Assembly: GCA_005776585.1 (NCBI GenBank)
Contig: SXOX01000152.1
Span: forward strand, 1-53,432
Origin: Pseudomonadota bacterium
GTDB taxonomy: Bacteria > Myxococcota_A > UBA9042 > GCA-2863065
DNA length: 53,432 bases
Direction: 5' to 3'
The translations under genes and the position numbers were made by a program. Below, one piece after another: positions 1-53,432 of the stretch. The notes under the pieces are model-generated. The model was not told the origin of the DNA. It saw nothing but the letters and a program-made list of their open reading frames with translations, and searched no databases. Every line of letters starts with the position of its first letter. Within the stretch, counting starts at the first letter, position 1.

Positions 1-2
1 GC

Positions 3-536
3 GGCGGCGGCGGCGGCGGCGGCGCCGACAACGGCACGTTCACCTCGGCCTCGTACGGGGGCGGGGGCGGTGGTGGGGGCGCCGGCGGCTGTGGCGGCAC
101 CCAAGGCAAGGCCGGCACGAGCGGTGGCGGCTCGATCGCGATCTTGCTCGTCAACGCCAACCCGACGCTCGTGGGGACCGTCCTCGTGTTCCGCAACGGC
201 GGCTCCGGTGGGCTCGGCGGGCTTGGCGGCAAGAGCGGCGACCCCGGCAAGGGGGTTGGCGGCGGCGGCGGCGTCGAGGACGCCAAGGGGGGCGGCAAGG
301 GCGGCGATGGCGGCAAGGGCGGTCGCGGCGGCCACGGCGGCGGCGGCGCGGGCGGACCGAGCGCCGGCATCTTCAATTGGGGCGCTTCGTCGCCAACCTG
401 TCAGGAGAACCTGTTTCAGCCCGAAGGGACGCCCGGCCTCGGAGGCGTCGGCGGCGATGGCGCAATTCCCGCGGCCAATGGCCCGTCCGGGCTCGGCGGC
501 AAGATCATCAACCCGTCGCTCGACTGCGCAAAATAG
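3..536 (+). CDS. Glycine-rich surface protein, C-terminal part (5' truncated by window edge)
   Basis: The frame is open from the first complete codon at base 3 to TAG at 534-536, so the start lies outside the window. The 177 visible residues are dominated by glycine runs with Ala, Lys and Ser. The only less repetitive part is a hydrophobic stretch around 'SIAILLVNANPTLVGTVLVF'. Two cysteines near the end (SPTCQEN and LDCAK) could form a disulphide. This composition is typical of long secreted or surface-exposed Gly-rich proteins of myxobacteria, but no enzymatic domain is visible. The internal ATG at base 144 is probably not the true start because the same composition continues upstream of it. 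The gene converges on the HtrA gene, with 6 bp between the stops. Function unknown. Confidence 0.75.
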   Translation, partial: GGGGGGGADNGTFTSASYGGGGGGGGAGGCGGTQGKAGTSGGGSIAILLVNANPTLVGTVLVFRNGGSGGLGGLGGKSGDPGKGVGGGGGVEDAKGGGKGGDGGKGGRGGHGGGGAGGPSAGIFNWGASSPTCQENLFQPEGTPGLGGVGGDGAIPAANGPSGLGGKIINPSLDCAK

Positions 537-542
537 CGCGCG

Positions 543-2006
543 CTACGGCCGCGTGAGCGCGATGTAGATGCGGCGACCGTCACGCTCGACGAGGAAGCTC
601 AGCACGCGACCTACGGGCACCGCGTCGAGCTGGCGCTTGAGGTCGGCGACGGTCTTCGTCGGCTGATTGTTGACCTTCGTGATGACGTCACCCTTCTGAA
701 TCCCCGCGTCCGCAGCGGGAGCGTCTGCCGTGACCTGCGTGACGAGTACGCCGCCCGCCTTGCGGTCGCGTCGGAGCCTGTCCGCCATCTCCGGGGACAC
801 GTTCGTGAGTGTGAGGCCGAGACCCGCGACCGGCGTCCCTGGCTCCTGCTCGCGCTTGCCGAGCCGCGGCGGGCCCCGCCCCTCCTCGGGGAGCTCGCCC
901 AAGGTGACCTGGAGCGCCTTCTCCTTGCCGCTGCGCCACACGACGAGCGGTACCGCACGGCCGACGCCCGCGTTGGACGCGAGCCACGGGAGGTCCTTGG
1001 AGTCCCCTATCGGCTGGCCATCGAAGCTCAGGATGACGTCTCCAGGTTCGATGCCGGCCTTGGCCGCGGGACCCTGCTTGACGAGCTCGGCCACGAGCGC
1101 GCCGCGCGGCTGGGAGAGGCCCAGGCTCTGCGCCAAGGCCTCGGTCACGGGCTGAATCATCACACCGAGCCAGCTGCGCTGGATGTGGCCACCCTCGAGC
1201 TGCGGCAGGATGGTCTTGACCATGTTGATCGGGATCGCAAAGCCGATGCCCTGCCCCGCCGAGTTGACCGCGGCATTGATACCGACGACCTCGCCACGAA
1301 TGTTGAACAGCGGCCCGCCCGAGTTGCCCGGGTTGATGCTCGCGTCGGTCTGGATGAAGTTCGCGTAGAGCTGCCGGCCGTCGGGCGCCACGTCCTTGCG
1401 GCCCTTGGCGCTCACGATCCCGGCCGTCACGGTGTGCGAGAGCCCGAATGGGTTGCCGATGGCCATGACCCACTCGCCGATATCGAGGCGGTCCGAGTCC
1501 CCGAGCGGCGCGACAGTGAGCGGCTCCTTGGGGACGATCTTGATGAGCGCGACATCGGTGCGGGGATCGGTACCGACGACCTTGGCCTCGTACGAGTGGT
1601 CGTTGGAGAGCGTGACCTTGATACGCGTTGCGTTCTCGACCACATGGTTGTTGGTCAGGATCCAGCCGTCCTTGTTGATGACGAAGCCGGAGCCGAGCCC
1701 CTTGCCATGGCCGTGCGGCAGGCCGAAGCCGAACGGAAAGCGATGACCGTCGGTTTTCTGGTTGCCGCCGCGCTCAACGCCAATATTGACGACGGCGGGG
1801 GACAAGGACTTGGCCAGCTTGGCGATGGTTCCAAAGGTGAAGGGCGTGTCCGCCGCGATGGGACCCGGGCCGGCGGCCTCGGTCCAGAGCTTGTCGGCGC
1901 GTGCGTCGCTCAGCCAGCCGCGACGGGCGGCGAGGCCGAGGCCCAGAACGACAGCCAAGCTCGTCACGATCACGCGAATCCATCGGCGATTCCACAGGTT
2001 TCTCAT
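543..2006 (-). CDS. HtrA/Do-type periplasmic serine protease
   Basis: Trypsin-fold protease with two PDZ domains, 487 aa, acting in periplasmic protein quality control. The start is ATG at 2006 because GGAGGA lies 8 bases upstream and a basic segment plus hydrophobic anchor follow at once (RRWIRVIVTSLAVVLGLGL). The frame is open further upstream, but that part reads as antisense noise over the kinase gene. The catalytic triad is visible: His121 in LTNNHVV, Asp151 in DPRTDVALIKI and Ser229 in the GNSGGPLF motif. PDZ1 covers about 300-375 and PDZ2 about 395-485 (AAADAGIQKGDVITKVNNQP). It is the last gene of a minus-strand operon, 46 bp after a membrane histidine kinase and two ExbD proteins, which suggests an envelope-stress role. 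Whether it is DegP- or DegQ-like cannot be told. Confidence 0.93.
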   Translation of the reverse strand: MRNLWNRRWIRVIVTSLAVVLGLGLAARRGWLSDARADKLWTEAAGPGPIAADTPFTFGTIAKLAKSLSPAVVNIGVERGGNQKTDGHRFPFGFGLPHGHGKGLGSGFVINKDGWILTNNHVVENATRIKVTLSNDHSYEAKVVGTDPRTDVALIKIVPKEPLTVAPLGDSDRLDIGEWVMAIGNPFGLSHTVTAGIVSAKGRKDVAPDGRQLYANFIQTDASINPGNSGGPLFNIRGEVVGINAAVNSAGQGIGFAIPINMVKTILPQLEGGHIQRSWLGVMIQPVTEALAQSLGLSQPRGALVAELVKQGPAAKAGIEPGDVILSFDGQPIGDSKDLPWLASNAGVGRAVPLVVWRSGKEKALQVTLGELPEEGRGPPRLGKREQEPGTPVAGLGLTLTNVSPEMADRLRRDRKAGGVLVTQVTADAPAADAGIQKGDVITKVNNQPTKTVADLKRQLDAVPVGRVLSFLVERDGRRIYIALTRP

Positions 2007-2052
2007 GGGCGAGGTCCTCCAGTCAGGCGCATCAACCGGACCTGGCGCGCGC

Positions 2053-4149
2053 CTATTCCGCGGCCTGGAGCGCGGGGAGCACGACGGTGAACGTGGCGCC
2101 CTCTCCGACCTTCGAGGCCACCTCGACGCGCCCGCCCAGGTTCTTGACGAGCCGCGAGCAGATCGCGAGGCCAAGGCCCGTGCCGCGCTCCTTCGTCGTG
2201 AAGAAGGGGATGAACAGGCTTGGGAGCATGGAGTCCGGAACGCCGGGGCCCGTGTCCTGAAACGCGATGCGCAGCATATCGCGCGCTTCGCCGCTCGTCT
2301 CGTCCCGATCCGGCTCGACGCTCGTGCGCACCGTGAGGGTACCCGTCGCGCCCATCGCCTCGAGCGCGTTGCGCGCCAGGTTCAGGAGGACCTGCTTGAG
2401 CTGTTCCGGCTCGCTCTGGACGACCGGGAGCGACGGCGAGAGCTGGAGGCTCAGGACGACGCCGCCAAGATCGCTTGCGCGCAACAGGTCCGCGGTCTGC
2501 TCGACGAGGCGATTGACGTCAGTCGGGACCGGGTTGGTCTTCAGCGGCCGTGCGTAGTCGAGGAACGATGAGACGACCGAGTTGAGCCGGTTGGCCTCGT
2601 CCACGATGACCGCGAGGATCTCGGCGTCGACCGGCTCGCCACCCCGCACGTCACCGTCGAGGATCTGCGCGGCGCCCTTGATCGCGCCGAGCGGGTTGCG
2701 GATCTCGTGGGCCAGACCGGCGGCCATCTCGCCCAAGGCCGCAAGCCGGTCGCGCTCCCGGAGGCGAGCGACGAGCCGTGAGTTCTGCAGCGTGGTCGCG
2801 ATCTGTGCGGCGACGGCCATGAGGCCGCGTATCTCCTCGTTGGAGTAGGCCTCACGCAAGCGCTCGTCGTGCACGGCGAGCACCCCGGCGAGCTCGTCCT
2901 CGATGAGGATCGGGAGCGCCACACCGGCGTGGAGCGCCGTCATCGTGGCGACGACCTGATCGAGCTCACGTGCTCGAATGGACACCGGGGAGTCCGCGCG
3001 ACCCGCGCGCGTGCCGCCCGCTTCGTCGAGCTGGCGCCGTTCGCGCTCGAGCGCGTCGAGCACCAGGACCCGCGGCTCAGCGAGGCGCCGCACGAACGGC
3101 GGATGCTGCAGTCGATCCAGCCGTTGGGGCGGAGCGGGGCCGAGATGACCGCGCAAACCGAACGCGCGCCCGTTGTCCTCGACGAAGTAAATCGCGGCGT
3201 GTGTCACGCGTCGGGACTGCTCGAGCCGCGCAAGCGCGATGTCGACGAGCGCACCCGGGTCGATGACGCTCTGGAGCCGCGTCCGCAGGAGCTCCAGGGC
3301 CCGCGTGAACTCGAAGCGCTCGCGGAACAGAAATCGGCTGAGGCGGTCCTCGACGACCGAGCGCAAGGGCTCAAAGAGAATGAAGACGACGAGGCTCGCG
3401 ACGAGCGTGTTGAAGATGAACAGGTCGAGCTCGCGCCGCCACCAGACGACCAAGAGGAGAAACAGACCGCCGAGGACGACCGAGAACGACGCCAAGACGA
3501 TGGCCCGCGCGAGGAACTCATAAAGGTCGAGGACCCTGAGCGTGAGCACGACATGAAAGAGGAAGTAGAGGAAGACGACCGTCAAGATGTTGCCGAAGAA
3601 GAAAAATCCGATGTCCGGCAAATAATCGAGGAGTGCGAGCGTAAACGCGATACCGCCGCCGATCATGAGGTAACGGAGCCGGGCGCGCTCGATGCGGGAC
3701 TCGATCCGCACGAAGCGCCGATAAATGAGGAACAGCGCCGCATACAGCGCCAGGAACACGTGCCCGAACAGGGCGTCGAGGACGAGGTCGGACTCGCGGT
3801 GAACGTTGGTCGCGATCAGAAGCGCGAGTGCCATAGACCCGACGCCGAAGAGCACGACCAGGCGGCCGGTCCACCGAGCGCGATCGCCGACGAACGCCCG
3901 GAAGAACCGCAGCGCGTTGACCGGGATGAGCATCGCGACGTACGAGCGGAGCTGCAGCAGCGCCTCCGGCCCGGAGCCGGCGTACACGTAGAGGGCGTCG
4001 CTGACGTACCACGCCACGAGGTTGAACGTGAATACGCTGTACAGCACGTACAGCTTGTTCTTGCGGTCGCGGAGGAGAATGTTGACTGCGAGCGCGCTCG
4101 AGACGATGGCGGCGAGCAGCGCGCTCTGGATTCGAATCCAGGGGTCCAC
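2053..4149 (-). CDS. Membrane sensor histidine kinase (7TM-type N-terminus, GAF, HisKA, HATPase)
   Basis: 698 aa. Residues about 5-260 carry at least six or seven hydrophobic segments (for example NILTVVFLYFLFHVVLTL), resembling the 7TM sensor region of histidine kinases. A GAF-like domain covers about 285-460. A HisKA dimerisation domain follows, with phospho-acceptor His481 in GLAHEIRNPLGAIKG. The ATPase domain ends the protein, with an N box (LNLARNALEAMG), G1 (DTGPGVP) and G2 (GTGLGLAI). The start is GTG at 4149, 22 bp after the upstream ExbD gene; its ribosome site is weak. No response regulator gene is adjacent, so the partner is elsewhere. The gene sits between exbD-like genes and htrA, which suggests it senses envelope or energy state (inference). 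Confidence 0.92.
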   Translation of the reverse strand: MDPWIRIQSALLAAIVSSALAVNILLRDRKNKLYVLYSVFTFNLVAWYVSDALYVYAGSGPEALLQLRSYVAMLIPVNALRFFRAFVGDRARWTGRLVVLFGVGSMALALLIATNVHRESDLVLDALFGHVFLALYAALFLIYRRFVRIESRIERARLRYLMIGGGIAFTLALLDYLPDIGFFFFGNILTVVFLYFLFHVVLTLRVLDLYEFLARAIVLASFSVVLGGLFLLLVVWWRRELDLFIFNTLVASLVVFILFEPLRSVVEDRLSRFLFRERFEFTRALELLRTRLQSVIDPGALVDIALARLEQSRRVTHAAIYFVEDNGRAFGLRGHLGPAPPQRLDRLQHPPFVRRLAEPRVLVLDALERERRQLDEAGGTRAGRADSPVSIRARELDQVVATMTALHAGVALPILIEDELAGVLAVHDERLREAYSNEEIRGLMAVAAQIATTLQNSRLVARLRERDRLAALGEMAAGLAHEIRNPLGAIKGAAQILDGDVRGGEPVDAEILAVIVDEANRLNSVVSSFLDYARPLKTNPVPTDVNRLVEQTADLLRASDLGGVVLSLQLSPSLPVVQSEPEQLKQVLLNLARNALEAMGATGTLTVRTSVEPDRDETSGEARDMLRIAFQDTGPGVPDSMLPSLFIPFFTTKERGTGLGLAICSRLVKNLGGRVEVASKVGEGATFTVVLPALQAAE

Positions 4150-4171
4150 CCTGGCGACCCGCAGCGGCCCG

Positions 4172-4714
4172 CTATTCCTGAGGCCGCTGTTCCACGGCGA
4201 GGTTGATCTTGTGGTAGCCGTTCTTGGCGCAGGCCATCATGATCCGCTTCATGGCCATGTACTCGACGTCAACGTCCGCCTGAATGATGACCTCTTCGGG
4301 AGCCGGCTTGCCCTTGTTCTCGCGAGCGAAGGCGCGACGCTTGTCGATGAGCTTGTTGGCCAAGGGCCGCGTGACGACGTCGTCATCCGCCTTCTCGTCG
4401 AGCAGCGTGGCCGTGTTGACCACGACCTGGCCCTCGAGCTTCACGGCGGCAGGCGAGACCTGGAGGATCAGCGCGCGCTGAAGCTCCTTGTTGTTCATCG
4501 CCTTCGGCATCTTGATATCTTTGTCTTGCGTGACGATCTCGCCCGTGGCGTTGAACAACATGAGGAGAAAGGCCACGAGCACGGTGAACATGTCGACCAT
4601 GGCCGTGAGGTTGATGGTCACGTCCACGTTGCGGTTGCCGCGGTGCGTGAGCTTCTTCTGCATGCGGCCCCCGACGGAGCCGAACATCGGGTTTCCAGGC
4701 TTGTTGACCGACAT
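4172..4714 (-). CDS. ExbD/TolR-family biopolymer transport protein (second of pair)
   Basis: 180 aa. One N-terminal membrane segment follows a basic stretch: NVDVTINLTAMVDMFTVLVAFLLMLF. It holds the conserved Asp of the 'LTxxxD' motif (LTAMVDM), which couples to proton flow through an ExbB/MotA partner. The rest is a periplasmic domain ending in IIQADVDVEYMAMKRIMMACAKNGYHKINLAVE, the usual ExbD C-terminal fold. The gene begins 2 bp after the stop of another ExbD-family gene, so the two are co-expressed and probably form a heteromeric stator. No ExbB/TolQ gene is in the window. In myxobacteria such pairs occur with Tol/Glt/Agl machinery; membership in gliding, TonB or Tol systems is inference. 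Confidence 0.92.
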   Translation of the reverse strand: MSVNKPGNPMFGSVGGRMQKKLTHRGNRNVDVTINLTAMVDMFTVLVAFLLMLFNATGEIVTQDKDIKMPKAMNNKELQRALILQVSPAAVKLEGQVVVNTATLLDEKADDDVVTRPLANKLIDKRRAFARENKGKPAPEEVIIQADVDVEYMAMKRIMMACAKNGYHKINLAVEQRPQE

Positions 4715-4716
4715 GA

Positions 4717-5262
4717 CTAGCTCCGCTTCCTGAGCTCAGCGAGAAGAGATGGCACGGCGTCGTCGGTTCCCAGCGAGATCCCTGTCAATTGGAGACCGAT
4801 GCAGACGTCCATGGTAGACACGATGTCGTCGTACCGCACCCGATCCCGCCCCACGAGGAGCACCGCCTTGTGCTTGTTGCCCTTCTCGTCTTTGGGCAGC
4901 ACCGCCTGCATCTTGGAGAGCGCCTCGGTGAGCTCCTTGGTGGGCAGCTTGCCGTCGGGCTTACGACGCAGGACGGCGATCTCGCGGTCCGTGTCGCCCT
5001 CTTTGATGTTGAACACGTAGCCCGCCTGATCGACCACGAGCTGGATCTTGCTCACCTTGGGCGGCTTGTCCTTGTCGTTCTGACGCGGAGCCACCTTCGG
5101 GATGACCTGCTCGATGTCGATCTTGGCCATCTTGTTCCAGATGGCCGTGAGCATGAGGAACGCCAAGAGGCAGCTCATCATGTCGACGAAGGCGGTGAGA
5201 TTGACGTTGACGTCGAAGCTTCGACCGCCTCCGCCACTTCCTGGTACCGATACGCCTGCCAT
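4717..5262 (-). CDS. ExbD/TolR-family biopolymer transport protein (first of pair)
   Basis: 181 aa. A short Gly/Ser-rich head (MAGVSVPGSGGGGR) leads to FDVNVNLTAFVDMMSCLLAFLMLTAIW, a single membrane segment with the conserved LTxxxD aspartate. The periplasmic part contains a Lys-rich linker and ends ISLGTDDAVPSLLAELRKRS. It is the first gene of the operon that runs to htrA at 543. It is divergent from the gene starting near 5370, so the roughly 100 bp between them must hold both promoters. The head differs from that of its partner, which suggests the two are not interchangeable copies. Role as ion-driven force transducer is from family knowledge. Confidence 0.92.
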   Translation of the reverse strand: MAGVSVPGSGGGGRSFDVNVNLTAFVDMMSCLLAFLMLTAIWNKMAKIDIEQVIPKVAPRQNDKDKPPKVSKIQLVVDQAGYVFNIKEGDTDREIAVLRRKPDGKLPTKELTEALSKMQAVLPKDEKGNKHKAVLLVGRDRVRYDDIVSTMDVCIGLQLTGISLGTDDAVPSLLAELRKRS

Positions 5263-5369
5263 TCGCTACTCCTCTCGCGCGCCGCATTCAAGCAGCACAC
5301 GGGCGGCCCGTCAACAAGCCCGACGCTCGGAGGTTGCGACCCGCGCTCACCACCGGTAGCTTCTTGGCC

Positions 5370-6509
5370 GTGACCGACAGCGAACACGCCGATACGCCGA
5401 TCCCCAATCGCATGCCCTCGCCGCCGATGGAGGGCCTGCCCAGCCTGCAGGGGCCGAAGCGGCGGGGCGCGAGCCTCCTGGCCTGGACGTTCATCCTCGG
5501 CGCCGTCAGCGTGTTCCTGCTGCTCCTCTACATGTTCAGCGGGCAAATCTCCCAGACTGCGAATATTTTTCAACCCCCGCACTTCCACTACATCCTCGTC
5601 GACGACGCGCTGTCGGCGAAGCTCTCGTTTCCGGACCTGGTCGAGGGCACGGTCCAAGTGCCAGCCGGCCTCCCAGCGAGCGTGAAGTGCGAGGCGACGA
5701 TGAGCCGCACCCCGGCGAGCTGGACGCTGCGCGTCGGCGACCGCGTCGAGACCAAGACCACGTGCGACTTCACCCTGACGGCGCCGTCGGTGCCGGGCGA
5801 AGTCATGCCCTTCGAGGTCGAGCTGCTCGACCGCGAGTCGGGTCTCAAGATGCACTCGCAGAAGCTCGCGCTCGCGGCCGTGCCCGCCGAGGACACGCTA
5901 CAGCTCACGCACGTCGTACCCTTTGGCACCGAGGGCACGCCCGGCGTGGAGACGGGGCTCAACGCTGCGCACCGCTCCAGCGTGCTCGGCAAGCTCTTCG
6001 TGCTGGAGGCGCCTCCGGCCAAGGACGACCTGCGCGTCCTGGTCTTCGTCGGCCGCGTGGACGAGGCGATGCGGCTTCAAGCGGCGGTCGATATGGAGGC
6101 GATGTCCAAGGGCGAGCTCGTCGCCATTCAGACGCCGCTCACCGAGTACCGGGGCTTTGGCCAGAAGGGCAAGGGCTACTTCTTCCAGAGCCCAACGGCC
6201 GTTTGGATCGGCGACGCCAAGGATCGCGGCGTCGTCTTCCGGCTCGTGACGGCCGTGTTCACCAAGAGCGAGGCCGAGACGTTCCTGAGGCGCCACCTCA
6301 ACCTGGTGCTCATCGGCGATGGACCCAAGAAGCGCGCGCGCCTCGAGGTGCGCCCGGCGTCCATCGAGGAGCTGCGCAAGGTCGCGTTTCGCGGGCTCGT
6401 CTCCTCGGACCTGCACCTCGTGCGCGCGGCCGCCGAGACGACCGAGCTACCGGACGTGACCTGGGAGCCTTCGGTGCTCGCGGCGCCGGTGCCCGCCGTG
6501 GTGCCTTGA
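5370..6509 (+). CDS. Hypothetical single-pass membrane protein
   Basis: About 379 aa from GTG at 5370; a TTG at 5334 and ATGs at 5412 and 5427 are also in frame, and none has a convincing ribosome site, so the start is uncertain. After a proline-rich head and a basic KRRG, one membrane segment is clear (ASLLAWTFILGAVSVFLLLLYMF). The remainder is predicted to be outside the cytoplasm and looks beta-rich, with phrases such as SWTLRVGDRVETKTTCDF and MPFEVELLDRESGLKMHSQKLAL. The C-terminal half (FRLVTAVFTKSEAETFLRRHL) is different in character. I do not recognise the family. It is divergent from the exbD operon and 354 bp upstream of an AgmX-type gene. Confidence 0.7.
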   Translation: MTDSEHADTPIPNRMPSPPMEGLPSLQGPKRRGASLLAWTFILGAVSVFLLLLYMFSGQISQTANIFQPPHFHYILVDDALSAKLSFPDLVEGTVQVPAGLPASVKCEATMSRTPASWTLRVGDRVETKTTCDFTLTAPSVPGEVMPFEVELLDRESGLKMHSQKLALAAVPAEDTLQLTHVVPFGTEGTPGVETGLNAAHRSSVLGKLFVLEAPPAKDDLRVLVFVGRVDEAMRLQAAVDMEAMSKGELVAIQTPLTEYRGFGQKGKGYFFQSPTAVWIGDAKDRGVVFRLVTAVFTKSEAETFLRRHLNLVLIGDGPKKRARLEVRPASIEELRKVAFRGLVSSDLHLVRAAAETTELPDVTWEPSVLAAPVPAVVP

Positions 6510-6863
6510 CCTCCGCCAGAACCGCGCACCGAATCCACTGATCGCGTTCATTGACGCACCGCGGACCATCCGTTAACCTCGCCCGGCGGTGTGGTGCGTC
6601 GTACCCTGCTGGGGCTCGACCGCGATGACCGCCTGAACCGAGGTGTCGCGTCGTGCGTTCCATGCGAGGCGCCTCCCGGCTGCTGTGTGCCGGAGTGCCG
6701 TGCTCGAAGGGCAAGCGTGCGAAGTGAAGGTGGCCCGAGCGTGACCGAAGCGAACATGACCGGAACGAAATCGATCGACACGAGATTTTTCTCGGAAACC
6801 TTCGCCCGCGCACGATGTCATAAGGTGGCGGAGCCGCGCGCGACCGCAAGGCGAGGGTGAGCA
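6510..6863. other. 354-bp intergenic region, no gene supported
   Basis: This gap lies between two same-strand genes. Short frames cross it, but none has codon use like the neighbours. The 3' end carries GGCGAGGGTGAGCA just before the ATG at 6864, a plausible ribosome site. An AT-rich patch (ACACGAGATTTTTCTCGG near 6779-6796) stands out from the surrounding GC-rich sequence and may belong to the promoter of the AgmX-type gene. No clear terminator hairpin with a U-tract is seen after 6509. Confidence 0.5.
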
Positions 6864-8327
6864 ATGGCGACGACCCAAAAGCAAGCGCAGCCACAGACGA
6901 CCGAGCCGCGGATCCTGCGGGTCGGCGTGGTGCAGGACTCCAAGATCATCGAGGAGCGGCTGCTGCGTCGACGTGCGCCGGTCACCGTGGGCCAGTCGAT
7001 CAAGAACACGTTCTGCTTCCCGATCTCCAAGCTCCCCCGCAGCGTCACGCTCTTCGAGGTCAAAAACGATCGCTATGAGCTGCGCTTCGACGAGGGCCTC
7101 AAGGGCCGCGTCGCGCTCGATGACAAGGTCTACGACCTGACCGAGCTCAAGGCGCACAAGAACGTCCAGAAGAAGGGCACGTCGCTCTACCTGCCGCTCG
7201 ACGAGAAGAGCCGCGGCAAGCTCGTGCTCGACGAGATCACCTTCTTGTTCCAGATGGTGCCGCCACCGCCCAAGCGCGCCAAGGGCAAGCTCCCGATGCT
7301 CGCGCAGGGCTGGCTCAAGGACGGGCTCAAGCGCGAGTACGTGCTCATCGTCGGCATGATCTGCTCCATCTTCTTTCAGGGCGGCGGGCTCGCCACCTCC
7401 AAGGCGCTGCAGAAGCCGCACTGGATGCTCAATCGTCCGGAGATGAGCATCGAGGTGCTCGCGGTGGACGTGGAGTTCAAAGAGGAGGTCCAGAAGGAAG
7501 AGGAGAAGAAGATCGAGCCGGAGAAGAAGGACGACGGCGAGGTCGCCAAGAACGAGTCGCCGGTGGAGAGCGAGCCGGTGCCCATGGTCACGGAGAAACA
7601 GCCGGAGCAGCCCAAGCCGGCAGGCTCGCCGGACAAGCCTCGGGGACCGGCCCGCCCGGCAGCAGGGACGCAGGCCAACTTCAAGCAGCGCACGGCAGTG
7701 GCGCTCAAGAAGAACACCATCTTGGGCGTGCTCGACACGGCAGGTGGCGGACCCTCCAGCCCGGACGCAGGACCCAACGCCGGCAAGTACGCGAGCGCGT
7801 TCGATCCTACCGGCATCAACACCAGCGCGACCAAAGAGGGCTTCACCTCCCCCGTCGGCCCGGGTGGGGGCGGCGGCGGCGTTCCAGGCGGTACGGGTCA
7901 GCTCAAGGGCCTCGAGAAGGGCGAGCGCACGACCACCAAGCTCGAGACGGGCACGGTCAAGAAGACTGAGAAGACCGAAGAGAAGAAGGTCAACTACAAC
8001 GTCAAGCTCTCCCCGGTCACCGCCGGTGGTGGCGGCGGTAAGCTGGACGTAGCGTCGGTCAATCAGGTGTTCCGTCGTCGCGCCAGTGCCGTCCGTGCGT
8101 GCTACGAGAGCCGCATGCACGCCAACTCCAACCTGGGCGGCAAGATCGTCATTCAGTTCACGATCAGCCCCGCGGGGCGCGTCACGGCCATCAGCGTGCT
8201 GTCCAACTCCACGGGCGACAGCCAGGTCGCAAGCTGCATTACAGACAAGGTCAAGAGCTGGAAGTTCGATGAGCCGGAGAACGGCTCGGTGATCTTCACC
8301 ATCCCCATCGTCCTCTCCAAGGGCTGA
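6864..8327 (+). CDS. AgmX/PglI-type (TonB-like C-terminus) gliding-motility-related protein
   Basis: 487 aa. Residues about 15-130 look like a compact beta domain, perhaps FHA-like (LRVGVVQDSK through RVALDDKVYDLTEL). A hydrophobic segment at about 158-175 (REYVLIVGMICSIFFQGG) is followed by a long Lys/Glu/Pro linker (180-390) rich in EKK and Gly runs. Residues 393-487 match the AgmX/PglI C-terminal domain: VNQVFRRRASAVRACYESRM, GGKIVIQFTISPAGRV, then a second Cys in VASCITDKVKSWKF. Cys413 and Cys458 are the usual pair. In Myxococcus, AgmX-type proteins work with ExbB/ExbD-like motors in adventurous gliding. The ExbD pair 1.6 kb away on the other strand fits that picture, but the link is inference. 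ATG 6864 has a GAGGGTGAG ribosome site. Confidence 0.85.
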   Translation: MATTQKQAQPQTTEPRILRVGVVQDSKIIEERLLRRRAPVTVGQSIKNTFCFPISKLPRSVTLFEVKNDRYELRFDEGLKGRVALDDKVYDLTELKAHKNVQKKGTSLYLPLDEKSRGKLVLDEITFLFQMVPPPPKRAKGKLPMLAQGWLKDGLKREYVLIVGMICSIFFQGGGLATSKALQKPHWMLNRPEMSIEVLAVDVEFKEEVQKEEEKKIEPEKKDDGEVAKNESPVESEPVPMVTEKQPEQPKPAGSPDKPRGPARPAAGTQANFKQRTAVALKKNTILGVLDTAGGGPSSPDAGPNAGKYASAFDPTGINTSATKEGFTSPVGPGGGGGGVPGGTGQLKGLEKGERTTTKLETGTVKKTEKTEEKKVNYNVKLSPVTAGGGGGKLDVASVNQVFRRRASAVRACYESRMHANSNLGGKIVIQFTISPAGRVTAISVLSNSTGDSQVASCITDKVKSWKFDEPENGSVIFTIPIVLSKG

Positions 8328-8346
8328 GACCATCTCGTCGACCGAC

Positions 8347-9258
8347 ATGGAGCGCCGCCCGTGGACGCGATGGCTTTGGCTTGGCCTGCCCGGCTTTGCA
8401 GAGGTCGCGCTCGCGCTCGGCGCGCGCAGCACGCGGCTGACTCCAACGCACGCGGACTGGGACTCCGTGCTCGCTGTGGTCGACGCCGAGCTAGCCCCGG
8501 GCGACGTCATTTGGGTGCACCCGACCTGGTCGGCTGCGCCCTGGGCCGAGCTCGAGGCCATCGCGCTCAACAAGGGGCTCGCGCGCGGGAACGTCTTCCT
8601 GCACGCCGATCCGGTGACAGAGGCCGACGTCGCGCGCTTCAGGCGCGTGTGGCTCCTTCAGCGTACGGGCGACGCTCCTCCCCAGCCGCTTCGAGGCGCC
8701 GTCGAGCCACGCCATGCGGGAGGCCGCCTCCAAGTGCACGTCGCGACCGTGGCCGTCGGAGCCGTCGCGACGGACTTTCTGGGCACGCTGGAGAAGGCCC
8801 AGGTCGAGCGAATGGAGCCAGATGGTGGCCGCGGCGCTCCGTGTCGATGGTCGGGTGACCGGCAGCGGTGCGAAGGGCCCTTCTGGAAGGACGTCCGCGT
8901 GCAGTGGACGGAGGTCGGGAACACGCGTCGACGGTGTGTGTTCGCGCAGCCGCATCCCGATCGCGGCACGCTACGGATACGCTTTCCAGCAGTACCGCTC
9001 GGGACGCGGTTGGTGGGCGGCGTGGGCCTGAACCTGTGGGCCAATCGCTATGAGGAAGGCTCCGACGTCCGTTTCGGGATCGCGGTCGACGGCGCGACCG
9101 TCTACGAGACGCAGCTGCCGCGCCAGGACTTCACCTGGCACACCGTCGACGTCCCCACGACTCCGGGAGCGCACGAGGTGGTCGTCTCGCTCTCTGCCGA
9201 CGACGCGCGCTGGCGCCAGGCGTGCTTCGATCTCGTCGCACTCGAGGCCGCGCCATGA
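8347..9258 (+). CDS. Hypothetical protein, possible secreted or carbohydrate-related
   Basis: 303 aa from ATG 8347, 19 bp after the AgmX-type gene. A short hydrophobic start (RWLWLGLPGFAEVALALG) may be a signal or anchor. Residues 50-61 (APGDVIWVHPTW) resemble the 'PGD..V.HP' phrase in the soluble domains of lipid-linked glycosyltransferases and their accessory proteins. The C-terminal third (about 200-303) is beta-rich, with GTRLVGGVGLNLWANRYEEG and a closing HEVVVSLSADDARWRQACFDLVAL, like a carbohydrate-binding jelly-roll. I do not recognise a named family. The stop overlaps the start of the UbiA-like gene by 4 bases (ATGA), so the two are translationally coupled and probably act together. 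Confidence 0.75.
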   Translation: MERRPWTRWLWLGLPGFAEVALALGARSTRLTPTHADWDSVLAVVDAELAPGDVIWVHPTWSAAPWAELEAIALNKGLARGNVFLHADPVTEADVARFRRVWLLQRTGDAPPQPLRGAVEPRHAGGRLQVHVATVAVGAVATDFLGTLEKAQVERMEPDGGRGAPCRWSGDRQRCEGPFWKDVRVQWTEVGNTRRRCVFAQPHPDRGTLRIRFPAVPLGTRLVGGVGLNLWANRYEEGSDVRFGIAVDGATVYETQLPRQDFTWHTVDVPTTPGAHEVVVSLSADDARWRQACFDLVALEAAP

Positions 9259-10154
9259 CCGGCCCGCACCTGCGTGCCTACCTCCGCGAACGCTTCCCCA
9301 TCGGACCCTACCTGGTCTTGATCACCGCCATGACGCTCGCGACGCTCGGCGCGGCCAGCCTCGCGACGGCCGAACCCGTGCGCGTCGGGGCAACGCTCGG
9401 CCTGAGCGTACTGGTGCTGTTGTGCGCGTTCTTCCATCTGCGCGTCTTCGACGAGCACAAGGACTACGCCAAGGACCTCCAGGCGCACCCCGAGCGCGTG
9501 CTCTCCCGCGGGCTCATCACGCTGGCCGACCTGCGTCGGCTGGGAGGCCTGGCCATCGCGCTCGAGCTCGGGGCGGCGGCGCTGCTCGGCGCCCACGCGC
9601 TGGCCTGGACCGTCGCCGCGCTCGGTTTCAGCGTGCTCATGCGCTACGAGTTCGGTGTCGGGGCATGGCTCGGCAGGCACCTCGTGCTCTACGCGCTGAC
9701 CCACAACCCGGTCGTGGGGCTCCTGCTGGCCGCCGTGCTCGCGGGTGCTTCGGGCACCATCACCACGCACCCCGCGATGCTGGCGATGCTCGCGCTCGGG
9801 ACGTTCACCTCGCTCGGCTTCGAGATCGGCCGCAAGCTGCGCGCCGCCTACGAGGAGCGCGACGGTCAAGACACGTACACGGCCGCGCTCGGCATTCCGC
9901 GCGCGACGCTGCTCCTCGGGGTCGTGCAGCTCGGCTCGGTCGCGAGCGCCCTGCCCTTGCTGCCGAGCTCGAACACCGACGTCGTCGCTGCGCTCCTGCT
10001 CATTCCGGCGACGCTCACGGCCGTCCGCTTCGTGCGCGCGCCGTCGACCGCGACACGCAAGGCCGTCGAGGGCGTGTCGTCGCTGCTGGCGCTCGGCCTG
10101 TACGTGCTGGTCGCCATCGCGGCCATCACGACCTACGGCGCACGCTTCTCCTAG
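9255..10154 (+). CDS. UbiA-family prenyltransferase-like membrane protein
   Basis: 299 aa. The ATG at 9255 overlaps the previous stop as ATGA; the longer frame from 9222 is not needed. About eight hydrophobic segments are visible. The first Asp-rich motif is well formed, with Asp66, Asp70 and Asp74 spaced by three residues (FDEHKDYAKD), as in UbiA enzymes that bind prenyl diphosphate through Mg2+. The second motif lies in RKLRAAYEERDGQDTYTAALG, similar to the 'gD...T.p..lG' loop. Enzymes of this family prenylate aromatic or sugar acceptors; the substrate cannot be told. Coupling to the preceding gene suggests a two-gene unit. The stop is 3 bp from the stop of the convergent AAA+ gene. Confidence 0.85.
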   Translation: MTGPHLRAYLRERFPIGPYLVLITAMTLATLGAASLATAEPVRVGATLGLSVLVLLCAFFHLRVFDEHKDYAKDLQAHPERVLSRGLITLADLRRLGGLAIALELGAAALLGAHALAWTVAALGFSVLMRYEFGVGAWLGRHLVLYALTHNPVVGLLLAAVLAGASGTITTHPAMLAMLALGTFTSLGFEIGRKLRAAYEERDGQDTYTAALGIPRATLLLGVVQLGSVASALPLLPSSNTDVVAALLLIPATLTAVRFVRAPSTATRKAVEGVSSLLALGLYVLVAIAAITTYGARFS

Positions 10155-10157
10155 GCG

Positions 10158-11927
10158 CTACCAGCCGAGGCGGTGCTTGAGCACCTCGAGGCGCGCGTCG
10201 ATCTCGTCGGTGGTGAGCGCCTTGTAGCGCGGCGGGAGGAAGCGGCCATCGGTGCATTCCTTGACGGCCACGAGGTCCATGTACTCGAGGTGGGCGGCGT
10301 GGGCCATGGGTCGCGCGTCGGCGAAGACCTCGGCCAGGATGTCCTTGAACGCCCGACGCTCCTCCGGCGCGCGCCCTCCCTGCAGGTCGAAGACGCGACT
10401 GGCGCGCACGAGCAGCGCCTCCATCTCGTTGCCCCCGACCTCGAGCGTCTCCGGCAAGTCCGGCAGCTCCTCGCCCGCGACGCCGACCTTCTTGGCCAGG
10501 TTCTGCAAGAGCGCCTTGCGCTCCACGTGGTCCTGCGGCGGAAAGAGCGGGACGTGCACGTCCAGACGACCCTGCCGCTTGAGGTCCACCTCGACGAGAT
10601 CGGGCCTGCTGGTCGCGAAGACCCAGATGATCTTGCCGCGATTGCGGGTGTCGCTCATCTCCTTGGCGAGCATGGCGTAGACCCGCCCGCCGAGGCCGCC
10701 GTCGTTCGAGCCGCCGTCGCGCTTACCGGTGGCCTGGTCGGCCTCATCGACGAAGACCATGACCTGACCGAGCGCGCGCAGGATCTCGAAGATCTTCTCG
10801 AGGTTGCCCTCGGTCGAGCCCTGCCACTTGTCGCGGAAGTTCTTCATGACGACGCACGGGATGCCGATCTCGCCCGACCAGCAGGTCGTGAGGAAGGTCT
10901 TGCCGGTGCCGATGCGCCCGCAGAAGAGGTAGCCCATGGGCACCGACCGCAGCCGACCCGTCTTGATGAGCGTGGCGTCTTCGCGCAGCCAGCGTTTTAC
11001 TTCGTCAAGTCCGGCGACGCTGTCCAGCGTGTAGCTCGACTCGATGAAGTCCAAAAGGCCGGCGCACTCCTTCTCGATGAGCTCGCGGCGCTGGCGCACG
11101 AGGTAGGCGGCGTCAATGGTGTGATCGTTCTTGGACGCGAGCTGGAGCGCGTTGCGCAGGTTGATGCGCGAGAGGCCGATGGAGCGCTGCGCGAGCACGT
11201 CGGCCGGGACCTCGAGCTTGGCCGCGATAGTGGGCTCCTGGCGGCAGAGCTCGGTGACGAACTCGTGCAGCTCGGGCGCCGTCGGCAGGGCCAAGTGAAT
11301 CTTGGAGGCGTGCGGGTTGTTGGCGAGCGCGGAGTGCAGGTCGTTCAGCGTCTCCGCCACGAGGATGGTGAGCGCCTGGCCTGCCACGAGCGCCGGATCA
11401 TTGGCCCAGTCCAGGAGCCGGATGAGCGCCTCGGCGTGCGAGCCCGAGACCTGGAGGCTATCGCCGCGCGGGGCGAGGAACTGCGCGTACTCGACGAGGA
11501 CCGCGACCCGCAGTGGCTTGGTCACGAGCTGGTTGTTCTCGATGACGGGCCGCTGGGCCGCCCAGTCCAGAAAGCGGTCGATGACGGTGAGGGCCACGGC
11601 CGGCTGACGCGGGATGGCCGCCGGCGAGGTCGCGTATTGCGTGCCGTTCCACTGGTCGAAGCTCTTGAGGAAGGCCAGGAACTCCTTGAGCCCCTTCTTC
11701 GTCTGGACGCCCGTGCTGCGGTCGTAGGTCAAAATTACGTCGTACGGCGCCAGCATGACCTGCTCGAGGAACTGCCCGAGCGAGAGGAAGCTCACGACGC
11801 CGCCCGCGACGGGCGAGTGCGGCACGAGGTCGAAGACCGCGCCGTGCAGGATGAACTGGCTGGTGGTGCCGCTCCGGAAGACGGAGCGCATCTCTTCGGC
11901 CCAGGCGGGCAGGCGCGGCCGACTCAT
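10158..11927 (-). CDS. AAA+ ATPase, partner of PspA-like protein
   Basis: 589 aa from ATG 11927; the open frame upstream lies over the pspA-like gene and is noise. The N-terminal half (about 1-295) contains SGTTSQFILHGAVFDLVP and a long alpha/beta region without an intact P-loop. The C-terminal half is a classical AAA module: Walker A CGRIGTGKT at 336-344, Walker B VMVFVDEAD at 389-397, and a second region of homology ATSRPDLVEVDLKRQGRLD at about 438-456 with its arginines. The layout (degenerate N-terminal half plus one AAA module) resembles Ycf46-like ATPases, and the SRH is of the Vps4/FtsH kind. The gene starts 10 bp after the PspA/IM30 homologue, so the pair is one transcription unit. 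Confidence 0.88.
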   Translation of the reverse strand: MSRPRLPAWAEEMRSVFRSGTTSQFILHGAVFDLVPHSPVAGGVVSFLSLGQFLEQVMLAPYDVILTYDRSTGVQTKKGLKEFLAFLKSFDQWNGTQYATSPAAIPRQPAVALTVIDRFLDWAAQRPVIENNQLVTKPLRVAVLVEYAQFLAPRGDSLQVSGSHAEALIRLLDWANDPALVAGQALTILVAETLNDLHSALANNPHASKIHLALPTAPELHEFVTELCRQEPTIAAKLEVPADVLAQRSIGLSRINLRNALQLASKNDHTIDAAYLVRQRRELIEKECAGLLDFIESSYTLDSVAGLDEVKRWLREDATLIKTGRLRSVPMGYLFCGRIGTGKTFLTTCWSGEIGIPCVVMKNFRDKWQGSTEGNLEKIFEILRALGQVMVFVDEADQATGKRDGGSNDGGLGGRVYAMLAKEMSDTRNRGKIIWVFATSRPDLVEVDLKRQGRLDVHVPLFPPQDHVERKALLQNLAKKVGVAGEELPDLPETLEVGGNEMEALLVRASRVFDLQGGRAPEERRAFKDILAEVFADARPMAHAAHLEYMDLVAVKECTDGRFLPPRYKALTTDEIDARLEVLKHRLGW

Positions 11928-11937
11928 GGCGCCGGGC

Positions 11938-12720
11938 TCAGCTCTCGGGGACCTTGACGGCAGCGGGCGCGGCCGTCTCCACGGGACCGAGGTCCAGCGG
12001 GGCAGCCACGTTCGGCGACGCGGCCGCCGGGGCGGTGGACTTGAGGCCCATCTGCGAAGCGAACTCCGCCAGCGCCTGCGCCTCAAGCGCCTTCTGCTCG
12101 GCAGCGGACATGTTCCAGTCCGCGGCCTCGACTTGACCCTGCGCAACCTTGGCCTTGCCCTCCGCGTTGGCGATGCGCTCGTCGAGGTGCTCGTTGATCT
12201 TGTCCAAGTTGGCCCCCGAGCCGTCGATGTTGAAGGCGGTGGCCGACGCAATCTCGGTGAGCTGCGCCTGTGCCTCGGCCATCTTGGCGCGCGTGATCTT
12301 GCCCTCGATGGACTTGATCTTTTTCTGTGCGCTGTCGATGTAGACGTCTCGCTGCTTGGTCAGGGACTTCACTAGCTCTTCGGCCTGCACGAGCTGCGCC
12401 TTGTTCTCCTCGACCTGCCGTTGGAGGTCCTTGCTCTGAAGCGCCAGCTCGCCGGCCTTGTCCATTTGACTGGCGGCGAACAAGGCGGAGATGCGGCTCT
12501 TGAGCATCTCGTTCTTCTTCTCCTGTTCGAGCGTCTGCGCCTTCAGGCGCGAGACGAGCGCGTGCTGCTTGGCGAGGCTCTCGTTGTAGTTGGCCATGGC
12601 CTTCTTGAGCTCGTTCTTCTCGTTCTCGAGGAGCGCTTCGGGATTGGCGGCCTCCATCTTGGAGACGGCCTGCGACGACTTTCCCTTGAAGATCGCGACG
12701 ATTCGAGCCCACAACCCCAT
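11938..12720 (-). CDS. PspA/IM30-family coiled-coil protein
   Basis: 260 aa. It begins MGLWARIVAIFKGKSSQAVSKME, like PspA/Vipp1 proteins, whose amphipathic first helix binds membrane. Residues about 25-160 form a long coiled coil with heptads rich in Lys, Glu, Gln and Leu (NPEALLENEKNELKKAMANY; LKSRISALFAASQMDKAGELA). A helical segment with IDGSGANLDKINEHLDERI follows, then an Ala/Pro-rich tail (about 225-260) not present in classical PspA. PspA/IM30 proteins are bacterial relatives of ESCRT-III and assemble on stressed membranes. Here the gene is the first of a two-gene unit with an AAA+ ATPase instead of PspF or PspBC. A promoter should lie in the 127 bp up to the divergent HEAT-repeat gene. 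Confidence 0.88.
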   Translation of the reverse strand: MGLWARIVAIFKGKSSQAVSKMEAANPEALLENEKNELKKAMANYNESLAKQHALVSRLKAQTLEQEKKNEMLKSRISALFAASQMDKAGELALQSKDLQRQVEENKAQLVQAEELVKSLTKQRDVYIDSAQKKIKSIEGKITRAKMAEAQAQLTEIASATAFNIDGSGANLDKINEHLDERIANAEGKAKVAQGQVEAADWNMSAAEQKALEAQALAEFASQMGLKSTAPAAASPNVAAPLDLGPVETAAPAAVKVPES

Positions 12721-12847
12721 CTTGACACCTCCACCAAACGCGGCGGCACTATAGGCGCGAGGGCCAGGGGCGTCAACGCGAACGACGGGGCCCCGTTCCC
12801 GCGGCCCAGCGTTGTCGCCAACAGCCGCGGTCGGCTATGGTGCCCCC

Positions 12848-14005
12848 ATGCTCGACCCGACGCGCATCGTCCCTCTCGTGTTTCTTCTTCTCGTGGCGCC
12901 CGCCGCACGGGCCGACGACCCGTGGGCAGCCATCCAGCGCTGCGACGTCCCCGAGCCCGGCACCTGCCCGGCCGTGGCGACCCTGCTCAAGGACGGCCCG
13001 GCCGCCGTCGCCGCCGTCGTGTCGGCGTTGCGCAGCGACGAGCAACGTTCGCGCTACGCGGCGGCTCGACTCGTGGGCCGGTCGGAGCTAGGCGATCCGG
13101 CAACGCAAAGCGCCACGCTGCTGAAGGCGCTCGCGGAGACGCCCGACCCCGTGCGCGGTGAGACGCTGAACGCCCTCGGTCGGCTCGAGACGACCGACGC
13201 GGCGGCCGCACTCGTCGCCGCGCTCAAGGACGGCGCGACCGACGCGCGCAATCGCGTCTTCGCAGCCCAGGCGCTCGACGGCAAGAAGGGCGACGCGGTC
13301 CGCCTGGCGTTGGAGACCGCGCTTGAGGACCCCGTCCCGCAGGTCCAGCAAGCGGCCGCGACCTCGCTGCGTGACCCCGCGGCGATTCCGGCGCTCATCC
13401 GGCGTGCGCTTTCAGAGAAGACGGCCGGCTTCGTGCGACAGGCAGCCGCGCTGTCGTTGGGCGCGATCGGCGACGTGCGGGCCCTGCCAGTGCTCGTCGT
13501 ACTGCTCGGGTGTCCGAACGAGCTGGCGCGACGCGGCGCACTCATGGGGCTCGCGAGGCTCAAGGACACGACCGCCGCGCTGGCCATCACGTCGCTGGTT
13601 CGCGATCCCGCTGTCGGCGTCGATGCCCTCGACGCTCTCGCGGCGCTCGGTGCCTCCGAGGCGGCCGACGCCGTCGGTGCAGTCGCCGCCGATCCAACGG
13701 CTGCGCTCCCCCATCGGCTGCGCGCGCTCGCAGCGCTGGCTCGGCTCCAGGGCGCGAAGGCCTCGCCCGGGGTGGTGGCGGTGCTCACCGCCAACGAGGC
13801 AGAGCTCGCGCGCGCCGCGGCAGAGTGCCTCGGTCAGCTCGCGGACCCCACGACTGCGCCCGCGTTGGTCGCCGCCTTCGACCGCAAGGACGCCGAGCTC
13901 AACCGCACGCTGTTCTGGGCGCTCAAGGCGGTGACCGGCAAGGACCATGGGCTCGACCCGGACGCGTGGCGCGCCGCGATCGCGGCGCCTCCCAAGTCAC
14001 CGTAG
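12848..14005 (+). CDS. Exported HEAT-repeat protein
   Basis: 385 aa from ATG 12848, chosen because a signal peptide follows directly (MLDPTRIVPLVFLLLVAPAARADD with cleavage after ARA). The frame could begin at 12812 with TTG, but that would bury the signal. From about residue 45 the protein is a run of 30-33-residue helical pairs of HEAT/PBS-lyase type, for example RYAARLVGRSELGDP-like units, VRGETLNALGRLETTDAAAAL, VRQAAALSLGAIGDVRALPVL and LARAAAECLGQLADPTTAPAL. I count roughly ten. Two Cys near the mature N-terminus (RCDVPEPGTCP) may form a disulphide. Such proteins are scaffolds; no catalytic residues are seen. It is divergent from the pspA-like gene, and the Uma2 gene follows after 50 bp. 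Confidence 0.82.
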   Translation: MLDPTRIVPLVFLLLVAPAARADDPWAAIQRCDVPEPGTCPAVATLLKDGPAAVAAVVSALRSDEQRSRYAAARLVGRSELGDPATQSATLLKALAETPDPVRGETLNALGRLETTDAAAALVAALKDGATDARNRVFAAQALDGKKGDAVRLALETALEDPVPQVQQAAATSLRDPAAIPALIRRALSEKTAGFVRQAAALSLGAIGDVRALPVLVVLLGCPNELARRGALMGLARLKDTTAALAITSLVRDPAVGVDALDALAALGASEAADAVGAVAADPTAALPHRLRALAALARLQGAKASPGVVAVLTANEAELARAAAECLGQLADPTTAPALVAAFDRKDAELNRTLFWALKAVTGKDHGLDPDAWRAAIAAPPKSP

Positions 14006-14055
14006 ACACGGCCAAGTCCATTGATCTTGCCGCTCGGCGCCGGCAGACTCGCGCC

Positions 14056-14946
14056 ATGTCGACGCCAAAGCACCTCCCAGCCTGGTATGACGCGGGAAAC
14101 CCCATCGCGCCGACGGCCACGCAGTGGGCCACTCTGACCGAGTCCGAGCGCCGCGCCGTCTGTGCCGCGCTCCCCATCGAGGTCGAACACGACTTCATGA
14201 GCGAGGGGGATGCGCACGCGCGCGCGGTCCTCGAGTCCGCCGAGATGCTCACGAACCACTTCGGCGGCGGCGGCTCCGGTCCGCGGCGCTTCTACTTGGG
14301 CAAGTCGCTCATGGTCTACTACCCGGGCGAGGCCGGCTTCGCGCCCGATCTCTTCCTGGTGTTCGACGTCGAGGACCACGACCGCAACTCCTACGTGGTC
14401 TCCGCGGAAGGGCGACCGCTCGACTTCGTGCTGGAGGTCATCTCGGAAGGGGATGCCAAGAAGGACCTGGTGCGCAACGTCGCACGCTATGCGCGCCTCG
14501 GCATCCCGGAGTACTTCGTGCTGGACCTGAACCGCCGGAGACTGCACGGCTTTCGACTGCCCCCGGGAAGCACCGTCTACCAGCCGCTGCTGCCGCAGCT
14601 CGGACGCTTTACGTCGGACGTGCTCGGTCTCCACCTCGGGATGGAAGGCCGACGCCTTCGCTTCTATGTCGGCGAGGCCGCGGTCCCGACGGCGCGAGAG
14701 GTTCGGGAGCGCATTCAAGCGAGCCTGGATGAGACGGCCGAGAGCCTCAGGCTCGAGGCGCAGCGCGCGGAGACCGAGGCTCAGCGCGCGGAGACCGAGG
14801 CGCAGCGCGCGGAGACCGAGGCGCAGCGCGCGGAGACCGAGGCGCAGCGCGCGGAGACCGAGGCGCAGCGCGCCGCTGAGGCGATGCAGCGCGTCGCGGA
14901 GCTCGAACGACGCCTGGCCCAGCTGACGCGGCCCGAGCCTGCGTAG
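14056..14946 (+). CDS. Uma2-family (DUF820) putative restriction endonuclease-fold protein with coiled tail
   Basis: 296 aa from ATG 14056. Residues about 40-210 carry the PD-(D/E)xK-like core of Uma2 proteins: Asp in FAPDLFLVFDVED, Glu in DFVLEVISEGD, the Lys pair in AKKDLVRNVARYARLGIPEYFVLD. The family is widespread in cyanobacteria and myxobacteria; its biological role is unsettled. The last 75 residues are a helical tail made mostly of five tandem E-A-Q-R-A-E-T heptads, which should form a coiled coil and probably dimerise the protein. The heptads come from near-identical 21-bp DNA repeats, so repeat number can vary by slippage. The frame is open far upstream (from 13510) but antisense-like there. 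Confidence 0.85.
   Translation: MSTPKHLPAWYDAGNPIAPTATQWATLTESERRAVCAALPIEVEHDFMSEGDAHARAVLESAEMLTNHFGGGGSGPRRFYLGKSLMVYYPGEAGFAPDLFLVFDVEDHDRNSYVVSAEGRPLDFVLEVISEGDAKKDLVRNVARYARLGIPEYFVLDLNRRRLHGFRLPPGSTVYQPLLPQLGRFTSDVLGLHLGMEGRRLRFYVGEAAVPTAREVRERIQASLDETAESLRLEAQRAETEAQRAETEAQRAETEAQRAETEAQRAETEAQRAAEAMQRVAELERRLAQLTRPEPA
14755..14874 (+). repeat. 21-bp tandem direct repeat, five full copies plus a partial sixth
   Basis: Copies start at 14755, 14776, 14797, 14818 and 14839, with a partial copy from 14860. The unit begins GAGGCGCAGCGCGCGGAGAC, and the copies differ by at most one base. The period equals seven codons, so the array encodes whole heptads (EAQRAET) in the tail of the Uma2 protein, and loss or gain of a copy keeps the frame. 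Confidence 0.92.
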
Positions 14947-14978
14947 CGGCACTCGGGCAATTCCTCAGCGAGTCACGA

Positions 14979-17501
14979 CTAGCTCTGCGGCTCACCCGTC
15001 GGTGGCGGCGGCGCGTCACCGTCCGTGCTGGGCGTGCCGTTGCCTGCGCTGCGATCCCGCCCGCGGCCTCGGCGGCGCGAACGGCGGCGGCGGTTGGCCC
15101 CCTCCTGCGCGCCCGTCTCCTCCAGGCCGCCCACGTCGGTCGTCTCCTCGGGGGCTTCGTCGAGGTCGACCTCGGGATCCAGCTCATCGCCGGGGTCCTT
15201 GGGTCGAGGCGCGGCCGCGACCGGAGGCGGCGGCGGACGCCGTGGCGGTGCGGGTGGCCGAGGCGCCTCGGCGCGTGGCGCGGGCCGAGCCGCGGGGGTC
15301 GGAGGCGGCGGCGGACGCACGGGATGCTCATGGCGGCGCTCCTCGATGCGCTTGGCCACGGCCTGCTCGGTGACCGGCGGAAGCGATGGCTCACCACCAC
15401 CAGGGCTGCCCATCTCGTCTTTCGGCGTAAAGATGCGCTTCATCCATCCGAGGAAGCCCACGCCGCGACGGTCGCCCTGCCCGTCCTGGGGAGTGGCCGT
15501 CTCCGGGCGCGCGCCATTGGCGGCCGGAGTGCTCTCGACGACGTCTGCCGGGGTGTTCTCGACCTCGTCGATGTCGAGCTCCACCGGAGCGGCACCCTCC
15601 GTTGCGGGCACGGGGCCCTCGCCTGCGCCACCACGCCGCGGCTCACGCCGACCATCCCGATCGCGATTGCGTCCGCGTGGCCCGTCCCGATCCCGATCAC
15701 GGTCGCGTCCGCCGCGGTTCCGGCCGCGTCCCCGCTCGCGCTCGCCGTCCCCCTCGCGCTCGATGCGCACGCGCTCGAGCTTGGCGATCGGCTCGTCCGC
15801 CAGGCCATCGACGTCGGGCTCGATGGGCCGGAACTCGAAGTCGTCGTCCTTGGCGGCCTCCTCGGCGCGGAGCAGCGCGTCGCGCTCGGCGATGGCGGCG
15901 TAGATGGCGGCGTGGTCGAACTCCAGCGCCTCCAGCCCGTCCTCGGGCTTGGGCAGCGGGCTCTGCTCCTTGCGGACGACCTCGTTGCGGATGAGATCGC
16001 AGAGCTGATAGAGCCGCTGCGGCGGCTGCTTTGGACCCTTCATCACGACGATGTCGAGCGCGACGAGGTTGGCCGGCATGTCGGCGTGCGCCACGACCTC
16101 GACGATGGTGCCGAGCTTCTGCTCGAGCTCGACGAGGTCCTTGCGTCGCCGGTTCAGGAGCAGGTTGGCGATCCCGAGCGGCGTCGTCGCGCGGACGTAC
16201 TTCACGCCGCCGCGCAGGCACGCCTCCTCGATGCGCCGGAGCAGCGACAGACCGGCGGACGCCGGCGAGCGCACGCGACCGGTGCCGTCACACGCCTCAC
16301 AGCGGCGCGCGACCGAGGTCGAGAGGCTCTTGCGGAGGCGCTGGCGCGACAGCTCCATGAGCCCGAACTCGCTGATGCGGCCGAACTTGAGCTTGGCCTT
16401 GTCTCGCGCGAAGGCCTCACGGAGGCGCTGCTCGACGAGCCGATTGTGCTTCTTGTCGCGCATGTCGATGAAGTCGCAGACGAGCAGCCCGCCCAGGTCT
16501 CGGATGATGACCTGGCGCGCGATCTCCTCGGCGGCCTCGAGGTTGGCGGTCAGCGCCGTCTCCTCGATGTCCTTCTCCTTGACGCGCCCGGAGTTCACGT
16601 CGATGGCGACGAGCGCCTCGGTGGCGTCCATGACAATCGAGCCACCGCTCGGCAGCTCGACGCGGCGGGCGAAGACGCTCTCGATCTGGTCCTCGGCGCC
16701 GAACTTGAGGAAGAGCGGCGACTCGCCCTCGTACAGGCGCAGCTTCTCCCGCGCGCCGGGCATCAGCACGGCCATGAACTCGCTGATCTCTTTGAGGATG
16801 CCGCGGTTGTTGACCCAGATCTCCTCGATGTCGTCGGTGAAGTAGTCGCGGATGAAGCGCACCGCGTGGCACCGGTCCCGATAGACGAGGCCGGCCGCGC
16901 GGCGCTCCTTGAACTTCTGCTCGACGGTGTCGTAGAGCTTGGTGAGGTAGAGCAGGTCCTTCTTGAGCTCGAGCGGGCGCTGATCGCGGCCGGCGGTGCG
17001 AATGATGACCCCGAAGCCATCGGGCACGCCGATGTCGTCGACCGTCTCCTTGAGCCGCCGGCGATCGACGTCGGTCACGCGCCGGCTGATGCCGTGCTTC
17101 TCGGTGTCCGGCATGAGCACGAGGTAACGGCCGGGCAGCGACACGTAGGTCGTGAGCGTGGCGCCCTTGGTGCCGATCTCGTCTTTGACGATCTGCACCA
17201 TGAGCTCCTGCTTGTTCTGGAGGAGCTGCGTAATGTCGGGCCGCTTGTCGTTCTTGACGTTGGCCGGCCAGAGACGCTCGTGGATCTCGGACAGCGGCAG
17301 AAACCCCTGCTTCTCCTCGCCGAAGTCGACGAAGGCGGCTTGCAGGCTCTGCTCCACCTTGTGGATGACGCCCTTGTAGATGTTGCCGCGGCGGCCTTCG
17401 CTGTCCTCCGCCTCGATCTCTAGATTCTCGAGGCGGGTGCCGTCGATGATCGCGACGCGGCTCTCTTCCGCGTCAACGCTGATAAGAATTCTTCTAGCCA
17501 T
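14979..17501 (-). CDS. Ribonuclease E/G family endoribonuclease
   Basis: 840 aa from ATG 17501 (MARRILISVD), the usual start of RNase E/G proteins; the frame upstream of it is in the linker to the preceding gene. The S1 RNA-binding domain spans about 36-115 (GNIYKGVIHKVEQSLQAAFVDFG). The DNase I-like catalytic core has Asp301 and Asn303 (IDVNSG) and Asp343/Asp346 (CDFIDM), the Mg2+ ligands. The Zn-link is C401-E-A-C404. The core ends near 520. The remaining 320 residues are low-complexity, first Arg/Asp/Gly-rich and then Pro/Arg-rich with acidic patches. That tail is likely disordered, like the scaffold half of RNase E, but unrelated in sequence. The enzyme cuts 5'-monophosphorylated AU-rich RNA for turnover and rRNA maturation. 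It lies 76 bp after a small lipoprotein gene. Confidence 0.93.
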   Translation of the reverse strand: MARRILISVDAEESRVAIIDGTRLENLEIEAEDSEGRRGNIYKGVIHKVEQSLQAAFVDFGEEKQGFLPLSEIHERLWPANVKNDKRPDITQLLQNKQELMVQIVKDEIGTKGATLTTYVSLPGRYLVLMPDTEKHGISRRVTDVDRRRLKETVDDIGVPDGFGVIIRTAGRDQRPLELKKDLLYLTKLYDTVEQKFKERRAAGLVYRDRCHAVRFIRDYFTDDIEEIWVNNRGILKEISEFMAVLMPGAREKLRLYEGESPLFLKFGAEDQIESVFARRVELPSGGSIVMDATEALVAIDVNSGRVKEKDIEETALTANLEAAEEIARQVIIRDLGGLLVCDFIDMRDKKHNRLVEQRLREAFARDKAKLKFGRISEFGLMELSRQRLRKSLSTSVARRCEACDGTGRVRSPASAGLSLLRRIEEACLRGGVKYVRATTPLGIANLLLNRRRKDLVELEQKLGTIVEVVAHADMPANLVALDIVVMKGPKQPPQRLYQLCDLIRNEVVRKEQSPLPKPEDGLEALEFDHAAIYAAIAERDALLRAEEAAKDDDFEFRPIEPDVDGLADEPIAKLERVRIEREGDGERERGRGRNRGGRDRDRDRDGPRGRNRDRDGRREPRRGGAGEGPVPATEGAAPVELDIDEVENTPADVVESTPAANGARPETATPQDGQGDRRGVGFLGWMKRIFTPKDEMGSPGGGEPSLPPVTEQAVAKRIEERRHEHPVRPPPPPTPAARPAPRAEAPRPPAPPRRPPPPPVAAAPRPKDPGDELDPEVDLDEAPEETTDVGGLEETGAQEGANRRRRSRRRGRGRDRSAGNGTPSTDGDAPPPPTGEPQS

Positions 17502-17577
17502 GGTGAAGTCGTGCTCCAGGGAGGCGCGCTGTTCGTCCCAGGTGGGCGCCTCAAAGAGCTCCGAACGTCCCTCATGC

Positions 17578-17910
17578 TCATCCTCCGCCTCCCGGATCGG
17601 GTGTGTTGGAGGTGGCGCCATCGACCTCGGAGGTCGCGCCGTCGCTGAGGGGTGCCGTCGTGTCGGCGGTGTCCGGAGCGGGTGTGGTGTCGAGGCCGTC
17701 GGAGCCCGTGCTCGCGTCGGCCAGAGTATCGGGACCGCTGGTGGCGCCTGCGCCATCGACGAGTGCGTCGAAGGCAAGGGTCACGCCGCCGTCGGTCGCC
17801 CGCGGATCGGTGTAGGTGGCATCGGCCGGAGTCAGGAGACAGCGTCCATCTCGATCGACGGTGCCCCCGGGGCACACGTCCTCCGTCTTGCACCCCGCGG
17901 CCAACGTCAC
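17578..17910 (-). CDS. Small putative lipoprotein, start codon unclear
   Basis: The only ordinary start codon is GTG at 17910, giving 110 aa beginning six residues before a Cys (TLAAGC). Upstream of that GTG the same frame stays open to 18039 and encodes a convincing signal peptide (VKPQLALAVLATVVTLAAGC), but contains no ATG, GTG or TTG. Either a non-standard start is used, or the base sequence has an error or mutation upstream. The mature part begins CKTEDVCPGGTVDRDGRC, then is Asp/Thr/Ala/Gly-rich and ends in a glycine run. Such 'C-x4-C-x2-G' heads are seen in many myxobacterial lipoproteins. Function unknown. It precedes the RNase E/G gene on the same strand. Confidence 0.5.
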   Translation of the reverse strand: MTLAAGCKTEDVCPGGTVDRDGRCLLTPADATYTDPRATDGGVTLAFDALVDGAGATSGPDTLADASTGSDGLDTTPAPDTADTTAPLSDGATSEVDGATSNTPDPGGGG

Positions 17911-18138
17911 GACCGTCGCGAGGACGGCGAGCGCAAGCTGAGGCTTGACAAGAGCGAGTCCGGGGTGGGAATCGAGGATGGCGAAAGCTCCGTGGGCCGG
18001 TCTGCAGGACGCTCCTACACCTCCGGCGGTGTCGCGCTTCTACTCGAAGGAGCGACCGGCGTCAAGGACCCGCTGCATCACGAACGTCGCCTGGCGCGCG
18101 TGACGACCGAGCCTCGATCTGGCAGAGTTCGCGCCGCG

Positions 18139-19635
18139 ATGAGCGACCTTCCTCGAATCGACGCGGAGCCCGAGCGGGTTCTGGCACGCCCCACGGTCGT
18201 CCTGGTCGTCGATGACGAAGAGGCGGCCCTGGCCGTCATCCCCGAGGCGCTGCGAGACGGGCTGGAGGATCTCGGCTGGCGGTCTTTGGTCATCGAGACG
18301 GCCTCGAGCGGCGAGGAGGCCATCGAGGTGGCCACCGCGCGCGGTGAGCTGCACCTGCTGGTCACCGACGTCATCATGCCGGGCATCGACGGCATCGAAA
18401 CGACCGCGCGGCTCCGGGCGCTCTTTCCGGAGCTCGCCACAGTCGTCATGACGGCGCATGCGCCGCAGCACACGACTCCCATTCGGGCGTTGCGTCTCGG
18501 TGCTGCGGACTATGTGACCAAGCCGGTCTCGCCCGACTACCTCGTCGAGACGTGCCACCGCCAGCTCCTGCTCCATCACCTGCGGCGTGAGCGAGACGAG
18601 AGCCGCACGCTACTCGAGTCGCTGCTCGACAGCACCGACGCAGGCGTGCTGTGTGTGCGAGGCGAAGAGCTGCTGGCCATCAACGCGGCGGCAACGGCGC
18701 TGCTCGGCCCGCTCAGTACAGGACACGGCGTGAAGGAGCGGCTGCGCGAACTGGGTCTCGACGCGGCGCTCCACACCGACGGTCAACAGAGGTCGAACAT
18801 CGAGGTGCGCCTTCCGGCGGATCCCGAGTCGGGGCGCGCGGCCAAGGTGATCGCGGTCGCCAGCAACACGGTGACGACCCGCAGCGGCCGGCGTCTTGGT
18901 GACGTCCTCGTCCTGCGCGACGTGACGTCGCTGTTGGAGCAGCGCAGCGTCGAGTCCTTCAAGAAGATGGCGGCCATCGCCGCACACGAGATGAAGAATT
19001 CCGTCACGGGCCTCGGGCTCATCACCCAGCATCTCGTCGCGCGCCTCGAGGCTGGCCACATCGATCCCCAGGAGACCGGGCAGATGGCCCAGATCATCCT
19101 CGACACGGTCGGGCGCCTCGATCGCTTTGCGCGGAGCTTCCTCGACTTCAGCCGGGTCCCGGATCCGGCGCTGTTGCGCGCAGAGCCCAACGGGATCGTG
19201 GTCGAGGCGCTGGGCTTGTACGGCGAGAGACGGGGCCTGCCGGACTGGGTTCAGCTCGTGACGCGCCTGGGTGACGGCCTGCCGCAGGTCTGGGCCGATC
19301 GCGACCTGCTGTTCCAGGTCATCCAGAACCTCGTGCTCAACGCGGTCGACGCGATGCAGTCGCGCGGCAGGGGCACCATCACGCTCGAGACGGGCGCAGG
19401 GGAGCTCGGCGGTAGTCCAGCCGTGCGCATCGCCGTACACGACGACGGTGAAGGCATCCCGCCGCAGCTGCTCGAGCGAATCTTCGAGCCGAACGTCACG
19501 ACGCGCGAAGCTGGGACCGGACTCGGCTTGGTCATCGTACGCGATATCGTCCACAAGCACGGCGGGACCGTGCGCGTACGCAGCCAACGCGGGCATGGCG
19601 CCACGTTCGAGGTGCTGCTCCCCGCGGCCAGCTGA
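18139..19635 (+). CDS. Response-regulator/histidine-kinase hybrid (receiver, PAS-like, HisKA, HATPase)
   Basis: 498 aa from ATG 18139, soluble. Receiver domain at residues 18-140: acidic pocket Asp25/Asp26, phospho-acceptor Asp77 in LLVTDVIMPG, switch Thr105 and Lys128 (YVTKPVS). A PAS-like segment with INAAATALLG covers about 150-265. HisKA carries His283 in AAIAAHEMKNSVTGLG. The ATPase domain has an N box (IQNLVLNAVDAM), G1 (HDDGEGIP) and G2 (GTGLGLVIV). Having the receiver first means the kinase is probably an intermediate in a phosphorelay, controlled by another kinase. No membrane segment or DNA-binding domain is seen. It is divergent from the lipoprotein/RNase E genes. Confidence 0.92.
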   Translation: MSDLPRIDAEPERVLARPTVVLVVDDEEAALAVIPEALRDGLEDLGWRSLVIETASSGEEAIEVATARGELHLLVTDVIMPGIDGIETTARLRALFPELATVVMTAHAPQHTTPIRALRLGAADYVTKPVSPDYLVETCHRQLLLHHLRRERDESRTLLESLLDSTDAGVLCVRGEELLAINAAATALLGPLSTGHGVKERLRELGLDAALHTDGQQRSNIEVRLPADPESGRAAKVIAVASNTVTTRSGRRLGDVLVLRDVTSLLEQRSVESFKKMAAIAAHEMKNSVTGLGLITQHLVARLEAGHIDPQETGQMAQIILDTVGRLDRFARSFLDFSRVPDPALLRAEPNGIVVEALGLYGERRGLPDWVQLVTRLGDGLPQVWADRDLLFQVIQNLVLNAVDAMQSRGRGTITLETGAGELGGSPAVRIAVHDDGEGIPPQLLERIFEPNVTTREAGTGLGLVIVRDIVHKHGGTVRVRSQRGHGATFEVLLPAAS

Positions 19636-19700
19636 CCTCGCGGAGCGCACGTTGTTGGCAAAACCAGCTAACTCGCGGTAACGTCGGCGATTGCTGCCCT

Positions 19701-20276
19701 ATGCTCGCGCGCCATACCATCGTCGGCTTCTTCGTCGCGCTCCTGCCCGGCCTCGCCTCCGCCGAGCCGCCGGAGGACGACACGCCTGAGCCGACGGCCG
19801 TGCCTACCCCACTGCCGAGCTCCATCGCCGGTCGCTGCGAGGCGCTCCTCCCGATGATGGAGCGCGTCGCGACCGCCCAAGGCGTCGATGTGGGCCTGAT
19901 GGTCGCCGTGGCACGCATCGAGAGCGGCTTCGATCCGCGCGCGGAGAGCCGAGCCGGTGCCCTGGGGCTCATGCAGGTCATGCCGGGGACCGGCCGGACC
20001 TTTGCGTGCGGAGACCTGAAGGACGCCGAGCAGAACGCCCAGTGCGGAGCGAAGGTGCTCCGTAAGTACTTCGAGCGCTACAAGAACAACGCGGCGTTCG
20101 GGCTCTCGGCCTATCACATGGGCCCACTGCACGCCGATCGCGCGCAGACCGACGCGCGGCTGCCGCAGAACCTGTCCTACGTCGAGAACGTCCTCCGCGT
20201 ACGCTCGCGCTTCCTGCGCGCGGGGGGCTCGTGCCGCGTCATGGCGCAGCCCGTCGGACCCCAAAGAGCACCCTAG
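19701..20276 (+). CDS. Lytic transglycosylase (SLT domain), exported
   Basis: 191 aa from ATG 19701. A signal peptide (MLARHTIVGFFVALLPGLASA) is cut before EPPEDD, and a Pro/Thr linker follows. The SLT catalytic domain covers about 45-180. The catalytic Glu74 lies in ARIESGFDPRAES, followed by GALGLMQVMPGTGRTF (the GLMQxMP motif) and AYHMGP in the place of the usual AYNAGP. It cleaves the MurNAc-GlcNAc bond of peptidoglycan, leaving 1,6-anhydroMurNAc. Three Cys (46, 97 and about 114) may form disulphides in the periplasm. Its TAG stop and that of the convergent Cys-rich gene overlap as CTAG, so the two coding regions overlap by 4 bp. Confidence 0.9.
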   Translation: MLARHTIVGFFVALLPGLASAEPPEDDTPEPTAVPTPLPSSIAGRCEALLPMMERVATAQGVDVGLMVAVARIESGFDPRAESRAGALGLMQVMPGTGRTFACGDLKDAEQNAQCGAKVLRKYFERYKNNAAFGLSAYHMGPLHADRAQTDARLPQNLSYVENVLRVRSRFLRAGGSCRVMAQPVGPQRAP

Positions 20277-23200
20277 CGCACGGCGATGAGGCTGGAGGTC
20301 ACGCCGGGCGTCGCACTCGGGGCGTAGCCGACGACGACGGTCAGCCCGTCGTACAACACGACGTCCATGGCCGCGGCGCTGGGCGTCCCCGTCGTGCCGA
20401 ACGCGCCGCTGCCATCGATGGGCAGACACGCGGCGACGCAGCTCACCGTCGCGGTGGTGACGAGTCCATGCTCGGTCCAGCCTTGGCTCGGCGCGGAACC
20501 CGTGGCGTGGAGCCAGACCGTCGCGGTCGTCTGGATCGCGCCGGCGCGCACGCCGGCCAAGACGGCCGTGTCCGCGTCCATGCCGACGCCTTGAAAGTCG
20601 ACCTGAGACTGCGACGTCGCCGCCGTCGTTACGACGGTCCACTCGGACTTGCCGGCGGTGGTCGTGCGTGCCCGAAGGAGCCCACGGGTCCCGGCCCACC
20701 AGACGGGCGAACCGGCGACGCTCGCGACGTCCCGCGAGCGACTGGGCCCGCTCGCCTGATCGAAGTAGGAGACGCCAAAGTCCGTGCCGCTCTGCGTCGG
20801 GAAGGCGAACGCGTCGCTCGACCAGCCGAGCGCGCCGACGGCGAAGTCGGCGACCAGCATTGCCTGCGCGCCGCCGGTGGCTCCCATCCAGCTGCTCATG
20901 GCGCGCGGTTGCTCGGACTCGGCAAAGCTCGGCCACGCGATACCGAGCTTGGCGCAGGTGTTGGAGGTGCGCGCACAGTGCACGATCCAGGAGGCGCCAT
21001 TGGTTCGACCGGCCAGGAACAACGGCGTGAGCGGCTGGCCCGGAGCGGCCGGCGCGGCGTGAGCGGCCGTGGTACCAGCCGCCTCGGGGAAGGTCGAGAA
21101 CGCGTCGTCGAGAGCGCTGCCAAAGGCCCAGACGCCGTCGTCGTCCTGCGTCAACAGCCGTCCGGTGGCCGTCACCGCGACACGGTCTCCGAGCGCGACG
21201 TAGCGGTCGGAGACGAGCACACTCGCCGGCACGACGGTGGAGGCTGCCGGCCCGGTGGCGCCGAGGGTGACGAGGAAGGCGCGAACGCCGGTAATGCCCG
21301 AGTCGCCGCCCGTGGCGACGATCTCGCCGTCGGAGACGCCGATGTGATCGAGCCAGGTCTGGCCCAGCGCGCCCGAGGGCGAGCCCACCGTCGCGACGAA
21401 GCCGGCGCAGACGCCCGCGGCGCAGACGTCGGCCACGGTCTCGGCGTCGCCATCGTCGCACGCGAGCACGTTGGGCGTATGCGTGCAGTCCGCGACGGCG
21501 TCGCACCCGTCGTTGGTGCAGGGGTTGTCGTCGTTACAAGCGCTCGCCTGCGGTGCGTGGTCGCAGACGCCGTCCTTGCACGCGTCCGCCGTACATCCGA
21601 CGCCATCGTCGCAGCTCTTGGCCGGGAACACGCAGCCCTGGCTCGGCTCACATCCATCGACCGTACACGGATTGGTGTCGGCGCACACGATCGGCGCGAA
21701 GATGCACCCGGTCGGCGCCGTGCAGCTGTCGGTCGTGCAGGCGCTGCCGTCGTTGCACGTGGCAGGGAGGTGCGCACAGCCTTGCCCGGTCACGCAGGCG
21801 TCGTCGGTGCACGCGTCGCTGTCGTCGCAGGCGTTGGCCACGTGGGTGCAGCCGCTCTTCGGGTCGCAGCCGTCCACCGTGCACGGCTCCGCGTCGGCGC
21901 AGCTCGCCGGAGTGGTGACGCAGCCCGTCGCGGGCGCACACGCGTCGTCGGTGCACGCGTCCCCGTCGTCGCACACCGGCGCCTCCGTGATGCAGCTCCC
22001 GGTCGCCAGCTCGCAGACCGGCACGTTGCAGGCGTCGCCGCCGCCACACACCTTGGCCGTTCCTTTACAATGGCCACCGACGCACGTATCCGAGGTGGTG
22101 CACTTGTTGGCATCATCGCACGACCCGGTCTTGGGCGTGGACTGACAGCCCGTGGCTTTCTGGCAGGCCGTCGTCATGCACGGCCCGCCGCTCGGACAGA
22201 CCACGGCCGTGCCATGGCATCCAGTGTTGCCACACGTATCGGCCGAGGTGCAGGCGTCGCCGTCATCGCATGGCCCGCCCGGCGCGGGCGTAAAGACGCA
22301 GCCGTCCTTGGCCTCGCACGCGTTAGCGGTGCAGGCGTCGCCGTCATCGCAGACCTTGGGCGTCCCGCCGCAGCTCCCGCCGGTACACTGATCGAGCAAC
22401 GTGCAGGCCTGACCATCATCGCAGGCGGTCCCGTCGGACACCTTGACCGTCGCGCAGGTGCCGGTGCTCTTGTCGCATTGGGCGACGTGGCAGGGGCCAA
22501 CGTCCACGTCGTCGCAGGCGGGCACCGTGGCCGGATCGACAACGCAGCTCCCTTGCACACACTGGAGCTTCCCGTTGCACGCGTCGCCGTCGTCCGGACA
22601 GGGGCTCGTCGCGCTGCACCCGCACGTATTCTTCCCCGGAACGCACTGCACGCCGCTACACGCGTCGTCCTGCGTGCATGCGTTGCCGTCGTCGCAGGGA
22701 CCGACCGCCGTCGCGTAGGTGCAGCCCGACTTCGGGTCGCAGGCGTCGCTCGTGCACACGTTGGCGTCGTTGCAGTCGAGCTTGGAGGTGCCCTTGCACA
22801 CGCCCGCGTCGCAGACGTCGAGCGAGGTGCACGCGTCGAGATCACTGCACGGGGTGCCGCTGACGGGCGCGTGGGCGCAACCCGAGGCGGGCTTGCAGCC
22901 GTCGAGCGTGCAGGCGTTGCCGTCATTGCAGCTCAAGATGGCGCCGCCTCCGCAGACGCCCTTGGTGCACGACTCGCCGGCAAGGCACTGGTCGCCATCG
23001 TCGCACGCTGAGCCGTCGGGGAGCACATCGTGCTGGCAGCCTCCCTTCGCGTGACAGGTGTCCTTCGTGCACGAGTCGGCATCGGCGCAGTCGAGGGCCT
23101 TGCCGCCCAGGCACTTGCCGAGCTGGCAGACCTCGTCGCCGTTGCACACGTCTCCGTCGGGGCACGCCGAGCCGTCGGCCTTGGGCTTCGACACGCAGGT

Positions 23201-23626
23201 TCCCGAAGCCTCGTCGCACATCGCCTGGTCGCAGGGACCGACGGGGAGCGTGCAGCTCCACGCGGAGGAGGGCACCGTGCACTTGCCCGCGAGGCAGCGG
23301 GGGGTCCCACCACAGACGGAGGGTCCCGCGCACGCCGCCCCCTCGGAGCGGGGCCGGGTGACACACTTCTGGTTCTCGATGGCGACCTCGAGGCACGGGT
23401 CGGTCACCGGCGGCAGCTGCTTCTCGCAGCACGCGACGGTGAGGCACGGTCCGGGTCCCGGCGGCGTGTTGGGAACAGCCGCCGAGGGACCCTGGGCGAC
23501 GACGGCCGAGCGATCGGGCCCCAGCGTCACGCCAAGCTCGACGCCGGCGGCGCCCTCCTCACCGCAACCGGACAGCGCGGCGGATTCAATGACAACGATA
23601 GCGAATGCGAGGGCGCGACAGCTCAT
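20273..23626 (-). CDS. Large Cys-rich repeat lipoprotein (CDDGDACT repeats)
   Basis: 1117 aa. The signal peptide ends at Cys21 (SAALSGCGEEG), a lipobox. Residues about 60-742 are a long series of roughly 24-residue repeats of the form C-D-D-G-(D/N)-A-C-T-x2-(A/G)-C-x5-G-C. I count about twenty, so well over one hundred cysteines, presumably all in disulphides. The acidic CDDGDACT loops look able to bind Ca2+, but that is inference. Residues about 750-1117 are Cys-poor and beta-rich (GSPSGALGQTWLDHIGVSDGEI; VWAFGSALDDAFSTF), like a beta-propeller. Proteins of this build are typical of myxobacteria, often annotated as Dickkopf-like or MopE-related; their role is unknown. Its maturation would need a strong periplasmic oxidative-folding system. 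Confidence 0.88.
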   Translation of the reverse strand: MSCRALAFAIVVIESAALSGCGEEGAAGVELGVTLGPDRSAVVAQGPSAAVPNTPPGPGPCLTVACCEKQLPPVTDPCLEVAIENQKCVTRPRSEGAACAGPSVCGGTPRCLAGKCTVPSSAWSCTLPVGPCDQAMCDEASGTCVSKPKADGSACPDGDVCNGDEVCQLGKCLGGKALDCADADSCTKDTCHAKGGCQHDVLPDGSACDDGDQCLAGESCTKGVCGGGAILSCNDGNACTLDGCKPASGCAHAPVSGTPCSDLDACTSLDVCDAGVCKGTSKLDCNDANVCTSDACDPKSGCTYATAVGPCDDGNACTQDDACSGVQCVPGKNTCGCSATSPCPDDGDACNGKLQCVQGSCVVDPATVPACDDVDVGPCHVAQCDKSTGTCATVKVSDGTACDDGQACTLLDQCTGGSCGGTPKVCDDGDACTANACEAKDGCVFTPAPGGPCDDGDACTSADTCGNTGCHGTAVVCPSGGPCMTTACQKATGCQSTPKTGSCDDANKCTTSDTCVGGHCKGTAKVCGGGDACNVPVCELATGSCITEAPVCDDGDACTDDACAPATGCVTTPASCADAEPCTVDGCDPKSGCTHVANACDDSDACTDDACVTGQGCAHLPATCNDGSACTTDSCTAPTGCIFAPIVCADTNPCTVDGCEPSQGCVFPAKSCDDGVGCTADACKDGVCDHAPQASACNDDNPCTNDGCDAVADCTHTPNVLACDDGDAETVADVCAAGVCAGFVATVGSPSGALGQTWLDHIGVSDGEIVATGGDSGITGVRAFLVTLGATGPAASTVVPASVLVSDRYVALGDRVAVTATGRLLTQDDDGVWAFGSALDDAFSTFPEAAGTTAAHAAPAAPGQPLTPLFLAGRTNGASWIVHCARTSNTCAKLGIAWPSFAESEQPRAMSSWMGATGGAQAMLVADFAVGALGWSSDAFAFPTQSGTDFGVSYFDQASGPSRSRDVASVAGSPVWWAGTRGLLRARTTTAGKSEWTVVTTAATSQSQVDFQGVGMDADTAVLAGVRAGAIQTTATVWLHATGSAPSQGWTEHGLVTTATVSCVAACLPIDGSGAFGTTGTPSAAAMDVVLYDGLTVVVGYAPSATPGVTSSLIAVR
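21401..23338 (-). repeat. Cys-rich repeat region inside the lipoprotein gene
   Basis: Diverged tandem repeats of about 69-75 bp encode CDDGDACT-type modules. They are clear at the protein level, less so in the DNA, so the array is old rather than newly amplified. Two sub-types alternate in places: one ends in 'GC-x-x-x-P' and the other in 'GG-x-C-x-G-T'. Confidence 0.8.
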
Positions 23627-23729
23627 TGGCGGATGGTACGGCTGGGGTGCCGAGCCCGCAATGAAACCCGCGTGGGAGACACGTGCCTCAAGTTTGTGGA
23701 GTCGACCCCAATCGAGTAGTCAGAAGGGC

Positions 23730-24320
23730 ATGGGGCGCCACTGCACCTTCGGGATCGGGCTCGTCGTCGCGCTCGTGGGGTTCAGCAGCCGCGCCCACGG
23801 TGAGCAGCGTGGGTTCACGTCGGCGTTCCTCGGCTGGAACCCGGACTCGACGGACTTCGCCTACGTCTTCACCCGGCTCCGCGATGGCATGGAGAGCACC
23901 TTCCTCAAGGCGGTCAACGACTCGGGGCGCGCCGTGGCCAAGCCCTGTAAGGGCGGCGTACGGCGTCGCGCCAAGGAGCTCCAGTACGTCATCGAGGAGG
24001 TGCGAGGCCAGCGGCTGTCGAGCGTCGTGCAGGCCTTCGCCATCGCCGCGGGCAAGACGCTCCGTGTCGTCGTTGAGCTGTCCGGAGACCGGCTCTGGTA
24101 CTCGGTCTGGCTGGACGACGTGAATCGCCCCGGGGAGCCGAGCCGCTTGAGCAAGGGCTACTTCGACGAGCTCTGGACGGGCGTGAACGCGCGCGTCTTC
24201 CCGGCGCCCAATCGGCAGTGGGCGGTCGTGGTACTGGAGCTCACGACCCCGTACCGGGTGGAGTCGTGGGTCGAGGGAGTGCGCCTGCGCGGCCTCGAGC
24301 GGGGCGGCAAGATCCCGTGA
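23730..24320 (+). CDS. Exported hypothetical protein
   Basis: 196 aa from ATG 23730, with AGAAGGGC just upstream. The signal peptide is GRHCTFGIGLVVALVGFSSRAHG. The mature part holds GFTSAFLGWNPDSTDFAYVFTRL and FLKAVNDSGRAVAKPC, a mixed alpha/beta region, and ends in a beta-rich stretch (QWAVVVLELTTPYRVESWVEGVRLRGL). I do not recognise the family. Its TGA stop overlaps the GTG of the acetyltransferase gene by 4 bases, so it is the first gene of a coupled unit with the GNAT and gamma-glutamyltransferase genes. The frame is open far upstream over the Cys-rich gene, but there it is antisense. Confidence 0.72.
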   Translation: MGRHCTFGIGLVVALVGFSSRAHGEQRGFTSAFLGWNPDSTDFAYVFTRLRDGMESTFLKAVNDSGRAVAKPCKGGVRRRAKELQYVIEEVRGQRLSSVVQAFAIAAGKTLRVVVELSGDRLWYSVWLDDVNRPGEPSRLSKGYFDELWTGVNARVFPAPNRQWAVVVLELTTPYRVESWVEGVRLRGLERGGKIP

Positions 24321-25135
24321 ACGTGCTCTCGGAGACCTCGCGCGCCGCGCATCTGACCTGGCTGCGCGCCGATCCGGGCTCACACCTGCTGCCGTTGGGT
24401 GCGCTCTGCGCCTCGCCCGACGACTTCCTCGTCTATGGGCACGACGCGCCGCTCGCGGGAGTGGCGGTCTCGTGGCGCGGCGTGGCCCTCCCCTACGGAG
24501 ATGCGCTGGCGGTCGCCGCGCTGGCGGGGCCTGTGCGGTCGCGCCACCCGATTCGGATGATCGTGGGCGTACGCGACACGGTCGACGCGTTCGTCGCCGG
24601 CATGGGTCGCAACCTCGTGCCCCGCGTGCTGCGGGACCATCGGCGCTACGTGTACACGCGGGACGCGGTGGACCGCGCGCCACGTCAGTCAGCGGCGGCT
24701 CCTCCGGCGGTGACCCTGCGCCTCGCCAGGGCGCGTGACCTCGATGCCGTCGTCTCGCTCGCGTCGTCCATGGAGTCCGAGGAGCTGCCCACGTCCTCCG
24801 GGCTCCGCGACGACCCCGGGTTTCGGCGCCACGTCGCGCGCCTCATCCGCGAAGGGCGGGCCTATCTCGGCACCGACGAGCGCGCGCTCCTCTTCAACGT
24901 CTTCATCTCGGTGCTGACCCCCGACGGCGCCGAGCTCGAGGCCATCACGACGCAGCTCGAGGCGCGACGCCGCGGTGTGGCGCGGAGCTGCCTCGGGGCA
25001 TTGGCGGAGACGCTCTTCGAGAGCGGCGTGCCACGCGTGTCGCTGCACGTCCACGAAGCGAACGGACCGGCGGTCGCTCTGTATGAGTCGCTCGGTTTCC
25101 AGCGCGGAGCGGCGTTTCGACTCACGGTGATCTAG
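24317..25135 (+). CDS. GNAT-family N-acetyltransferase
   Basis: 272 aa from GTG 24317, overlapping the previous stop as GTGA. Residues about 130-272 are a GNAT domain: VTLRLARARDLDAVVSLASS (strand 1 and helix 1), the acetyl-CoA loop in QLEARRRGVARSCLGALAETL and the closing VHEANGPAVALYESLGFQRG. Residues 1-125 form a separate N-terminal domain (DFLVYGHDAPLAGVAVSW, IRMIVGVRDTVDAFVAGM), as in two-domain acetyltransferases whose first half is a degenerate GNAT fold. The substrate is unknown. It is 9 bp upstream of a gamma-glutamyltransferase lipoprotein. Confidence 0.87.
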   Translation: MNVLSETSRAAHLTWLRADPGSHLLPLGALCASPDDFLVYGHDAPLAGVAVSWRGVALPYGDALAVAALAGPVRSRHPIRMIVGVRDTVDAFVAGMGRNLVPRVLRDHRRYVYTRDAVDRAPRQSAAAPPAVTLRLARARDLDAVVSLASSMESEELPTSSGLRDDPGFRRHVARLIREGRAYLGTDERALLFNVFISVLTPDGAELEAITTQLEARRRGVARSCLGALAETLFESGVPRVSLHVHEANGPAVALYESLGFQRGAAFRLTVI

Positions 25136-25144
25136 GATACCCGC

Positions 25145-26893
25145 ATGACTTTTCCGTACTTCGTTATGTCCGCCGCGTGCGCCTGCCTCCTCTCGCTCAC
25201 GGGCTGCGCGACGACGCAAGCCCCGTCTCAGCACGTCGTGCGCACGACGGGAGGCGTCGTCGTGAGCGTCGATCGCTACGCCTCCGACATCGGCGCGGCC
25301 GTGCTGCGGCGCGGTGGTCACGCGGTCGATGCCGCTGTCGCGGTCGGTTTCGCGCTGGCGGTCACCTGGCCCGAGGCCGGCAACGTCGGCGGCGGCGGCT
25401 TCATGCTGGTGCGCGAGGCGACGGGCGAGGCCATCTTCGTGGACTATCGCGAGACGGCCCCCGCAGCGGCGGGACCAACCTACTTCCTCGACGCCGCGGG
25501 CCGGGTCGATCCCCAGCGAGTGCGCCTCGGCGGCTGGTCGGCGGGGATCCCGGGAACGGTGGCGGGGCTCGCGGCGGCTCATGCGCGCTATGGCCGACTG
25601 CCGTGGAAGAGCCTGGTCGAGCCCGCAGTCGCGCTCGCACGAGACGGCTTCATCGTCGATGACCGCCTGACCGCCGGGCTCGCGGCGCAGCTGCCGGAGC
25701 TGACACAATTCCAGGCGACCCGCGACGTCTTCTTTCACGGCGGGAAGACGCCGGTCGCCCCGGGCGAGCGGCTGAGCCAAGCCGATCTGGCGCGCGTGCT
25801 CGAGACCGTCGCCAAAGACGGACCGCGGGCGTTCTACGAGGGTCCGTTGGCGAGCGGCATGGTCGAGGCGATGAAGGCGGCGGGTGGTTCGTGGACGGCG
25901 GCGGACCTAGCCGCCTATCGGGTCGTGATTCGTCAACCCTTGCGCTTCACGTTTCGTGGGCTGTCGCTCCTCGCCGCGCCCCCGCCCTCGTCGAGTGGCG
26001 TGGCCATCGGCGAGATGCTGGCGATCCTCGACGGCCTCGCTCCGGAGTCTCTCACCGCAGGCGCGCCCCAGACGCTCCACCTCTTGGCGGAGACGATGCG
26101 CCGAGCCTTCCTCGACCGCGCGCTCCACCTCGGTGATCCGGATCACGTGCCCGCGGTGACCACCGACGCGGCGCGCCTGCTGACACCGGCACACGCAGCC
26201 GAGCGGCGGACGTCGATCGATCGGGGACGCGCGTCGCGCAGCGCAGCGCTGGCGCCACCGGGGCTCCTGTCCGCGCCCGCCGAGGGATCGGACACGACGC
26301 ACTTCAGCGTCGTCGACGCGGCCGGAAACGCCGTGGCCAACACCTACACCATCGAGGAGTCGTTCGGCTCCAAGGCGGTGCTGCCCGGCTATGGCTTCCT
26401 GCTCAACAACGAGCTCCACGACTTCAACGTCAAGCCGGGCCACACCGATCGTTCCGGCGCCGTGGGCACCGCGCCCAACCAGGTCGCGCCCGGAAAGCGT
26501 CCGCTGTCGAGCATGGCGCCGCTCATGGTGGAGCGCGCTACGACAGAGGCTGGCGTCACGCGCCACGGCGAGCTCGTCGCGGTCCTCGGCAGCCCGGGCG
26601 GACGCACCATCATCAACACGGTGTTTCAGGTCTTCCTCAACCTCTTCGTCTTCAAGCTCGCCCCCGAGGCCGCCGTCGCTGCGCCGCGCGTGCATCACCA
26701 ATGGATGCCTGATCGCCTCTTCGTGGAGCGCGAGGTCCCGACCGCCACGATCGAGGCGCTCCTCGGGATGGGTCACTCCGTCGAGCGGCTCCCACGCAAC
26801 CTCGGGCACGCCAACACGATTGTGCGCGAGGGCGACCGCTGGGTCGGCATCGTGGACGCACGCCGCGGTGGGCACGCGGCCGCGGCGCCGTAG
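25145..26893 (+). CDS. ggt: Gamma-glutamyltransferase, lipid-anchored
   Basis: 582 aa. The lipobox SLTGC puts the lipid on Cys21, so the enzyme is periplasmic and membrane-attached rather than soluble as in E. coli. It belongs to the Ntn-hydrolases and should autocleave before Thr384 in SDTTHFSVVDAAGN, making a large subunit (to residue 383) and a small subunit of 199 residues. Other family marks are the early GGHAVDAAVAVGFALAVTWPE and GNVGGGGFMLV, and the late LLNNELHDFNVKPG and MAPLMV. It removes gamma-glutamyl groups from glutathione and related peptides. That could link it to thiol chemistry in the periplasm, where this window also has three thioredoxin-fold proteins (inference). Confidence 0.93.
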   Translation: MTFPYFVMSAACACLLSLTGCATTQAPSQHVVRTTGGVVVSVDRYASDIGAAVLRRGGHAVDAAVAVGFALAVTWPEAGNVGGGGFMLVREATGEAIFVDYRETAPAAAGPTYFLDAAGRVDPQRVRLGGWSAGIPGTVAGLAAAHARYGRLPWKSLVEPAVALARDGFIVDDRLTAGLAAQLPELTQFQATRDVFFHGGKTPVAPGERLSQADLARVLETVAKDGPRAFYEGPLASGMVEAMKAAGGSWTAADLAAYRVVIRQPLRFTFRGLSLLAAPPPSSSGVAIGEMLAILDGLAPESLTAGAPQTLHLLAETMRRAFLDRALHLGDPDHVPAVTTDAARLLTPAHAAERRTSIDRGRASRSAALAPPGLLSAPAEGSDTTHFSVVDAAGNAVANTYTIEESFGSKAVLPGYGFLLNNELHDFNVKPGHTDRSGAVGTAPNQVAPGKRPLSSMAPLMVERATTEAGVTRHGELVAVLGSPGGRTIINTVFQVFLNLFVFKLAPEAAVAAPRVHHQWMPDRLFVEREVPTATIEALLGMGHSVERLPRNLGHANTIVREGDRWVGIVDARRGGHAAAAP

Positions 26894-26896
26894 CCG

Positions 26897-27595
26897 TTAC
26901 TCCGCGGGATCGCAGCCAAAACCGTCGTCGGGCTCGTCCTTGAGCTCCTCGGCGAGCCGGCGAAACGCCGCGTGGTCGACGACGACGCCTTGGCCGATGA
27001 GGAACGCTGTCGCTCTCCGCTCCGCCTCGCGCGTGCGCCACTCGGTCCAGGCTGCCGTCGCCGCCATGTCGTCGCTCAGGAGGTTGCGAAAGCGGCGAAA
27101 GGGCTTGTCCCGCAGCAGCGCGCCGACGAGCCGCGGGCCGAGCAGGCCCGAGTACGCGCTCGCCGCGAACGCCTTCATGCTCTGGTACTCCTCGTCGGAC
27201 TCCATGTAGGGGACCTCGACCCACGCGTCGCCGCGCGGCACGGTCGGAGCCGCAGCGCGACGCCGACTGCTGCGAGCCGATTTCGGCGCACGCACTCGCA
27301 GCGACTCGAGATCGAGCCAGTACACGGCGTGCGGTGACGCCTCGCGAAAGGCCAAGACAACGTCTCTCCAAAGACCCTTCTGGCGCGGTGCGGCCGGGGC
27401 TGCGACGGGAGGCGCACAGGGCGCCGGAGGAGGCCGGGCCGCGACGGGAGGCGCACGCGGTGCCTGCGGTGGCGGCGGAGCCTGCGGGGGGGGCACGGGC
27501 GGCGGGAGCACCCGGGGTCGCGCAGGACGGTCCGCCTGACGGCGGAGCCGAACGGGGCGAAGCTCGGGAGGCTTGGTCTTGGGTGGGCGCGGCAT
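26897..27595 (-). CDS. UPF0158-like protein with proline-rich N-terminus
   Basis: 232 aa from ATG 27595. Residues 1-75 are Pro/Arg/Ala-rich and probably disordered. The rest has the look of UPF0158: VLAFREASPHAVYWLDLESLRV, then VPYMESDEEYQSMKAFAASA and LLRDKPFRRFRNLLSDDMAATAAWTEWRTREAERRATAFL. The last part contains the typical 'F.RF...L' helix. The function of the family is unknown. The stop is 3 bp from that of ggt (convergent) and the start is divergent from the CDF gene by about 60 bp. Confidence 0.72.
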   Translation of the reverse strand: MPRPPKTKPPELRPVRLRRQADRPARPRVLPPPVPPPQAPPPPQAPRAPPVAARPPPAPCAPPVAAPAAPRQKGLWRDVVLAFREASPHAVYWLDLESLRVRAPKSARSSRRRAAAPTVPRGDAWVEVPYMESDEEYQSMKAFAASAYSGLLGPRLVGALLRDKPFRRFRNLLSDDMAATAAWTEWRTREAERRATAFLIGQGVVVDHAAFRRLAEELKDEPDDGFGCDPAE

Positions 27596-27657
27596 CGGGT
27601 CGCGCCCGCCCGGCAGATGGGCTGTTCGGCGCGCGCGGAAACCGTTACCGTGCGCGA

Positions 27658-28581
27658 GTGCAAAGCGTCAAGCACGTCCTGTGGGTCACGCTCGCGCTCA
27701 ACGTCCTGGTCGCCGTCGCGAAGCTCGTCGTGGGCAAGCTCATCGGGTCGCTCACGTTGGTGTCGGACGGCGTCCATTCGTTGACGGACGGCTCGTCCAA
27801 CGTCATTGGGCTCGTGTCCATGGCCTGGGCCGCGCGCCCTGCCGACGCGAGCCACCCCTATGGGCATCAGAAGTTCGAGATCCTCGCCGCCACGGCGGTC
27901 GGGGTCTCGCTCTTCATCACGGCCTGGGAGATCGGCCGACACGCGGTGAGCGCGATGCTCACGCCGTCAGCGCCACCGACGATCGACGCGTTGGGCTTCG
28001 TAGTCGTCGGGGTCACCTTCGCAGTCAATGTCTTCGTCGCGAGCTACGAGCGCGCCGCGGGCAAGCGCCTCCAGAGTCCGCTGCTGCTGGCCGACGCCGC
28101 GCACACGGCCAGCGACCTGTTCGTCACGCTCTCGGTCCTGGCCTCGCTCGTCGCGTGCCGGCTGGGGGCGCCGTGGCTCGATCCCGTGATCGCGCTCGGC
28201 ATCGGCGCCTTCATCGCATTGCTGGCGTTTCGACTGCTCCTGCAGAACGTGACGGTCCTCGCCGATGGCGCGCCCATCCCGTCGGAGGACATCGAGCGCA
28301 TCGTCCTGGCCGTGCCCGGAGTCCGCAGCTGCCACAAGATCCGCACCCGCGGGTACGCCGGCCACATCTGGGTCGATCTCCACGTGCGCGTCGATCCGCA
28401 CCTCGACACGATCGCTGGACACCGAATCGTGCATGACGTACAAGCGGAGGTCAGGCGCAGCCTCCCCGGGATCGAGGACGTCCTCATCCATACGGAGCCA
28501 GCAAGCGCCTCGGACGGACGGGATCGCAGTAGAGACGAATCGAGCGCGGGTGCTAGGCCACCGCGTCAGGGTAGTGCGTAA
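27658..28581 (+). CDS. Cation diffusion facilitator (CDF) family metal transporter
   Basis: 307 aa from GTG 27658. Six hydrophobic segments fill residues 5-205. The metal-site motifs are SDGVHSLTDGSSN in the second segment and ADAAHTASDLFV in the fifth, matching the DxxxD/HxxxD tetrahedral site of CDF proteins. The cytoplasmic C-terminal domain (about 207-290) includes VPGVRSCHKIRTRGYAGHIWVDLHVRVDP with the usual His residues. It exports Zn2+, Co2+, Fe2+ or Mn2+ by proton antiport; the metal cannot be told. A polar tail of 20 residues follows. The 3' end overlaps the convergent VOC gene by 29 bp. Confidence 0.92.
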   Translation: MQSVKHVLWVTLALNVLVAVAKLVVGKLIGSLTLVSDGVHSLTDGSSNVIGLVSMAWAARPADASHPYGHQKFEILAATAVGVSLFITAWEIGRHAVSAMLTPSAPPTIDALGFVVVGVTFAVNVFVASYERAAGKRLQSPLLLADAAHTASDLFVTLSVLASLVACRLGAPWLDPVIALGIGAFIALLAFRLLLQNVTVLADGAPIPSEDIERIVLAVPGVRSCHKIRTRGYAGHIWVDLHVRVDPHLDTIAGHRIVHDVQAEVRRSLPGIEDVLIHTEPASASDGRDRSRDESSAGARPPRQGSA

Positions 28582-28957
28582 TGCCGATACGGTTGCCCTC
28601 AGGATCGCGCACGAACAGGCTGTACACAGTCTCATGCACGACGGGTACCGCGTTCTTCTTGAGGTGCCCGCGCCAGGCGTCGCGGTCGTCGATGTCGATC
28701 TGGAGCGCCACGACGTGAAGACCCAGCGCATCGGTGTGAAAGGCCGAGGTCGCAGCGGGCCCTTCACTCGCCGCGACTTGCTCGAGCACGATGCGCGACG
28801 GGCCGCACACGAGCCACACCGCCCGTACGTTGCCTTCGGCGTCGCGCCGCTCTTCGTCACGCGGCAGGCGCAGGACCTGCTCGTAGAAGCGGGCCGCGCG
28901 TGGCAGATCGTGCACCTGGATGGCCACGTGATGGAGGCCGAACGGCTTGAGGACCAT
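28553..28957 (-). CDS. VOC/glyoxalase-fold protein
   Basis: 134 aa from ATG 28957; a GTG six codons upstream (28975) is an alternative. Two beta-alpha-beta-beta-beta modules are visible, starting LHHVAIQVHDLPRAARFYEQVLRL and LHVVALQIDIDDRDAWRGHL, ending VYSLFVRDPEGNRIGI. Possible metal ligands are the early His (HHVAI), a His in LGLHVVALQ and an acidic residue in the last strand region (DPEGN). Such proteins are glyoxalases, dioxygenases or resistance proteins; substrate unknown. The start is divergent from the helicase gene. Confidence 0.85.
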   Translation of the reverse strand: MVLKPFGLHHVAIQVHDLPRAARFYEQVLRLPRDEERRDAEGNVRAVWLVCGPSRIVLEQVAASEGPAATSAFHTDALGLHVVALQIDIDDRDAWRGHLKKNAVPVVHETVYSLFVRDPEGNRIGITHYPDAVA

Positions 28958-29013
28958 GGTCGCCTGAGCTACCACGCACGGTTGGATGGGTCAAACGCGG
29001 GGGAGTCGGCACA

Positions 29014-31500
29014 GTGCTGAATCCACGCGACCTGCCCATCCATCGCATCGCCTCGGACCTAGTCACGGCCATGCGCCGCCATCAGGTCATCATCGTCGAG
29101 GGACCGACCGGCTGCGGCAAGACGACCCAGATCCCGCAGATCCTCATTCAGAGCGGCGTGGTACCGCCGGACCTCATCGTCGGGGTTACGCAGCCGCGGC
29201 GCATCGCGGCCGTGAGCGTCGCGCGGCGGATCGCCAAAGAGCGCGGCGTCGAGCTCGGGACGGAGGTCGGCTACGCCATTCGGTTCGATTACCAGACCTC
29301 GTCACGCACACGCATCAAGGTGATGACGGACGGCATCCTGCTCCAGGAGGCGCGGACCGATCCGGAGCTGAGGCAGTACAGCGTCATCATGGTCGACGAG
29401 GCCCACGAGCGCAGCCTCAACATCGACTTCACGCTCGGGCTGCTGCACGAGCTGCTCCGACGGCGACCGGAGATGCGGGTCATCGTGTCGTCGGCGACGA
29501 TCTATCCGGACATCTTCGTCCGCTTCTTCGACGGCGCCCCCATCCTCTCGGTCAACGCGCGGGTGTTTCCGGTCGAGACGCGCTGGCAGCCGCTCATCGA
29601 CGACACGCGCGTCGGACGCGTGCTCGGTGTGGCCGACGTCATCGAGCGGATCCACCTGCGGGAGAGCGAGGGCGACGTCTTGGTCTTCCTCTCTGGCGAG
29701 GCCGACATCAAGGCCATCATGGGGGAGCTCGACCGCCGTCGGCTCAAGAACCTGGTCGTCGTGCCCCTCTACGGTCGACTCACGCGCGAGGAGCAGGAGG
29801 ACGTCTTCGGCTCCTTCCCTGGACGCAGAAAAGTCGTCCTCGCGACGAACATCGCCGAGACGAGCATCACCATCAATGGCGTCCGCTTCGTCGTCGATCA
29901 GGGGCTCGCGAAGGTCGCGGGCTTCGACCACCGCACCGGCATCGGCACCCTGCGAGAGATGCCGGTCAGCCAGGCCTCCGCGCGGCAGCGGGCGGGCCGG
30001 GCCGGACGCACCGGACCCGGCGTGTGCATTCGGCTCTATGACCGCAGGAACTTCCACGAGCGCCCCGCCTTCGAGACCGAGGAGGTGCTCCGCATGGACC
30101 TCTCGGAGGTCGTGCTGCGGCTGCTGGATCTCGGAATTCGCGAGGTCGAGCAGTTTCCGTTCGTCACGGCCCCGCCGCGGAGGTCGCTCGTCGGCGCCGT
30201 GCGCACCCTGCAGACACTGGGCGCCATCGATGCGCAGAGACGGCTCACGGCCACGGGCCGCAAGATGGTGCCGTTTCCGCTCGCGCCGCACCTGTCGCGC
30301 ATGATCGTGGAGGCCGCCGACGCGTTTCCCAAGGTGCTCGACGAGGTCCTCACGGTCGGCGCGCTACTGTCGGTGCGCGGTCCCCAGGTCCAGCCTCCCG
30401 GCGAAGAGGAGATCGCGCGCGCCGCACATCGCCGCTTCACGCACCCGCTCGGGGATCTCGTGGCCTCGGTGCACATGGTGCGCGCCTACGAGGCCGCCGC
30501 GGATCGGGTCGAGTTCTGCAAGGCGGCGTACCTCGACCCGGACCTCATGGCCGAGATCGTCAACGTCCGCGATCAGCTGGCCGACATCGCGACACAGCAC
30601 GGCGTCGTCGGCAGCCGCGGCGGAGCGGCCGAAGACATCGTCCGGTGTGTCGCGACGTCGTTGACGCGCAACATCTGCCGGCTAAGCCGGCCGGGCGGTC
30701 AATACGAGACGGCCACGGGCGTCCCCGTCGCGATTCACCCGAGCAGCGTCCTGCGCGACCGACGGGAGCGCTACGTCATCGCCGCCGAGATCGTGGCGAC
30801 CGAGCGCGCGTGGCTCCGCACGGTGTCGGTCATCGAGCCGGGCTGGATCGCCGACATCGATCCCGAGCTCGCGCAGCGCTGGCGGATCCGCGCGGGTCCG
30901 GTGCGCAAAGAGCGGACGGCGGTGGCGCCCGAGGCTCCGCCGACCTCGGTGTCCCTGGGTGGGACGAGCTACGAGGTCCGGTTCCGGCGTGGGCGACCCA
31001 CGGTCGACTTGCCGTATGCGGAGCTGGTTCACATCGCGGAGACGACCACGCCGTCGCTCGTGCGCGATGGCCTCGAGGTGCGGGTCGAACAGAATGACGA
31101 CCGCTTCCTGGAGGGCTGGCCGTTCGCGATGGCCATGCGCGCGGCGCCGCACCTCCGCCTCAACGAGCCGGAGCTGCACGGCTGGCCCGACGGCGACCTG
31201 TTCGAGGCGGATCGCGACATACAGGGCCTGCTCCACTGGGTGCCCGAGCTCCTGCGTGTCGTACGCTCGCCGGCGGGGCGCCGTCCGGGGTTTCTCACGT
31301 TCGTGACCAACGGCGCGGGAGGCTATTGGTTCGAGTGCCGCGCGGCATTCGATGACGCCGTAGCGCAGTCGTACGCTGGCTTGCGAGAGCTGGGGAGTGA
31401 GGCGGTGCTGTCAGCGGAGGATCGGGAGGAGGTCGATGCGGCGGCCGCGCGGCTGGATGCCATCGCGGACGCGCTCTCAGGCGATGGACGCGCGCGCTGA
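29014..31500 (+). CDS. DEAH-box ATP-dependent RNA helicase, HrpA-like
   Basis: 828 aa from GTG 29014. Motif I GPTGCGKTTQ near residue 31, Ia TQPRRIAAVSVARR, II DEAH, III SAT, V ATNIAETSITI and VI QRAGRAGRTG are all intact. The winged-helix and ratchet regions follow to about 560. The C-terminal part (GVPVAIHPSSVLRDRRERYVIAAEIVATERAWLRTVSVIEPGW) resembles HrpA, yet the protein is far shorter than E. coli HrpA (about 1300 aa) and close to HrpB in length. Role: RNA or RNP remodelling, possibly ribosome rescue or mRNA processing. Confidence 0.92.
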   Translation: MLNPRDLPIHRIASDLVTAMRRHQVIIVEGPTGCGKTTQIPQILIQSGVVPPDLIVGVTQPRRIAAVSVARRIAKERGVELGTEVGYAIRFDYQTSSRTRIKVMTDGILLQEARTDPELRQYSVIMVDEAHERSLNIDFTLGLLHELLRRRPEMRVIVSSATIYPDIFVRFFDGAPILSVNARVFPVETRWQPLIDDTRVGRVLGVADVIERIHLRESEGDVLVFLSGEADIKAIMGELDRRRLKNLVVVPLYGRLTREEQEDVFGSFPGRRKVVLATNIAETSITINGVRFVVDQGLAKVAGFDHRTGIGTLREMPVSQASARQRAGRAGRTGPGVCIRLYDRRNFHERPAFETEEVLRMDLSEVVLRLLDLGIREVEQFPFVTAPPRRSLVGAVRTLQTLGAIDAQRRLTATGRKMVPFPLAPHLSRMIVEAADAFPKVLDEVLTVGALLSVRGPQVQPPGEEEIARAAHRRFTHPLGDLVASVHMVRAYEAAADRVEFCKAAYLDPDLMAEIVNVRDQLADIATQHGVVGSRGGAAEDIVRCVATSLTRNICRLSRPGGQYETATGVPVAIHPSSVLRDRRERYVIAAEIVATERAWLRTVSVIEPGWIADIDPELAQRWRIRAGPVRKERTAVAPEAPPTSVSLGGTSYEVRFRRGRPTVDLPYAELVHIAETTTPSLVRDGLEVRVEQNDDRFLEGWPFAMAMRAAPHLRLNEPELHGWPDGDLFEADRDIQGLLHWVPELLRVVRSPAGRRPGFLTFVTNGAGGYWFECRAAFDDAVAQSYAGLRELGSEAVLSAEDREEVDAAAARLDAIADALSGDGRAR

Positions 31501-31501
31501 G

Positions 31502-31732
31502 CTAGAGCTCGTAGGACTCGTCGGTCAGGTACTCGCTCACGCACAAGGCGCCGGCCAGGTTGAGACCTTCGAGATCGTCTTTGACCTCGTCCTCGTCCCG
31601 CGAGGCACTGGTCCAGTCGGAGCCGCAGCGGGGGCACCCGCCGTGGCGGTCCAGGGAGCCGCGGTAGTTGCAGTCCACACAATAGCCCGACTTGCGGAGC
31701 GAGCTGAGCATCTTCTTGGCGCTTCGAGACAT
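31502..31732 (-). CDS. Small zinc-ribbon protein
   Basis: 76 aa from ATG 31732, preceded by a good ribosome site (AGGAGG, 7 bases away). Four cysteines form a zinc ribbon: C18-x2-C21 and C33-x2-C36 in SGYCVDCNYRGSLDRHGGCPRCGSDW. The tail is acidic (DEDEVKDDLEGLN). The head is basic (SRSAKKMLSSLRKSG). No larger domain is present, so it may be a small RNA- or protein-binding factor; no function can be assigned. Longer frames upstream are noise. Its stop is 1 bp from that of the helicase (convergent). Confidence 0.8.
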   Translation of the reverse strand: MSRSAKKMLSSLRKSGYCVDCNYRGSLDRHGGCPRCGSDWTSASRDEDEVKDDLEGLNLAGALCVSEYLTDESYEL

Positions 31733-31796
31733 GGAGGACCTCCTCGGTGGTCGGGCGAGCCCAGTGCATCTTCGGTGCCAGAGGGATGAGCCCGAC

Positions 31797-31920
31797 TTGA
31801 CATGCTGTAACATACTGAGATCATGTGTTTCTCGTTTCGTCGAGCTTGCCCTGTGTGGCCACTGGGGACCGCACCTCCCCAGGTCTAGGAACGACCGTCC
31901 CCGGCCGCAAGTCCCCACAG
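31797..31920 (+). promoter_or_regulatory. Candidate promoter and structured leader of the aminotransferase gene
   Basis: TTGACA at 31797-31802 sits in an AT-rich patch unlike its surroundings and matches a -35 element, but no good -10 follows. Further down, CTGGGG (31862-31867) can pair with CCCCAG (31877-31882). GGGGAC (31864-31869) can instead pair with GTCCCC at 31897-31902 or 31911-31916. These pairings exclude each other. A ribosome site (AAGGAG) lies just before ATG 32000. No known riboswitch class is recognised. Confidence 0.3.
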
Positions 31921-31999
31921 ACCCCTCCGCCAGCTTGACCCGCCCGCGCACCCGTGGTGCCCTGGCACCCGCGCCCTCCCCGATGCGCAAGGAGCCGTC

Positions 32000-33166
32000 A
32001 TGCCGAAGATCGCCCGCCGCGTGGAAACCCTTCGCGCGTCGCTGTTTTCCACGCTCGCGCGGCGGCTGGAGGGCTATGAGGGAAAGCGCTACCCGTTCCA
32101 CATCGGCGACCACGCGCACGCCCCTCCGGAGGCGGCGCGGCTTGGGACCGTGGACGTCACGCGGCTCGGAAACCCGTATCGCTACGGTCACCCGAGCGGT
32201 GAGCCGGCGCTACGGGCGGCCCTGGCGGAGAAGCTCGTGCGACAGAACGGGCTACGGTGGGTCACCGCAGACCACGTCCAGATCGGGAGCGGCGCGACCC
32301 ACTGTGTCTCTGCGACGCTCCAAGCGCTCACCGATCCGGGCGACGAGGTCCTGCTGCCCTCGCCCTACTGGCCGCTCTCGCGCGGGATCATTCAGTGCGT
32401 CGGCGGCGTCGCAGTCGAGGTGCCGCTCTATCAGCGGCTGTTGGAGGACCCGGGGCTCGACGTGCGCCGGACGCTGGAGGCCTCGGTCGGCCCGCGGACG
32501 CGGATGATCTACTTGATTACGCCAAACAATCCGAACGGCCTGGTGCTGGACGAGCGCGCGCTCGAAGCCGTGGCCGACGTCGCGCGCCGCCACGATCTGT
32601 GGGTGCTCTCCGACGAGGCGTATGAGACCACGGCGTTCGCGCGGCCGCACGTGAGCATCGCGACCTTGGCGGGGATGGCGGACCGCACGGTGTCGGTCTT
32701 CACCTTCAGCAAGACCTACGCGCTCGCGGGACTCCGCATCGGCTACCTCGCGGCTCCGGGCGGGGCGGCACGCGACGCGATCGGCAAGGTCGCGACGCAC
32801 TCGGTCTACAACACGGCGCAGGCCATCCAGTCGGCGGCCCTCGCGGCGATTGAGCACGGGGCCCCGTTCATCGACCAATGTCAGCAGGGCTTCGCTGCGG
32901 CCGCCGAGCTCGTCCGTGAGCGGCTCAGGGCGCCATTCCACGCGGCTCAGGGCGGGTCCTACGTGTTCGTGGATCTGCGCCGCTATGGTCCCGATGCCAT
33001 GCCGATCCTGGAGCGCCTCGCCTCACGCGGAGTGACGCTCGCGCCCGGCGCCATCTTCGGCAAGGGCTACGAAGGCTACGCGCGGCTCTGCTATACGGCC
33101 ACTGATCGGGAGACGCTCGCCGAGGGCCTCGAGCTCATCAACGCGGAGCTCGCCCGGCCTACCTGA
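32000..33166 (+). CDS. PLP-dependent class I/II aminotransferase
   Basis: 388 aa from ATG 32000, with AAGGAG upstream. Family marks in order: YGHPSGEPALRAALA near 62-76, LLPSPYWPLSRG near 118-129, TPNNPNG at 174-180, SDEAYE at 204-209 (the Asp that holds the PLP ring nitrogen) and FSKTYALAGLRIGY with Lys238 as the Schiff-base lysine. The final Arg for the substrate carboxylate is likely in YARLCYTA. The substrate is unknown; aspartate or aromatic amino acids are usual. hisD lies nearby but on another strand, and this protein is not clearly HisC. The stop overlaps the convergent barrel gene by 8 bp. Confidence 0.92.
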   Translation: MPKIARRVETLRASLFSTLARRLEGYEGKRYPFHIGDHAHAPPEAARLGTVDVTRLGNPYRYGHPSGEPALRAALAEKLVRQNGLRWVTADHVQIGSGATHCVSATLQALTDPGDEVLLPSPYWPLSRGIIQCVGGVAVEVPLYQRLLEDPGLDVRRTLEASVGPRTRMIYLITPNNPNGLVLDERALEAVADVARRHDLWVLSDEAYETTAFARPHVSIATLAGMADRTVSVFTFSKTYALAGLRIGYLAAPGGAARDAIGKVATHSVYNTAQAIQSAALAAIEHGAPFIDQCQQGFAAAAELVRERLRAPFHAAQGGSYVFVDLRRYGPDAMPILERLASRGVTLAPGAIFGKGYEGYARLCYTATDRETLAEGLELINAELARPT

Positions 33167-33908
33167 ACTGGTAGCCGAGCGCGATGGTCACGCTGGGTAT
33201 GACGGCACCAGGCGCGTAGGCGTCGTTCAGGAGGGTCTCGGCCTCGGCCGCGAGCTCGTGCGCGCGCTTCGGGACGGTGGCGTTGGCGAATGCGGGCGTC
33301 ACCCGTGCCTTGGCTCCAACGGACACGGCCACGCCAATGGCGAAGCGCAGGCTCAGGTGCTCGAGCACCACGACGTGCCAGCCAATTTCCAGGTCGACGA
33401 AGTGCAAGGACCAATTGAGATCGAAGCCGTTGTTGCCCGAGGTCGGGAAGTCCGGCGGCAGCGGATCGCCGGTCGCGGCGAGGAGCTCGGAGATGGTCGT
33501 CTTTCCCTTGAGCAGCGCGAGCGAGTAGCCGCTCGAGAAGTAGAAGCCCACGCTCCGCATGGGTCGCCACCCGACGTGCGCGCGGAGCACGAACGACGGC
33601 GAGACGCCCGCCTCGACGAAGTCGGCGGTGCTCTGGTCGTAGGCGCCGACGGCGACGGCCATCGCGTCGATGACGGAGACGTACGCGGGCGGGAGCGCTG
33701 CGAGCGTGAGGCTGGCGCGAATGCCGCGCGGGAACTCGAGCCACGGACGCGCGCCGACGCAGAAGGGGAAGTCCGTCAGCGCTTCGAGGCCGCCGTGCCA
33801 GCCCAGGTCGAGCGGGCCAGGTGGCGGCGGAGGAGGCGGCGGGGGCGGCGGAACCGCCAGCGCGAGGGTCGGGAGCAGGAGCAGCGCCGTGACCCAGGCG
33901 CGCGTCAC
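33159..33908 (-). CDS. Outer-membrane-like beta-barrel hypothetical protein
   Basis: 249 aa from GTG 33908, which overlaps the previous TGA as GTGA. A signal peptide (TRAWVTALLLLPTLALA) is followed by a run of eleven prolines. The rest alternates polar and hydrophobic residues as in beta-barrels (SVGFYFSSGYSLALL, NWSLHFVDLEIGWHVVVLEHLSLRFAIGVAVSVG). It ends VTIALGYQFR, close to the C-terminal beta signal of outer membrane proteins. Function unknown. Third gene of the hisD unit. Confidence 0.75.
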   Translation of the reverse strand: MTRAWVTALLLLPTLALAVPPPPPPPPPPPGPLDLGWHGGLEALTDFPFCVGARPWLEFPRGIRASLTLAALPPAYVSVIDAMAVAVGAYDQSTADFVEAGVSPSFVLRAHVGWRPMRSVGFYFSSGYSLALLKGKTTISELLAATGDPLPPDFPTSGNNGFDLNWSLHFVDLEIGWHVVVLEHLSLRFAIGVAVSVGAKARVTPAFANATVPKRAHELAAEAETLLNDAYAPGAVIPSVTIALGYQFR

Positions 33909-34435
33909 GGCACGAGCTTCTTGTCCCGAGCGGGAGACTCGGCCTTCTTCGCGTTGTCGAGGACGGCGCGCGCGTTGGCTTGCTTGTCCTTCTTCTTGGC
34001 CTTGTCGTCGTCTCCCTTGCCGAGGACCTTGCTCGGCATCGCCGGGTTGATGGACAGGTAGAAGTTGAGCGCGCGATCGCGCAGGATCCAGAGCCACTTC
34101 TTGAACGAGGTCTCGATGTCCATGAGCGCGAGCAGAAGGCGCACGACGTCCGCCAGCTGCTGTTGAGATTCGGACTGGAGCTCGTTGGTCTCGAGGTTCT
34201 GCTTCATGGCCCGAAGCATGTCGATGTCGGAGCTCAGCTCGCCGACGATGTCCGCCATCTCTTCCGCGTCGTCCTGGACCTCGATGCGTGACGAGAGCTG
34301 CTGCCAGAAGCCAAGGATCCCCTGGGCCTTGATGCCGTCCATCGGGCGACCGGACTTGACGTAGGCCTTGTCGCGATCGCGCTGGGCGAGCATGGCCATG
34401 AGCTCCGGCATCTCTTTGAGGCGCAATGACGGCAT
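33905..34435 (-). CDS. Hypothetical helical protein
   Basis: 176 aa from ATG 34435, 8 bp after hisD. It appears all-helical, with heptad-like stretches (QDDAEEMADIVGELSSDIDMLRAMKQNLETNELQ in part coiled coil). It ends in a Lys/Asp/Ala-rich tail (DDDKAKKKDKQANARAVL). No signal peptide or membrane segment. I do not recognise it. It is coupled to the beta-barrel gene through the GTGA overlap, so a role in the envelope is possible despite the lack of an export signal. Confidence 0.7.
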   Translation of the reverse strand: MPSLRLKEMPELMAMLAQRDRDKAYVKSGRPMDGIKAQGILGFWQQLSSRIEVQDDAEEMADIVGELSSDIDMLRAMKQNLETNELQSESQQQLADVVRLLLALMDIETSFKKWLWILRDRALNFYLSINPAMPSKVLGKGDDDKAKKKDKQANARAVLDNAKKAESPARDKKLVP

Positions 34436-34443
34436 GGCAGCTC

Positions 34444-35754
34444 CTAGGTCTCTCGTGGAAGGCGAACGCTCACGCTCTCGGCGTGCGCGGTGAGGCCCTC
34501 GAGCCGGGCGAGCCGCACGGCCACGGGTCCAAGCGCCTCGAGGCCAGCACGCGAGACCCGCAGGATGTTCGTGCGCTTGACGAAGTCGGTGACACCCAGG
34601 GGGGAGGAGAAGCGCGCCGTGCCGTTCGTCGGCAGGACGTGGTTGGGCCCAAGCACATAGTCACCGAGCGCCTCGGGCGAGTGCGGCCCGACGAAGATGG
34701 CGCCCGCGTTCCGGACGGTCTCGGCGCGCGCTTCGGCGTCGGGTGTCACGATCTCGAGGTGCTCCGGGGCCAGGAGCTCCGCGATGCGCATCGCGTCATC
34801 GACGTCGCGCGTGTGGATGAGAAGCCCGAAGTCGCGCAACGCGGCGCCGGCGATGGCGCGCCGAGGCAAGCGCTCGAGCTGCTCGGCGACCGAGGCGGCC
34901 ACGGCCTCGAGCAGCGCGGCATCGGGGGAGAGCAGCGTGGCCATGGCGCGCGCGTCGTGCTCGGCCTGAGCGAGGAGATCGGCGGCAAGCGCTTCGGGAG
35001 ATGCTCCGCCGTCACGCGTGGCCACGATCACGACCTCGGACGGCCCCGCGATCATGTCGATGGCGACCTGGCCAAAGACCTGTCGCTTGGCTTCGGCGAC
35101 CCAGGCGTTGCCGGGACCGACGATCTTGTCCACGCGCGGAACGGTCTCCGTCCCTCGCGCGAGCGCGCCAATGGCTTGCGCGCCGCCGACGCGCACGATC
35201 ACATCGACGCCGGCGATGGCTGCGGCGGCTACGACCACGTCCGAGAGCCGACCGTCCGGGCTTGGCGTTACCATGACAATCTCGCCCACACCGGCGACGC
35301 GGGCCGGCACGACGTTCATCAAGACGCTCGACGGGTAGGCCGCGGTGCCGCCCGGGACGTACACCCCCACCGCCGCAAGGGGTATCACGCGTTGGCCGAG
35401 CCGGACGCCGTCCTCGGTCTCGAACGACCACGCCAACTCTCGCTGCCGCACGTGAAATCGCCGAATGCGCTGCGCGGCAAGCTCCAGGTCGCGGCGCACG
35501 TCGCTGCCCACGGCGTCCAGAGCGGCCGACCGCTGGGAATCGGTGACCAGGAGCGCCTGTGCGTCTCGCGGCTCCCAGCGGTCGAGCGCCCGAGTCCATT
35601 GGAGCAGCGCCGCATCACCCGCGCGCGCAACTTGCCCCAGGATCTCTCGGACGCGGTCCACCACCTCGGGAGCGGCGGACGGATCATGGCGAAGGCGCGT
35701 GAGCTCGGTGAGCACGCGGGTGAAGTCGGCATCGGTCGTGGTGAGGCGTCGCAT
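34444..35754 (-). CDS. hisD: Histidinol dehydrogenase
   Basis: 436 aa from ATG 35754, the usual length. It oxidises L-histidinol to L-histidine in two NAD+-dependent steps. Marks: YVPGGTAAYPSSVLMNVVPA near the NAD site, GGAQAIGALARGT, GPGNAWVAEAKRQVFG, Zn ligands Gln and His in LAQAEHDARA, the catalytic Glu-His in LAPEHLEIVTP and GPNHVLPTNGTARFSSPLGV near the end. No other his gene lies in the window. It leads a unit with two unrelated hypothetical genes, so here hisD is not in a his operon. Confidence 0.95.
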   Translation of the reverse strand: MRRLTTTDADFTRVLTELTRLRHDPSAAPEVVDRVREILGQVARAGDAALLQWTRALDRWEPRDAQALLVTDSQRSAALDAVGSDVRRDLELAAQRIRRFHVRQRELAWSFETEDGVRLGQRVIPLAAVGVYVPGGTAAYPSSVLMNVVPARVAGVGEIVMVTPSPDGRLSDVVVAAAAIAGVDVIVRVGGAQAIGALARGTETVPRVDKIVGPGNAWVAEAKRQVFGQVAIDMIAGPSEVVIVATRDGGASPEALAADLLAQAEHDARAMATLLSPDAALLEAVAASVAEQLERLPRRAIAGAALRDFGLLIHTRDVDDAMRIAELLAPEHLEIVTPDAEARAETVRNAGAIFVGPHSPEALGDYVLGPNHVLPTNGTARFSSPLGVTDFVKRTNILRVSRAGLEALGPVAVRLARLEGLTAHAESVSVRLPRET

Positions 35755-36303
35755 CGGTCGGCAGGGCACCGGAGTCCGGGTGGTCGAGACGAGCTCGCCG
35801 ACCCCATGATTGCGCCGGCTCGGCTCCGGACCGGTGCGCAGCCTCCGGGCGAGCGACGCCGTCGCGTCCGGCTCGAAGCACGCGGTCGTCGCAGCAGCGG
35901 CCGTCACGCCTGGACGAGCCAGGTCAGGCCACCGACGTCGAAGTTCGACTCCACGGCTTCGACGGACGCGCCATGCGGCTGCTCCGCCGTCGTGCTGCAA
36001 TGGTCGTGGAGCGCCCCTCGGCGTCGCACCCTGGTGTAACGACCCGAGAATCCGGCACCCTGCCCACAAACGCACGCGCCGAACGCACGTGAGCGCGCCC
36101 AGCGACGCAGAGGCTACGCGTCACGAGGTCGGGCGGCAAGCGCGCCTGTCCGCCGGATCAATCGTCCACCCAAGGCCGTCCTCACGGGCGTTTCGCCCCG
36201 CGGCGTCGCCCGCGACAGGGGGCAGAGGACGTCGCGCAGGGCCAGAGCAGCGCACCTGGAGCCGTCCGCGGCAGTGGCACGGCCGGTGCTCTGGCTCGGC
36301 CCC
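35755..36303. other. About 550-bp region without a supported gene
   Basis: This interval separates divergent hisD and the respiratory operon and must hold both promoters. Frames crossing it on either strand have no recognisable protein content and no ribosome site. If the first respiratory gene starts at GTG 36274 instead of ATG 36304, the region is 30 bp shorter. I see no clear operator, hairpin or repeat. Confidence 0.5.
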
Positions 36304-37818
36304 ATGTGCAGCGTCACGAGCTCGCTCCGATTGGAACTGCCGGCCATCGCGGCCGCAGTGATGTGCTGTCTCGCTCCCCTCGACGGGCACGCAGTCCCCG
36401 CATTTGCGCGCAAGTACCGTACGAGCTGCCAGACCTGCCACACGAGCTTCCCGCGGCTCACACCGTTCGGTGAGGCGTTTCGGCTCGGCGGCTATCAGTA
36501 TCCCGAGGACGACCTGAAGGTTCAGAAAGGCCGACCGCTGGAGCTTGGCTCCGAGAAATACAAGGACGTCTTTCCCGATGCCGTCTGGCCCGGGCGCATC
36601 CAGGAGTCGGTGCCGCTCGCGCTGCGAGTCCAAGGCGCCGTGAAGTTCAACGCCACCGCGGATGCCGACGTGGTCGACGACTTCGACTTCCCGGCGGTCG
36701 CGACGCTCAACTTCGCAGGCACGCTGTCCGAGGACATCTCCCTCTGGTTTGGTGCCCACTTGAGTGTCGACGGGCAGGTCGGCATCGACAAGGCCGTGTT
36801 CATCCTCTCGAACTTGTTCTCGAATGTCGGCGTTCCGCGGCACCTGCTGAACGTACGTGCCGGCCAGTTCGAGCCCGAGGCGCAGCCGTTCTCGGCGCAT
36901 CGCTCGCCCACCCTGAGCGCGCTGGCGTTCAGCGGCTTTCGGCTGACGCGCTGGCTCACGTCGCCGGGCGGGGGCACCGCGACGGCGCATGCCCACCTGG
37001 AGGCGGCCAAGGCCGACACGGGCCACGACGCGACGCACACCGCCGCGACGACACCGGCTCCCGCGACGACCGACGCGGCGGCGACCGCCACCACGACCCC
37101 GATTGCGACGGGGACCGCCACGGGTGCGGCGACCATCTCGGGCGGCACACCAATGTTTGGCCTCGACCGCGGGATTGAACTCTACGGTATTATCGCAAAA
37201 CGCGTGCTCTACGCCATCGGCGTGTTCAATGGAACCGGAGCCTCGGCGCCCGTCAACGGAAACCTCGACACGAACTCGGGGAAGGACGTGACGGGTCGGC
37301 TGCAGTGGAAGATCGGCGGCATGGGGCTCGACGGGTCGGGCGAGGTCGACGCGAAGAACTGGCGCGAGTGGTCCGGTGCCATCGGTGCCTTCGTGCGGTG
37401 GGGCAAGAACCACCTGACGCGTGTCGAGTCCACGGGCACGAGCCGCAGCTACGACAGCACACTGCTGCGCGTTGGCGGGGACGTGAACGTGCGGCTCTCG
37501 GATGTGGAGCTGACGGCCGCGGTCGTCTGGGAGACGCAGTCCAATCCGGGAGGGGACGAGCAACGCTTCAATGCGCTCGGGTGGATCGGCGAGGTCCACG
37601 TCGTGTGGCTGCCCTGGCTGCAAAGCACGGTGCGCTACGAAGCGGTCGGTGCGGGCGAGCACTACGCCATCGCCGAGCAGCAGCTCGTGGCAAGCGTTGC
37701 GTTCGTCGTACGACCGAATGTCAAGGCCATCGTGGAGGGCGCGATCGACCTGCGCAAGCCGGAGTCGTTCTCACACGGGACGCATACGGTCTTTCTGGGT
37801 TTGGACGCCGCCTTCTGA
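36304..37818 (+). CDS. Monohaem cytochrome/outer-membrane porin-like protein
   Basis: 504 aa from ATG 36304; GTG 36274 is an alternative start. A signal peptide (LRLELPAIAAAVMCCLAPLDGHA) precedes YRTSCQTCHTSFPRLTPFGEAFRL, a single CXXCH haem site with Cys42, Cys45 and His46. From about 110 the protein alternates like a beta-barrel (ISLWFGAHLSVDGQ, LQSTVRYEAVGAGEHY, LVASVAFVVRPNVKAIVEGA) and ends FLGLDAAF with terminal Phe, the outer-membrane beta signal. Residues about 222-275 are an odd Ala/Thr/His-rich linker, perhaps a surface loop. First gene of a seven-gene operon with a Rieske/cytochrome b complex. I infer an electron carrier or conduit at the outer membrane; the family itself is uncharacterised. 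Confidence 0.78.
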   Translation: MCSVTSSLRLELPAIAAAVMCCLAPLDGHAVPAFARKYRTSCQTCHTSFPRLTPFGEAFRLGGYQYPEDDLKVQKGRPLELGSEKYKDVFPDAVWPGRIQESVPLALRVQGAVKFNATADADVVDDFDFPAVATLNFAGTLSEDISLWFGAHLSVDGQVGIDKAVFILSNLFSNVGVPRHLLNVRAGQFEPEAQPFSAHRSPTLSALAFSGFRLTRWLTSPGGGTATAHAHLEAAKADTGHDATHTAATTPAPATTDAAATATTTPIATGTATGAATISGGTPMFGLDRGIELYGIIAKRVLYAIGVFNGTGASAPVNGNLDTNSGKDVTGRLQWKIGGMGLDGSGEVDAKNWREWSGAIGAFVRWGKNHLTRVESTGTSRSYDSTLLRVGGDVNVRLSDVELTAAVVWETQSNPGGDEQRFNALGWIGEVHVVWLPWLQSTVRYEAVGAGEHYAIAEQQLVASVAFVVRPNVKAIVEGAIDLRKPESFSHGTHTVFLGLDAAF

Positions 37819-37835
37819 GCGGTGAGGAGGACGTC

Positions 37836-38426
37836 ATGAGATTCGCCATCGCGCTGGCTGTCACGATTACATTCCTGTGTCCCGGTACCTCGTCTGCCCA
37901 GACAGGGACAGTCCAGGGCACGGTCAGCGGCGCGCCACGCGTCCGACGGGATGCGGTGATCTACCTCGCCGACGTGCCCCGATCGACGTCCAAGGCGACG
38001 CACCAATACGACCAGAAGAACATGGTCTTCATCCCGCGCGTCTTGCCCGTGGTCCGCGGAGCGACGGTCCAATTCCTCAACTCGGATCAGGTGCGCCACA
38101 ACGTCTTCTCGCCCGACTACGAGAAGTACAATCTGGGCACGTGGCCGCTCGGTGAGACGCGAAGCTACGTCTTCGACAAGTGCACTGGAGAGCTCTGCGC
38201 CTACACGCAGCTGTGCAACGTCCACACGGAGATGGAGGGCTTCATCGTGGTCCTCCAGAGCGCGGCCTTCGCCTTGGTCAAGGCGGACGGGACCTTCACG
38301 ATCGCGAACGTGCCGCCCGGGACCTGGACGGCCAAGCTGTGGAGCCCCAAGAAGGGCGTGGCCGTCCCGGTCAAAGTCACGGTGACCGCGGGTCAGACCG
38401 CCAAGGTGACTCTGGCGGTGAACTAG
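37836..38426 (+). CDS. Exported cupredoxin-like blue copper protein
   Basis: 196 aa from ATG 37836, with GAGGAGG 6 bases upstream. The signal peptide ends SSAQ. The fold is a Greek-key barrel with type 1 copper ligands in canonical order: His88 (NSDQVRHNVFSPD), Cys127, His130 and Met133 (QLCNVHTEMEG). Extra Cys116 and Cys121 could form a disulphide. After the copper domain a second beta unit (TFTIANVPPGTWTAKLWSP) resembles a carboxypeptidase-regulatory-like repeat. It likely carries electrons in the periplasm between the Rieske/cytochrome b complex and other carriers. It is 17 bp after the barrel gene and 2 bp before the Rieske gene. Confidence 0.87.
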   Translation: MRFAIALAVTITFLCPGTSSAQTGTVQGTVSGAPRVRRDAVIYLADVPRSTSKATHQYDQKNMVFIPRVLPVVRGATVQFLNSDQVRHNVFSPDYEKYNLGTWPLGETRSYVFDKCTGELCAYTQLCNVHTEMEGFIVVLQSAAFALVKADGTFTIANVPPGTWTAKLWSPKKGVAVPVKVTVTAGQTAKVTLAVN

Positions 38427-38428
38427 TC

Positions 38429-38896
38429 ATGGCTCAAGCCGACGACGCCCGCGACGAAGGCCGCCGGCGCTTCCTGGTCAAGGTCGGTGCGGCGGGGCTC
38501 GCGGGCTCTGGCGTCGTGGCCACCTTGGGCACGGTCGCCTTCTCGGACCTGCGCGCGTACAATGAACGCTCGCCCGTCTTCAAGCTCGGCCGTCCCGAGG
38601 ACTTCGCCTCAGGCACCCGCGTCTACCTGGACGGCCCGCGCCTGTTCGTGGGGCGTGACACACGAGGTCTGTACGCCGTCTCGGCGGTCTGTAGCCACCT
38701 CGGCTGCATCGTGCGCGACGGTGGCGAGGGCTTCGCCTGTCCCTGTCATGGCAGCCGATTCGATGCGCGCGGCGCGGTCATCGGCGGTCCCGCACCACGC
38801 CCACTCAGCTACGTCGCGCTGACCGTCGAGCCCAATGGCCTCGTGTACGCCAACGTGGCCTCGCGCGTCGACCCAGACGACCGGCTCGAGGTCTGA
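38429..38896 (+). CDS. Rieske [2Fe-2S] iron-sulphur protein of a bc/b6f-type complex
   Basis: 155 aa from ATG 38429. A Tat-type signal or anchor (GRRRFLVKVGAAGLAGSGVVATLG) is expected for a folded cofactor protein. Cluster ligands are Cys88 and His90 (CSHLGC) and Cys104 and His107 (CPCHGS); Cys93 and Cys106 make the usual disulphide. The C-terminal GGPAPRPLSYVAL matches Rieske proteins. It takes an electron from quinol at the Qo site and passes it to a c-type cytochrome or, here, perhaps the cupredoxin. It is immediately before the two cytochrome b genes, with a 1-bp gap. Confidence 0.95.
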   Translation: MAQADDARDEGRRRFLVKVGAAGLAGSGVVATLGTVAFSDLRAYNERSPVFKLGRPEDFASGTRVYLDGPRLFVGRDTRGLYAVSAVCSHLGCIVRDGGEGFACPCHGSRFDARGAVIGGPAPRPLSYVALTVEPNGLVYANVASRVDPDDRLEV

Positions 38897-38897
38897 G

Positions 38898-39683
38898 GTG
38901 GGCAACGTCCGCGCGAATCTGCGCCGGCTCCCCGCGTTTCTGCGCGCGGCCATCTTTCGCGTCGGCATGCCCGACAGCGACCGCACGCGGCTCAAGGCCG
39001 TCATGTCGAGCCTGTTCCTGCACATCCACGCGCCCAAGGTCCACCAGCACAGCCTCCAATGGTGGTACACGCTCGGCCTCGGCCTCATCTCGACGTTTCT
39101 CTTCATCCTGCTCACGCTCTCGGGCGTCGTGTTGATGATCTACTACGTCCCGTCGGTGGGCGAGGCCTACGGTCGCATGCAGGATCTCATGCACGCGGTC
39201 GCGTGGGGTCGCGTCCTGCGCAACCTCCATCGGTGGACTGCGCACGGGATGGTCGTCGCGGTGCTGCTGCACATGATGCGCGTCTTCTACACGGGCTCGT
39301 ACAAGGCGCCACGGGAGCTGAACTGGCTCGTGGGCCTCGCGCTGTTGGTCGTCACCCTCGCACTGGCGTTCACGGGCTACCTCCTTCCGTGGGATCAGCT
39401 CGGCTATTGGGCGGCCGTCTGCGGCGTCAACATCGCTGCGTCCCCCACCGAGGTGACCGACGCGCTGGGGGTCACGCAGTCACTCGATGTCGGCGGCTGG
39501 CAGCGTCAGCTGTTGCTCGGCGGCCGCGAGATCGGCGGCGACGCGTTGAACCGCTTCTATGTGCTGCACTGCGTCGTGCTCCCCCTGATTGGCGCTGGCT
39601 TCATGGCGCTGCATTTCTTCCGCGTCCACAAGGACGGCCTCTCGCGTCCCGACGAGAGCGCGGCCGCACGGGACGACGCATGA
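38898..39683 (+). CDS. Cytochrome b, N-terminal (b6-like) subunit
   Basis: 261 aa from GTG 38898, 1 bp after the Rieske stop. Four membrane segments hold the bis-His haem pairs: NLHRWTAHGMVVAVLLHMMRVF in the second and FYVLHCVVLPLIGAGFMALHFFRVHKDG in the fourth. The Qo-side segment has TGYLLPWDQLGYWAA. The absence of the remaining four helices, which are in the next gene, gives the split arrangement of b6f-like complexes. The N-terminal 45 residues are basic and cytoplasmic. Confidence 0.94.
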   Translation: MGNVRANLRRLPAFLRAAIFRVGMPDSDRTRLKAVMSSLFLHIHAPKVHQHSLQWWYTLGLGLISTFLFILLTLSGVVLMIYYVPSVGEAYGRMQDLMHAVAWGRVLRNLHRWTAHGMVVAVLLHMMRVFYTGSYKAPRELNWLVGLALLVVTLALAFTGYLLPWDQLGYWAAVCGVNIAASPTEVTDALGVTQSLDVGGWQRQLLLGGREIGGDALNRFYVLHCVVLPLIGAGFMALHFFRVHKDGLSRPDESAAARDDA

Positions 39684-40336
39684 GCCAGCCGACCAGCAAG
39701 GAGACCGTCACGTCGTGGCCTCACCTCCTGCTGCGCGAGCTGAACGTATTCGTTCTCCTCACCGTCGCGTTCCTCGTGCTCTCGCTTTTGGTCGATGCGC
39801 CGCTCCGCGGCCCTGCTAACCCCGATCTCCCCGAGAATCCGGCGAAGGCGCCGTGGTACTTCCTCGGGCTCCAGGAGCTCGTGAGCTATTCGGCCTTCAT
39901 GGGCGGGCTGTTCCTGCCGTTCTTTACGCTCTTTGGCCTGGCGCTCGTCCCGTTCGTGGACCGCGAGACCGAGGGTGTCGGCCAGTGGCTCGGTGCGCGT
40001 CACGATCGCGCCGTCATGGGGCTGTCCCTCCTCTTTGGCGTGCTCGTGACCGTGGGCATGCTGGCCTTCACTGTGCGCTTTGGCTGGCTCCGCACGTGGG
40101 TCCCGACTGTGCCGCAGTGGGTCATCACGCTCGTCAACCCCGGAACCATCCTGACCGCGGCCTACGTGCTCTGGTCGGTCGTTACCTACCGGCGCACGGG
40201 CTCCACGCGGGCATCGGCAAACGCCATGTTCACCCTGTTCGTGGTTGGCTTCACGATCCTCACCGTGATGGGCACGCTCCTTCGGGGTCCGAATTGGGGC
40301 TTCTACTGGTCGCCCGCCAGCTGGCCGGCGCCGTGA
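39680..40336 (+). CDS. Cytochrome b, C-terminal (subunit IV-like)
   Basis: 218 aa; ATG 39680 overlaps the previous stop as ATGA. The PEWY motif of the Qo site is replaced by KAPWYFLGLQELVSYS, i.e. 'PWYFLGLQE' as in subunit IV-like proteins. The hydrophobic segments at about 25-40, 72-92, 112-130 and 187-203 indicate four helices rather than three. With the preceding gene it makes a split cytochrome b. The multihaem cytochrome gene starts 1 bp later. Confidence 0.92.
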   Translation: MSQPTSKETVTSWPHLLLRELNVFVLLTVAFLVLSLLVDAPLRGPANPDLPENPAKAPWYFLGLQELVSYSAFMGGLFLPFFTLFGLALVPFVDRETEGVGQWLGARHDRAVMGLSLLFGVLVTVGMLAFTVRFGWLRTWVPTVPQWVITLVNPGTILTAAYVLWSVVTYRRTGSTRASANAMFTLFVVGFTILTVMGTLLRGPNWGFYWSPASWPAP

Positions 40337-40337
40337 A

Positions 40338-42287
40338 ATGATGTACCGCACGCTGGCCGGAGGCTCCCTTGCCTTGTTGGGGACCCTCACGTGGGTCGCG
40401 GTAGACGACTATCGCGCCGAGTGGAGAGACCATCAGCAGGCCTACGCGGCGCTCACCGGGGCCGCGGTCCCCATCGGGCTCCGTCAGGCGTACGTCCCGG
40501 AGCTGTCTCTCGTCGACCGCTGCCCTTCGTGTCACGTGGGACTCGATGACGCCGCCATGGCGACTGCGAACCAGCCCCTGACCAGCCACCCCGGCACGTG
40601 GCTCGCGACACACCCGCCCGAGCGTTTTGGATGCACGCCCTGCCACGGAGGCGACGGACGCGCGACCACGACGGCCGCCGCGGGGCACCAGCCCGGGCCG
40701 GACGTCATCGAACCGATGGTGTCTCCGGTAGGCCGTGAAGCGCGCTGCGGCGTCTGTCACCGGGAAGTCGAGGTGGCGGGCGCGCCTCACCTCTCCGAGG
40801 GTCGCAAGCTCCTGAAAGACCGGGGGTGTGTCGCCTGCCACGACGTCCCCGGCATTGCGCTCGACCAGCCCTTCGGTGAGGCGCTCGACAGCGTTGGTGA
40901 CAAGAGCAGCCGCGCTTGGCTGGTTCGTTGGTTGACCAACCCCAACCAGGTCCGCCCCGGGACGAAGATGCCTCGCTTCCGGCTGTCGGACGCCGACACC
41001 GACCAGCTTGCGACGTTTCTCCTCTCGCTGAGACGCGAAGGGCTCCCCGCGGCCGATCCGCTGAACGAGGGGGATCCCGAGGCCGGACGGAGTCTGTTTG
41101 GACAGGCCCGGTGCACGACCTGCCACTCTCTGAAGGGCAAAGGGGGCACGCTCGGCCCTGCACTCGACCGCGTTGGCGAAGAAGCCCGCCCTCGCTGGCT
41201 GGTGGCGTGGCTCACAGACCCTCACGCGCTCGACCCCAACACGCTCATGCCGCACTACGGCTTCAGCCGCACCGAGGTGCTCGACCTAGCCGCCTACCTG
41301 CTGGACGAGCTGATCGTCGACGGCACGCCGCTCCCTGCCGAGCCCGAGCCGCTCGGCGCGCCGGAAGCCATCGACGCCGGGCGCGCTCTCTTTCAGGCCC
41401 TCGGCTGCCCGGATTGCCACCGGCTCAAGGAGCTGCGCCGCAAGGGGCAGAGCGCGCCGGCGCTGCGGGGGATCGGGGGCCGTAGCCCCCACCGTCTGGG
41501 CTTTGCCGGCCTCCCCGAGGGAACTCATCGGAGCCTCTCGGACTGGCTCTATCGCAAGATCGAGCGGCCCGAGGCTGGCTTCCCCGAGGCCAAGATGCCA
41601 CAGCACGGGCTCGAGCCACACGCGATCGCCGCCATGACGTTGGCGTTGCTCTCGCTTCGGGACGTGTCCTGGCCTGTCACGGTCATGCCTGTCGCGTCGC
41701 CGACTCCCGCGTTTGAGCCGCGCGGGGCGTTTGGCAGCCTCGTGTCCACCTATCGATGCCTCTCGTGTCATCGCCTTCAGGGCACCGGCGGAGACCTCAG
41801 TCACGCGCCGCTCGATCGTGAGGGCTCGAAGGTCCAACCCGAGTGGCTCGAGGACTTTCTCGTCCAACCGGACACGCTGCGCGTCGCTCAGGCAGAGCGC
41901 ATGCCGAACCTGCGGATGCCGCGGTCGGACGCGAAGGTCCTGAGCGCGATCATCTCCAACGTCTATCGCGACGACCGCATCCCGTTATCCGCGCCGCCCC
42001 CCGTCCTCGGACCGGAGCACGGTCGCAGGCTCTTTGACGCGCTGGGCTGTCGCGCCTGCCACCTCGAGGGCAGCAAAGGCGGCTATGTCGGCCCAGACCT
42101 CGCGCGATCCGGTGTTCGACTGCGCAGCGGTTGGGTATACATGGCCTTGCTCAATCCCAAGCTCCTGCTGCCGGACTTCGTCCACCCGGACTATGCCCTC
42201 GGTGACGGCGACGCGGCGGATCTGACGGCGTTCTTGATGACGCTGCGGCCCGAGCCCAAGCCGAGCCCAGCGGAGGGCCCGCCATGA
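40338..42287 (+). CDS. Eight-haem c-type cytochrome
   Basis: 649 aa from ATG 40338 (a second ATG follows at 40341). An N-terminal anchor is at about 5-20. Eight CXXCH sites begin at Cys62, 99, 137, 164, 259, 357, 474 and 571. The first three are close together as in multihaem proteins. From Cys164 on there are five class-I-like cytochrome c modules of about 85-115 residues. Four have a distal Met candidate (TKMPRF, TLMPHYG, AKMPQHG, ERMPNLRMP); the last has LLLPDFVHPD without Met. It probably replaces cytochrome c1 as electron acceptor of the Rieske protein and stores several electrons. Fusion of a triple-haem head with five cytochrome c domains is unusual. Confidence 0.93.
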   Translation: MMYRTLAGGSLALLGTLTWVAVDDYRAEWRDHQQAYAALTGAAVPIGLRQAYVPELSLVDRCPSCHVGLDDAAMATANQPLTSHPGTWLATHPPERFGCTPCHGGDGRATTTAAAGHQPGPDVIEPMVSPVGREARCGVCHREVEVAGAPHLSEGRKLLKDRGCVACHDVPGIALDQPFGEALDSVGDKSSRAWLVRWLTNPNQVRPGTKMPRFRLSDADTDQLATFLLSLRREGLPAADPLNEGDPEAGRSLFGQARCTTCHSLKGKGGTLGPALDRVGEEARPRWLVAWLTDPHALDPNTLMPHYGFSRTEVLDLAAYLLDELIVDGTPLPAEPEPLGAPEAIDAGRALFQALGCPDCHRLKELRRKGQSAPALRGIGGRSPHRLGFAGLPEGTHRSLSDWLYRKIERPEAGFPEAKMPQHGLEPHAIAAMTLALLSLRDVSWPVTVMPVASPTPAFEPRGAFGSLVSTYRCLSCHRLQGTGGDLSHAPLDREGSKVQPEWLEDFLVQPDTLRVAQAERMPNLRMPRSDAKVLSAIISNVYRDDRIPLSAPPPVLGPEHGRRLFDALGCRACHLEGSKGGYVGPDLARSGVRLRSGWVYMALLNPKLLLPDFVHPDYALGDGDAADLTAFLMTLRPEPKPSPAEGPP

Positions 42288-42682
42288 AGGCTGCGTTGGC
42301 TGCGTGTGCCCTCCTGGTCGCGTGTGGCGAGCCGGAGTGGGCGGCACCTCCACCGCGGGACGGACTCGTCGAGGCCCACCTCCGCGGGGTGACACCTCGG
42401 GAGGCAGGGCGGCGACTGTGGATGACGCATTGCGCCATCTGTCACGGGCTCGAGGGACGCGGCGACGGGTTCAACGCGGACCTCCTCACCTCGCGTCCGG
42501 CGCCCGCCGCAGAGATCGTGGCGCGCACGGGAGCAGCGCTACACGCCGCCATCGCGCGCGGCTCTCGCGCCGGAGGCCGCTCGCCGCAGTGTCCCCCCTG
42601 GGAGGGCGTCCTCGGAGGGCAGGGTGTGGCCGAGGTTTCACTGTGGATGCAGCAGCTCGCCACCCCCGCGACATCGCACTGA
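42284..42682 (+). CDS. Monohaem cytochrome c lipoprotein
   Basis: 132 aa; ATG 42284 overlaps the previous stop as ATGA. The signal peptide MKAALAACALLVACGEP has a lipobox at ACALLVAC, so the protein may be lipid-anchored. The haem site is CAICH in WMTHCAICHGLEGRGDG. No obvious distal Met is seen in the usual place; QCPPWEG and LWMQQL are the only late candidates. Last gene of the respiratory operon; likely passes electrons on from the eight-haem protein. The convergent GMC gene ends 10 bp away. The short gap has an imperfect hairpin (42687-42711) without a U-tract. Confidence 0.9.
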   Translation: MKAALAACALLVACGEPEWAAPPPRDGLVEAHLRGVTPREAGRRLWMTHCAICHGLEGRGDGFNADLLTSRPAPAAEIVARTGAALHAAIARGSRAGGRSPQCPPWEGVLGGQGVAEVSLWMQQLATPATSH

Positions 42683-42692
42683 CGCGGCGCTG

Positions 42693-44651
42693 TCAGCTCC
42701 GAGACAGGCGCGCGTCGAGGCGCTCTGCGAAGCGCGTGGCCAAGGCCATGATCGTCACCTGGGGGTTGACGCCGAGCGAGCCGGGCACCGAGGACCCATC
42801 GACGACGTACAACCTGCGCACCTCGTGGGTCTCGTGGTCGCCGTCGACGACGCTGGTCCGTGGATCCGTCCCCATCCGACAGGTGCCCAACGGATGATAG
42901 GCCGACATCTCGAGGTCCCACGGGCGCAGGTGCGCTGTGCGAAAATTCTCCAAGTCGCCGCGACTGCGCAGCCGCTCGTGGCCGAAGACGGGCGTGATGA
43001 CCTCACTGGCGCCGGCGGCGAAGAACACGTCGGACAGCAGGCCGATACCCCGCTGAATGCGCGCCCGATCGCTCTTGGAGAGCGCGTAGGTCACGAGTGG
43101 CGCACCTTTGGGCCCGACGCGGACGCGACCCTCGCTCTTGTCGCTGAGCATGAATCCGAAGACGGCGAGGCGATCGAAGGACTCCATGAGCTCGGTGAAC
43201 TCGGGGCCATACAAGGGGAAGGCCATCGTCGCCATCTCCATGGGGACGAAGGCGCCCTCGAACATGAGGCCCTCGTTGGCAAACTCGTCGATGCAATAGC
43301 CCTGAGGCACGCCGCGCCAGCCCTCGACCCGATGCGGCAAGATGGCGCCAAGCCCCATCGCCGGATGAATCGTGAGCCCCCGACCTACGCGGCCAAAGCG
43401 GTTGCAGAGGCCGTTCTGCAGCAGCAGCAGCGGCGAATGGAGGGTCCCCGCGGCCAGGACGACGTGCTGCGCGCGAACGGTGAGGGTACGCGCCGCGCCG
43501 TCCAGGGTGGGAAGCGCGGCCTCGACGCCAACGGCCACGCCATTCTCGACGAGGACGCGATGGACGCGGGCCTCGGTCACGAGCTGGGCGCCGGCCTTGA
43601 TGGCCAACGGGACGTACGACACGTTCATCGAGCGCTTGGCGTCGGTCGGGCAGCCGAAGCAGCACACGCCTTGCCCGTCGCACTCGGGGGCGTTCCGGTT
43701 CAGGGGATGGTGGTGATACCCGAGCGCCTCGGCGCCCCGTCGAATGACCTCCGCGACGCCGCCGAGCACCTCCCACCGCGCGGGCTCGACGCCAATGGTG
43801 CGCTCGACGCGCTCGAAGTACGGCCGCATGGCCTCGGGCGAGTGCTCCGTCAGCCCCAGCTCGCGCTGCCAGCGTCGCAAGACGGAGTCCGGCGTGCGGA
43901 AGCAGGTCCCGCTGTTGACGGTGGTCGAGCCGCCGACGGTCTTGCCGACCATGAGCGCGATGGGCGTCGGGCCAAAGACCGGCACGATGCCGCCGCCGCG
44001 ATACATCTGCCGGTTGAGCTCCACACGCGAGAGCGAGGTGAAGTCCGCGCGATCGAAGAACCGGCCCTCCTCGAGCAGGACGACCGCGTGGCCCGCAGCG
44101 GCGAGCTCCTTGGCCACGACCGCGCCGCCCGCGCCGGTTCCGATGACGACGACGTCACAGTCGAGGGTTGCTGGCACCGCGCCCGAGCGACCGTCGAGGA
44201 CCTGGGAACGCCAGCGCGACCGCTCCGGCGCCGCCTTGGCCGGTTGATAGACGCAGCCAAGGGCGTTGAAGAGCGCCGGATCATCGTAGTGGGCGACGCG
44301 CAAGGGAGCGGTGGCCAACCGCAAGAGCAGCCGCGTTGGCGGGGCGCGGTGCAGCGCCTGAATGGTCTCGTAGCGTGCCTCGAATGGGAGCGCCGCGAAC
44401 GGCCCGGCGCGGCGAGCGGCAGCGGCCAGATCGACCAGGCCGAGAATGCGCTTGACGCCGGAGACGACGTCCGGACCCAACGACGCGAGGTAGGCCTCGT
44501 AGCGGCGCAGCGTGGACTCGCGGCCACCTCCGGGGAAGAACGCGCCGGCCGGCATGATGGTGTCCGCGAGGGCGCGCGCCGTGTCGCGTTCGCGCGACGT
44601 CAGGACGGCGGCGGGAGGCGTGGCAGACGAGGTCGCGGCCGCGAGGCTCAT
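42693..44651 (-). CDS. GMC-family FAD oxidoreductase with N-terminal gluconate-dehydrogenase-subunit-3-like domain
   Basis: 652 aa from ATG 44651. Residues about 18-135 (LTSRERDTARALADTIMPAG onward) resemble the small subunit 3 of gluconate 2-dehydrogenase, here fused to the flavoprotein. The FAD-binding motif is CDVVVIGTGAGGAVVAKELA near 165. A four-Cys loop follows in APECDGQGVCCFGCPTDAKRS. The catalytic His is in SAYHPLGTCRMG and the second in GVNPQVTIMALA. It oxidises an alcohol, sugar or sterol; the partner is probably a cytochrome c. It is last in a minus-strand series with the selenoprotein gene, 23 bp after an unknown gene. Confidence 0.9.
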   Translation of the reverse strand: MSLAAATSSATPPAAVLTSRERDTARALADTIMPAGAFFPGGGRESTLRRYEAYLASLGPDVVSGVKRILGLVDLAAAARRAGPFAALPFEARYETIQALHRAPPTRLLLRLATAPLRVAHYDDPALFNALGCVYQPAKAAPERSRWRSQVLDGRSGAVPATLDCDVVVIGTGAGGAVVAKELAAAGHAVVLLEEGRFFDRADFTSLSRVELNRQMYRGGGIVPVFGPTPIALMVGKTVGGSTTVNSGTCFRTPDSVLRRWQRELGLTEHSPEAMRPYFERVERTIGVEPARWEVLGGVAEVIRRGAEALGYHHHPLNRNAPECDGQGVCCFGCPTDAKRSMNVSYVPLAIKAGAQLVTEARVHRVLVENGVAVGVEAALPTLDGAARTLTVRAQHVVLAAGTLHSPLLLLQNGLCNRFGRVGRGLTIHPAMGLGAILPHRVEGWRGVPQGYCIDEFANEGLMFEGAFVPMEMATMAFPLYGPEFTELMESFDRLAVFGFMLSDKSEGRVRVGPKGAPLVTYALSKSDRARIQRGIGLLSDVFFAAGASEVITPVFGHERLRSRGDLENFRTAHLRPWDLEMSAYHPLGTCRMGTDPRTSVVDGDHETHEVRRLYVVDGSSVPGSLGVNPQVTIMALATRFAERLDARLSRS

Positions 44652-44674
44652 GGGGGCACGGTATCAGCGCGGGC

Positions 44675-45130
44675 TCAGTCCGTCGACCGATGGGGGTGCG
44701 CATGGGGCACAGTGCCCACCGGCGGCTGGCTCTGCAGGAGCGACCGGGCCATGCCACGCATCGCGAGCTGCCCCGTCGGGTCGTCCTGACGGTAGACCAG
44801 CGCGGGGAAGTGCTCGTAAGGCCGCTCCGGGAGCGGCGCGAGAGGGATGACGGAGAGCAGCTCGTCGTCGCGCGCGGTGCGGCACGGGAGCGCGACCAGG
44901 TCGCCGGTGTCGGTGACACCAATGACGGCGTAGACGCTGGGCTCGGCGACATCGACGTCCACGAGGTTGAGCTGAGGAGTCGGCGCGTCGACGGGCACGG
45001 CGAAGACCATGACCTCGGGCCCGTGCTGGCCCGACAGCACGACCTCGACGTCCGCGAGGTGGAGCGCCTGCGTGGCACGAAAGACCAGCAGACGGACGAG
45101 CGGTTCGTCCCACACGGTGGTGACCACCAT
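44675..45130 (-). CDS. Hypothetical protein
   Basis: 151 aa from ATG 45130, chosen because GGAGG lies 7 bases upstream; a GTG at 45178 two bases after the previous stop is in frame and would add 16 residues. The protein looks like an alpha/beta domain with strands VRLLVFRATQALHLADVEVVLSG, VMVFAVPVDA and LNLVDVDV, then a stretch with YEHFPALVYRQDDPTGQL, and a disordered His-containing tail (VPHAHPHRSTD). No export signal and no motif I know. It lies between the CPBP protease and GMC genes. Confidence 0.7.
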   Translation of the reverse strand: MVVTTVWDEPLVRLLVFRATQALHLADVEVVLSGQHGPEVMVFAVPVDAPTPQLNLVDVDVAEPSVYAVIGVTDTGDLVALPCRTARDDELLSVIPLAPLPERPYEHFPALVYRQDDPTGQLAMRGMARSLLQSQPPVGTVPHAHPHRSTD

Positions 45131-45180
45131 CGCGCGGCCTCCGGGGACCGACAGGGGCTCGAGCGCACGCGGATACACGG

Positions 45181-46581
45181 CTAGCGCCCGTACACCGCAA
45201 CGTACTTGAGCAGTTCGGTCCCGTTCCAGATGGCGTGCGCGAGCATCGGCGCAAGCAGCCCACCGGAGCGCTCGTAGAGGCGGGTGAAGACGAGCCCCAA
45301 GACCGTGAGCGGCAACAGCTGCTCGGGTGACAGGTGCACCGCCGCGAAGACGAGGGCCGAGAGCAGCGTCGCCCAACGGAGGCCAATGCGCTCGCGCAGG
45401 ACGCGATAGAGGTAGCCGCGAAACAGGGCCTCCTCGAAGAACGGCGCGACCACGATGGCGGAGAGCAGCAGGAGCACGGCGGCGAGGTCGCTCGGCGGAC
45501 TGGCAAAGAGCAGCAGGGTGGCGCGGCCCTGGGCCGTCGGAGTAAACGGCAAGAGCACCTGGACGAGCTCGGCGATGAGCACGAGCGGCAGCGCCATGGC
45601 GACCGCCAGGAGCGCATGACCCAGGGCGCGACCCGCGCGACCCCCGTAGGGCTCGAGCCCCGGCTCCAGGGCACGCACGACGCCCAGCAGCGACGCGCTG
45701 CTCGGAAGCAGCCCGATACGCCCGACGAGCCAGAGCCCGAACAGGCCAAAGCCCACCTGGTGCAGCACCGAGAACGTGATCCAGCCCGTCTTCGACAGGC
45801 CGGTTCCTCCGAGGAGCGCGTGCATCAGGAAGCCGGAGGTGTTCGCAAACGCGAACCAGGCGGCGATGACGTGAACCGGAAGCCACCAAGTGGTCGAAAA
45901 TGGCAGCGGCGGCGACGCGGCAGGCTCCGCGAGCCGCTTTTTGAGCCACGGCCACAGCAAGAGCAGCAGCATGCCGACGAAGCCGAGCATGACGACCCCG
46001 CCGAGAACGCCCGCGACGGTCTTGAACTCGTCGAGCTCACCGCGCGCAAACGGCACGTCCGCGGGGAGCGGGTGATTGGCGAAGCCGAGCTCGGCGACGA
46101 GGCGTCGCTCCAGCCAGCCTGGCCGCGCGCCGAGCGCACCAGTCACCTCGGGATCGGTCGCAGCTGGCGCCTTGGCGGTGCTTGCGAGCGTAGCGATGAG
46201 CTTGCCCAGCCGACTCCGATCGGCCTCCGGAGGCAGGAGCGCGTTGACGCGCGCGTGGAAGTCGTCGCGGGTGCGGTCTGCGTAGAGCCACACGAGCGCA
46301 GCCAAACGCTCGCGGGTACCGGCCGGAGTCGTCTCCTGGCGGCCCAAGCCCTCGGCGATCTCGACGTGGGTGGACAGCGTTCCAAACCCCTGCGGAGCGA
46401 GCCCGGTGGCCGCCGCCCACTCGCTCGCCTCGGCCAGCCGAGCCTCGGACTCGAGCATCGTGGCCCGGAGCGTACTCTCCTCGGTGGGGTTACCTTCCGC
46501 ACGGACGAACAGCTCGCCCACCGCCAGGACGAGGCAGTAGCCCAGGAGCAGCCAAAACGGCCACGGGGGACGGGGGCTCAC
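45181..46581 (-). CDS. CPBP-family intramembrane metalloprotease
   Basis: 466 aa from GTG 46581, overlapping the TGA of the small lipoprotein gene by 4 bases. After a first membrane segment (WPFWLLLGYCLVLAVGELFV), residues about 35-195 form a soluble helical region, then seven or so hydrophobic segments. Active-site motifs of the CAAX-protease/bacteriocin-processing family are present: EEALFRGYLYRVL (motif 1), FAAVHLSP (motif 2, His) and HAIWNG (motif 3, His and Asn). Family members are glutamate-type membrane proteases. The extra N-terminal soluble domain is not part of the usual family. Substrate unknown; being translationally coupled to the lipoprotein makes that a candidate partner. Confidence 0.88.
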   Translation of the reverse strand: MSPRPPWPFWLLLGYCLVLAVGELFVRAEGNPTEESTLRATMLESEARLAEASEWAAATGLAPQGFGTLSTHVEIAEGLGRQETTPAGTRERLAALVWLYADRTRDDFHARVNALLPPEADRSRLGKLIATLASTAKAPAATDPEVTGALGARPGWLERRLVAELGFANHPLPADVPFARGELDEFKTVAGVLGGVVMLGFVGMLLLLLWPWLKKRLAEPAASPPLPFSTTWWLPVHVIAAWFAFANTSGFLMHALLGGTGLSKTGWITFSVLHQVGFGLFGLWLVGRIGLLPSSASLLGVVRALEPGLEPYGGRAGRALGHALLAVAMALPLVLIAELVQVLLPFTPTAQGRATLLLFASPPSDLAAVLLLLSAIVVAPFFEEALFRGYLYRVLRERIGLRWATLLSALVFAAVHLSPEQLLPLTVLGLVFTRLYERSGGLLAPMLAHAIWNGTELLKYVAVYGR

Positions 46582-46814
46582 TCGCCCAGGTCTCGAATCT
46601 TGCCGGACTGCTCCAGGAGCCGCAGCGTCTTGCTGCACTGCTCGTCGTCGACCGCCTCGGACTGACGCCGCAGCGTCTCGCAGGCGGTGTCCGGATCCTT
46701 GCGATCGGTCATCCGGATGCGATCGCAGCCGATCTCGACGAGCTTCTCGCAGCTCTTCTTCTTGCAGCCGCCGAGCAGGGCAAGTCCCAATACGATGACG
46801 GCAAGGCGACTCAC
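46578..46814 (-). CDS. Small Cys-rich lipoprotein
   Basis: 78 aa from GTG 46814, 10 bp after the selenoprotein stop. The signal peptide SRLAVIVLGLALLGGC has a lipobox, with the lipidated Cys17 followed by KKKS. Four more Cys occur in the mature part (KSCEKLVEIGCDRI, TACETLRRQ, DEQCSKTL), spaced as in two helical hairpins stitched by disulphides. Its position right after two DsbA-like genes makes it a plausible substrate or a partner of them (inference). The longer frame from 46910 is noise. Confidence 0.8.
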   Translation of the reverse strand: MSRLAVIVLGLALLGGCKKKSCEKLVEIGCDRIRMTDRKDPDTACETLRRQSEAVDDEQCSKTLRLLEQSGKIRDLGE

Positions 46815-46824
46815 GGGTTGGGGC

Positions 46825-48798
46825 CTAGTCTGTGATCTCGAGTATCTCGCTGCGCACGAGGTCCACGAAGCCATCGCCCGTCTGCGGCGCGTTCTTGATC
46901 TTGCGGCCATTCAAGAACATGGTCGGCGTGCCGCTCACGCCCGCTCGCTCCGCCTCTTGCTTGTCGCGCGCCAGGATCTTGTCGACCGAGGGATCCTTCA
47001 TGTCGGTCTGCCATTTGGCCAGGTCGAGCCCGGCTTGCTTGGCGTACTCCTCCAGCTTGGCTGCGCCGATCTCCTTCTGGTTCTTGAAGACGAGATCGTG
47101 GAACTCCCAGAACTTGCCCTGCTTCATGGCCGCCACGGCTGCGACTGCCGCCGGCTTGGCATCCTTGTGGAAGTCGAGCGGATAGTGCTTGAACACGACC
47201 TTGAGCTGCCCATTGGCCTTCTTGACTGCCTCGTGAACCGGGTCGACGACCCGGGAGCAGTAGGGTCACTGAAACTCCGAGAAGATGACGAGGGTCGCGA
47301 TCGCCTTGTTGGGCCCGAACACCGGTGAGTCGTCGAGCGCGAACTTGTTGACCGGGCCCTCCAAGCCCGAGGACTTGCGCGCGGCCTTCTTGGCGTCGGC
47401 GATGAGCTTGGCGTAGTAGTCGTCCCGGGTCGTGCCGCCCTTGGCGATGGCGGCCTCGGCCTTCTTCTTCTCGTCCTCGATGACCGCCTTGAACTCCTCG
47501 AAGGGCAGCGCGCCCGAAAGGTAGCGGCCATTGACGAAGAACCCAGGCGTTCCGGCCGAGCCATTCTTCTCGCAGGCCGAGTCCTGGCGCTTCACGAGCG
47601 CCTCGACCTCCTTGCTGGCCAGGTCGGCCTTCCACTTGGCGACGTCGAGCCCGACCTCCTTGGCGTAGCCTTCGAGGTCTGCGTCCTCGAGCTTCTGCTG
47701 GTTGGCGAACATCTTGTCGTGGAACTCCCAAAACTTACCTTGCTTGTGGGCCGCGATGGACGCCTTGGCGGTCGGCATGGCGCGGTTGTGAAACGAGAGC
47801 GGCCGGTTCTTGAACACGACCCGCACATCCTTGGGCCAGGTCTCCTCGATCTGCTTGAAGGTCGGACCGACCTTGGAGCAGAACGGTCACTGAAAGTCCG
47901 AGCATTCGGCGATGGTCACCAATGCGTCCTTGGGCCCCTTGCTGGGCTCGTCGTCTGCGACCTCGATGGGGTGAACGGACTCGTCCTTCTTGTCCCCCTT
48001 GGACGCCAGCGCGGGCGCAGACTTACGCTCGACCGCGAACTTGACGTAGTTCTCGCCCTCCTTGGTCGCCCGCATGCGCTTACCGAGCGCGACCGCGGGG
48101 CTCGCCCCGTCCTTGGTCAGCTTCTCGATCTCGGCCAGCTCCGCCTCGACGGCCGCCTCGAAGTCCTTCTGCTCACGGCCGCCCTCGAGCTTGCGGCCGT
48201 TGATGAACAGCGACGGCGTCCCGGTCACGCCGAGCGCGCCACCCGCCTTGGCGTCGTCATCGACCTGCTTGATGACCGCCGGATCCTTTTGGTCGGCCTT
48301 GAACTTTTCGACGTCGAGGCCAATCTCCTTGGCCCACTCCTCGAGCTTGGCCGGCCCCTGGTCGGACATGTTCGCGTAGAGCTTGTTGGCCATCTCGAAG
48401 AACTTGCCCTGGCGATGCGCCGCCATGGCGGCGACCGCGCTCCCCTTGGCGAACTTGTGAAAGTCCAGCGGGTAGTTGTGGTACTCGATGCGGACCTTGT
48501 CGCCGTACTTCTTGACCAGCTCATGTAAGGTCGGACCGACCTTGCCGCAGAAGGGTCACTGAAAGTCCGTCCACTTGGCGATGACGACCGAGGCGTCCTT
48601 GCCACCCTCGAACGGGATGTCCGCCGGCATCACGACCGCGAGGGCGTCGTCTTTGCCCGCGTCACCGCGCTTGCCGAGGAAGGCCCAGGCGGCGATCCCG
48701 GCAGCAATGACGGCGATCGCGCCAATGACGATGAACTCTTTCTTGATGCCACCCAGGCCGCCTGAACCGGTGCCCTTGGCTCTTCTGACTTTCGCCAT
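46825..48798 (-). CDS. Triple-domain DsbA-like selenoprotein with three in-frame UGA (Sec) codons
   Basis: One frame of 658 codons from ATG 48798 (GGAAGGA 6 bases upstream) to TAG 46825, broken only by TGA at 48556-48558, 47887-47889 and 47266-47268. Read as selenocysteine they give 657 aa with U81, U304 and U511, each in [DE]FQ-U-P-[FY]-C with a resolving Cys (84, 307, 514). Residues 19-42 are a membrane anchor. Each thioredoxin/DsbA-like domain has a helical insert (KFFEMANKLYANM; KFWEFHDKMFANQ; KFWEFHDLVFKNQ) and a cis-Pro loop (GTP at P195, P418, P625, each followed by the FxNGR type). Hairpins of the SECIS kind follow each UGA. Conservation on both sides of every UGA excludes pseudogene decay. 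Likely role: periplasmic thiol-disulphide or selenium-based redox catalysis, with a Cys paralogue 26 bp upstream. Automatic annotation would split or truncate it. Confidence 0.93.
47238..47254 (-). promoter_or_regulatory. Candidate bacterial SECIS hairpin after third UGA (U511)
   Basis: Read on the minus strand, a perfect 7-bp stem CCGGGTC/GACCCGG with loop GTC begins 12 bases after the TGA at 47266-47268. The sequence differs from that at the other two sites, but the stem is at the same place and a G is again at +19, the position of the loop G. It lies inside the coding region (SRVVDPV codons). Confidence 0.6.
47858..47874 (-). promoter_or_regulatory. Candidate bacterial SECIS hairpin after second UGA (U304)
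   Basis: Minus-strand sequence AAGGTCGGTCCGACCTT, spanning +13 to +29 after the TGA at 47887-47889. A 6-bp stem AAGGTC/GACCTT carries a GGTCC loop with the GGU expected of bacterial SECIS apical loops. It is identical over 17 bases to the first site although the flanking codons differ. Confidence 0.75.
48527..48543 (-). promoter_or_regulatory. Candidate bacterial SECIS hairpin after first UGA (U81)
   Basis: Minus-strand sequence AAGGTCGGTCCGACCTT at +13 to +29 after the TGA at 48556-48558. The GGU of the loop starts 19 bases after the UGA, the same spacing I know for the E. coli fdhF SECIS, which SelB binds to bring in selenocysteinyl-tRNA. Confidence 0.75.
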
Positions 48799-48824
48799 GC
48801 GTGTTCCTTCCTTGCTGACGCTCT

Positions 48825-49754
48825 CTAGAACTCGGGAACGGCCTCGTCGTCTTGACCATGGCTCCCGTGCGGCTCGCTCATCGGGACCTCCATCGGACGC
48901 CGGCCCGTGCCGCCACGACGGAGGTCGATGACCAGATCGCGCACGTCGCCGTCGATGAAATACTTGGAGAACGCGATACCGGCCGGGTGGTTCTTGGACG
49001 CTACGATGCGTCGCGCCTGCCGCACGTCCACGCCGGGCCGAACGAGCTGCTTGACCTTGGCGGCCTCTTCGCGCACGAGGCGCCGGACGGCGTCAGCGGA
49101 TGCGTCCGCCGGCAGGGACACGCCGTTGACCAGAATGGTCGGCGTGGCGCGCACCTCGACCGCTTCCGCGGCGGCCTTGTCCTTGCGGACATAGGCCAGC
49201 AGGGCGGGGTCCTTGAGGTCGGCCTCGAACTGCTTCGCGTCCAGGCCCGACGTCTTGGCGATGGCGAGGTAGCCCACCGTATCCAACGGGGCCCCCTGAT
49301 GGAGATAGAGGCGATCCACGTACTCCTCGAAGCGGCCCTGACGATTGGCAGCCATCGCAGCGACGGCGTGCGGCTCGCTCGTGGGCGTCAAGAAGGGGAA
49401 GAGCTTGACCTCGAGGCGCACAGTGTCGCCGAACTCCGTGACGAGGCGCTTCCAGTAGCCATTGCGGAGCGCGCAGAAGCGGCAGTTGATGTCGATGACC
49501 TCGTGGATGACGACGGGCGCATCCAGCGGGCCGACGCCGGGCGCAGGCTCGGTGTAGCCGGGACCGGCTACCGGGCGTGACGTGGACCACTTGGCCTCCT
49601 CGGGCCGGGTCATGAAGCCAAAGGCGTAGCCGGCGACTGACACCGCCAAGACGAGCGGCACAATCGTGCGCGCCATGTGCGTGGGAGCAGCGGGCGCCGC
49701 GTGCGAGTGCGGGTCCTGCCCGTGTTGGTCGTGGTCGTCGTGTGCGTGGCCCAT
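48825..49754 (-). CDS. Membrane-anchored DsbA-like thioredoxin-fold protein (Cys form)
   Basis: 309 aa from ATG 49754. The N-terminus is His/Asp-rich and probably metal-binding (MGHAHDDHDQHGQDPHSH), followed by one membrane segment at about 30-48. The thioredoxin/DsbA-like domain has active site Cys91-Arg-Phe-Cys94 (VIDINCRFCALRNGYW), the helical insert GRFEEYVDRLYLHQGAP and the cis-Pro loop VRATPTILVNG. It is a paralogue of the triple selenoprotein encoded 26 bp downstream, but with Cys instead of Sec. A C-terminal extension (VRDLVIDLRRGG) ends in another His-containing tail. First gene of the operon; the start is about 84 bp from the divergent Kelch-like lipoprotein gene. Reductase, oxidase or isomerase role unknown. 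Confidence 0.9.
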   Translation of the reverse strand: MGHAHDDHDQHGQDPHSHAAPAAPTHMARTIVPLVLAVSVAGYAFGFMTRPEEAKWSTSRPVAGPGYTEPAPGVGPLDAPVVIHEVIDINCRFCALRNGYWKRLVTEFGDTVRLEVKLFPFLTPTSEPHAVAAMAANRQGRFEEYVDRLYLHQGAPLDTVGYLAIAKTSGLDAKQFEADLKDPALLAYVRKDKAAAEAVEVRATPTILVNGVSLPADASADAVRRLVREEAAKVKQLVRPGVDVRQARRIVASKNHPAGIAFSKYFIDGDVRDLVIDLRRGGTGRRPMEVPMSEPHGSHGQDDEAVPEF

Positions 49755-49838
49755 GCGTCACCCTGCCCTGCGGATCCGGCGTGCGGCGCTCACCACGGTG
49801 GTGGGCAGCCCGCTTGCGGGCGCGTACTATAGCCGTCG

Positions 49839-51128
49839 ATGATTCGGTCGTCGAGCCACCTGTTACTGCTGCTCTCTGGGCTCGTCCTCGCGGCTGCGTG
49901 CGACCACGAGGCCGTGCTCCGGCTGCGCCTCGACGTCCGGGCGCCTCCGGGCCCCGATCCGTATGCGGGGGCGGTCACGGCGCGCATCGCGGTCGATGGT
50001 GTCGTCATCGCGTCGGGGCCGTACTCGGGCAGCGGCTCGCTCGCGGGACTGGAGCTCTCAGCACCGTCCATCGAAGGTGGCGCGCGGGTCGCGCTCGAGC
50101 TGCTGGACGCGACCGGCGCGGTTGTCTCACGCGGCTCGGCGCGCATGAGAGACGACGAGGAGCCCACGCGCTTGATGCTTCGCCGCGCGGGCGCGTTCTC
50201 AGCGACCCTGGGTCCGCTCGGCAGTACCCGCGTCGCGGCGCGCACGGCCCTCGCCAGCGACGCCGTGTGGCTCGTCGGCGGGGACGCGCACGCGTTCTCG
50301 ACCGCGGTCGATCGCATCGACGGCGACACGACGCTCATCGAGCGCAAGCCAGCCTTGGTCACGCCGCGCGTGGCGCCGGTGGCCGTCTTTGCGCCGGAGG
50401 GGTCCCTGGTCGTCCTCGGCGGCGGTGCGGCGGGAGCCGAAGTGCTCGCGCCGGAGGCCGAGGCGTTCACGACGCACGCGGGTGTTCCGCACCTCGGGTC
50501 GTGGGCGGGAGTCGTGGCGAGCGGCGCAGGGACCTGGACTGTGGCCGGCGGCGGGACGGCCGACGTGTTCGCGCTCCGCTGGGCCGAGGGCGCGCCGAAC
50601 GTCACCGCGATGCCCCCGCTGCGCACGTCCCGCGGGCGCGTCACGCTCCTCCGGCTGGGCGAGCGGACGCTTGCGGTTGGAGGCTCACCGACCTCGCTCG
50701 CGGAGTGGGTGGACAACTCCTCGCCACCGCTCACGGAGCCCGTAGTGATCCCCGCGGCGGTCTCAGCCGACCGGCTAGACACCACGCACGCCGTCGTCGT
50801 CGCGCTCGCCGAGCGGACGGTGATGGTGCTCGACGCCAAGGGGGGCCTCACCGTCGCCGGGGCACTGGCTCGCGGTCGCGCCTCGGGTGCGGCGCTCACG
50901 CTGGAGAGCGGCCTCCTCCTGGTCATCGGGGGCGAAGGCGATGCGGCGGGGTCGGCCGAGCGCTGGCGGTGGGCGGACGGCCAGCTCACCTTCGAGGACG
51001 AGATCGCGCTCTTCGGGAAGCACAAGAGCGCCGTCGTCGCGCGATTGCCGTCAGGAGGCGCGCTCGTCGCCGGCGGCACGGACGCGCTGGGGGTCTACGC
51101 GCCCATCGGCGCCGTCTACGAGCCGTAG
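49839..51128 (+). CDS. Lipoprotein with Kelch-like beta-propeller
   Basis: 429 aa from ATG 49839. The signal peptide IRSSSHLLLLLSGLVLAAAC ends in a lipobox Cys. Residues about 25-125 form a beta-sandwich-like domain (TARIAVDGVVIASGPY; ARVALELLDATGAVVSRG). Residues 130-425 contain Kelch-type blades: VWLVGGDAHAFSTAVDRID, LVVLGGGAAGAEVLAPE, RTLAVGGSPTSLAEW, LLLVIGGEGDAAGSAERW and ALVAGGTDALGVY, about six in all. Such lipoproteins are common in myxobacteria; function unknown. The glycosylase gene begins one base after its stop. Confidence 0.82.
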   Translation: MIRSSSHLLLLLSGLVLAAACDHEAVLRLRLDVRAPPGPDPYAGAVTARIAVDGVVIASGPYSGSGSLAGLELSAPSIEGGARVALELLDATGAVVSRGSARMRDDEEPTRLMLRRAGAFSATLGPLGSTRVAARTALASDAVWLVGGDAHAFSTAVDRIDGDTTLIERKPALVTPRVAPVAVFAPEGSLVVLGGGAAGAEVLAPEAEAFTTHAGVPHLGSWAGVVASGAGTWTVAGGGTADVFALRWAEGAPNVTAMPPLRTSRGRVTLLRLGERTLAVGGSPTSLAEWVDNSSPPLTEPVVIPAAVSADRLDTTHAVVVALAERTVMVLDAKGGLTVAGALARGRASGAALTLESGLLLVIGGEGDAAGSAERWRWADGQLTFEDEIALFGKHKSAVVARLPSGGALVAGGTDALGVYAPIGAVYEP

Positions 51129-51129
51129 C

Positions 51130-52047
51130 GTGCCGGAGCTGCCCGATCTCACCGTGTACCTCGAGGCGCTGCGTGCCCGCGTGCTCGACCAGGTCCTGAC
51201 CGGAGTACGACGCGCGCCCGCCGCGGTGGCGTTGCTGCGAACCGCGGTGCCCCCGCTCGGGCAGGTCCACGGACGTCGGGTGCTCGGACTGTCGCGGCTC
51301 GGCAAGCGCCTCGTTCTCGCCCTCGAAGGGGAGCTGTTCCTGGTGCTGCACCTGATGATCGCCGGACGCCTGAGGTGGGCTGAGCCGGCCGGCGCGGCCA
51401 TTCCAGGCAAGATTGGCCTTGCCGCCTTCGACTTTCCCGCAGGCACGCTGCTCCTGACCGAGGCGAGCGCCAAGAAGCGCGCGGCGTTGCACGTCGTCCG
51501 CGGCAGCGCCGCGCTCGAGGCGCACGATCCGGGCGGCCTCGAGCCGCTCGAGATGACCCTCGAGGACCTCGATCGGGCCTTGCGGCGGGAGCGGCACACG
51601 CTCAAGCGCACGCTCACCGATCCCACGACGCTCGCCGGCATCGGCAACGCCTACTCCGACGAGATCCTCCACGCTGCGCGCCTCTCGCCCACGCGGATGT
51701 CCGACGCGCTGACCACACACGAGCTCGTGCGGCTGCATGCGGCGATTGTCTCGGTGCTCACGACCTGGACCGCGCGCCTGCGCGCCGAGACGGGCGCCGG
51801 CTTTCCGGAGAAGGTCACCGCGTTTCGCGACGGCATGGCGACGCACGGCCGCTTCGGCAAGCCCTGCCCCGTCTGTGAGACGGCGATCCAGCGGATCGTG
51901 CATGGCGAGCACGAGACGAACTACTGCCCGCGGTGCCAGACCGGCGGGAAGCTGCTGGCGGATCGGTCTCTGTCGCGATTGCTGCACGCCGACTGGCCCA
52001 AGACGGTCGACGCGCTCGAGGCGCGGCGGCAGGTCCCGCGGCCATGA
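51130..52047 (+). CDS. Fpg/Nei-family DNA glycosylase/AP lyase
   Basis: 305 aa from GTG 51130. After Met removal the N-terminal Pro is the catalytic nucleophile (MPELPDLTVY), with Glu3 next to it. Position 6 is Asp instead of the usual Glu of Fpg (PELPEV). The H2TH region is LTDPTTLAGIGNAYSDEILHAARLSPTR. The zinc finger has four Cys in CPVCETAIQRIVHGEHETNYCPRC. It removes oxidised bases (8-oxoguanine or oxidised pyrimidines) and cleaves the strand. Whether it is Fpg or Nei type cannot be told. Confidence 0.92.
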   Translation: MPELPDLTVYLEALRARVLDQVLTGVRRAPAAVALLRTAVPPLGQVHGRRVLGLSRLGKRLVLALEGELFLVLHLMIAGRLRWAEPAGAAIPGKIGLAAFDFPAGTLLLTEASAKKRAALHVVRGSAALEAHDPGGLEPLEMTLEDLDRALRRERHTLKRTLTDPTTLAGIGNAYSDEILHAARLSPTRMSDALTTHELVRLHAAIVSVLTTWTARLRAETGAGFPEKVTAFRDGMATHGRFGKPCPVCETAIQRIVHGEHETNYCPRCQTGGKLLADRSLSRLLHADWPKTVDALEARRQVPRP

Positions 52048-52083
52048 GGCACGCGTCGGGCGCAGTGTTCGTCCGGGCGAGCG

Positions 52084-52764
52084 CTACGAGCGAAGCAGCC
52101 GCTCGATGGCCGCCGCGTCAAAGCCCATCAAGAGACGCCGCTTGACCCAGATGACCGGCACGCCGGAGATCGAGCCCCGAGGGACCTGAGCCTCGTCGGC
52201 GTGGCGCAGCATCTCGTCGCGCGCGCCCTCGTCCTGCTCGATGTCTTTCTCCACGAACGGGAGGCCCTTGTTCTCGAAGTAGCGGCGCGCTTGCTTACAC
52301 ACGCCGCACCAGGACGCGCTGTACAGAATGATGGGCTCGGCGCCAGCGGCAGGCTTCGATGGCGCCGACGGCGTTGGTGCCGCGGCCGCAGCGACCGCCG
52401 GTCCGCGCGCCGATTCGAGCGTCTGATCGAGCTCCGCCGACAGGACTGGCCGGGCGGTGACGGGGCCCGTCGCACCGCGCAGATCCGCGACGTAGACCAC
52501 GCCCGGCGGGACCTGCACGTCATCGGGGACGACGACGACGAGGTCACGCGCCGCCTCCGGGATGGCGTCGAGGCGCGTGGCCACCTCGGCCTTGCGCGAG
52601 CCCGCCGGAAAGTAGCGGTAGACGTAGCCGGCCTTGGCCGCGTCGACCTGGACGGCCGGGGCCTGCGCGAGGTCGGGAGCCTCGACCTTGACCGGGCGCG
52701 CGGCGGTCGGCTCCTTGGAGCAGGACAGGACGGCACACAAGATCAACAGGGTCAGTCGCCTCAT
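52084..52764 (-). CDS. Glutaredoxin-domain lipoprotein
   Basis: 226 aa from ATG 52764; TTG at 52773 is an alternative. The signal peptide RRLTLLILCAVLSC ends in a lipobox-like Cys followed by SKEP. Residues about 35-110 contain YVYRYFPAGSRKAEVATRLDAIPE and VVVPDDVQVPPGVVYVADL. An Ala/Pro linker follows, then a glutaredoxin domain at about 143-226: IILYSASWCGVCKQARRYF with active site C-G-V-C, GSISGVPVIWV with cis-Pro and a final LLMGFDAAAIERLL. It is a periplasmic, membrane-attached thiol redox protein, the third thioredoxin-fold gene within 6 kb. Confidence 0.88.
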   Translation of the reverse strand: MRRLTLLILCAVLSCSKEPTAARPVKVEAPDLAQAPAVQVDAAKAGYVYRYFPAGSRKAEVATRLDAIPEAARDLVVVVPDDVQVPPGVVYVADLRGATGPVTARPVLSAELDQTLESARGPAVAAAAAPTPSAPSKPAAGAEPIILYSASWCGVCKQARRYFENKGLPFVEKDIEQDEGARDEMLRHADEAQVPRGSISGVPVIWVKRRLLMGFDAAAIERLLRS

Positions 52765-52801
52765 CGCGCGCAAGATAAGGAGTGCCTAGCGTTCCGTAAA
52801 G

Positions 52802-53432
<631 letters not shown>

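Follow-up and report, generated by a model that had tools for sequence, protein, structure and literature searches.

The stretch of DNA analysed here, called the window, comprises 53,432 nucleotides and is contig C139 (SXOX01000152.1, assembly GCA_005776585.1) of a 7.0 Mb bacterial draft genome in 334 contigs, estimated to be 86.7% complete. On its minus strand a single frame runs from the ATG at 48798 to a TAG ending at 46825 and, with TGA read as selenocysteine (Sec, U), encodes a protein with U81, U304 and U511 (Table 1). Neither TAA nor TAG interrupts the 657-codon frame ahead of the terminal TAG. The first-pass annotation had described four pieces split by TGA codons at 48556, 47887 and 47266 and a gene ending at TAG, and translation confirmed both points. 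The ORF list begins the later three pieces at internal codons, hence the "four ORFs" arise from reading one frame under table 11. G+C content at third positions is 82.5, 91.0, 92.7 and 87.7% in the four pieces, against 34.9-48.8% at second positions, a pattern indicating that every piece is coding in this frame.

Table 1. Features at and around the gene with three in-frame TGA codons, in order of transcription
Feature	Positions	Strand	Remarks
Single-domain DsbA-like gene, upstream	48825..49754	-	309 aa, CRFC site, His-rich N-terminus; PF13462
Putative ribosome-binding-like purine-rich stretch, AAGGAAGGAA	48804..48813	-	five bases 5' of ATG; read from the sequence
Probable triple DsbA-like selenoprotein gene	46825..48798	-	657 residues, three in-frame TGA, stop TAG; PF13462 + PF01323
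Hydrophobic N-terminal helix, probable membrane anchor	48673..48723	-	codons 26-42, predicted H26-42, low pLDDT
DsbA-like domain 1	48121..48636	-	codons 55-226; Pfam, predicted structure, PDB matches
TGA codon 81, domain 1	48556..48558	-	FQ-TGA-PFC
Predicted SECIS hairpin 1, AAGGTCG-GTC-CGACCTT	48527..48543	-	fixed-place stem, folding
DsbA-like domain 2	47434..47988	-	codons 271-455; Pfam, predicted structure, PDB matches
TGA codon 304, domain 2	47887..47889	-	FQ-TGA-PFC
Predicted SECIS hairpin 2, AAGGTCG-GTC-CGACCTT	47858..47874	-	fixed-place stem, folding
DsbA-like domain 3	46834..47361	-	codons 480-655; Pfam, predicted structure, PDB matches
TGA codon 511, domain 3	47266..47268	-	FQ-TGA-PYC
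Predicted SECIS hairpin 3, CCGGGTC-GTC-GACCCGG	47238..47254	-	fixed-place stem, folding
Small putative lipoprotein, downstream	46578..46814	-	lipobox Cys + four further Cys; TGA stop
CPBP-type (Rce1-like) intramembrane protease ORF, next downstream	45181..46638	-	PF02517

The active sites of the three domains read FQUPFC, FQUPFC and FQUPYC, so that TGA stands three times at the first active-site Cys of F-Q-TGA-P-[FY]-C, as the earlier annotation had it. The resolving Cys and cis-Pro loop that it ascribed to each domain are likewise present: the second Cys is retained in all three, and the G-T-P loop (residues 193-195, 416-418 and 623-625) is invariant in an alignment of 19 sequences. When TTYCARTGACCNTWYTGY was sought in the window with up to two mismatches, three matches were obtained, all exact, where shuffling predicts 0.02, and none of 100 shuffles gave three. 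By hand arithmetic, the odds that three random stops in 657 codons all fall on the catalytic positions are about one in 4.7e7. These figures bear out the earlier argument that chance stops are unlikely there.

PF13462 and PF01323 each match the protein in three stretches, and the DsbA-like folds are supported by the predicted structure and by matches to PDB structures, the mutual placement of the domains being uncertain in the prediction (pTM 0.50). The best NCBIfam match is NF041057, with 203.5 bits summed over three stretches against a cut-off of 190. There is neither Cys nor Sec before residue 81 and the first Cys is residue 84; since a lipobox Cys is absent, the protein is not classed with the Rcas_1661 thioredoxin-like (seleno)lipoproteins of that family. 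Most likely the protein exchanges disulfides outside the cytoplasm while anchored to the membrane.

Two other genomes of the order, G001 and G002, which belong to sister genera of the same family, were examined. Both contain the upstream DsbA-like gene at the same place (G001:C173:6170-6625, G002:C158:3893-4330). Its active site varies, being CRFC in the window, CGAC at L058:2070-3044 and CIYC at L059:2515-3321, and in two of the three genomes its product begins with a His-rich segment ahead of the membrane helix, which suggests metal binding. A similar small Cys-rich lipoprotein gene also keeps its place in both sister genera (L058:5039-5272; L059:5454-5723), and its product has no Pfam match. 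The CPBP-type protease ORF occurs in G002 too, and was not seen within the G001 stretch. A few kilobases further downstream, at 40338-42287 and 42693-44651, a many-CxxCH (cytochrome-like) protein and a GMC oxidoreductase are encoded; a c-type cytochrome would be a conceivable thiol client.

The window genome has another three-domain gene in which every site is TGA (U130, U352 and U554; contig C11, L010:741-2840), and it further encodes three-domain proteins with Cys at all three sites on contigs C180 and C274, and a two-domain protein on contig C259. The syntenic orthologue of the window gene is Sec-Sec-Cys in G001 and Cys-Cys-Cys in G002, the latter despite the presence of selA in that genome. 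Of the 52 genomes of the class, 39 contain a match to P0001 at E <=1e-60, and among those rows TGA was found only in C139, C11, G001:C173 and G021:C368; selA is present in 40 of the 52. In the phylum, F-[QE]-TGA-P-[FY]-C was found in 24 of 377 genomes, at 37 sites in all where the backwards control pattern gave 4, and the window genome has the most, with six; a site in G068:C72 was left out of the site reading. This survey yielded single-domain Sec proteins (open frame plus motif), two-domain proteins with two Sec (G003:C213, G006:C452, G006:C647) and three-domain proteins with Sec in the first domain only (two in G148, and G021:C248, G006:C871 and G021:C368, the third domain of the last being devoid of CxxC by motif search).

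The genome_contigs collection, which covers 84,980 species genomes, was scanned at the DNA level for the active site together with the hairpin's 5' part. This gave 60 stretches, whose titles are mostly Myxococcales, Myxococcota, Deltaproteobacteria or Acidobacteria and which include one from the isolate Paraliomyxa miuraensis. Forty-seven frames contain one domain, several of them reaching the end of the stretch. Seven are two-domain two-Sec frames (L121, L124, L125, L129, L148, L151 and L162), of which L124, L125 and L151 are the G006 and G003 two-Sec genes again. Three-domain frames with one Sec number four: L126, which is C,C,U with its 5' end missing, and L155, L164 and L177, which repeat the G148 and G021 genes. 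L152 is the G001 gene, the stretch ending after U,U, and L172 is an incomplete U,C frame. Motif searches of the 377 phylum genomes and of genome_contigs gave no further three-Sec gene, both searches using a fixed motif that misses variant sites. A Myxococcales MAG from Baikal contains both the C,C,U frame L126 (SHYY01000027.1) and the two-Sec double DsbA gene L121 (SHYY01000058.1), so the position of Sec differs between domains within a genome too. In viral contigs 37 stretches matched a pattern and none encodes a relative. A protein search gave 5032 matches at E <=0.001 among 7997 scored candidates; the best 120 (P0006-P0125) include many DsbA-type proteins of 547-1163 aa, probably with three to five tandem domains to judge by length, and three of them were read. 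No publication on such long tandem DsbA-type proteins was found in the literature search.

Past each TGA of the window gene a hairpin with a 7-bp stem and a three-base loop can be drawn, beginning 14-15 bases after the T of the TGA and with a loop that opens with G 18-19 nt past UGA. All three hairpins lie within the bSECIS limits quoted from PMC13188914. The loop of the third is without the GGUC of the other two. The best local folds at the sites reach -12.7, -20.8 and -18.0 kcal/mol, and the bare first hairpin -8.2. Singly, the hairpins are only mildly unlikely under synonymous recoding (P 0.016 for domain 1, 0.20 for domain 2 and 0.067 for domain 3), and in folding against shuffles the second stands out (z -4.0) whereas the first (z -0.24) and third (z -1.06) do not. 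In domain 3 of the C11 protein the hairpin is built with other letters, AGGGTG-GGTC-CACCCT, with P 0.0002 under the synonymous null. An Rfam scan of 46000..50000 gave no match to a bacterial SECIS family; its single match, to RF03537, scored 14.9 bits where the gathering score is 38.3, with an E of 9.2, and was dismissed as chance.

Sec sites were also compared with Cys sites, most neatly within the window genome. Domain 1 of the C11 protein (Sec) and domain 1 of the C180 protein (Cys) share the identical peptide PFCSKVGPTLKQI, and the codons that close the hairpin occur only in the Sec gene; none of the seven Cys sites of C180, C274 and C259 has the fixed-place hairpin. At loci found without the hairpin in the search, and among sites whose peptide is VGPT, full 7-bp pairing occurs at 20 of 23 Sec sites but at 0 of 9 Cys sites; the Gly codon is GGT at 27/27 Sec versus 5/14 Cys VGP sites. 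Relatives with Sec preserve the hairpin through two-sided changes, which alter both strands of the stem. At the same loci, with sites not preselected by pairing, 95.8% of cells are paired over 21 distinct Sec VGPT sites (90.2% in shuffles), which show 10 two-sided changes where shuffles average 3.1, with 0 of 500 shuffles as high on either measure; all 31 distinct Sec sites have 79.0% paired (shuffled 72.6) and 15 two-sided changes (shuffled 6.9), again with 0 of 500. Cys sites give no pairing signal (66.7% versus 65.8% shuffled for the nine VGPT sites, 46.5% versus 48.4% for all 103). A count of 37 preselected sites gave 96.3% for paired cells and 17 two-sided changes where shuffles gave 5.1. 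These values are biased upward, as the 37 were picked from sites already showing 6 or 7 of the 7 pairs, of which there are 55 distinct ones among 65. The fixed-place hairpin is absent at 8 of 33 Sec sites and present at 7 of 104 Cys sites, in three registers chosen after the Sec sites had been viewed; L091, L095, L097 and L114, where no DsbA translation surrounds the site, were left out of the Sec and Cys site counts. It was used in place of a loose bSECIS scan at any place, which separated Sec from Cys poorly, finding some hairpin at 85 of the 104 Cys sites too in this G+C-rich DNA, and which still included two of those four loci. Each window TGA thus has its own SECIS-like hairpin, specific to Sec as against Cys sites, to which SelB would bind.

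The decoding genes to which the first-pass annotation had pointed are all found in the same genome above curated cut-offs: selA (552.7 bits), selB (291.5), tRNA-Sec (76.1) and selD (413.7). The selD gene (L022/L024, contig C3) itself contains one TGA, in a GG-TGA-GC-K loop. An ordinary TGA stop closes the adjoining lipoprotein gene (46580-46578). At the TGA positions the homologues have Cys codons in place of the unrelated codons that would speak against Sec, and the earlier reading of the gene as a triple-Sec DsbA-like selenoprotein is supported.

The window frame is very probably one gene in which each TGA likely specifies Sec. Its product of 657 residues, with three predicted DsbA-like domains on one N-terminal helix, would act extracytoplasmically as a three-headed thiol-disulfide exchanger with an attacking Sec at each U-P-[FY]-C. 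In Sec oxidoreductases, attack by the selenol and formation of a selenenylsulfide are established chemistry. SelB and tRNA-Sec would decode each TGA with the help of its own hairpin, the selenol would be the nucleophile of each UxxC DsbA domain, and each domain would alternate between the selenol/thiol form and a U-C selenenylsulfide. DsbB was not found in this 86.7% complete genome, which has two VKOR matches (a VKOR-DsbA fusion on C25, and one on C98 with a DsbA match in the same-length frame) and one DsbD_TM protein, so that oxidising and reducing supplies may both exist. To judge by this gene content, the oxidised form is probably regenerated by the VKOR-DsbA fusion protein, and the adjoining four-Cys lipoprotein is a possible client or partner. 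The favoured view is of an anchored enzyme that would exchange disulfides outside the cytoplasm and be supplied by VKOR, and an oxidising, a reducing and a shuffling role would all be possible.

Under table 11 the gene has three stops, and the 334 contigs are a draft assembly, so the TGA codons might be true stops or miscalls in a former triple-Cys protein. Pseudogene decay or sequencing error would, however, have to hit all three catalytic Cys positions and leave every other of the 657 codons without a stop, repeat the signature three times in C11 and twice in the G001 orthologue, spare the coding bias of all pieces and supply linked hairpins; a pattern conserved across genes and genomes speaks strongly against this, and its probability is minimal. 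Scarcely more credible is the decoding of TGA as a standard amino acid, through a code change to Trp or near-cognate readthrough with Cys or Trp. Homologues do have Cys at the TGA positions, and Cys readthrough would consequently yield an active enzyme, but the adjoining lipoprotein gene terminates at TGA, the Sec machinery of the genome is complete, and the hairpins accompany TGA and not Cys codons.

Granting that a three-Sec protein is made, it might serve chiefly as a selenium store or carrier and not as a catalyst, as animal selenoprotein P does. Several Sec in one probably exported protein, and two three-Sec genes in one genome, would suit such a role, yet every Sec belongs to a full UxxC catalytic site that has its resolving Cys and cis-Pro loop, and the Cys found in relatives at these positions holds no selenium, which leaves the proposal improbable. 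A selenium-controlled switch, compatible with the main explanation, is a possibility of appreciably greater but still limited weight: without selenium an anchor-only product would be made and with selenium the full enzyme, the all-Cys proteins of C180 and C274 serving in selenium-poor times. Sec and Cys versions do stand side by side in one genome, and the first TGA precedes the remainder of domain 1, so that truncation there abolishes all catalysis; regulation, however, is not indicated by any result obtained here.

With the gene taken as that of a three-Sec exchange enzyme, the distribution of Sec and Cys over its relatives can be considered. Each window domain clusters with its counterparts in both syntenic orthologues irrespective of their Sec or Cys state (support 100, 81 and 99), and in a tree of 13 proteins the window protein and the two orthologues form one clade (100/100). 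The C11 protein stands apart, with the all-Cys C180 protein (86/92, short of full support) and near four all-Cys proteins of the sister genera; the three-Sec state therefore occurs in two separate lineages of the family. On a tree of 183 domains, in which many forks are not resolved, the Sec/Cys label requires 22 changes, at least 10 of them forced by well-supported branches. Copying of a cassette between domains was considered, as the identity of the six Sec sites peaks at the site (73-82% versus 34-60% elsewhere), but that of Cys sites peaks too (up to 80%) and such copying is unproven. All six Sec sites of the window and C11 genes read TTT-CAG-TGA, although TTC prevails over TTT in five genes (140 to 24), and the six Cys sites of the same genome with Phe at that position use TTC. 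As a general trait TTT ahead of TGA was rejected: in loci up to L120 it occurred at 15/32 Sec versus 22/85 Cys sites (P 0.044), but in L121-L180 at 26/68 versus 3/9 (P 1.0). We tentatively suggest, while regarding it as somewhat doubtful, that evolution can adjust how much selenium a tandem DsbA protein contains, as with a dial set separately for each domain (CCC, UCC, CCU, UUC, UUU), here with two UUU lineages that arose perhaps by copying of a short TGA-plus-hairpin stretch between domains, and that the result would be a three-headed, selenium-dependent disulfide machine without described counterpart.

The CCC, UCC, CCU, UUC and UUU series, partly of one syntenic gene, makes the benefit of Sec over Cys testable domain by domain, and relatives with Cys at none, some or all sites give a handle on why bacteria use selenium there. 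As one chain needs three separate recoding events, its yield should reveal the attainable efficiency of bacterial Sec decoding. Standard annotation fragments such multi-Sec genes.

Selenoproteins with a DsbA fold are known, as the first-pass annotation had noted. Form 1 of the DsbA-like selenoproteins (PF01323, UxxC; Table 1 of PMC13188914) resembles the window protein in its fold and in Sec replacing the first Cys of CxxC, but is listed with one Sec, whereas here a chain has three domains, and every domain has a Sec and a SECIS-like hairpin of its own; DsbA-like selenoproteins also appear in PMC1794560 and PMC2398784. The NF041057 lipoprotein, the DsbG-like row of the same table, is a 247-position model listed with one Sec, while the score of the window protein is spread over three stretches and its lipobox Cys is lacking. 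According to this 2026 review, the vast majority of 119 prokaryotic selenoprotein families and subfamilies have one Sec and a small subset two or three; its Table 1 holds no family with Sec in repeated DsbA domains. A three-Sec entry of that table, the arsenite methyltransferase/AhpD selenoprotein NF041537, is like the window protein in having three Sec in one bacterial protein, but by its name it is a fusion of different enzymes and not one catalytic domain repeated. Nor did literature searches give a three-Sec or tandem Sec DsbA among the matches listed, as judged by titles and abstract beginnings and with subscription literature mostly outside their reach.

The earlier claim of an undescribed architecture stands in part. 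Three Sec in three tandem DsbA domains were not found elsewhere and are what is new; the single-Sec DsbA and the all-Cys tandem DsbA are known, tandem all-Cys proteins being common in the class, and two-Sec tandem relatives occur in public MAGs. The architecture itself is shared by the all-Cys three-domain proteins P0017 (Myxococcota bacterium), P0025 and P0029, which are 55, 62 and 58% identical to the C11 protein and, unlike the window protein, have CPFC or CPYC in each domain and no TGA. Among solved structures, ScsC, BdbD and the Silicibacter thioredoxin-like oxidoreductase 3gyk have one catalytic domain per chain, with Cys, where the window protein has three, with Sec. The ScsC of Proteus unites three active sites by trimerising, whereas the window protein would bring its three together within one chain.
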